DNA from: Actinomycetota bacterium
GTDB taxonomy: Bacteria; Actinomycetota; Acidimicrobiia; Acidimicrobiales; CADCSY01
Direction of reading: 5' to 3'
DNA length: 32,473 nucleotides
NCBI GenBank assembly: GCA_019348495.1
Contig: JAHWJI010000020.1
Location: 1-32,473, forward strand
In this document: one piece after another, positions 1-32,473 of the stretch
Layout: every line of letters begins with the position of its first letter
Position numbering within the stretch: position 1 is the stretch's first letter
Translations under genes and position numbers: made by a program
The notes under the pieces: generated by a model
Told to the model about the DNA's origin: nothing
Seen by the model: only the letters and a program-made list of their open reading frames with translations
The model's database searches: none

Positions 1-66
1 GAGGTCACGGGCGGCCGCGACGATCGCCTCCCGGGTACGCGCCACGGCATCAGCCCGTGCGCCCAT
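1..66 (-). CDS. TetR-family transcriptional regulator, N-terminal fragment cut by the window edge
   Basis: The minus strand from an ATG at 66 reads MGARADAVARTREAIVAAAR and continues past the left edge. The Arg-Thr-Arg-Glu-x-Ile-x-x-Ala-Ala pattern is typical of the first helix of TetR-type DNA-binding domains. Only 22 residues are present, so the ligand-binding part and any target cannot be judged. A 13-base palindrome lies about 40 bases upstream (105-117) and could be its operator. The family call is an inference from a short but characteristic stretch. Confidence 0.5.
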   Translation of the reverse strand, partial: MGARADAVARTREAIVAAARDL

Positions 67-104
67 TCGGTAGCGGCGCGGTGACACGGCGCAACTATTT
101 CACA

Positions 105-117
105 CGAGAACGTCTCG
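105..117. promoter_or_regulatory. Palindrome, candidate operator of the TetR-like gene
   Basis: The 13 bases are a perfect inverted repeat, CGAGA-ACG-TCTCG. They lie between the TetR-like gene (start at 66, minus strand) and the rest of the intergenic region. TetR-type repressors commonly bind such palindromes in their own promoter. No binding evidence exists here. Confidence 0.3.
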
Positions 118-120
118 CGT

Positions 121-440
121 CAATAGACGACGCCCGACCCCGCATCGGGAGGGCGGGTTGAGCCGGACGACGCCGTCGACGTGCGGATCGAGCGCGGTGA
201 GCACGTTGAGCAGGACGCGACGGGCTTCCACTACTCGATGCGTAGCGGCTGCTCGGCCATCACGCGCTACGGGTCTTGCGTCGAGGGTCGATCGATGCGG
301 AGCGCCATCGGGCTCGCTCAGTCCGATCTCGGCGTTGCCCGTCGCGTCGATCAAACTGTCTGGTTGTACCGATTTCCTTTTCTGTCGACCTCCGAGACCT
401 AACCTCTGTTCGTGCCGACTCGACACGGGTAAGGGGACGC
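121..440. other. Intergenic region without a supported gene
   Basis: Both strands are open for some distance, but no reading frame has a start, a ribosome-binding site and a recognisable protein together. A minus-strand stretch containing ARRVLLNVLTALDPHVDGVV looks protein-like, but it has no supported start and reads into an unrelated tail. The last 10 bases hold the Shine-Dalgarno AAGGGG (431-436) of the next gene. Confidence 0.4.
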
Positions 441-791
441 ATGGCCAAGTACAAGGTGAACGACGAAGGCGTGGCCCTTGCCCGCAAGCTGATCGACGAC
501 AGCAAGGTCGACACGGAGACGAACTGGTCGGACGCAGCCCCATCGACGGACGAGGAGAACGCCAAGATCGACCAGGAGGGCTACCGCGGCTACGGCAAGT
601 GGCACCTGGCCATCGACACCGAGGCCTCGGAGGAGACCAAGAGCCGCTACGGGTTTCCCTACGGCGACTTCTCCAAGGTCAACCGAGCTGGCCTCATCCA
701 CGCCAAGCAGCGCGCGTCGCAGAACGACCACGACGACGTGGTGGAGGCGGCCGGCCGACTGCTCGAGCACCTGGACAGCACCACTAGCTGA
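441..791 (+). CDS. Small conserved actinobacterial protein of unknown function
   Basis: A 116-residue soluble protein beginning MAKYKVNDEGVALARKLIDD. The start is fixed by Shine-Dalgarno AAGGGG four bases before ATG 441; longer in-frame versions have no such site. The protein is acidic, has no cysteine, signal peptide or membrane segment, and ends in an amphipathic helix (EAAGRLLEHLD). It resembles small orphan proteins seen in actinobacterial genomes, with a Trp/Tyr-rich middle (GYRGYGKWHLAID) followed by a YGDFSKV motif. I cannot assign a function. It stands alone, followed by a small hairpin and a short direct repeat at 800-844. Confidence 0.8.
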   Translation: MAKYKVNDEGVALARKLIDDSKVDTETNWSDAAPSTDEENAKIDQEGYRGYGKWHLAIDTEASEETKSRYGFPYGDFSKVNRAGLIHAKQRASQNDHDDVVEAAGRLLEHLDSTTS

Positions 792-799
792 TCGAGGGC

Positions 800-817
800 A
801 TGCCTATTCGTAGGCAT
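800..817 (+). terminator. Hairpin with UUCG tetraloop downstream of the small gene at 441-791
   Basis: ATGCCTA and TAGGCAT pair perfectly (7 bp) around a TTCG tetraloop, nine bases after the stop codon of the preceding gene. There is no T-run, so it is either a weak intrinsic terminator or an mRNA 3'-end stabiliser. Confidence 0.4.
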
Positions 818-844
818 CACTCGACTTCGTAGGCCATCACTCGA
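807..844. repeat. Short tandem direct repeat, two copies of 18-19 bases
   Basis: TTCGTAGGCATCACTCGA at 807-824 is followed almost directly by TTCGTAGGCCATCACTCGA at 826-844, differing by one inserted C. The first copy overlaps the right arm of the hairpin at 800-817, so this looks like a local duplication of the terminator region. 845-997 holds nothing else that I can support. Confidence 0.65.
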
Positions 845-997
845 TGAGCCTGAGCAGTTGGCCGGAAACTGGGCATCCTCCGCCGCAGCCGTCAACCGCT
901 TGGCGGCTGCGCCCGAGGCCTGCTTGTGGTCGTCAGGTGCCCCGAGCGCACGGACGGTCGGGAGGCGTCCGCTCCTGACACCGGCCGGGGGAGTCGT

Positions 998-1276
998 TCA
1001 CTGGCACCGGCCGCCGCTCACCGACACCGGGTTGTTCTCCTGCTCGAAGGCGGAGGCGCCCGGGGTCCCCTTGTGGATGCGCTCGTGGAACGTGGTGTCG
1101 CCCGGGTCTGCGGTGTTGTCCGAGTGGGACTGGCCGGTACCGAAGCCGCGGCCGTTGCGGTCGACGCAGGCCCCCGGCGTGTCGATGTGGTGCGGATGGG
1201 TCGCGCCCGAGGGCGTTGCGCTCAGGCCGACCACGCCCACGACAACGGCGGCGAACACGAATCTCTTGCTTGCCAT
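998..1276 (-). CDS. Small secreted protein of unknown function
   Basis: A 92-residue protein starting MASKRF, chosen because AAGGAG lies 8 bases upstream of the ATG at 1276; a longer version lacks a ribosome-binding site. Residues 1-26 form a clear Sec signal peptide: Lys-Arg, a hydrophobic core FVFAAVVVGVVGLSA, and a likely cleavage site after SGA. The mature part of about 66 residues is polar, His/Gly/Asp-rich, has two cysteines (in GACVDRN and GGRCQ) and no membrane segment. It is divergent from the ECF sigma-factor operon, with 140 bases between them. No family is recognised; the two cysteines could form a disulfide outside the cell. Confidence 0.7.
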   Translation of the reverse strand: MASKRFVFAAVVVGVVGLSATPSGATHPHHIDTPGACVDRNGRGFGTGQSHSDNTADPGDTTFHERIHKGTPGASAFEQENNPVSVSGGRCQ

Positions 1277-1381
1277 CTGTACATCTCCTTGATCGGGCAA
1301 GGCGGTGTAGCCCTGCGACCCCCTGTCGCACCGCACTGCCTCGGTGGTTCACTCGACGGGAGAGAATGCGGGGCCAGTGGT

Positions 1382-1407
1382 GAACCGTTTCTCGTGGGTC
1401 ACCCGAC
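1382..1407 (+). promoter_or_regulatory. Candidate ECF-type promoter of the sigma-factor operon
   Basis: GAACC at 1382-1386 and CGAC at 1404-1407 are separated by 17 bases, resembling the bipartite GAAC / CGTC-like promoters used by ECF sigma factors. This would allow autoregulation of the operon beginning at 1417. The -10 part lies very near the start codon, so the mRNA leader would be very short. Weak evidence. Confidence 0.25.
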
Positions 1408-1416
1408 AGAGGTGTG

Positions 1417-1941
1417 ATGTCGCCCAGCGATGAGGAGCTTCTTGCGGCGATGAGGAGCGGGGACCGCGCCGCGCTCGCCACGCTCTACGATCGCCACGCC
1501 CCATGGCTGACGCTGCGGCTCGCCCGCCGGTGTGCCGACCGGGGCATCGTCGACGAGGTCGTCCAGGACACCTTCGTCGCGGTGTGGCGGGGCGCGGCGC
1601 GCTTCACGGGCCAGGGCGACGTGGCGGCCTGGGTGTGGGGGATCGGCATCCGGCGCCTGATCGACCACTTCCGCAAGCGCCGCCCGGTGCCCGTGGAGTC
1701 GGTCTCCCCGACGAGGGCGGCGACGGCATCGGCCGAAGAGGAGCTGCTGCTGGCGGTCGAGCACGGCGACCTCGGGGGGGCGCTGACCAAGCTGTCACCC
1801 GAGCTGCGGGCCGTGGTGCAGGCCACGGTGCTCGACGGCCTCACTACACGGGAGGCGGCCCGGCTCCTCGACATCCCGGCGGGGACGGTCAAGACACGCA
1901 TGATGCGAGCCCGCATCCAGCTCCGGGAGGCACTCTCATGA
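1417..1941 (+). CDS. ECF-type RNA polymerase sigma factor (sigma-70 family)
   Basis: A 174-residue protein with the two domains of an extracytoplasmic-function sigma factor. Region 2 is at about residues 5-75, with DEVVQDTFVAVWR and GDVAAWVWGIGIRRLIDHFRKR. Region 4 is at about 115-172, where LSPELRAVVQATVLDGLTTREAARLLDI leads into the recognition helix GTVKTRMMRAR. ATG 1417 is preferred over GTG 1414 because AGAGG (1408-1412) then has 4 bases of spacing. The stop overlaps the start of the anti-sigma gene (ATGA), so the two are translationally coupled. It probably directs transcription of its own operon and of an unknown regulon under the control of the next gene. Confidence 0.93.
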   Translation: MSPSDEELLAAMRSGDRAALATLYDRHAPWLTLRLARRCADRGIVDEVVQDTFVAVWRGAARFTGQGDVAAWVWGIGIRRLIDHFRKRRPVPVESVSPTRAATASAEEELLLAVEHGDLGGALTKLSPELRAVVQATVLDGLTTREAARLLDIPAGTVKTRMMRARIQLREALS

Positions 1942-2795
1942 CGACCTGGCACGCAGAGCCCGAGCTCCTCGAGCGCTATGCCGACGGGAGAACGGACGAC
2001 GTCCTCGCCGCCTCGGTCGAGGCCCACCTCCTCGCCTGCGCGCAGTGCCGTGGGCGCGTCGCCGCCCAGGTGCCAGCGTCTCGGCTCCGGGTGAACTGGG
2101 ACGCTGTCGTGGCCACGCTCGATGCCCCCACGCCGGGGCCGCTCGAGCGCCTCCTCGTCCGGTCGGGGCTCCGGGCCAGCACGGCGCGCCTGCTCGCTGC
2201 CACCCCGACGTTGCGTCTCTCGTGGTTGGCCTCGATCACCCTGGCCCTTGCCTTCGCCGCCGTCGCCGCCACCCGCCCGGGTGGCGCCCCCCTGCTCTTC
2301 CTCGCCCTGGCGCCGCTCGTCCCCGTCGTCGCCGTGGCCATCGCCTTCAACCCGTCGCTCGACCCGTCGTCGGAGATGGTCGAAGCCACGCCCGTGGCCG
2401 GTCTGCGCCTGTTGTTCCTACGAACGCTTGCGTCGCTCGGCCCGAGCATCGTCCTCGCCGGGGTCGCCGGCCGGCTCGCGGCGGGCCCGGGGGAGAGCCT
2501 GGCGCTGTGGCTGCTGCCCGCCCTCGCCCTGAGCGCCCTCAGCCTCGCCCTGGCCTCCGTCGTGCCCATCGCCACCGCGGCATCGGCCCTCGGCGTCCTG
2601 TGGACGTCCGGCGTCGTCGTCGCCGAGGCGGCGGCAAGGGGCAGCCTCGCGGCCGTGGCCAGCGGGGGCGACGTCGAGTCCGTCCTCGTCCACCTGCCCG
2701 CACAGCTCCTGGCCGGAGCCGTCGCCCTGTTGGCTGCTGTCGTGGCGACGAGGCACAGCCTGCAGCCAGGCCAACAGAACCGGAGGCATGCGTGA
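1938..2795 (+). CDS. Membrane-bound anti-sigma factor with zinc-finger (ZAS/zf-HC2) domain
   Basis: A 285-residue protein. The N-terminal cytoplasmic part has the zinc-binding anti-sigma signature His30-x3-Cys34-x2-Cys37 (HLLACAQC). From about residue 93 the protein is strongly hydrophobic, with roughly six membrane segments (for example WLASITLALAFAAVAA, LLFLALAPLVPVVAVAIAF, LAGAVALLAAVVAT). Most anti-sigma factors have one membrane segment, so this multi-spanning version is unusual. Since it sits with an ABC transporter, it could sense the transporter or membrane state. The gene overlaps both neighbours by 4 bases. Confidence 0.85.
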   Translation: MTTWHAEPELLERYADGRTDDVLAASVEAHLLACAQCRGRVAAQVPASRLRVNWDAVVATLDAPTPGPLERLLVRSGLRASTARLLAATPTLRLSWLASITLALAFAAVAATRPGGAPLLFLALAPLVPVVAVAIAFNPSLDPSSEMVEATPVAGLRLLFLRTLASLGPSIVLAGVAGRLAAGPGESLALWLLPALALSALSLALASVVPIATAASALGVLWTSGVVVAEAAARGSLAAVASGGDVESVLVHLPAQLLAGAVALLAAVVATRHSLQPGQQNRRHA

Positions 2796-3652
2796 CCACC
2801 GTCCGCTTCACCGACATCACCAAGCGCTTCGCCACGACACCCGCCCTGAGCGGCGTGACGGCGGCCACGGGCCCCGGCATCACCGGGCTGCTGGGGCCGA
2901 ACGGCGCCGGGAAGACCACCTTGCTCCGCATCCTGGCGACCGTTCTCGCCCCTGACCACGGTCGTGTCGAAATCCTCGGGCTCGACCCGGGCGACCGCGA
3001 GGAGCGGACGGAGATCCGCCGGCGACTCGGCTACCTCCCACAGGAGGCCGGGTTCCACCCCCGGTTCACCGCCTTCGAGTTCGTCGACTACGTCGCCATC
3101 CTGAAGGAGCTCGACGACCGCCGGGCCCGCCACGCCGAGGTGCACCGGGTGCTCGAGGTGGTCGGCCTGGGCAACGTCGCCGGCAAGCGCATCAAGACGC
3201 TCTCGGGTGGCATGCGCCGCCGTCTCGGCCTGGCCCAGGCCCTCCTCGCCCGACCCGAGGTGCTACTCCTCGACGAGCCGACGGCCGGGCTCGACCCCGA
3301 GCAGCGGCTCCGCTTCCGCCAGCTCGTGAGTGGCGAGCACGGGCGCACGGTCGTGCTGTCGACGCACCAGACCGAGGACGTGGCCGCCCTGTGCTCGCGG
3401 GTCGTGGTGATGGACCGGGGAGCGGTCCGCTTCGACGGCACCCCTGCCGCGTTGGCCCGGGTGGCGAGCGGCCGGGTCTGGATCGCCGACACGGAGGCAT
3501 CGCTGGGCGCCGCCGTGTCGTGGAGGACCGGGGACGGTCGCGTGCGCCACGTCGGCAACGCGCCGGCCGGCGCCGAGATCGCCGCCCCCACCCTGGAGGA
3601 CGGCTACCTCCTGCTCATTCACCAGAACAGGACGGACGAGGAGGCGGCATGA
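2792..3652 (+). CDS. ABC transporter ATP-binding protein
   Basis: A 286-residue ATPase starting at GTG 2792, inside the previous stop codon. All motifs are present: Walker A GPNGAGKTT (35-43), Q-loop Gln84 in YLPQEAG, signature LSGGM (137-141), Walker B LLLDEP (158-163), D-loop and switch His192 in LSTHQ. The type is that of drug/bacteriocin or ABC-2 export ATPases (CcmA-like). A C-terminal extension of about 60 residues follows the core. It should power the membrane proteins encoded directly downstream. The substrate is unknown. Confidence 0.93.
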   Translation: MTTVRFTDITKRFATTPALSGVTAATGPGITGLLGPNGAGKTTLLRILATVLAPDHGRVEILGLDPGDREERTEIRRRLGYLPQEAGFHPRFTAFEFVDYVAILKELDDRRARHAEVHRVLEVVGLGNVAGKRIKTLSGGMRRRLGLAQALLARPEVLLLDEPTAGLDPEQRLRFRQLVSGEHGRTVVLSTHQTEDVAALCSRVVVMDRGAVRFDGTPAALARVASGRVWIADTEASLGAAVSWRTGDGRVRHVGNAPAGAEIAAPTLEDGYLLLIHQNRTDEEAA

Positions 3653-5304
3653 GCGCGACCGAGACCGCGGCGGTGCAGCAGGAGGCGCCGCCGACCCCCG
3701 GCCTCGGGGCACCAACGTCGTCGGAGTGGCGGGTCGCCCGGGCGGTGGCGCGCATCGAGGCCCGGCACCTCCTCAGGGCCGCCATCGTGCCCGCCGGGCT
3801 CGGCCTGCTCATGAGCGTCGGCGGCGGTGACGACGTGGTCGAGCTGCCCTCGGCCTCGTTCAACTCCGCCTTCAACCTGCTCCTGCTCGCCGCGGTCACG
3901 CTCGTGGCGTCCCACCGGGCGGTGACCCGGGCCCGGCGCGACGGGTCCGAAGAGCTGTTCGCCACCACCGCGGCCCCGGCCCGTGCCCGCACGGGCGGCC
4001 ACCTCCTCGCCGTCATGGTGCCGACGATGCTGGGGGTGGTCGTGACCGCGGTCTCCGTCGCCGCCCTGGTCTCCCAGGCCAAGCCGGTCGGCGAGCTCGT
4101 CTGGTCGGAACTGGCCGTGGGGCCCGTGCTCGTCGCCGGTGCCGGCTGCCTCGGCGTCCTCCTGGCCCGCCTGTGGCCGCAGCCGTTCACCCCGTACCTC
4201 GCCTGCTTCCTCATCGCCGTCGCCGAGCTGGGCGTGAACACTCCCGTCTTCGCGGGATCGGGGCTGCGCTGGCTCGTGTTCTGGGTCGAGGGGACGCTGT
4301 GGTGGCTCCTGCCCCGGCACTCGGCGGCCCACCTCGTGTACCTGCTGGGGCTGGTGGCCATGGCCGCCGTGGGAGCCGTCGTCCGCCACGGCCTGACCCG
4401 ACGGCTGGCCGGTGTCGGCGCGCTGGCCGTCGCCGTCACCGTCGTGGCCGCCGGCGTGCAGATGCGCCAGCCCCAGGACCATTGGCGAGCGGCCGACGCG
4501 ATGTTCGCGGCGCCCGAGTCGGTGCAGAGGTGCTGGGGCCGCGACGGCGTCCGCTACTGCGCCTTCCCCCGCTTCCGCGACGTGATGGCGCACGTGGAGG
4601 GCCTGGTTGCCTCGGTGCGGGCGGTGACGCCCGAGGAGGCCTGGCCGTCGCCCCTCGCCGTCACCCAGCGGGTCACCGCCCTCGATCTCGAGTACGCCGG
4701 TCCCGCCGCCGACGTGCTCTCCCATGTCGTCGACATGCCCCGCGGCCGCGTGCGCCAGCCCGACGACGGCGAGCTGCACCCTGCGCTGGAGTTCGGCTGG
4801 TCGACGGTCCAGGAGCTCGGGCTCGGCGTCCAGCTCGGCGCCAAGACCGTCGGCCTCCCCGTCGTGCCCGATCCGCGCACGGGCGAGGTGTGCCTCGCCG
4901 TCGGCCAGGCCCGCGCCGTCGTCGCCCTCTGGCTCGGGGGGCACGCCAGCGACGACGCCGGCGACGGGCTGGCCTGGTTGGTGGAGCGTGCCTCCGAGGC
5001 ACCGGCCGCCCGCGGGCGCCCGCTGCACGACGCCGTGCTCCCCATCGCCGACGTCGACGTGTACGGCGGGTTCGTGGTGTCCCTGGACGACGCCCGCCTC
5101 GCGCTGGAGCTCCTCAGGCGCGACTCCTCGGACGTCACAGCCCGCCTCGCCGAGCACTGGGACGTGGTGAGCCGTCCGACCACGACGAGTGCGGAGCTGG
5201 CCCAGCTCGCAGGGGTGCCGGTGCCGGTCGGGGGAGCCCCACGTGCGCCGTTCGTCGCCCACATGGACCCCGACCTCGTCCGCCTGGGCGTCCCGTGCCG
5301 ATGA
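3649..5304 (+). CDS. ABC-2-like transporter membrane protein with large C-terminal extracytoplasmic domain
   Basis: A 551-residue protein starting at ATG 3649 (ATGA overlap). Residues about 35-265 hold roughly six hydrophobic segments typical of an ABC-2 permease (IVPAGLGLLMSV, FNLLLLAAVTLVASH, LGVVVTAVSVAALV, VLVAGAGCLGVLLARL, VYLLGLVAMAAVGAVV, VGALAVAVTVVAAGVQM). The remaining 280 or so residues are soluble and lie after the last membrane segment. They contain a close Cys pair in QRCWGRDGVRYCAF, possibly a disulfide. The location of this domain outside the membrane is an inference from the helix count. It is much longer than a plain permease and its extra domain is not recognised. Confidence 0.75.
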   Translation: MSATETAAVQQEAPPTPGLGAPTSSEWRVARAVARIEARHLLRAAIVPAGLGLLMSVGGGDDVVELPSASFNSAFNLLLLAAVTLVASHRAVTRARRDGSEELFATTAAPARARTGGHLLAVMVPTMLGVVVTAVSVAALVSQAKPVGELVWSELAVGPVLVAGAGCLGVLLARLWPQPFTPYLACFLIAVAELGVNTPVFAGSGLRWLVFWVEGTLWWLLPRHSAAHLVYLLGLVAMAAVGAVVRHGLTRRLAGVGALAVAVTVVAAGVQMRQPQDHWRAADAMFAAPESVQRCWGRDGVRYCAFPRFRDVMAHVEGLVASVRAVTPEEAWPSPLAVTQRVTALDLEYAGPAADVLSHVVDMPRGRVRQPDDGELHPALEFGWSTVQELGLGVQLGAKTVGLPVVPDPRTGEVCLAVGQARAVVALWLGGHASDDAGDGLAWLVERASEAPAARGRPLHDAVLPIADVDVYGGFVVSLDDARLALELLRRDSSDVTARLAEHWDVVSRPTTTSAELAQLAGVPVPVGGAPRAPFVAHMDPDLVRLGVPCR

Positions 5305-5984
5305 CTGCCGCCATCCGGGCCGTTCCGGCGACGGCCCGGTCGATGGCGTGGGCCCCCTTCGCCGTCGCTTCGGGATCCGTCGCCGGCCTGGTCGTCGCCC
5401 AGCGTCCCTGGGACGGCCAGCAGTTGAGCCTCGGGCTCGCCCGGCTCACCCTCGTCCTGGTCGCCGTCGGAGCCGCCCTCGCGCTGGACGATGAGGCCGC
5501 GGTCACCGTCGCCTGCTCGCCCACGTCGCTCTTGTGGCGACGAGCAGTCCGGTTGGCGTTGGCGGTTGCCGGCGCCGCCGCCGTCACGGTCGTCGCCCTG
5601 TTCGCCGTCGGTGCCACCGGCAGCACCGGGGGCGTGCCACTGGACCGGCTCGTGGTCGAAGGGGCGGGCATCCTGCTCCTCGCCATGGCCCTCTCGACGG
5701 CGGTCGGCGGCGATCGGGGTGCGTTCCTCTTCGCCGTCGGACTGCTTGGAGCCGTCGTCGTCCAGCAGCGTTGGCCCGCCTGGTCACTGTTCCCGATGGC
5801 GCCCGGCGCACCGGGCTGGTCGCAGGCCGGTCTCGTCTGGGGGGTCATCGCCGCGGTCAGCGCCGGCGCGCTCTTCGTGATCTCGCGCGATCCCTGCCTT
5901 CGACGGCGCTCAGTTCGTAGCGCTACGAGAACCAACCGTCGAGGGTTGCCTACGACCTCGACGGAATCGTGTGAGTGGGGATAG
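5301..5984 (+). CDS. Multi-spanning membrane protein, probable second transporter subunit
   Basis: A 227-residue protein starting at ATG 5301 (ATGA overlap with the permease stop). It has about five or six hydrophobic segments (for example MAWAPFAVASGSVAGLVVA, LTLVLVAVGAALAL, LALAVAGAAAVTVVALFAV, GAGILLLAMALSTAV, AGLVWGVIAAVSAGALFVI) and a basic cytoplasmic tail. It is the last gene of the five-gene operon and is most simply read as a partner of the preceding permease. No specific family is recognised. Confidence 0.75.
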   Translation: MTAAIRAVPATARSMAWAPFAVASGSVAGLVVAQRPWDGQQLSLGLARLTLVLVAVGAALALDDEAAVTVACSPTSLLWRRAVRLALAVAGAAAVTVVALFAVGATGSTGGVPLDRLVVEGAGILLLAMALSTAVGGDRGAFLFAVGLLGAVVVQQRWPAWSLFPMAPGAPGWSQAGLVWGVIAAVSAGALFVISRDPCLRRRSVRSATRTNRRGLPTTSTESCEWG

Positions 5985-6013
5985 CGCTCTAGTACTCGGG
6001 TCCCGGACCTTCC

Positions 6014-6535
6014 TCACTGGAGGAGGCGCATGCCTCCGCTGGTTGCGTCCCAGTCGGGCAGCACCGTCGCACAGGGAACGTCGGGAACCCCACATTCAGG
6101 GCAACCGATGCCGATGCCGAGCAGGCTGGTGAGGATGCGTTCGTGTGCCGGGAAGAGGTGGTCTTCGCCGGCGTCGAAGCGGGCAAAGAGCTGCCCGAAG
6201 CGGTCGGCCACGGCAACAACGGGCTGGTGCGAGCGCGAGAGCCGCGAGGAGATGACGCCGTCGTCGATCAGGGCCGGAAGCGGGATCGAAGCAGCCCTGT
6301 CCCGCCAGGGGGGGGTCACGACGGCGACCGCGTGGGCCCCCTCGCCTTGGATCAGGTCCGCTGCCTCGTGTAGAGAGGTGAGGTAGGTCGCACACGCCTC
6401 GCACGGCTCGGGATGGGTGAGGACCACCACTTGAGCCCGGCGGACGTTGGCACCCACACGGACCGCCCCGCCGCCGCTCAGCGGTTGCAACGCACGCCCG
6501 GGCAGCACATCACCAGGCTCGAGGAGTGCTCCCAC
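6014..6535 (-). CDS. Redoxin / thioredoxin-like (AhpC/TSA-type) protein with extra C-terminal cysteines
   Basis: A 173-residue protein from GTG 6535. The opening LEPGDVLPGRALQPLSGG is the usual start of peroxiredoxin-type redoxins. The motif HPEPCEACATYL carries a CxxC pair in the place of the redox-active site. The C-terminal end adds CPECGVPDVPC, another CxxC followed by a third Cys, which could bind metal or act as a resolving pair. The start is supported by a TAGCAC hexamer (6542-6547, minus) exactly 6 bases upstream, consistent with a leaderless mRNA. It is divergent from the sugar-phosphorylase operon. It could reduce peroxides or disulfides; the substrate is not deducible. Confidence 0.72.
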   Translation of the reverse strand: MGALLEPGDVLPGRALQPLSGGGAVRVGANVRRAQVVVLTHPEPCEACATYLTSLHEAADLIQGEGAHAVAVVTPPWRDRAASIPLPALIDDGVISSRLSRSHQPVVAVADRFGQLFARFDAGEDHLFPAHERILTSLLGIGIGCPECGVPDVPCATVLPDWDATSGGMRLLQ

Positions 6536-6592
6536 GCCATGGTGCTACCCAGGTCATCCGCCGGGCATGAGCCCGAGTGGGCGAGCGTCGGG

Positions 6593-6598
6593 TACCTT
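6593..6598 (+). promoter_or_regulatory. -10 hexamer TACCTT of a probable leaderless transcript (HAD/GH65 operon)
   Basis: TACCTT fits the actinobacterial -10 pattern TANNNT and ends exactly 6 bases before ATG 6605, which would then be the first transcribed base. No Shine-Dalgarno is present. This decides the start of the HAD gene. Confidence 0.55.
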
Positions 6599-6604
6599 CC
6601 ATCA

Positions 6605-7366
6605 ATGCCCCCGTCCATGCTCACCCCCGTGGTGCCCGAGGGCATCGCCGCCTGCCTGTTCGACCTCGACGGCGTGCTGACCAGGACCGCCACAGTGCAC
6701 GCAGAGGCGTGGAAGGAGATGTTCGACGCCTTCCTGCTCGAGCGGTCCGAGCAGTTCGGTGACGCCTTTCGCCCCTTCCAACTGCCGGCCGACTACGTCG
6801 CACACGTCGACGGCAAGCTTCGCCAGGACGGTGTGCGGTCCTTCCTGGCGTCGAGGGGCCTCACCATCCCGGAAGGGGGGCCCGGCGACCCGCCGACGGC
6901 GGAGACCGTCCACGGACTGGGGGCCCGCAAGAACGAGCTCGTGCTCGAGCTCATCCGTACCCGGGGCGTCGATCTCTACGAGGCGTCGGTCCGGTTCGTG
7001 GAGGTGGTGGGCGACGCCGGCCTGTCGCGGGCGGTGGTCTCGGCCAGCAAGAACTGCCGGGAGGTGCTGGCCGCCACCGGCATCGAGGACCTGTTCGACG
7101 TTCGCATCGACGGGGTCGTCGCCGAGGAGGAAGGCCTGCAAGGAAAGCCCGCACCCGACATGTTCCTGGCCGCGGCCGCGGCCCTCGGGGTCGAACCGGC
7201 CTCGGGTGCCGTGTTCGAGGACGCCGAGGCCGGTGTCGCCGCCGCCCGGGCCGGCGTCTTCGGATGGGTCGTCGGCGTCGACCGCACCGGAAACGCCGAG
7301 GCCCTGCTCCGCCATGGCGCCGACATCGTGGTCGGCGACCTCGGCGAGCTGCTGGAGGAGCGTTGA
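6605..7366 (+). CDS. HAD-superfamily beta-phosphoglucomutase
   Basis: A 253-residue HAD hydrolase-fold protein. It has motif I FDLDGVLT (nucleophile and acid Asp), motif II Ser in VVSASK, motif III Lys in GKPAPDMF and motif IV EDAEAG. A helical cap domain contains the substrate loop region around residues 30-100. The family converts beta-glucose-1-phosphate to glucose-6-phosphate. It overlaps the GH65 phosphorylase gene, whose family releases beta-glucose-1-phosphate, so the pair forms a route from a disaccharide to glycolysis. In several actinobacteria the two domains are fused in one protein; here they are separate but overlapping genes. Confidence 0.88.
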   Translation: MPPSMLTPVVPEGIAACLFDLDGVLTRTATVHAEAWKEMFDAFLLERSEQFGDAFRPFQLPADYVAHVDGKLRQDGVRSFLASRGLTIPEGGPGDPPTAETVHGLGARKNELVLELIRTRGVDLYEASVRFVEVVGDAGLSRAVVSASKNCREVLAATGIEDLFDVRIDGVVAEEEGLQGKPAPDMFLAAAAALGVEPASGAVFEDAEAGVAAARAGVFGWVVGVDRTGNAEALLRHGADIVVGDLGELLEER

Positions 7367-9717
7367 TCGGGCCCGAGGTGTTCTCGGTCGAGCCGTGGGC
7401 GGTCACCGAGCGGGAGCTCCGGCTCGACCACCTCGCCCAGACGGAATCGATCTTCGCCCTGTCGAACGGCCACATCGGGTTGCGGGGCAACCTCGACGAG
7501 GGCGAGCCACACGCCGTCCCCGGCACCTACCTCAGCGGCTTCTTCGAGGCCGTGCCCCTCCCCTACGCGGAAAGCGGCTACGGCTATCCCGAGGAGGGCC
7601 AGTCACTGATCGACGTGACCAACGGCAAGCTCGTGCGCCTGCTGGTGGACGACGAGCCCTTCGACGTCCGGTACGGGACGCTGTCGCACCATGAGCGGGT
7701 GCTCGACCTGCGCGCCGGTGTGCTGAGACGCAACGTGGAATGGACTTCGCCCGCCGGGCAGAGCATCAAGGTGACCTCGACGCGGCTCGTCTCGTTCGTG
7801 CAGCGGGCCATCGTGGCCATCTGCTACGAGGTCGAGCCGGTCGGTGAGTCAGCCCGCATCGTCGTCCAGTCGAGCCTGGTGGCCAACGAGCCGGTCGCCG
7901 AGCCGACCGACGACCCCAGAGCGGCCGCGGCCCTGCGGGCTCCGCTGCTGGCCGAGCACCACGCCCACCACGGGCTCAAGGCCGCCCTCGGGCATCGGAC
8001 GCGCCGCAGTGGGTTGCGCCTGGGAGCGGCGCTCGACCACCTGGTCGACGGGCCGGCCACGACCGTGACCACGGCCGAGAGCGAGGGTGACCTGGCCCGC
8101 GTCACGGTCAGCACCGAGCTGGCGCCGGGCGAGACGCTGAAGGTGGTGAAGCTGCTGGCCTACGGGTGGTCGAGCAGGCGCTCGATGCCCGCCCTGCGCG
8201 ACCAGGTCGACGCCGCCCTCGCCGCCGCCAAGCGCACCGGCTGGTACGGCCTGCAGGCCAGCCAGCGCAAGTACCTCGATGACATGTGGGCGCGCGCCGA
8301 CGTGGAGATCGACGGCGACGAGCAGCTGCAGCAGGCAGTTCGCTTCGCCCTCTTCCAGGTCGTCCAGGCTGGTGCCCGCACCGAGGAGCGGGCCATCCCG
8401 GCCAAGGGGCTCACCGGTCGGGGCTACGACGGCCACAGCTTCTGGGACATGGAGACCTACACGCTGCCGGTGCTCACCTACACCGCCCCCGAGGCCGCTC
8501 GCGACGCGCTGCGCTGGCGCCACTCCACGCTGGAGCTGGCCCAGGCCCGGGCCCGTGAGCTGCGGCTGCGGGGCGCCACCTTCCCTTGGAGGACCATCCG
8601 GGGTGAGGAGTGTTCGGGGTACTGGCCGGCGGGCACGGCCGCGTTCCACGTCAACGCCGACGTGGCCGACGCCGTTCGCCGGTACGTGATGGCGACCGGC
8701 GACGCCGAGTTCGAGCACGGGCCGGGCTTCGACCTCCTGGTGGAGACGGCACGCCTGTGGCGCTCCCTGGGCCACCATGACGCCGAGGGGTGCTTTCGCA
8801 TCGACGGGGTCACCGGGCCGGACGAGTACTCGGCACTCGCCGACAACAACGTGTTCACCAACCTCATGGCGGCCCGCAACCTCGACGCCGCCGCCGACGT
8901 GGCTACCAGGTACCCCGAGCGAGCCGACGATCGCGGCGTCGACCAGGCCGAGATCGCCTCGTGGCAGAGGGCGGCGAAGGCCATGGTCATCCCCTTCGAC
9001 GAGAAGCTGGGGGTGACCGCCCAGTCGGAGGGGTTCACCCGATACCGCCGCTGGGACTTCGAGGCGACCGAGACCGGGAAGTACCCGTTGCTGATGCACT
9101 ACCCCTACTACCTCCTCTACTCGAGCCAGGTGGTGAAGCAGGCCGACCTGGTTTTCGCCCTCTACGCCTGCGGCGACCAGTTCGACGCCGAACAGAAGCG
9201 GCGGGACTTCGACTACTACGAACCCATCACGGTGCGGGACTCGTCACTGTCGGCGTGCATCCAGGCCATCGTCGCCGCCGAGGTGGGCCATCTGGACCTC
9301 GCCTTCGACTACTTCCGGGAGACCGCCCTGGTCGACCTACGGGACATCGCGGGCAACACCGCCGACGGGCTGCACCTTGCGTCGCTTGCCGGCGCCTGGC
9401 TCGTTGCCGTAGCCGGGTTCGGTGGGTTGCGCGACCACGGGGACACGCTGGCGTTCTCGCCCCGCCTGCCTCCCCGCATCACCAGGATGTGCATCCGGTT
9501 GCTCTCCCGGGGCCGGCGCCTGCGCATCGACGTGGGACCGGGTACCACCCGGTACGAGGTTCTCGGTGGCGAACCGCTCGAGCTCATGCACTTCGGTGCG
9601 CCGGTCACGGTGGCGCCGGGGAGACCGACCGACCTCGCCTGCCCCGAGGAGGTGCCGGCATCCTCGGTGGAGCCACCGCCCCAAAGAGAAGCGTTGCGCC
9701 GAGGCGTCGGTGGCTGA
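7363..9717 (+). CDS. Glycoside hydrolase family 65 disaccharide phosphorylase (trehalose/maltose/kojibiose type)
   Basis: A 784-residue protein covering the complete GH65 architecture: an N-terminal beta-sandwich (LSNGHIGLRGNLDEG near residue 30-45), the (alpha/alpha)6 barrel, and a C-terminal beta domain. The general acid is Glu488 in GVTGPDEYSAL. Substrate-site motifs GHSFWDMETY, the WPAGTAAFHVNADVA region and KQADLV are present. The family phosphorolyses alpha-linked glucosides to beta-glucose-1-phosphate. The probable start TTG 7363 overlaps the HAD stop; GTG 7378 is an alternative. Which disaccharide is used cannot be read from the sequence. Confidence 0.9.
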   Translation: MIGPEVFSVEPWAVTERELRLDHLAQTESIFALSNGHIGLRGNLDEGEPHAVPGTYLSGFFEAVPLPYAESGYGYPEEGQSLIDVTNGKLVRLLVDDEPFDVRYGTLSHHERVLDLRAGVLRRNVEWTSPAGQSIKVTSTRLVSFVQRAIVAICYEVEPVGESARIVVQSSLVANEPVAEPTDDPRAAAALRAPLLAEHHAHHGLKAALGHRTRRSGLRLGAALDHLVDGPATTVTTAESEGDLARVTVSTELAPGETLKVVKLLAYGWSSRRSMPALRDQVDAALAAAKRTGWYGLQASQRKYLDDMWARADVEIDGDEQLQQAVRFALFQVVQAGARTEERAIPAKGLTGRGYDGHSFWDMETYTLPVLTYTAPEAARDALRWRHSTLELAQARARELRLRGATFPWRTIRGEECSGYWPAGTAAFHVNADVADAVRRYVMATGDAEFEHGPGFDLLVETARLWRSLGHHDAEGCFRIDGVTGPDEYSALADNNVFTNLMAARNLDAAADVATRYPERADDRGVDQAEIASWQRAAKAMVIPFDEKLGVTAQSEGFTRYRRWDFEATETGKYPLLMHYPYYLLYSSQVVKQADLVFALYACGDQFDAEQKRRDFDYYEPITVRDSSLSACIQAIVAAEVGHLDLAFDYFRETALVDLRDIAGNTADGLHLASLAGAWLVAVAGFGGLRDHGDTLAFSPRLPPRITRMCIRLLSRGRRLRIDVGPGTTRYEVLGGEPLELMHFGAPVTVAPGRPTDLACPEEVPASSVEPPPQREALRRGVGG

Positions 9718-10213
9718 GTGCGCCTACCGGACGACCGACAGCCCCTTCGGCCCGTTGCTGCTGGCCGCCACGACGGAGGGGCTGGTAAGGGTGGCGTTCG
9801 AACACGAGGACCTCGACGAGGTGCTGGCTTCGCTGGCTGCGTCCATCAGCCCACGCGTCCTGCGCACGGGTCGCCGTACCGACGAGGTGGCCCGCCAGCT
9901 CGACGAGTACTTCGCCGGCCGGCGCCGCGTCTTCGACCTCCCGGTGGACCTGCGGCTGGTGCGAGGGTTCCGGCGAGCGGTGATCTCCCACTTGGGCGCC
10001 ATCGCCTACGGGTCGACCGCGAGCTACGCGGCAGTGGCCAGGGCCGCCGGCAGCCCCACTGCCGTCCGGGCCGTGGGCAGCGCCTGTGCCCACAATCCGG
10101 TCCCGGTGGTGGTGCCCTGCCACCGGGTCGTCCGCAGTGACGGCAGCATCGGTCAGTACCTCGGTGGCGTCGAGATGAAGGCCGCCCTGCTGGCCCTGGA
10201 GAGCGCCGCCTGA
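9710..10213 (+). CDS. ogt: Methylated-DNA--protein-cysteine methyltransferase (O6-alkylguanine-DNA alkyltransferase)
   Basis: A 167-residue suicide DNA-repair protein. The acceptor Cys137 sits in the invariant PCHRV motif. The DNA-binding helix-turn-helix with the arginine finger lies just before it (YGSTASYAAVARAAGSPTAVRAVGSA), and the helix-capping Asn is in AHNPVPVVVPCHR. The N-terminal beta domain (about 1-85) is shortened but present. GTG 9710 is inside the end of the GH65 gene, giving an 8-base overlap. The operonic link of a DNA repair gene to sugar phosphorolysis is unusual and may be only positional. Confidence 0.93.
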   Translation: MAECAYRTTDSPFGPLLLAATTEGLVRVAFEHEDLDEVLASLAASISPRVLRTGRRTDEVARQLDEYFAGRRRVFDLPVDLRLVRGFRRAVISHLGAIAYGSTASYAAVARAAGSPTAVRAVGSACAHNPVPVVVPCHRVVRSDGSIGQYLGGVEMKAALLALESAA

Positions 10214-10289
10214 CGCCTGGCAGGGGCGACGACGATGCCGACCCTCGGCGTCGGCCTCAACCTCAGATTCGCCTTCCTCGCCGGCTGGG

Positions 10290-10295
10290 TAGGTT
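10290..10295 (+). promoter_or_regulatory. Candidate -10 element TAGGTT of pckG
   Basis: TAGGTT fits TANNNT and lies 9 bases before ATG 10305. No Shine-Dalgarno is visible, so a leaderless or very short-leader transcript is possible. No convincing -35 is seen. Confidence 0.35.
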
Positions 10296-10304
10296 CTGGC
10301 CTGG

Positions 10305-12110
10305 ATGACGGCGAGCACCGCCAACGTGGCCCTCAGCGCCTGGGTGGATCACTGGATGCGGGTCCTGCAACCCGACGCCGTGCACTGGTGCGACGGCTCG
10401 TCCCGGGAATACGACCGCCTGTGCCAGCTCCTCGTCGACGGGGGGACCTTCCAGCGGCTGTCGGACACGAAGCGACCCAACAGCTACCTCGCCCGGTCGG
10501 ACCCGGCCGATGTCGCCCGGGTCGAGGACCGTACCTTCATCTGCAGCGAGCGCGAGGTCGACGCAGGACCCACCAACAACTGGCGCCAGCCGGCCGAGAT
10601 GAAGGCCACCCTGAGCGACCTCTACACCGGAGCCATGCGGGGTCGCACCATGTACGTGGTGCCGTTCTCGATGGGCCCGCTCGGCTCGCCCATCGCCCAC
10701 ATCGGCGTCCAGCTCACCGACTCCGCGTACGTGGCCGTGCACATGCGGACCATGACCCGCATGGGGACACCGGTGCTCGAGGTGCTCGGCGACGGCGCGT
10801 TCGTGGCGTGCCTGCACTCGGTGGGCTACCCGCTCGTCGACGCCGCCGGCCGATCGAGACCCGACGTGGCCTGGCCGTGCGACGCCGACAACAAGCACAT
10901 CGCCCACTTCCCCGAGACCCGGGAGATCTGGTCGTACGGGTCGGGCTACGGCGGCAACGCCCTGCTCGGCAAGAAGTGCTTCGCCCTGCGCATCGCCTCG
11001 ACGATGGCCCGCGACGACGGCTGGTTGGCCGAGCACATGCTCATCCTCGGCATCACGCCCCCCAGGGGTGAGAAGCGCTACCTCGCCGCCGCCTTCCCCT
11101 CCGCCTGCGGGAAGACCAACATGGCCATGCTGATCCCCAGCCTGGCGGGTTGGAAGGTGGAGACGGTCGGCGACGACATCGCCTGGATGAGGTTCGGTCC
11201 CGACGGGCGCCTGTACGCCATCAACCCCGAGGCCGGCTTCTTCGGTGTCGCTCGGGGCACCTCACACGAGACCAACCCCAACGCGCTGGCCACCCTGCGG
11301 GAGAACTGCATCTTCACCAACGTGGCCAGGACCGACGACGGCGACGTCTGGTGGGAGGGCCTCACGGCCGAGCCACCGGCGCACCTGGTGGACTGGAAGG
11401 CCAACGACTGGACCCCTGCGTCGGGCACGCCTCCGGCCCACCCGAACGCCCGCTTCGCCGTCCCTGCCGCGCAGTGCCCGTCGATCTCGCCCGAGTGGGA
11501 GAACCCCGCAGGGGTGCCCATCTCGGCCATCCTCTTCGGTGGTCGCCGGGCCACCAACGTGCCGCTGGTGACCGAGTCGTTCGACTGGGAGCACGGCGTG
11601 TTCCTCGGCTCGATCATGAGCTCGGAGACCACCTCGGCTGCGGGCGGGGCCGTGGGCAAGCTGCGCTTCGACCCCTTCGCCATGCTGCCGTTCTGCGGCT
11701 ACAACATGGGTGACTACCTCGCCCACTGGCTCGACATCGGGACCAAGACCCACCCGGCCGGGTTGCCCAAGTTGTTCTGGGTCAACTGGTTCCGCCGGGA
11801 CGACGACGGCTCGTTCCTCTGGCCCGGTTTCGGCGACAACAGCCGGGTGCTGAAGTGGGTCGTCGAGCGGATCGATGGCGATGCGGCGGCGATGGACACG
11901 CCCATCGGTCGGGTGCCCACCGTCGACGCCATCGACGGACGGGGCCTGGAGATCGCCCCCGACGTCCTCGCCGAACTGCTCACGGTCGAGCCCCGGCGCT
12001 GGCGTGAGGAGCTGCCACAACTCGAGCATCACTACGAGTCCCTCGGCGAGCACGTCCCCGCCCAGCTGCGCGACCACCTCACCGCGCTGGAGAAGCACCT
12101 GGCCGAGTAA
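10305..12110 (+). CDS. pckG: Phosphoenolpyruvate carboxykinase (GTP)
   Basis: A 601-residue enzyme of normal family length. It interconverts oxaloacetate + GTP and PEP + CO2 + GDP at the entry of gluconeogenesis, in the cytosol. The P-loop with the hyper-reactive Cys268 is seen in [12 protein letters not shown], the substrate motif in GPTNNWRQP, metal-binding residues in GDDIAWMRF, and the GTP-site region in the [11 protein letters not shown] and [15 protein letters not shown] stretches. It is a monocistronic gene, convergent with the alpha/beta hydrolase. The sugar phosphorylase operon upstream also feeds hexose phosphate metabolism, but no common control is visible. Confidence 0.97.
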
Positions 12111-12117
12111 GAGGCGT

Positions 12118-12990
12118 CTACTTCGTCACCGTCCCGGTCGAGTCCGGCTCCAGGACCTCGGCGCAGGCGCCGACCAGGGCGGGGAGGAAGCGCCTCGGCC
12201 GGCTGACGCAGGCGTCGTGGGGCCCGTCGACCTCGTGAGTGACGGCGCCGGGTATGGCCCGGGCCAGCGCGTGCTGGCGCGCCGGGAGCACCTGGCGGTC
12301 CTGGGTGGTCACCACCACGGCGGTGGGAACGTCGATCTGGCCCACCCAGGGGCGTGAGTCGAAGCGACCCAGCGCCCGACCGGCCTCGAGCACTGCCGTG
12401 GCGTCGTTGCGGTGCAGCTCGTCGAGGATCCACGCCTGCAGAGAGCAGTCGTCCACGCGGCGACCCACCAGGCGCTGGGCCAGCCGCCGGCGCAGGGGAC
12501 CGGGGGTGAGCCGCGAGGCCAGCGCCAGGCCCCCCAGGGCGGCGAAGTAGCGCCGTTCCACCGGGCTCTCGGCGAAGACCGCGCTGGTGGAGCACAGCAC
12601 CATGCCGGCCAGCAGCTCTCGATGGCGGCGCCACAGGAGCTGGGCGATGCACCCGCCCATGGAGTAGCCCACGGCCAGCACCGCTGCGCCGGTGACGAGG
12701 TCGAGCTCGTGGAGCAGGGCGGCGGCGTCGTCGGCGCAATCCTCCAACCGGAACCGGCCCCGGGTGCGCATGCCCCGCCCGTGGCCCCGGTGATCCATGC
12801 TCACCACCCGGAAGTGGCGACCGAGCTCCTCGAAGCAGGCGAACCAGGTGAGGTCGGACCCCGCCGTCCAGCCGTGGAGCAGCAGCAACGTGGCAGCCCC
12901 CGGGGGACCGGCGACCTCGCGCACGAAGGTCGTCCCCCGTCCCGCCAGCTGCACGTGGCGCCCCGGTGGGAGCGCAGGACCGTCGATCAT
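12118..12990 (-). CDS. Alpha/beta hydrolase
   Basis: A 290-residue alpha/beta-hydrolase fold protein. The oxyanion region LLLLHGW (35-41), nucleophile elbow GYSMGG with Ser110, Asp231 in TTQDRQVLP and His258 in DGPHDACV make a complete catalytic triad. No signal peptide is seen, so it should be cytoplasmic. It lies 17 bases downstream of greA on the same strand and is probably cotranscribed with it. The family covers esterases, lipases, epoxide hydrolases and C-C hydrolases; the substrate is not deducible. Confidence 0.88.
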   Translation of the reverse strand: MIDGPALPPGRHVQLAGRGTTFVREVAGPPGAATLLLLHGWTAGSDLTWFACFEELGRHFRVVSMDHRGHGRGMRTRGRFRLEDCADDAAALLHELDLVTGAAVLAVGYSMGGCIAQLLWRRHRELLAGMVLCSTSAVFAESPVERRYFAALGGLALASRLTPGPLRRRLAQRLVGRRVDDCSLQAWILDELHRNDATAVLEAGRALGRFDSRPWVGQIDVPTAVVVTTQDRQVLPARQHALARAIPGAVTHEVDGPHDACVSRPRRFLPALVGACAEVLEPDSTGTVTK

Positions 12991-13007
12991 GCGGCCGTCG
13001 AAGCGAC

Positions 13008-13478
13008 TCAGCCCTGCTCGATGGAGACGATCTCGATGCCGAGCTGGTTGCCGTTCACCTCGTAGGTCCGGTGCTCGCCCACCGCCGCGCCCACGATGGC
13101 CTGGCCGAGCGGCGAGCCGGGGGAGAGGACCTCCAGGTCGTCGTGACGCTCCTCGATGTTGCCGACGAGGAAGCGTTCGGTGTCGAGGTCGCCCCCGAAG
13201 CGCAGCTCGACGACGGTGCCCACGACCACCGTCGTGGTGTCGGTGGCATCCACGACGACGGCGTCTTGGAGGACACCGCTGATCTGGCGGATGCGGGCCT
13301 CCATCTTGCCCTGCTGCTCCTTGGCGGCGTGGTAGTCGCCGTTCTCCGAGAGGTCCCCCAGGGCCCGGGCCGCCTCGATCTTGTGGGCGATGTCGATGCG
13401 GCCCTCGCCGGTGAGGTTCTCCAGCTCGGCCCGGAGCCGCTCGTAGGTGGCACGCGACAGCTCTTGGACGTCAGGCAT
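13008..13478 (-). CDS. greA: Transcription elongation factor GreA
   Basis: A 156-residue protein with the GreA layout: an N-terminal antiparallel coiled coil (residues about 5-75) whose acidic tip GDLSENGDYHAAKE contains Asp42 and Glu45, then the C-terminal FKBP-like domain ending SPLGQAIVGAAVGEHRTYEV. It rescues backtracked RNA polymerase by stimulating transcript cleavage. The ATG at 13478 directly abuts GGAGG, too close for a normal Shine-Dalgarno. TACCCT at 13485-13490 lies 6 bases upstream, so the mRNA is probably leaderless. It is divergent from the leuB leader and likely cotranscribed with the downstream hydrolase. Confidence 0.95.
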   Translation of the reverse strand: MPDVQELSRATYERLRAELENLTGEGRIDIAHKIEAARALGDLSENGDYHAAKEQQGKMEARIRQISGVLQDAVVVDATDTTTVVVGTVVELRFGGDLDTERFLVGNIEERHDDLEVLSPGSPLGQAIVGAAVGEHRTYEVNGNQLGIEIVSIEQG

Positions 13479-13484
13479 CCTCCG

Positions 13485-13490
13485 AGGGTA
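13485..13490 (-). promoter_or_regulatory. -10 hexamer TACCCT of greA (leaderless transcript)
   Basis: Read on the minus strand, TACCCT is followed by 6 bases and then ATG 13478. This matches the spacing seen at four other starts in the window. It argues that the GGAGG adjoining the ATG is not a working ribosome-binding site. Confidence 0.5.
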
Positions 13491-13517
13491 CCGGCCTCAC
13501 TTCGCCCTGGAAGTGGG

Positions 13518-13547
13518 TTGACGGGACCCAGGGGCATGGTCGACACT
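13518..13547 (+). promoter_or_regulatory. Candidate promoter of the leuB operon leader
   Basis: TTGACG (13518-13523) matches the -35 consensus. GACACT (13542-13547), 18 bases further, is a moderate -10. Transcription would then begin around 13554-13556, at or next to the ATG of the leader peptide, making that peptide leaderless. If the true promoter is further upstream, the pairing arm at 13538-13552 would become part of the RNA. Confidence 0.45.
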
Positions 13548-13555
13548 TGCACACG

Positions 13556-13594
13556 ATGTCCCACCTTTCCGCCGGCGTCATCATCACCATGTAG
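13556..13594 (+). CDS. Attenuation leader peptide MSHLSAGVIITM of the branched-chain amino acid operon
   Basis: Twelve codons ATG to TAG encode MSHLSAGVIITM, with consecutive Val-Ile-Ile codons plus one Leu. A GC-rich hairpin begins on the last base of the stop codon. A short peptide rich in the end-product amino acids, followed at once by competing hairpins and then by leu/ilv genes, is the standard arrangement of ribosome-mediated attenuation. No Shine-Dalgarno is visible, which fits a leaderless start near the predicted transcription start. The peptide is too short for statistics; the call rests on context. Confidence 0.6.
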   Translation: MSHLSAGVIITM

Positions 13595-13618
13595 TGCACG
13601 GCCAACCCCGCCGTGCAC
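13594..13618 (+). promoter_or_regulatory. Leader hairpin directly after the attenuation peptide
   Basis: GTGCACGGC (13594-13602) and GCCGTGCAC (13610-13618) form a perfect 9-bp stem with a 7-base loop CAACCCC. A ribosome stalled on the Val-Ile-Ile codons (13577-13585) would cover or approach the left arm. A ribosome reaching the stop would melt it. Confidence 0.6.
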
Positions 13619-13681
13619 ATGTCGACCGTCCCTCTGTGGACGGTCTTTCCATTGCTGAGAGAGTTGAGACGACGCAGATGA
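13619..13681 (+). CDS. Second leader mini-ORF, Leu-containing and ending in four Arg
   Basis: ATG 13619 starts one base after the first hairpin and encodes MSTVPLWTVFPLLRELRRRR. It has four Leu and two Val codons and ends in Arg-Arg-Arg-Arg-stop. The candidate terminator hairpin (13624-13645) lies within its first nine codons. Its stop overlaps the ATG of the next mini-ORF (ATGA). It may be a second sensing peptide or a coupling device; translation is unproven. Confidence 0.4.
   Translation: MSTVPLWTVFPLLRELRRRR
13624..13650 (+). terminator. Candidate attenuator/terminator hairpin upstream of leuB
   Basis: GACCGTCC (13624-13631) and GGACGGTC (13638-13645) form an 8-bp stem with loop CTCTGT, followed by TTTCC. 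The short T-run makes it a weak intrinsic terminator, but its position and its competition with the arm 13613-13627 suit an attenuator. Confidence 0.45.
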
Positions 13682-13723
13682 AGACAACGCAGACGAGACG
13701 GCGCAGATGAGACGGCGCCCATG
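13666..13723 (+). repeat. Four imperfect tandem repeats of 14-15 bases, each ending in an ATG
   Basis: The units are 13666-13680, 13681-13695, 13696-13709 and 13710-13723, with core AGACGRCGCAGATG. The first, third and fourth units end in ATG followed by A, creating an ATGA stop/start overlap. The repeat therefore generates the Arg-rich mini-ORF chain in front of leuB. Confidence 0.65.
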
Positions 13724-13738
13724 AGCCAGCCAGGATGA
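13678..13738 (+). other. Cascade of three overlapping mini-ORFs leading into leuB
   Basis: Three further short frames follow one another by ATGA overlap. 13678-13710 encodes MKTTQTRRRR, 13707-13724 encodes MRRRP, and 13721-13738 encodes MSQPG. The stop of the last overlaps ATG 13735 of leuB. Together with 13619-13681 this makes four consecutive stop/start couplings before the enzyme gene. leuB itself has no good Shine-Dalgarno, so its translation may depend on re-initiation along this chain. Confidence 0.45.
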
Positions 13739-14709
13739 GCCACCGCATCGGTGTCATCGCCGGGGACGGGATCGGCCCCGAGGTGGTGGCCGAGGCCCTC
13801 AAGGTGGTGTCCGCCACCGGCGTGGCCCTCGACACGGTCGACTACGACCTCGGTGCCCGACGCTACCTGGCCACCGGAGAGGTGTTGCCCGACAGCGTGC
13901 TCGACGAGCTGCGGGGCCTCGACGCCATCCTGCTCGGCGCCGTCGGGAGCCCCGAGGTGGCACCCGGCGTGCTCGAGCGGGGCCTGTTGCTGCGCCTTCG
14001 CTTCGACCTCGACCTCTACGTCAACCTCCGACCCTCGCTCTCGCCACCGGTCGACCTGGTGGTGGTGCGGGAGAACACCGAAGGGGTCTACGCCGGCGAG
14101 GGGGGGGTCCTGCGCCGGGGGACGCCTCACGAGGTCGCCACCCAGGGCTCGGTGAACACCCGCATGGGCGTCGAGCGCTGTGTCCGCTTCGCCCTCGAGC
14201 TGGCCGCCACCCGGCCCCGGCGCCACCTCACCCTGGTGCACAAGACCAACGTGTTGAGCTTCGCCGGCGACCTGTGGCAGCGCACGGTCGACGAGGCGGC
14301 GGCCGAGCACCCCGACGTGGCCACCGCCTACAGCCACGTCGACGCCGCCTGCATCCACCTGGTGGAGTCACCCGAGCGCTTCGATGTGGTGGTGACCGAC
14401 AACCTCTTCGGCGACATCCTCACCGATCTGGCCGCAGCCGTGGCCGGGGGCATCGGCGTGGCCGCCTCGGCCAACCTCAACCCCGCCCGCACCGGGCCGT
14501 CGCTGTTCGAGCCGGTGCACGGCTCGGCCCCCGACCTGGTGGGCACCGGGCGGGCCAACCCCGTCGCCGCCGTGCGCAGCGCCGCCATGCTGCTGGAGTT
14601 CCTGGGCGAGGCCGACGCCGCCGCCCGCATCGAGAAGGCCGTGGCCGACCCCGTGGGTTTGGTCGGCTCGACCACCGAGATCGGCGACACCATCGCCGGG
14701 AGGGTCTGA
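13735..14709 (+). CDS. leuB: 3-isopropylmalate dehydrogenase
   Basis: A 324-residue NAD-dependent beta-decarboxylating dehydrogenase, somewhat shorter than the usual 340-360. GDGIGPEV opens the protein. LRPSL and [16 protein letters not shown] form the substrate region, the catalytic Lys is in VHKTNVLSF, and metal-binding Asp residues are in [16 protein letters not shown]. The NAD-binding GSAPD ([15 protein letters not shown]) follows. It oxidises 3-isopropylmalate in leucine synthesis. Members also act on 3-methylmalate, which matters here because cimA lies in the same operon. The stop is 4 bases before ilvE. Confidence 0.93.
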
Positions 14710-14713
14710 GAAC

Positions 14714-15631
14714 ATGCCCATCACCAAGAGCGACAAGATCTGGATGGACGGCCGCCTGGTCGGCTGGGACGACGCCACCATCCACGTGCTGACCCACACC
14801 CTGCACTACGGCGGAGGGGTGTTCGAGGGGGTCCGGGCCTACCCCACCAGCCAGGGCCCGGCCGTGTTCCGCCTCACCGACCACATCGCCCGGCTGTTCG
14901 CCAGTGCCAAGATCTTCATGATCGACATCCCCTACACCGTCGCCGACCTGGTGGAGGCCACCAAGGAGACAGTGCGGGTCAACGACCTGGAGGCCTGCTA
15001 CATCCGCCCCCTCGTCTACCTGGGCTATGGGGAGATGGGCCTCAACCCCCTGCCCTGCCCGGTCAACGTGTCCATCGCCGTGTGGCCCTGGGGTGCCTAC
15101 CTGGGCGAGGACGGGCTCAGGAACGGCGTGCGGGTCAAGATCTCGAGCTGGCAGCGTCCTGACCCCAACTCCATCCCTCCGGCGGCCAAGAGCACGGCCA
15201 TCTACATCAACTCGCAGCTGGCCAAGGTGGAGGCGCTCAAGGCCGGCTACGACGAGGCCATCATCCTGTCGCCCCAGGGCTACGTGAGCGAGTGCACCGG
15301 CGAGAACCTGTTCATCGTGCGCGACGGTCGCATCATCACGCCGCCGGTCACCGCCGGGGCGCTGGAGGGCATCACCCAGTCGTCGGTGATGACCATCGCC
15401 GCCGACCTGGGCATCGAGTGCCAGGTGGCCAACCTCTTGCGCAGCGACCTCTACCTGGCCGACGAGGCGTTCCTCACCGGGACCGCCGCCGAGGTGGTGC
15501 CCATCCGCTCGGTGGACGACCGCGAGCTGGGTGAGCCCGGTCCCATCACCCGCCAGATCCAAGAGATCTACTTCGCCACCGTGCGGGGCGAGGTCGACCG
15601 CTACAAGGACTGGTGTGAGCATGTCCGCTGA
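14714..15631 (+). CDS. ilvE: Branched-chain amino acid aminotransferase
   Basis: A 305-residue fold-type IV PLP aminotransferase. THTLHYGGGVFEGVRAY is the N-terminal family signature. The PLP lysine is in NSQLAKVEALKAGYDEAI, and SECTGENLFIVRDG and the EAFLTGTAAEVVPI segment bind cofactor phosphate. It performs the last step of Leu, Ile and Val synthesis and the first step of their breakdown. It starts 4 bases after leuB and overlaps the cimA start by 11 bases, so the three are one operon under the leader at 13556-13738. Confidence 0.95.
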   Translation: MPITKSDKIWMDGRLVGWDDATIHVLTHTLHYGGGVFEGVRAYPTSQGPAVFRLTDHIARLFASAKIFMIDIPYTVADLVEATKETVRVNDLEACYIRPLVYLGYGEMGLNPLPCPVNVSIAVWPWGAYLGEDGLRNGVRVKISSWQRPDPNSIPPAAKSTAIYINSQLAKVEALKAGYDEAIILSPQGYVSECTGENLFIVRDGRIITPPVTAGALEGITQSSVMTIAADLGIECQVANLLRSDLYLADEAFLTGTAAEVVPIRSVDDRELGEPGPITRQIQEIYFATVRGEVDRYKDWCEHVR

Positions 15632-17306
15632 GTTGCTGGGGGTCGAGTCGATGGCGGCCGACGTGGTGGTGCCCCTCCATGACCACCCCCTGCCCCGGGT
15701 GCTGGAGATGCCTGCGGCCGTCGACATCTACGACACGACGCTGCGCGACGGCAGCCAGCAGGAGGGGCTGTCGCTCACCGTGGACGACAAGCTCCGCGTG
15801 GCCGAGCAGCTCGACCACCTGGGGGTGGCCTACATCGAGGGAGGTTGGCCGGGGGCCAACCCCAAGGACGAGGAGTTCTTCGCCCGGGCGCCGAACGAGC
15901 TGCACCTGGTCACCTCCACCCTGGTGGCCTTCGGCTCCACCCGCCGCCCCGGGGCCAAGGCCGACACCGACGAGACGCTGCGCCAGCTGCTCGACGCCGG
16001 CACCAGCGCCGTGTGCATCGTGGCCAAGGCCTGGGACTACCACGTCACCCAGGCGTTGCGCACCGACCTCGACGAGGCCGTGCGCATGGCCGCCGACTCG
16101 GTCGAGTACCTCCACCGGGCCGGGCTGCGCGTGTTCCTCGACGCCGAGCACTTCTTCGACGGCTACCGGGCCAACCCCGAGTTCAGCCTGGCCGTGCTGC
16201 GGGCGGCCGAGGAGGCCGGGGCCGAGGCGCTGGTGCTGTGCGACACCAACGGCGGGACGCTGCCCCACGAGGTGGAGCGGGTGCTGGCCGAGGTCATCCC
16301 CGCCACCACGGCCGGCATCGGCGTGCACTTCCACAACGACGGCGGGTGCGGGGTGGCCAACACCCTCGCGGCCGTGCGCCTCGGCGCCACCCAGGTGCAG
16401 GGCTGCATCAACGGCTACGGCGAGCGCACCGGCAACGCCGACCTGTGCGCGGCGGTACCCAACCTGGCCCTCAAGATGGGGGTGCGCACCATCCCCGACG
16501 AGCGACTCGAGCGCCTGACCCCGGTCGCCCACCACATCGCCGAGCTGGTCAACATCGCCCCCGACCCCAAGCAGCCCTACGTGGGCGCATCGGCTTTCGC
16601 CCACAAGGCAGGCCTGCACACCAGCGCCATCGCCCGGGCGCCCGATGCCTACGAGCACGTGCCGCCCGACACCGTGGGCAACGGCACCCGCTTCGTGGTC
16701 AGCGAGCTGTCGGGGCGCTCGACACTGGCGCTCAAGGCGACCGAGCTCGGCCTCGACATGGACGCGCCAGCGCTGACCGACGTCCTGCAGCGCCTCAAGC
16801 ACCTGGAGCACCAGGGCTACCACTTCGAGGTGGCCGACGGTTCCCTGGAGCTGTTGATGCGCGACGCGGGGGGATGGTCACAACCCTTCTTCACGCTGGA
16901 GTCGTTCCGGGTCTCGGTGGAACAGCGTGACCAGGGCGAGATCACCACCGAGGCCACGGTGAAGATCCACGTCGACGGCGAGCGCGTCATCCGCACGGCC
17001 GAGGGCAACGGGCCGGTGCACGCCCTTGACGCCGCCATCCGTGAGGCCATCGGGTCGAAGTACCCGGCACTGACCGACCTGCACCTGACCGACTACAAGG
17101 TACGGGTCCTCGACACCGACAAGGGCACCGCCGCGGTCACCAGGGTGCTGCTCGACACCACCGACGGCGACCGCACCTGGTCGACCATCGGCGTGTCGGC
17201 CAACATCATCGAGGCCTCCTGGCAGGCGCTGAGCGACTCCATCGTCTACGGCCTCCTGCACTCCGGTCCCACCCACGTCGTCGGCGACCAGGGGCAGGAC
17301 ACCTAG
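15621..17306 (+). CDS. cimA: (R)-citramalate synthase
   Basis: A 561-residue member of the HMGL/2-isopropylmalate synthase superfamily, citramalate branch. The N-terminal TIM barrel opens with IYDTTLRDGSQQEG, followed by GGWPGANPKDEEFF and the metal-binding HFHNDGGCGVANTLAAV. NGYGERTGNADLCAAVPNL follows the barrel. Residues about 430-555 form the LeuA-type allosteric dimer domain (VEQRDQGEITTEATVKIHVDGE onward). It condenses pyruvate and acetyl-CoA to citramalate, the threonine-independent route to isoleucine. The start is ATG 15621, inside the end of ilvE. Confidence 0.9.
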   Translation: MSAELLGVESMAADVVVPLHDHPLPRVLEMPAAVDIYDTTLRDGSQQEGLSLTVDDKLRVAEQLDHLGVAYIEGGWPGANPKDEEFFARAPNELHLVTSTLVAFGSTRRPGAKADTDETLRQLLDAGTSAVCIVAKAWDYHVTQALRTDLDEAVRMAADSVEYLHRAGLRVFLDAEHFFDGYRANPEFSLAVLRAAEEAGAEALVLCDTNGGTLPHEVERVLAEVIPATTAGIGVHFHNDGGCGVANTLAAVRLGATQVQGCINGYGERTGNADLCAAVPNLALKMGVRTIPDERLERLTPVAHHIAELVNIAPDPKQPYVGASAFAHKAGLHTSAIARAPDAYEHVPPDTVGNGTRFVVSELSGRSTLALKATELGLDMDAPALTDVLQRLKHLEHQGYHFEVADGSLELLMRDAGGWSQPFFTLESFRVSVEQRDQGEITTEATVKIHVDGERVIRTAEGNGPVHALDAAIREAIGSKYPALTDLHLTDYKVRVLDTDKGTAAVTRVLLDTTDGDRTWSTIGVSANIIEASWQALSDSIVYGLLHSGPTHVVGDQGQDT

Positions 17307-17308
17307 GC

Positions 17309-17827
17309 GTGGCGGCACCCGAGTACGTCCCCACCAATCCGGCCCAACAGCCCCGACGGGGCCTGCCCCTGCCCCCGGCCCCGTCCTGGCGGGCCGACCG
17401 TCCCGCCGACCTCGGTCCGGCCCAGCCGGTGGGGGCCGCACTCGGCCACCCCGGCCCCGACCAGGGCTACGCCCTCAAGCTGGCCCGCCACTTCGAGCAG
17501 CGCCTGGTGTTGGCCGAGGGCGAGCACGCCGACGACGCCGTGCTCGGCTGCCTCGGCGTGGCCCTGCGCCGGGCGTCGATCTTCGGGCGGGCGCCGGTGA
17601 TCCACGACCTCGAGATGGCGTTCACCCTCTGGGGCTTCCTCGGCGATGCGCCGGCTGAGCTGGTCGAGCTCCGCCGGCGCCGCTTCCAGGCCCTGGAGCA
17701 CCACTACGAGGAGCAGCGGGCCATCGCCGAACAGGTGCCCGAAGCCACCCTGCGCCTCACCCCGGCCCAGCTCGAGGCTCGTTGGCCGGGCGAGTGGCGG
17801 GAGCTGCTGGGGGTCGCTGCGGCCTGA
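17309..17827 (+). CDS. Conserved-looking protein of unknown function, last gene of the leuB operon
   Basis: A 172-residue soluble protein starting at GTG 17309, two bases after the cimA stop. The first 50 residues are Pro-rich and likely disordered. The rest is helical and Arg/Glu-rich (HFEQRLVLAEGEHADDAVLGCLGVALRRASIFGRAPVIHDLEMAF, then WGFLGDAPAELVELRRRRFQALEHHYEEQR). No motif is recognised. Its place in the operon suggests a link with amino acid metabolism, but this is only positional. It ends convergent with the formate dehydrogenase operon, 7 bases apart. Confidence 0.75.
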   Translation: MAAPEYVPTNPAQQPRRGLPLPPAPSWRADRPADLGPAQPVGAALGHPGPDQGYALKLARHFEQRLVLAEGEHADDAVLGCLGVALRRASIFGRAPVIHDLEMAFTLWGFLGDAPAELVELRRRRFQALEHHYEEQRAIAEQVPEATLRLTPAQLEARWPGEWRELLGVAAA

Positions 17828-17839
17828 GCCCGGCTCAGG
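17823..17839. terminator. Bidirectional hairpin between convergent genes
   Basis: CCTGAGC (17823-17829) and GCTCAGG (17833-17839) pair perfectly around CCG. The hairpin contains the stop codons of both convergent genes. There is no T-run on either side. It may act on both transcripts. Confidence 0.4.
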
Positions 17840-18719
17840 GCCCCCGGGCATCCCGTCGCTCCCGTTGGGGGCCGACGGTGTAGCGGGGGTCTCGGGCCGA
17901 GGCGAAGCCGGCCCGGAACACGGCCCAGCGCTGGCAGATCCCGCCGGCGACCACCAAGGCGGCGCCGATGGCATCGGTCGGTCGGTGAGGGTCGACCACG
18001 GCGAGCAGCGCTACCCCGGCGGCCGAGCACGCGGTGGCGGCCCGGGACCAGCGGCGGACGTCGCAGGATCGGTGGTAGGGATCGGCCAGCGCACCGAGAC
18101 GGTGCTTCATCACCTCGGCGGCAACCAGCTCGCCGGTGGCACCGGCCACGGCCAGGCGCCGGGCCGACGTCGCCTCGGCCGCCGGCGTCAACAGCGTCGC
18201 CATCGCCCCGGCGCTGGCGGCGGCGCTGCCGGCGAACACGAAGGGCAACTCGTGGCGGGCCTCGTGCCACACCGGCACCGACGAGTCGGCCAACAGGACC
18301 GCGGTGTAGGTGCACATGGGTAGGCCCAGTCCTGCGGCCGCGCCCTCGGCCAGGCGCTGGAGCCGGGGCAGGCGCCCCAGTGCCCCGAGCACGCCCGAGC
18401 CCACGGCGGCGGGGAGGAAGGCGGTGAGCAGCCAGCTCCCCATGCTCATGGCCGAGGTGGGCTTGCACACCCGCAGCATGTTGTAGAAGCGCCGGGGCCG
18501 CCCCAGGTCCATGACCAACAGGACCGGGCTGACGACGGCGCCGGCAGCTCCGACCAGGCGGGCGCTGTCGGCCAGCCCACGGCGGCCGGTCACCCGGGCG
18601 CCGAAGGCCAGCCCGGCCGAGGCCCCGGCCAGCCCACCGGTGAACAGGTACCAGGGCACCTCCCAGGTCCACTCCGGCTCCTTGAGCACCGGCCGCCCGT
18701 AGTAGCTCCTCGGGGTCAT
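17835..18719 (-). CDS. nrfD: NrfD/PsrC-type membrane subunit of formate dehydrogenase
   Basis: A 294-residue multi-spanning protein with about eight hydrophobic segments. It begins MTPRSYYGRPVLKEPEWTWE and continues VPWYLFTGGLAGASAGLAF, a typical NrfD opening. It also has the family stretch VSPVLLVMDLGRPRRFYNMLR. NrfD subunits anchor molybdopterin oxidoreductases and pass electrons to or from the quinone pool without haem. ATG 18719 overlaps the stop of the iron-sulfur subunit (ATGA). This replaces the cytochrome b subunit used by the E. coli FdnGHI enzyme. Confidence 0.9.
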   Translation of the reverse strand: MTPRSYYGRPVLKEPEWTWEVPWYLFTGGLAGASAGLAFGARVTGRRGLADSARLVGAAGAVVSPVLLVMDLGRPRRFYNMLRVCKPTSAMSMGSWLLTAFLPAAVGSGVLGALGRLPRLQRLAEGAAAGLGLPMCTYTAVLLADSSVPVWHEARHELPFVFAGSAAASAGAMATLLTPAAEATSARRLAVAGATGELVAAEVMKHRLGALADPYHRSCDVRRWSRAATACSAAGVALLAVVDPHRPTDAIGAALVVAGGICQRWAVFRAGFASARDPRYTVGPQRERRDARGP

Positions 18720-19549
18720 CGCCGGCGCTCGCCCACCAGCGAGCCGGCCAGCACCGCAGCCAGGGCGCCGGCGGCGGCCCCTGCCATCGCCCACATGCGG
18801 GCCAGGTGCCGGCTGGGCGTCACGGGGTCGGGGGGTAGCCGGTAGACCTCGGGGTCGTCGAGGAGCAGGAACAGCGCACCGGTGCCGCCCACGCCGTCGT
18901 CGGGGTCCTCGCCGTAGAGCTGGGCCCGGGTCTCGCCTGAGGCCACCACCTCGGCCAGGCGCTCGGCGGCCTGCGCCCGAAGTTCCTCCAGGGGGCCGAA
19001 CTGGATGGAGTCGGTGGGGCACGCCTGGGCGCAGGCCGGCTCCTTGGCCCCTCTCATGCGGTCGTAGCACATGGTGCACTTCCAGGCGCCGCCGTCGGCC
19101 TCTCGGCGCTCGATGACCCCGAAGGGGCAGGCGGTGACGCAGTAGCCGCAACCGTTGCACACGTCGTCTTGGACCACGATGGTGGCGAACTCGGTGGTGA
19201 ACAGCGCGCCCGTCGGGCACACCTCGAGACAGGCCGGCGACGAGCAGTGCTTGCACACGTCGGAGCTCATGAGCCAGCGGAAGTCGCCCGAGGCGGAGCC
19301 GGTGTCGGCGGTGGTGGAGCCCTGCTCGACGAAGGCCACGTGACGCCAGGCGTTCGCACCCAGGGCGCCGGTGTTGTCGTAGGAGTTGGCGGTGAAGCCC
19401 AACGGGTTGTCGGGGACGTCGTTCCACTCCTTGCACGCCACCTCGCAGGCCTTGCACCCGATGCAGATGCTGGAGTCGGTGAAGAACCCGAAGCGGACCC
19501 CTTCGGTACCCGGTGCGGGCCCGCCCTCGGGCCCGAGCAGGCCGCTCAC
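18716..19549 (-). CDS. Formate dehydrogenase iron-sulfur subunit (four [4Fe-4S] clusters)
   Basis: A 277-residue electron-transfer subunit. Four cysteine groups are seen: CIGCKACEVAC, CKHCSSPACLEVC, CNGCGYCVTAC and CTMCYDRMRG...CAQAC. A single membrane helix (AMAGAAAGALAAVLAGSLVG) ends the protein, as in FdnH-type subunits. The start is GTG 19549, which overlaps the stop of the catalytic gene; a version beginning further upstream would run deep into that gene. It relays electrons from the molybdopterin subunit to the NrfD membrane subunit. Confidence 0.93.
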   Translation of the reverse strand: MSGLLGPEGGPAPGTEGVRFGFFTDSSICIGCKACEVACKEWNDVPDNPLGFTANSYDNTGALGANAWRHVAFVEQGSTTADTGSASGDFRWLMSSDVCKHCSSPACLEVCPTGALFTTEFATIVVQDDVCNGCGYCVTACPFGVIERREADGGAWKCTMCYDRMRGAKEPACAQACPTDSIQFGPLEELRAQAAERLAEVVASGETRAQLYGEDPDDGVGGTGALFLLLDDPEVYRLPPDPVTPSRHLARMWAMAGAAAGALAAVLAGSLVGERRR

Positions 19550-22500
19550 GGGCCCGGGCCCGGACGGTAGGTCTCGACGAAGGTGCGCAGTGCCGGCCCC
19601 CGGGGACGGCGTCCGGCCACGATGTCGCACGTGGCCGCCTTGACCTCCTGGATGGCCACGTTGGGGTCGACCACGATGGGAAACAGGTCGTTGGCGGCGT
19701 CGCCCGGGGCCAGGCCGGCGTGGCCCCAGTGATAGGGCAGACCCACCTGGAGGAGGCGCCGGCCCGCCACCTCCAGTGCTGGCATCCGCTCGGTCACCAG
19801 CACCCTCGCCTCGATGGCGCTGCGGGCGGTGACGACGGTGGCCCAGCCGCCCTGCTCCAGGCCCCGCAGAGCGGCCAGCTCGGGGTGGACCTCCACGAAC
19901 ATCTCCCGGGCCAGCTGCGACAGTCGCTGCTGGAAGCGGCTCATGCCCCCGGCGGTGTGGTGCTCGGCGATGCGGTAGGTGGTGGCGACGAAGGGGTAGT
20001 CGCGGTGATCGCCGGAGCCAGCCGAGGGGTTGGCGGGGTGGGGGAAGCGACGTCGGGCGGGGTTGGCCTGCTCACGGTAGAGACGATTGGCCACGGGCGA
20101 CTCGTGGGGTTCGTAGTGGGTGGGCAGGGGGCCGTCGGCCAGCCCGTCGGGGGCGTAGAGCCAGCCCTTGCCGTCGGCCTGCATGATGAACGGGTCGCAG
20201 CCCCCGAGTGCGGCGGGGCCTCGGGCGTGGGCGTCGGGCTGGTGGTCGGGAGCCAGGTCGGCGACGAAGTCGGGCCGGTCGTCGCCGGTCCAGTGGCCCG
20301 AGGCCGCGTCCCACCAGACGTAGCGCTTGCGCTCCGACCACGGTGACCCGTCGGGAGCGGCCGAGGCCCGGTTGTAGAGGATCCGGCGGTTGTCGGGCCA
20401 GGCCCAGCCCCAGCCGGGAGCCACCCCGGACCGCTCCTGACCGGGCCGGCGCCGGGCGGTCTGGTTCACCCCGCCGGCGTAGCACCCGGCGTAGATCCAA
20501 CAGCCGCAACGGGTGCTCCCGTCGTCGGCCAGGCGACCGTAGCCGTCGAGGGCCTGGCCCTCGGCGTCCCATCCGTTGATCTCGGCCAGCACGGCGCTGG
20601 CGCTGGGCTCCTCGTGGGGACCGTGGGTGGGGTAGTCCCAGGTGAGGTCCAGCACAGCTCGGTCCCGGTGCTCCCCCGAGGCGGCGAGCTTGTCTCGGAT
20701 CCTGCGCCCGAGGTGGTAGCAGAACCACAGGTCGGAGCGGCAGTCACCGGCGGGCTCCACCGCCTTGGTGTGCCACTGCAGCAGGCGCTCGGTGTTGGTG
20801 AAGCTTCCGTCCTTCTCGGTGTGGGCGGCGGCGGGCAGGAGGAACACCTCAGTGGCGATGTCCTCGGGGCCCAGCTCGCCAGACTCCGTCTCGGGACCGT
20901 CGCGCCAGAAGGTGGCGCTCTCGATCTCGCTCAGGTCACGTACCACCAGCCAGTCGAGCTGGGCCAGGGCTAGGCGGTGCAGGCGGGAGTTGGCCGATCC
21001 CACCGCCGGGTTCTCGCCGAACAGGAGGTAGCCCTCGACCTTGCCATCGAGCATGTCCAGGGCCGTGCGGTAGGCGCTGTGATCTCCGGTGAGGCGTGGG
21101 AGGTGGCCGTAGCAGTAGTCGTTCTCCGGCTGGGCCGCGTCGCCCCACCAGGCCTTGAGCAGACTCGTGATGTAGGCCCCGGTGTTCCCCCAGAACCCCT
21201 TGCTGGCGGTGCCGTAGGTGACGTAGTCAGCGAGCGTCGGGTGGGAGGTCGCCATGGGCATGGGCAGGTAGCCGGGGAGCAGGTCGTAGAGCGTGGGGAT
21301 GTCGGTTGAGCCCTGGATGCTGGCGTGGCCCCTCAGGGCCAGGATGCCCCCGCCCGGCCGACCGATGTTGCCCAGCAGCAGCTGGATGATGGAGGCGGTG
21401 CGGATGTACTGCACCCCGACGGTGTGTTGGGTCCAGCCCACGGAGTAGACGAAGGCCGAGGTGCGCTCCCGTCCTGAGTTGGCGCACAGCGCCTGGGCCA
21501 CCTCGAGGAACTGCTCCTCGGGCACACCGCACGACTCGGCCACGAACGCCGGCGTGTAGCGGGCGAAGTGGCGCTTGAGGATCTGGAAGACGCAGCGCGG
21601 GTGCTCGAGCGAGGGGTCGGTGCTGACGGCCCCGTGCTCGACGGCGGTGGGAGCGGACTGGAACGTCTGGCCCCCGGCTGGTCCCGGGCGTCCCGCCGAC
21701 GCCCGCACCGTGGGGCCCTCGTAGCGCCAGGAGGTGCGGTCGTAGGTGGCCGTGTCGGGGTCCCAACCGGAGAACAGCCCGTCGAGGTCCTGGGGCAGGC
21801 GCAGGTCCTCGGAGACCAGGTGGGAGGCGTTGGTGTAGGCCACCACGTAGTCACGCAGCTCTGAGCCGGTGGAGAGTATGTGGTTGACGATGCCGCCCAG
21901 GAAGGCGATGTCGCTGCCCGCCCGCAGGGGCACGTGGCGATCGACCAGGGCACTGGTGCGGGTGAAGCGGGGGTCGACGTGGAAGACCTTGGCCCCCTTC
22001 TGGCGGGCCTCGACGACCCACTGGAACGCCACTGGATGGCACTCGGCCATGTTGGAGCCCATGATGACGATGCAGTCGCTGTTGGCCAGGTCGCGGGGGA
22101 AGGTGGTGGCGCCGCCCCGTCCGAAGGAGGTCCCCAGACCGGGGACGGTGGCCGAGTGTCAAATGCGGGCCTGGTTCTCGATCTGCAGGGCGCCCAGGGC
22201 GGTGAAGAGCTTCTTGATCAGGTAGTTCTCCTCGTTGTCGCAGGCGGCGCCCCCGAGGGTCCCGAAGGCCAGCGTGCGATGCAGGGGCACGCCGTCTTCG
22301 TCGGTGTCCTGCCAGTGGGCGGCGCGCGAGGTGACGATGCGCTCGGCGATCATGTCCATGGCCTCGTCCAGGGGCAGGTCCTCCCAGTCGACGGCGTGGG
22401 GGCGGCGGTAGCGCACCGTCGTCACCCGGCCCGGGCCGGTGACCAGGTCCTTGGTGGAGGACCCCCGCGGACACAGGCGTCCCCGGGAGACGGGGCTGGC

Positions 22501-22731
22501 GGGGTCACCCTCGATGTGGAGGATCTCCTCTCCCTTTACGTAGATGCGCTGCGCGCACCCCACGGCGCAGAAGGGGCAGATGGAAGCCACGACCCGGTCG
22601 GCGTCCTCGGTACGGGGGTGCAGGCCCTCGGTGCGAGCGGAGCGGGCGGCGGCGCCCAGGGCCAGGTGGTCGCCGCCGGGGCGCAGTTGCCGGGTCACCG
22701 GCCACGACAGGATCGCCTCCCTCAGTCGCAT
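19546..22731 (-). CDS. fdnG: Formate dehydrogenase catalytic subunit, selenocysteine-containing
   Basis: One 1061-residue gene interrupted by an in-frame TGA (22161-22159) at residue 191, read as selenocysteine. The N-terminal [4Fe-4S] motif is ICPFCAVGC (Cys52, 55, 59) with Cys87 in RGRLCPRG. The TGA stands in QIENQARI-U-HSATVPGLG, where this family binds molybdenum/tungsten through Sec (or Cys). Both sides are in the same frame and continue without gap as family sequence (FGRGGATTFPRDLANSDCIVI, then MGSNMAECHP). The next 35 bases contain a SECIS-like hairpin. AAGGAGG precedes the ATG. No twin-arginine signal is visible, so the site probably faces the cytoplasm. It oxidises formate to CO2. 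Confidence 0.93.
22130..22161 (-). promoter_or_regulatory. SECIS-like hairpin and selenocysteine UGA codon
   Basis: On the coding (minus) strand the UGA at 22161-22159 is followed by 18 bases ending in GUCCCC, then loop GGUCU, then GGGGAC. This gives a 6-bp perfect stem (22146-22141 with 22135-22130). From memory, the E. coli fdhF SECIS has the same GGUCU apical loop at the same 18-base distance from its UGA. This supports SelB-directed insertion. selA, selB, selD and tRNA-Sec are not in the window. Confidence 0.85.
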
Positions 22732-22789
22732 GCGCCTCCTTCGCTCTTGTGGGTACTACACCCGTCCGCTGCCGGCAAGCCCTCGCCGG

Positions 22790-22795
22790 TAGCCT
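22790..22795 (+). promoter_or_regulatory. -10 hexamer TAGCCT of gltX (leaderless transcript)
   Basis: TAGCCT ends exactly 6 bases before GTG 22802, and no Shine-Dalgarno is present. This supports the GTG as both transcription and translation start. The formate dehydrogenase operon is divergent, with its own AAGGAGG site. Confidence 0.5.
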
Positions 22796-22801
22796 CGACG
22801 A

Positions 22802-24199
22802 GTGGCCGACGCCGCCCCCCGGGTCCGCTTCTCGCCTGCCCCCACCGGCTACCTCCACGTCGGCGGGGCCCGTACCGCTCTGTTCAACTGGCTCTTCGCC
22901 CGCCAGACGGGCGGTACGTTCCTCCTGCGCATCGAGGACACCGACGCCGAGCGCAGCCGCCCGGAGCTGACCCAGGCCATCCTCGAGTCGCTGCGCTGGC
23001 TCGGCCTCGATTGGGACGAGGGGCCGGTGCACCAGTCCGACCGGGCAGGCCAGCACCGGGATGCGGTGGCGAGCCTGCTGGCCGCCGGACGTGCCTACCG
23101 CTGCGACTGCACCCAGGACGAGGTACGGGCCCGGGCCGAGGCAAGGGGTGGCGCCCCCGGGTACGACGGCTGGTGCCGCCAGCGCTCGGTCGAGGCCGGA
23201 GAGGGGGTGGTGGTGCGCTTCCGAACCCCCGACGAGGGCCGGACCTCCTTCGTCGACGTGATCCGAGGCGAGGTCGGCTTCGACAACCTGGTGCTCGAGG
23301 ACTTCGTCATCCAGCGCTCCAGCGGCGATCCGATGTTCGTGGTGGCCAACGCCGTCGACGACGTCGACTTGGGCATCACCCACGTCATCCGGGGCGAGGA
23401 CCTCCTCAACGCCACCCCCAAGGTGCTGCTCTTGCGTGAGGCGCTGGGCGTCACCGAGCGGCCGGTCTTCGCCCACCTGCCGATGCTGGTCAACGCCCGG
23501 CGCCAGAAGTTGTCCAAGCGGCGTGACGACGTGGCTGTGGGGGTCTATCAGGAGCGTGGCTACCTGGCTGAGGCCATGGTGAACTACCTCTGCCTGCTCG
23601 GTTGGGGACCACCCGACGGTGTGGAGATCCGCCCGCTCGACGAGATCGTGAAGCTCTTCCGCCTCGAGGACGTCAACCACGCCCCCGCCTTCTTCGACAT
23701 CGACAAGCTCACCCACGTCAATGGTGTCTACCTCCGGTCGCTGCCGACGTCGGCGTTCATCGGCGCTGCCGGCCGTTTCCTGGAGCACGGGCCGTGGGCC
23801 CCGGGGGACTTCGACTTCGAAGCCTTCGAGCGCATGGCCCCGCTCGTCCAGGAGCGGGTGACCACCTTGGCTGAGGTCCCCGGCATGGTCGACTTCTTGT
23901 TCCTCGACGAGCCCGTCATCGACCAGGCGTCGTGGGACAAGGCCATGAAGCCCCCGGCGCCCGAGGTGCTCGACGCCACCGCGTCGGCCTACGAGTCGTC
24001 GCCGTGGACCAGCGAGGTGCTGCTGGCCTCGCTGCGGACCGTGGGTGAGGAGCTGGGGTTGTCGCTGCGCAAGGCCCAGGCTCCGGTACGGGTTGCGGTG
24101 ACCGGGCGGTCGGTGGGGCCGCCGCTGTTCGAGTCGCTCGAGGTCCTCGGGCGTGAGCGCACTCTGGCTCGGTTGCGGGCGGCGCGGGCCCGCCTCTGA
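22802..24199 (+). CDS. gltX: Glutamyl-tRNA synthetase
   Basis: A 465-residue class I aminoacyl-tRNA synthetase. The HIGH-type motif is in SPAPTGYLHVGGARTALFN, the zinc-like/insert region is around residue 100, and the KMSKS-type motif is KLSKR at 236-240. The C-terminal anticodon-binding helical domain follows. It charges tRNA-Glu; tRNA-Gln would need the amidotransferase route if no GlnRS exists, which cannot be judged here. tRNA-Gln and tRNA-Glu genes follow within 800 bases, giving a functional cluster. GTG start, probably leaderless. Confidence 0.95.
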   Translation: MADAAPRVRFSPAPTGYLHVGGARTALFNWLFARQTGGTFLLRIEDTDAERSRPELTQAILESLRWLGLDWDEGPVHQSDRAGQHRDAVASLLAAGRAYRCDCTQDEVRARAEARGGAPGYDGWCRQRSVEAGEGVVVRFRTPDEGRTSFVDVIRGEVGFDNLVLEDFVIQRSSGDPMFVVANAVDDVDLGITHVIRGEDLLNATPKVLLLREALGVTERPVFAHLPMLVNARRQKLSKRRDDVAVGVYQERGYLAEAMVNYLCLLGWGPPDGVEIRPLDEIVKLFRLEDVNHAPAFFDIDKLTHVNGVYLRSLPTSAFIGAAGRFLEHGPWAPGDFDFEAFERMAPLVQERVTTLAEVPGMVDFLFLDEPVIDQASWDKAMKPPAPEVLDATASAYESSPWTSEVLLASLRTVGEELGLSLRKAQAPVRVAVTGRSVGPPLFESLEVLGRERTLARLRAARARL

Positions 24200-24202
24200 G
24201 GG

Positions 24203-24844
24203 ATGCGCCGGCTGCTACGTCTCGGTCTGGTCGTCGCCGTGCTGGTGGCCGTCTACCTCGGGTTCACCTTCGTCCAGGTGTACCAGGCGGCGCGGGGCGA
24301 CGAGGCACAACCGGCCGAGGCCATCGTCGTGTTGGGTGCGGCCCAGTACAACGGCGAGCCCTCTCCGGTGCTCCAGGCCCGCCTGGACCACGCCGCCGAT
24401 CTCTTCGACCAGGGCCTGGCCCCGGTGGTGGCCGTCACCGGTGGCCGCCGACCAGGTGACTCGGCCACCGAGGCCTCGGCCTCGGCCGGCTACCTCATCC
24501 GTGCGGGGGTGCCCGAGTCGTCACTGCGCCTGGAGTCCGGCGGGGAGAACTCCTGGCAGAGCCTGGCTGCCACCGCTCGCTTCCTCCGCCAGGAGGACAT
24601 CGAGAACGTGATCCTCGTGTCCAGCCCTTACCACGCCCTGCGCACAGAGCGCATCGCCGAGGAGGTCGGCCTGCACGGCCACGCCTCGCCCACCCCCAAC
24701 AGCCCCGAGAGCGGGGTGGCCCAGCTGGTGAAGATGGGCCGGGAGACGGTGGCGGTAGGTCTCGGGCGGGTCATCGGCTTCCGCCGGTTGGTAAACCTCG
24801 ACGACCGGGTGGGTCAGGTGCGTTCCGATGTGGGGTCCGGCTAA
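24203..24844 (+). CDS. YdcF/DUF218-family membrane-anchored protein
   Basis: A 213-residue protein with an N-terminal membrane anchor (LLRLGLVVAVLVAVYLGFTFV) and a DUF218 domain from about residue 38 (AEAIVVLGAAQYNGEPSPVLQARLDHAADLF). VTGGRRPGDSATEA and the SGGENSWQSL segment, then LVSSPYHALRTERIAEEVG, are the conserved family stretches. The family includes ElyC/SanA/YdcF, which are linked to envelope polysaccharide biogenesis; the exact reaction is unknown. It starts 3 bases after the gltX stop and is probably cotranscribed. Confidence 0.88.
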   Translation: MRRLLRLGLVVAVLVAVYLGFTFVQVYQAARGDEAQPAEAIVVLGAAQYNGEPSPVLQARLDHAADLFDQGLAPVVAVTGGRRPGDSATEASASAGYLIRAGVPESSLRLESGGENSWQSLAATARFLRQEDIENVILVSSPYHALRTERIAEEVGLHGHASPTPNSPESGVAQLVKMGRETVAVGLGRVIGFRRLVNLDDRVGQVRSDVGSG

Positions 24845-24863
24845 CCTGATCCGTCACCCGCCT

Positions 24864-24935
24864 TCGGGGGTGGTGTAATCGGCAACACATCTGGTTCTGG
24901 TCCAGACATTGGGGGTTCGAGTCCTCCCCCCCGAG
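24864..24935 (+). tRNA. tRNA-Gln (anticodon CUG)
   Basis: A 72-base cloverleaf. Acceptor TCGGGGG/CCCCCGA, D-arm GTGT...ACAC, anticodon stem TCTGG/CCAGA with loop TTCTGGT (anticodon CTG), variable loop CATT, T-arm GGGGG-TTCGAGT-CCTCC. The 3' CCA is not encoded, unlike in the neighbouring tRNA-Glu. Confidence 0.93.
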
Positions 24936-24984
24936 CCCGGTCGTCTCGCTCTCCGCTCGTCGGTCAGCGTGGCGGCGACAGCAC

Positions 24985-25060
24985 GGCCCCATCGTCTAGA
25001 GGCCTAGGACACCACCCTCTCAAGGTGGAGACACGGGTTCGAATCCCGTTGGGGCTGCCA
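24985..25060 (+). tRNA. tRNA-Glu (anticodon CUC), 3' CCA encoded
   Basis: A 76-base cloverleaf. Acceptor GGCCCCA/TGGGGCT with a G-U first pair, anticodon stem CCACC/GGTGG with loop CTCTCAA (anticodon CTC at 25019-25021), T-arm ACGGG-TTCGAAT-CCCGT, discriminator G, encoded CCA. Its 3' part (25011-25058) recurs twice downstream. Confidence 0.95.
25011..25058 (+). repeat. Direct repeat copy 1: tRNA-Glu 3' part (att-like site)
   Basis: From the base before the anticodon stem to the first C of CCA, 48 bases are identical to 30603-30650, and 44 bases (ending at 25058) are identical to 27856-27899. Tyrosine-integrase attachment sites commonly span exactly this part of a tRNA gene. This copy completes the functional tRNA. 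Confidence 0.85.
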
Positions 25061-25085
25061 GGAATAGCGCTGGTCAAGGTCAGTT

Positions 25086-25105
25086 CTCCCGCAAGGGGTA
25101 TTTTT
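25086..25105 (+). terminator. Terminator after tRNA-Glu
   Basis: A short stem CTCCC/GGGGT-like around a GCAA tetraloop is followed by TTTTT at 25101-25105, about 25 bases after the tRNA end. The stem is short but the GNRA loop and T-run are typical. Confidence 0.55.
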
Positions 25106-25115
25106 CCGCACCCTG

Positions 25116-25682
25116 CTAACGGTCAGCGTCGACCACGCTGGGCTCGCTCCTGCGGTCACCCGCGCGGTTGGACTCGTGGCGAGGGTCGTCCTGAGCGCTG
25201 CCTTTGGCCAGGCGAGCGAACTCGACCACTGCCCAGAGCGCGAGGAGGGCGGTCAGGGTCCATCCCGGGTTCCAGGACGTGCTCACCGCGGCCACGACTC
25301 CGACTATGAGCAGGAAGGTTCCCGCCCCTCGCATGGCCAGCGGGTTGAACAACGAAGCCAACAGGAGCGCAATCCCAATGAGCGGGTAGACGACGGCGTG
25401 TTCTCCCTTGGAGACGTCCATGCCGGCGGCTTTGTAGATCGTGATGCCGCCGCCGACGGCCAAGGCGAGCAGCCCTGGCCCCATGAACCGCTGGCTGCTC
25501 CCGTCGACGAGCCAGGCCACGGTGGCGCCGGCCCCTACCAGGGCCAGGACCTGGTAGAGCGGCCAGCCGGCCAGCGTGGCGAGGCCCACCGCCCCTGCCC
25601 CCAGCAGCAGGACCGCAGCCGCCACTGTCTGGCGCTGGCGGTTCGTTCCCCCGACTGACCTGCTCGTGCAGTAGACGTCCAT
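25116..25682 (-). CDS. Multi-spanning membrane protein of unknown function
   Basis: A 188-residue protein with about five or six hydrophobic segments, from TVAAAVLLLGAGAVGLATLAGW through FLLIVGVVAAVSTSW to LTALLALWAVVEFA. A charged tail ends QDDPRHESNRAGDRRSEPSV. The ATG at 25682 follows a purine-rich GAGAGAGGAT. No family is recognised; it resembles small repeat-helix integral membrane proteins of the DUF308-like kind, but this is weak. It is the first gene inside the segment bounded by tRNA-Glu repeats 1 and 2. Confidence 0.65.
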   Translation of the reverse strand: MDVYCTSRSVGGTNRQRQTVAAAVLLLGAGAVGLATLAGWPLYQVLALVGAGATVAWLVDGSSQRFMGPGLLALAVGGGITIYKAAGMDVSKGEHAVVYPLIGIALLLASLFNPLAMRGAGTFLLIVGVVAAVSTSWNPGWTLTALLALWAVVEFARLAKGSAQDDPRHESNRAGDRRSEPSVVDADR

Positions 25683-25954
25683 CGCATCCTCTCTCTGTGC
25701 TGTATTTCTCCTCTGGTGGTGGCCCTACCTACCCGATGGCGCTAGCTCCATTCACGCGGCTAAGAGGTGGCGGTAGAGGCGATAATCCGACCAGCTGACG
25801 GGGCGACCGGAAAGTGGTCCACGAGATCTGTCCCGGCGGATCCAACGGTGAGCGCACAGATCCTGTGAAAGCGCCGGCGGATGGGCGCCCCGGTGCTGGC
25901 CATGGGCGACGGGGCACTCGGGTTCTGGGGGCTCTGCGTGAGATCTTCCCCTCA

Positions 25955-26107
25955 CTACAGCTCAGTGGTCACGAGGTCTCCTTCGCTGTTGGTGAGCACG
26001 ACTTGGTCGCGCCATCCGTCGTGGTCCCCCAGAGGCAGCTGAGCACCGGGGTGGGGCTTCTCCCGCCGACAGATCGCCCGTATCCCCGGCGGCCAGCCTT
26101 CCAGCAT
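25955..26107 (-). mobile_element. IS1380-family transposase remnant
   Basis: An internal piece of about 50 residues reads MLEGWPPGIRAICRREKPHP and continues GAQLPLGDHDGWRDQVVLTN to a TAG at 25957-25955. The pattern GWP-x-G-x-R...RRE-x-PHPGAQL...DG-x-R...LTN is, to my knowledge, characteristic of IS1380-type transposases, where it is followed by a helix that is missing here. Nothing recognisable as the rest of the transposase flanks it, and no terminal inverted repeats are seen. It is debris inside the tRNA-Glu segment. The rest of 25683-26180 holds no gene that I can support. Confidence 0.5.
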
Positions 26108-26180
26108 TCGAGCTCTGGTTGCGGCGCCCGCTCGAGTCGGAACGGCGCTGGCGCCGGTGGCAGTGGTGGAGAGGAGTGAC

Positions 26181-26663
26181 GTGCCAGTCGAGCAGCGACT
26201 TGAAGCCCTGGGCTTGGCGCTACCGGATGAGTTGCAACTGCCCCCGGGCGTGGAGATCCCGTTTCAGTTGGTTCGGGTGCGAAGTGATCGGCCCTTCGTC
26301 TCCCGACACGGAGCGCTGGCGTCTGACGGGAAGCCCCTCGGGCCGTTCCGCAAGGTCCCGAGCGAGGTGTCGCTCGAGGATGGCCAGAAATCGACACGAC
26401 TAGCGATGCTGGCCATCCTCTCGAGCCTGAAGGCCGCGCTCGGCGACCTCGAGCGCGTGACGGCCTGGGCGATGGTCAACGGGTTCGTGAATGCCGATCC
26501 CGGTTACTCGAAGACGACGCTCGTCATGAATCCCGTCTCGGAGCTTCTCCTCGAGCTGTACGGACACGAGGCCGGTGCTCACGCCCGCACCGCGATCGGC
26601 GTCGCCGGCGTCCCGCTCAACCTCCCGGTGATCATCTCGGCCGAGGTGGAGGTCGCCACCTGA
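26181..26663 (+). CDS. RidA (YjgF/YER057c) family protein
   Basis: A 160-residue protein from GTG 26181, chosen because GAGGAG at 26171-26176 lies 4 bases upstream; earlier in-frame GTGs lack a site. It shows the longer-RidA pattern: LPPGVEIPFQLVRVRSDRPFVSRHG, then DGQKSTRLAMLAILSSLKAALGDLERV, VNGFVNADPGYSKTTLVMNPVSELLLELYG and the C-terminal GVAGVPLNLPVIISAEVEVA. RidA proteins hydrolyse reactive enamine/imine intermediates; the GVAGVPLN version lacks the canonical Arg of the archetype and may differ in activity. It is convergent with ppa, 9 bases apart. Confidence 0.88.
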   Translation: MPVEQRLEALGLALPDELQLPPGVEIPFQLVRVRSDRPFVSRHGALASDGKPLGPFRKVPSEVSLEDGQKSTRLAMLAILSSLKAALGDLERVTAWAMVNGFVNADPGYSKTTLVMNPVSELLLELYGHEAGAHARTAIGVAGVPLNLPVIISAEVEVAT

Positions 26664-26672
26664 CCGACCAAA

Positions 26673-27158
26673 TCAGGCGCCCGGCCGGTATCGGGCCTGG
26701 GCTTCGGTGATCGCCTGCTCCGCCTCGGCTCTGCCCTCCCACCTGCTGATCTCGGTTCCTTTCTCCGGCTCCAACGCCTTGTAGACCTCGAAGAAATGAG
26801 CGATCTCGTCGAGCAGGTGAGGGGGAAGGTCGTCGATCTCCGCGATGTCGGCCCATCTGGGATCGGTCGAAGGAACGGTCAGCACCTTGGCGTCTGGACC
26901 CTTCTCGTCGGTCATCCAGAACACCCCGATCGGCCGAGCCCGAATGTGGCAACCCGGAAACGTGCGCTCGTCGAGTAAGACCATGGCGTCGAGCGGGTCA
27001 CCGTCCTCCCCCATGGTGCGGGGGAAGAAGCCGTAGTCGGTCGGGTACATGGTGGCGGTGAAGAGCATGCGGTCCAGCCACACATCGCCGCTGTCGTGGT
27101 CAGCTTCGTACTTGTTGCGCGAGCCCTGGGGGATCTCGATGACGACCTCGACTTCCAT
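26673..27158 (-). CDS. ppa: Inorganic pyrophosphatase
   Basis: A 161-residue family I soluble pyrophosphatase. Active-site residues are seen in IEIPQGSRNKYE, LDRMLF, YPTDYGFFPRT and the metal-binding DGDPLDAMVLLDE, followed by MTDEKGPDAKVL. It hydrolyses PPi from biosynthesis. The ATG at 27158 is chosen over the in-frame one at 27164 because TAGCGT (27165-27170, minus) lies exactly 6 bases upstream. A housekeeping gene inside the repeat-bounded segment argues against a recent foreign origin for the whole segment, unless it is a second copy. Confidence 0.94.
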   Translation of the reverse strand: MEVEVVIEIPQGSRNKYEADHDSGDVWLDRMLFTATMYPTDYGFFPRTMGEDGDPLDAMVLLDERTFPGCHIRARPIGVFWMTDEKGPDAKVLTVPSTDPRWADIAEIDDLPPHLLDEIAHFFEVYKALEPEKGTEISRWEGRAEAEQAITEAQARYRPGA

Positions 27159-27164
27159 TACCAC

Positions 27165-27170
27165 ACGCTA
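27165..27170 (-). promoter_or_regulatory. -10 hexamer TAGCGT of ppa (leaderless transcript)
   Basis: TAGCGT on the minus strand, 6 bases before ATG 27158. It matches the spacing at gltX, greA, the HAD gene and the redoxin gene, and decides the ppa start. Confidence 0.5.
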
Positions 27171-27173
27171 GAT

Positions 27174-27643
27174 GCTCGGCCGCTTCCGGGCCGGGTCATC
27201 GAGATCGACAAGACTCGACAGCTCCTCTACGCCGTGCTCGACGGACAGTTGCAATGGGTCTTCCATACCTCCACGGGGACCGAGGAGCCGTATCAGCACC
27301 CGGCCGGCTACACGGCGACGGCCGACACGCCGCCTGGTCGCCACACCGTCGACTGGCGCGTCGACGGTTGGCGTGACCGACGGCTGGGACGCATGTACCG
27401 CCCGAAGTACTTCCATGGCGATGGCATCGCCCTGCACGGCTACCACGCCATCGCTCCTCATCCAGCGTCCCACGGCTGCGCCCGGTCACCTTCGAGGCCA
27501 TGGATCTTATCTGGGCGCACGATCTGATGCGGATTGGCTCGGTCGTGCTCGTCTATGGCACCTCGCCACCCCGGGGCTCGCATCGGGTACGCCCGCTCAA
27601 CGCCCATCGAGAGCGCGATGCCGGCGTTGAGGGGGCAGGCTGA
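27174..27643 (+). pseudogene. L,D-transpeptidase (YkuD) remnant, 5' truncated and frameshifted
   Basis: The frame reads RVIEIDKTRQLLYAVLDGQL and continues to the catalytic motif HGYHAIAPHPASHGCAR, which holds the His and Cys of YkuD L,D-transpeptidases. At about 27482-27485 one G is missing. In the shifted frame the family sequence continues VTFEAMDLIWAHDLMRIGSV and VLVYG, ending at TGA 27641-27643. There is no start codon, signal peptide or N-terminal domain, because the upstream sequence is the ppa promoter and gene. The enzyme would have made 3-3 peptidoglycan cross-links; the product is not functional as read. 27644-27850 shows nothing further. Confidence 0.8.
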
Positions 27644-27850
27644 CTGCAAGCACCGCCGGACCGGGGAAGTGGAACCTGGGGGAGGAGCGGCCACTGCCAG
27701 TGGACGAGGTGCTCGTCAGGCGTCCCAAAGTCTGCTATTGGTCTTGCTACTGAACCCAGGCCGACTCGAGCGGAAGGAGCGGTCTCCAGCGGGAGCGACA
27801 AGCCCGTGACCAGGACTGGAGCGGGAGCAGCGGACTCCAGCGGTAGCGGC

Positions 27851-27899
27851 CACCGCCCTCTCAAGGTGGAGACACGGGTTCGAATCCCGTTGGGGCTGC
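27851..27899 (+). repeat. Direct repeat copy 2: partial tRNA-Glu 3' end (att-like site)
   Basis: From 27856 to 27899, 44 bases are identical to the 3' part of tRNA-Glu, including anticodon loop and T-arm. One mismatch at 27855 is preceded by four more matching bases. The acceptor 5' half and D-arm are absent, so this is not a tRNA gene. Confidence 0.85.
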
Positions 27900-28000
27900 T
27901 ACAGGACTGCCAGGTCAGAGGTGCGTCTCGCTGGTCGATGCGGGCCACCGCCTCAACGGTAGGGGCGCCAGCCGGTCCAGGTCGCCTCTCGGGCGGTGGC

Positions 28001-29584
28001 CTAGGAGTCGCCCTCGTACTGGAAGGAGTAGAAGCCCCCCCGCATGTCGGCGGCCAGCACGTAGCCCTCGTAGAACACGGCGTCCCAGATCATGGGCCGG
28101 TCCCTTTCGATCTCGCCGAAGAATCCGATCAGTGGCTGGATCAGCGGTTCGGTGGAAGGGCGGACCTCGTCACCGTGGGGGACAACGACGCCGAGCTCCC
28201 GGGGGCGCTCCGACCGGCCCGCGAACGCCCCCGACGCATCGAGCACGTACACGCCGCCGTGGTAGTGGGACAGGTAGATCGTGTCGCCGACGATCTGCTG
28301 GTTGTGCGCCGAGAACCGCAGATCCCCGCCGGCACGCCCAGCCGGGTTGGTCCACGTGGTAACCAGGGCTGCCTCCGAGGCAGCCCGCAGCTCCTCCACG
28401 GCGTCGCTTCCGGTGTCCTGGGCGGGCCCCAGGGCGGAGAAGTCGGTCGCGTCGACGATCCAGAGGGGGCCGGGTTTGTCACCATTGCCCTGGACCTCGC
28501 CGCAGCCGCGAGCCTGCTCTGCAGCGGGCTGCGGGCCGAGGTCGAGGCTCTCCGCGTCCAGCGTGAGCGAGCGGCGACCGTCACGCACGACCACGTCGAT
28601 GGTGTGGGCGTACCAGTCGGCCGAGCACTGAGGCGTGAGGTCCCATTCGGCGAGAAGCTCGGGCTGGGCCGGATCGGTGACGTCGTAGACGTAGGCCCCC
28701 GACTCGAAGCCCGCCGCCACGTACAGGTACGTCCGCCCCGTCAGTTCGTCGTTCTGGATGAACGTGTCATGGACGTCGTCGATGCGCAACCGACTGACCT
28801 TGCTGAGGCGGGGGGCTCCGCCGCTGTGGTCGAGTCGGCTGATCTCCAGGCCCAAGCCGTTGGCCACCGAGAAGACGTACTCACCAGGCGCCCTGGCCCC
28901 GCCCTGCGTGGAGCCGCTGGGCACGACGTGTGAGCGGGACGTGTGCACACCGCCCAGGCTGATCACCGGGTAGATCTGCGCCAGCCGGGGCGCACTCGGC
29001 CGGCGAACGTCGATCACCTCGACGCTCGGGAGCGACACGGGGCGCAGGCTGAGGTCGGGCAGTCCGGCGGGGAGGAAGGTCAGCGCCTGGGTGGAGAGGA
29101 ACGCCGTGGTGGCGTCGCTCGAGAGGTCGACGAAGGCGCCGCAGTTGACATCGGTCACCAGCCCCTCGCACTGCGAGCCCCGGTACCAGCTCAAGAACTC
29201 GGGCTGGGCCGGGTCGGACACGTCGAAGAACAGCACGCCTGCCTCTGGGAACGTCACCGTCACCGCCGCCAGGTCGTTCTTCACGTCCATCTCGCCCAGG
29301 ACCACGTCCCTCCGGGCGCCGAGCTCCTCCCCCAGTCCGTCGAAGAACACCTGGCGCATGCGGCAGGCGAAGCGGTGCTGGTCGATATCCAGGTGGTCAT
29401 GGTCGTCGCCATCGGGCATCGATGCGGCCGCTTCGTCCGTGCACGGCCCGGGGTCGTCGACGTCCGGGGCAGTGGCGGCGAAGGTCCGGTCCTGGCCGGC
29501 GCCGGGGGGATGCGCCAAGGCCATGGCCGGAGCCACCAACAACAGAGCCGCCAGCACCGGCACCCACCGCAGACGAAGTCTCAC
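28001..29584 (-). CDS. Secreted LVIVD-repeat (beta-propeller-like) protein
   Basis: A 527-residue protein from GTG 29584, preceded by GGAGAGGGGG. A Sec signal peptide RLRLRWVPVLAALLLVAPAM ends near ALA-HPP. The mature part shows repeated LVIVD-type units such as VLFFDVSDPAQPEFLSWY, VEVIDVRRPSAPRLAQIY, AYVYDVTDPAQPELLAEW and VYVLDASGAFAGRSERPREL. Family members fold as beta-propellers on the cell surface; the function is unknown. DDHDHLDIDQHRFACRMRQ near the N-terminus may bind metal. It is intact and alone in the second repeat-bounded segment. The 97 bases between repeat 2 and its stop hold nothing. Confidence 0.85.
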   Translation of the reverse strand: MRLRLRWVPVLAALLLVAPAMALAHPPGAGQDRTFAATAPDVDDPGPCTDEAAASMPDGDDHDHLDIDQHRFACRMRQVFFDGLGEELGARRDVVLGEMDVKNDLAAVTVTFPEAGVLFFDVSDPAQPEFLSWYRGSQCEGLVTDVNCGAFVDLSSDATTAFLSTQALTFLPAGLPDLSLRPVSLPSVEVIDVRRPSAPRLAQIYPVISLGGVHTSRSHVVPSGSTQGGARAPGEYVFSVANGLGLEISRLDHSGGAPRLSKVSRLRIDDVHDTFIQNDELTGRTYLYVAAGFESGAYVYDVTDPAQPELLAEWDLTPQCSADWYAHTIDVVVRDGRRSLTLDAESLDLGPQPAAEQARGCGEVQGNGDKPGPLWIVDATDFSALGPAQDTGSDAVEELRAASEAALVTTWTNPAGRAGGDLRFSAHNQQIVGDTIYLSHYHGGVYVLDASGAFAGRSERPRELGVVVPHGDEVRPSTEPLIQPLIGFFGEIERDRPMIWDAVFYEGYVLAADMRGGFYSFQYEGDS

Positions 29585-29641
29585 CGCGCCCCCCTCTCCG
29601 CCTTCAGCTGTACGGCTCCGGCCCTCCAGGACCGACCAAAG

Positions 29642-29996
29642 ATAGCCGCCGGGGTCCCAGTGCACCTCGTCGGCCCGGGGGGGTACCTCAAGCCCCACTT
29701 CAGCAACAACCTCGACGTGGGCCTGGGCGGTGGGCCCGAGGAGGTCCTCATCTTCTCCCACAACCCCGACGGCTCCTACACCTCGCCCCACGGCTATCGC
29801 GCCACCATGGTCCGGGGCGCTGACAACCTTTTCCACCTCACCGACCACGCCTCGGGGACGATCCAGCGGTTCAACCCCGACGGTTACCTCCGCGACATCA
29901 CCGACCGCAACAACAACCGGATCACCTTCGGCTATGCCTATGACGCGGTCGGCGAGGAGTTCCGAATGGTCTCCATGACCGACACCCACCAGCTGG
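29642..29996 (+). pseudogene. Rhs/YD-repeat protein fragment
   Basis: An internal fragment without start or end. SHNPDGSYTSPHGYRATMVR, LFHLTDHASGTIQRFNPDGY and LRDITDRNNNRITFGYAYDA are the N-terminal pattern of Rhs/YD-repeat wall proteins (DGSY..., F-x-DG-x-L-x-x-ITDRNGN-x-I-x-F-x-Y). Such proteins are normally well over 1000 residues and often carry polymorphic toxin ends. Here only about 118 codons remain, then an abrupt junction to a cupin fragment at 29997. Confidence 0.7.
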
Positions 29997-30155
29997 TGGA
30001 ACGATGCCGGTTACCACTACGGCTGGCACGAGCACGGCTACCACAAGGTTCTCTACTACGTGAGGGGCAGCATCGTGTTCCACACGCGGGCCGACGGGGA
30101 TCTCGAACTCCGTGCGGGGGATCGCCTGGATGGGGGGTCCGCTCACCCTCTGAGG
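29997..30155 (+). pseudogene. Cupin-domain fragment joined to the Rhs fragment
   Basis: In a different frame from the Rhs fragment, bases from 29997 read WNDAGYHYGWHEHGYHKVLY, then YVRGSIVFHTRADGDLELRA and GDRLDG. This is a typical small cupin with HEHxYHKVLY metal-binding motif and G-x-I-x-F...GD signature. It has no start and no C-terminal half. The junction with the Rhs piece is within a few bases, a sign of rearrangement. Confidence 0.6.
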
Positions 30156-30394
30156 TGCCCTTGGTACTTCGAGGTGCGCGCTCGTATCTCTGTCCGCCCC
30201 GTCTCGGTCAATCCGGTAGAAGATCCGGTAGAAGGTTCAGCGACGACGCCGAAGCCGTGACGCTCCAAGTACGCGTCGATCGACGCTTCATCGAGGTAGA
30301 CGGTGCCGTTCTTGCCTGGGCTTCCCCTGAGCCTCATTCGCTCGCACAAGGTCAGGCATGCGACCTCCCGAGCGGCCCGGTGCAGCTCTTTCAT
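30143..30394 (-). CDS. Possible small protein, DNA-binding-like, near the third att-like repeat
   Basis: An 83-residue frame beginning MKELHRAAREVACLTLCERM. The stretch GTVYLDEASIDAYLERHGF resembles the end of excisionase/MerR-like winged helices, where a DVDAYLER-type segment is common. There is no Shine-Dalgarno and the C-terminus is of low complexity, so it may be a remnant or a spurious frame. Its location about 200 bases from the third tRNA-Glu repeat would suit a recombination directionality factor, but this is speculation. Confidence 0.22.
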   Translation of the reverse strand: MKELHRAAREVACLTLCERMRLRGSPGKNGTVYLDEASIDAYLERHGFGVVAEPSTGSSTGLTETGRTEIRARTSKYQGHLRG

Positions 30395-30496
30395 GGCATA
30401 CCGCAGCCCACTGGGCTGCCATGGACAGCTGTGGCCTCCGCCCCGCCGGCGGCGGTTCTTCGGCGGCCGGTGACGGGCAGGCACACTTGCAAAAAT

Positions 30497-30533
30497 GGTC
30501 ACCAAACGGTCACCGCACAGGCGGATGGTCACG
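30497..30533 (+). repeat. Three direct repeats of GGTCAC
   Basis: GGTCACC at 30497-30503 and 30508-30514 and GGTCACG at 30527-30533 lie about 70-105 bases upstream of the third tRNA-Glu repeat. Such short direct repeats near an attachment core could be arm-type recombinase sites. Chance occurrence in GC-rich DNA is possible. Confidence 0.3.
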
Positions 30534-30602
30534 ACTGAGGGCCAAGATCGAGATCCTGGCAGTGCCTGTGACCTGCGGTTACCTACGATCTAGACAGACG
30601 AG

Positions 30603-30650
30603 ACCACCCTCTCAAGGTGGAGACACGGGTTCGAATCCCGTTGGGGCTGC
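30603..30650 (+). repeat. Direct repeat copy 3: partial tRNA-Glu 3' end (att-like site)
   Basis: 48 bases identical to 25011-25058, from the base before the anticodon stem to the first base of CCA. The 5' half of the tRNA is absent. It lies 2751 bases after copy 2, which itself lies 2841 bases after copy 1. 30651-30982 contains no gene that I can support. Confidence 0.88.
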
Positions 30651-30982
30651 TTCTGAAGTACCTGGTCACAGGCCGTTGTTTGCTCAGGCAGTCGGCCCAG
30701 CCTTCCCGGGTCTGGTACTCAGACTCGTGGCCCTCGACTAGGGACTTGGCGACCTCGCGCGCAAGGAGAACCAGCTCGTAGCAGCCCGGCTGCGAACGGC
30801 GAGGTCACGCAACGTTCGCCATGGAGCTCTACGAGGCGGTGCCGCAGGTCGCCTCAAGTGGATCGCTGAGCGTGTCATCCGATCATCAGGACCCGCCGTA
30901 CGCAGGGCTACGGCTCTCGTGCGCGTCGCTGTCAGTCGGTGTGGCCTATTCGGGGCAAAGTGCGCTCCTGAGGAATCGGCAG

Positions 30983-31330
30983 ATGGCCATTGCCGGCGCC
31001 GTCTTCCTCGCAAGCTGGCTGGCAGTGGTGGCCACCACCGTGGTCGTCTTTTGGTCCGCCGCCGGTTCATATGGCTGGTGCTCTCCCTACTGTCCTCCCC
31101 GCTCCTCGCTGGGCGTCGTCCGCTACTTGATCCATCGGCTCTCCGCGCGGATCTACGAGACGCCCCTCGGGCCCGCTGGGCAAGCGATCCCGCCGGTTGC
31201 TCGGGTGGGCCAGGGTGTGGCTGTTCAGGCGGCGCCTGGAACCGGGCAGGATAAACGTGCCGTCGATACCGGCCGGCGAAGGGACGGGCCACGACGATGA
31301 AACACGGCACATCTGCCTCGCACGTACGCG
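30983..31330 (+). pseudogene. Decayed membrane-protein gene with several frameshifts
   Basis: Protein-like segments follow one another in all three forward frames: MAIAGAVFLASWLAVVATTV (from 30983), then FIWLVLSLLSSPLLAGRRPL in the next frame. Then VVRYLIHRLSARIYETPLGP again in the first, and LGWARVWLFRRRLEPGRINV and PSIPAGEGTG in the third. Read together they give two membrane helices and a basic tail. At least three frameshifts would be needed, so this is a remnant or a misreading. No family is recognised. Confidence 0.35.
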
Positions 31331-31402
31331 CTGCTTGCTCTACCTCTTGAGCCGTCAACCATGTCGCCTTCCCAGCGGTGAGCTCGGAGGCGGTCCCGGA
31401 TC

Positions 31403-31933
31403 TCAGGGACGCTTAGCAGCGCCGCAACGACGGCGGTCGTTGCGGACCAACGCCAGTCCGACGACGACGAGCAGCGCGCCGAAGGCGAGGAAGCCAAGGT
31501 CCCAGGCAAGGGGACCACCGAGGTCGTCGCGTACGTGGTGGATGCCGAGGACGAGGTGATCGACCACGCCCTCGACGAGGTTGAAGATCCCCCAGCCCGT
31601 GAACAGCAGCCCAGTCAGGGCGGTGGCTCTCGCGCTGGTGCCGTTGCGGAGCGCGGCCCACAGCAGGTACAGGCCGACAACGATCACAAGCCAGGTGGCG
31701 GCATGGAAGAGCCCGTCCCACAAGGTGTTGTCCTCGAGCGAGGCGACGGTCGTCATCGGGAAGCTGGCGTGGACGCCATGGTCGGTCCCCATGTGGTGCC
31801 ACTGCAGAAGCTGGTGCAAGACGATCCCGTCGAGCAGCCCGCCGAGGCCGAGACCGAGGAGCAATCCAGGCACCGTCAGGCTCCGCGCGGCCGGCCCCTC
31901 GCCTCTTCGCGCCCCGGTTGTTGTCCTGGCCAT
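31403..31933 (-). CDS. DUF2243 family integral membrane protein
   Basis: A 176-residue protein from ATG 31933, preceded by AAGGGGA with good spacing; longer frames run into the divergent gene. Four hydrophobic segments are present: VPGLLLGLGLGGLLDGIVLH, FHAATWLVIVVGLYLLWAAL, ALTGLLFTGWGIFNLVEGVV and DLGFLAFGALLVVVGLALV. The DGIVLHQLLQWHHM and NLVEGVVDHLVLGIHHVRD motifs with their conserved histidines are the DUF2243 signature. The function is unknown; the histidines could bind metal within the membrane. It is divergent from the deazaflavin-type gene at 32025. Confidence 0.88.
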   Translation of the reverse strand: MARTTTGARRGEGPAARSLTVPGLLLGLGLGGLLDGIVLHQLLQWHHMGTDHGVHASFPMTTVASLEDNTLWDGLFHAATWLVIVVGLYLLWAALRNGTSARATALTGLLFTGWGIFNLVEGVVDHLVLGIHHVRDDLGGPLAWDLGFLAFGALLVVVGLALVRNDRRRCGAAKRP

Positions 31934-32024
31934 TCGTCCCCTTGGAGGCGTCGCCTTGACTGCTACCCAGCGTGATGATCGGCCATGTTCCCGCGCTGGC
32001 TCGCGATTCAAGGGATAGGCGACG

Positions 32025-32414
32025 ATGCGGTGGATGAACGTGGAGCGGGATGCGACCGATGCCAAGCAGGGGTCGATCGCCGACGACTACTGCTACCTCA
32101 CGACCACCGGGCGACGGACCGGCCGGCCGCACCGCATCGAAATCTGGTACGCCGCCCACGGTGACACCTTGTACCTGCTGTCGGGGGGTGGCCGGTCGTC
32201 GGACTGGGTGCAGAACCTCTGCGCCGATCCCAGGGTGCTGGTCGAGGTCGACGGCGACGTCCGCCCTGCTCGCGGCCGGGTCCTCGAGGGCGGCGACGAG
32301 GCCGAACGAGCCCGATCGCTCGTGTTCGCGAAGTACGCGCCCCGCTACAAGGGTGACCTCACCGGCTGGCGGCAGCGTGCCCTGCCCGTCGCCATCGACC
32401 CCGCGGCCCGGTAG
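32025..32414 (+). CDS. Deazaflavin (F420)-dependent nitroreductase family protein
   Basis: A 129-residue protein of the DDN/nitroreductase flavin- or F420-binding split beta-barrel family. YLTTTGRRTGRPHRIEIWYA matches the conserved TTGRKSG-x-x-R-x-x-x-L-like segment, followed by YLLSGGGRSSDWVQNLCADPRVLVEV, where the G-x-x-x-x-W-x-x-N motif binds cofactor. It reduces or oxidises small organic substrates using F420H2; the substrate is unknown. ATG 32025 is preferred because AAGGGA lies about 10 bases upstream; ATG 32034 is possible. The final 59 bases of the window hold nothing. Confidence 0.88.
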   Translation: MRWMNVERDATDAKQGSIADDYCYLTTTGRRTGRPHRIEIWYAAHGDTLYLLSGGGRSSDWVQNLCADPRVLVEVDGDVRPARGRVLEGGDEAERARSLVFAKYAPRYKGDLTGWRQRALPVAIDPAAR

Positions 32415-32473
32415 CCGACGGGTTGCGGACCGCTGTGGTTGCATGACGCCGAGGCCGTCCCGTTGGTCATCTA

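Follow-up and report, generated by a model that had tools for sequence, protein, structure and literature searches.

Among bacterial selenoproteins, the formate dehydrogenase (FDH) alpha subunit and SelD are the two that occur most widely (PMC1794560, PMC5029168), with FDH alpha in first place (PMC5029168). Three clusters encoding selenocysteine (Sec)-containing FDHs have been described in the actinobacterium Amycolatopsis chiangmaiensis DSM 45062, one of which (FDH1) comprises the genes for an FdhA protein of 1078 aa, FdhB, FdhC, a permease, SelA, and SelB (PMC7176365). In this strain, selenite nearly abolished the accumulation of formate and was needed for its full removal, and SelA, SelB, and SelD were all detected in the proteome (PMC7176365).

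The locus described here lies in a stretch of 32,473 nucleotides (hereafter, the window) that forms contig C74 of a 161-contig, 2.21-Mb genome (98% complete, estimated contamination 1.5%). As in A. chiangmaiensis FDH1, a predicted Sec-containing FdhA is encoded together with FdhB and FdhC, but the selA and selB genes, found inside the FDH cluster in A. chiangmaiensis, are located here on another contig (C117). The fdhA gene heads an fdhABC operon in which each gene overlaps its neighbor by 4 bases. The features of the locus are as follows:

19546..22731, minus strand: fdhA, formate dehydrogenase alpha subunit of 1061 aa with predicted Sec at position 191 (read-through translation, NF041513, 1KQF match).
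22159..22161, minus strand: TGA predicted to be read as Sec (U191) (TGA in nearly all close relatives; aligned with X of 1KQF chain A).
22130..22146, minus strand: predicted bacterial SECIS apical hairpin, GTCCCC/GGGGAC stem and GGTCT loop (sequence, third-position covariation, loss in Cys homologues).
18716..19549, minus strand: fdhB, 4Fe-4S electron-transfer subunit (Pfam Fer4_11 and Fer4_7; 4-base overlap with the end of fdhA).
17835..18719, minus strand: fdhC-like gene encoding an NrfD-type membrane subunit (Pfam PF03916 NrfD, 51.5 bits, cutoff 25.8; 4-base overlap with fdhB).

The frame of fdhA opens on the minus strand with an ATG at 22731, reaches an in-frame TGA at 22161-22159, and then runs on in phase until the TGA at 19548-19546, where it stops. 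Under the standard code, the ORF 22731-22159 is closed by the first TGA after 190 aa, whereas reading through this codon yields a product of 1061 aa in which the recoded residue is U191, within the peptide NQARI-U-HSATVPGLGTSFGRGG. The two in-phase frames separated by a single TGA, the 18-nt distance, the GGTCT loop, and the 6-bp stem given in a preliminary description of this DNA proved exact to the base. The TGA had also been placed there at the catalytic position; in the alignment with 1KQF, U191 falls on X, the non-standard residue of that structure.

The read-through product matched the NCBIfam family NF041513 (formate_DH_Act) with 1803 bits (cutoff 1400) from residue 6 to residue 1056, in a single continuous match that spans the TGA, and TIGR01553 with 902 bits (cutoff 814). 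Its Pfam domains are PF04879, PF00384, and PF01568, and its best match in the PDB was 1KQF (E. coli FdnG, formate dehydrogenase N; E = 1.6e-205). It is thus a molybdopterin oxidoreductase with an N-terminal 4Fe-4S domain, a score above an FDH-family cutoff, and an in-frame UGA at the metal-ligand position, as expected for an FDH alpha subunit. With the NF041513 family it shares the full-length match as well as the TGA and hairpin present in nearly all members found, and no difference of substance was observed. The enzyme had been described earlier as being of the FdnG/FdhF type; the FdnG-like part of this assignment holds, narrowed to the actinobacterial NF041513 family with an NrfD-type membrane subunit, but the enzyme is not FdhF; the latter (FDH-H, 715 aa) is a far weaker match, shorter, and distinct. 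The homology with FdnG extends over nearly the whole length, and the two enzymes have in common the residue aligned with U191 and an Fe-S partner subunit. E. coli FdnG is exported and has a cytochrome b as its partner, whereas the membrane subunit here is of the NrfD type and no twin-arginine signal was visible at the N-terminus. The best NCBIfam match of FdhB was TIGR01582 (FDH-beta), at 182 bits, below the cutoff of 334.7. Between the NrfD-type gene and a convergent LeuA-like gene (17306-17835), no Pfam match was obtained with the ORFs examined on either strand.

Between the TGA and the loop GGTCT (22140-22136) lie 18 nt ending in GTCCCC; the arms GTCCCC (22146-22141) and GGGGAC (22135-22130) form a perfect 6-bp stem. 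The GGUCU loop and its distance of 18 nt from the UGA are what we take to be those of the E. coli fdhF SECIS, from which the fdhA hairpin differs in the sequence of its stem. From base-shuffled windows, 0.003 cases of a GGTCT loop on a perfect 6-bp stem 14-25 nt after a TGA would be expected, and the window has one; for TGA-N18-GGTCT irrespective of the stem, 0.8 chance occurrences would be expected in the window. The Gly codon of the loop is GGT, although GGC is four times more common (196 versus 48) in this window of 70% G+C. The fold of a 45-nt segment showed no extra stability relative to shuffled sequences (z = +1.45), the minimum-energy structure of an 81-nt context did not correspond to this hairpin, and a search of the window with Rfam gathering scores returned tRNAs only, with no SECIS match. 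It is through conservation and covariation, and not through folding energy, that the predicted element is convincing: as in bacterial SECIS elements, the stem-loop lies just 3' of the UGA, with identical offsets in relatives and covariation at third codon positions.

Relatives were drawn from a scan of genome contigs and from searches of related genomes, and the close ones are labelled Actinomycetota, Chloroflexi, Dormiibacterota, Myxococcales, Nitrospirae, Geomonas, and others. The codon equivalent to 191 is TGA in nearly all of them (about 90 or more, from many phyla), with the hairpin at identical spacing. The 92 relatives with TGA provided 84 distinct contexts of 45 nt for an analysis of covariation. 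At offsets 14-26, where the third bases of a GTN and a GGN codon, both synonymous positions, face each other, all contexts were paired (84/84), as C-G (59), G-C (16), U-A (5), or U-G (4). Column shuffles gave a mean of 54.6 paired contexts and none of 20,000 reached 84, a figure that ignores relatedness and serves as a guide rather than as an exact probability. In five loci (L051, L136, L137, L142, and L148), the loop-closing pair (17-23) is G-C instead of C-G. The loop was GGTCT in 68 contexts, AGTCT in eight, and AGTTT in six, so that RGTYT accounts for 82 of the 84. Since AGUCU or AGUUU is found in 14 of the 84 distinct hairpins, SelB of these bacteria might conceivably accept AGUYU as well as GGUCU loops, a suggestion that we regard as tentative.

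Relatives with a sense codon other than Cys and no hairpin had been named in the preliminary description as evidence against Sec. The exceptions to TGA that we found, three members of the family, carry Cys and have lost both stem and loop, the corresponding segments being GTCTCG GGCCT GGGCAC in L087 (Nocardiopsis trehalosi), GTTGTC GGGCT GGGCAG in L130, and GTGGTC GGGCT GGGAAG in L131. Separately, two loci (L047 and L048) belong to another FDH-like subfamily (SCNRT-U-H, about 40% identical) with a TGA, GGTCT 18 nt downstream, and a different stem; similar one-TGA matches were seen in G017, G050, G037, and other genomes.

The presence of SelA, SelB, SelD, and tRNA-Sec elsewhere in the genome had been predicted, and all four were found above curated cutoffs. 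For tRNA-Sec (gene selC), the hit on C149 scored 67.8 bits against a gathering threshold of 47, and ARAGORN assigned it the anticodon TCA. C117 carries selA next to selB (scores of 376 and 273 bits against cutoffs of 267.9 and 242.25, respectively), and selD was identified on C161 with 375 bits (cutoff 125). Three genomes of the same genus (G001-G003) also contain the TGA gene, tRNA-Sec, and SelA. Because contamination is low and tRNA-Sec and SelA occur in these sister genomes, the sel genes were assigned to the same organism as fdhA. The selD gene has an in-frame TGA of its own at residue 19, in the motif GAGUACK (L017:1477-2520 in the same genome), followed by a predicted hairpin of -24.3 kcal/mol over 45 nt, and SelD is thus a probable second selenoprotein of this genome. 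In three other genomes (G008, G011, and G057, carrying L023, L024, and L019, respectively), the TGA gene and SelA were found but no tRNA-Sec scored above the cutoff, even with laxer filters. These genomes are fragmented drafts of 240-430 contigs each, and since all three have SelA, an assembly gap is the likely cause, although their tRNA-Sec may instead be divergent. A second FDH alpha gene of the genome under study (L159, G000:C33:37800-39087) is 60% identical to fdhA over its first 100 residues, and its contig ends before the Sec codon.

The in-frame UGA of this FDH alpha gene is almost certainly recoded as Sec by means of the hairpin and the machinery encoded in the same genome, as judged from the sequence, and the sel genes, the conserved TGA and hairpin, and the hairpin-less Cys exceptions all support the Sec formate dehydrogenase proposed at the outset. 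The ordinary folding stability of the hairpin and the three draft genomes with no tRNA-Sec above the cutoff weigh on the other side. That two separate standard-code ORFs are called at fdhA, and that Cys homologues exist in the family, would also be expected if a Cys-type FDH had acquired the TGA by nonsense mutation or sequencing error, the gene being a pseudogene or mis-assembled. This reading, which the presence of the Sec machinery also contradicts, is highly improbable and was rejected, since about 90 or more relatives, in independent genomes of many phyla, have TGA at the same codon together with a covarying hairpin. It is just as improbable that UGA is a general sense codon (e.g., for Trp or Gly) and the hairpin a by-product of the conserved peptide VPGLGT. 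The hairpin does sit in the codons of this peptide, which alone explains part of its conservation, but not the covariation of third codon positions, and the three Cys homologues seen retain most of the protein context yet lack the stem. Moreover, UGA is also a normal stop, as both fdhA and selD terminate in TGA, and the tRNA-Trp found has the anticodon CCA, whereas the tRNA with TCA is tRNA-Sec. General recoding of UGA was rejected on the grounds of the TGA stops elsewhere and the third-position covariation.

A genuine Sec codon could, in addition, act as a selenium-sensing regulatory stop, a shortage of selenium leading to termination at 190 and to lower expression of fdhB and fdhC. These genes lie directly downstream with 4-base overlaps, and UGA recoding in E. 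coli is efficient only with sufficient selenium in the medium (PMC4513850). However, no specific support for a regulatory role was found here, and such an effect would come with every Sec codon located near the start of an operon, without a separate mechanism; we thus consider this role unlikely. Under the preferred reading, Sec decoding at fdhA, SelB carrying Sec-tRNA-Sec would recognize the GGUCU-loop hairpin 18 nt downstream of UGA codon 191, and Sec would be delivered at this codon instead of termination, as in known members. The product would be the catalytic alpha subunit of formate dehydrogenase, binding Mo/W-bisPGD and a 4Fe-4S cluster, with Sec191 expected, from known members, to ligate the metal. 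By the same analogy, the Fe-S clusters of FdhB would relay electrons to the NrfD-type membrane subunit, from which they would reach quinone; the putative function is to oxidize formate with the quinone pool as electron acceptor.

The annotation of the locus would accordingly change to one selenoenzyme, in place of the fragments of 190 aa and 838 aa produced by standard gene calling. Selenoproteins of this kind are well known in bacteria, and FdhA, here from an uncultured actinobacterial lineage, is an ordinary example that leaves existing knowledge of Sec decoding unchanged. For the source lineage, it implies that formate oxidation would depend on selenium.
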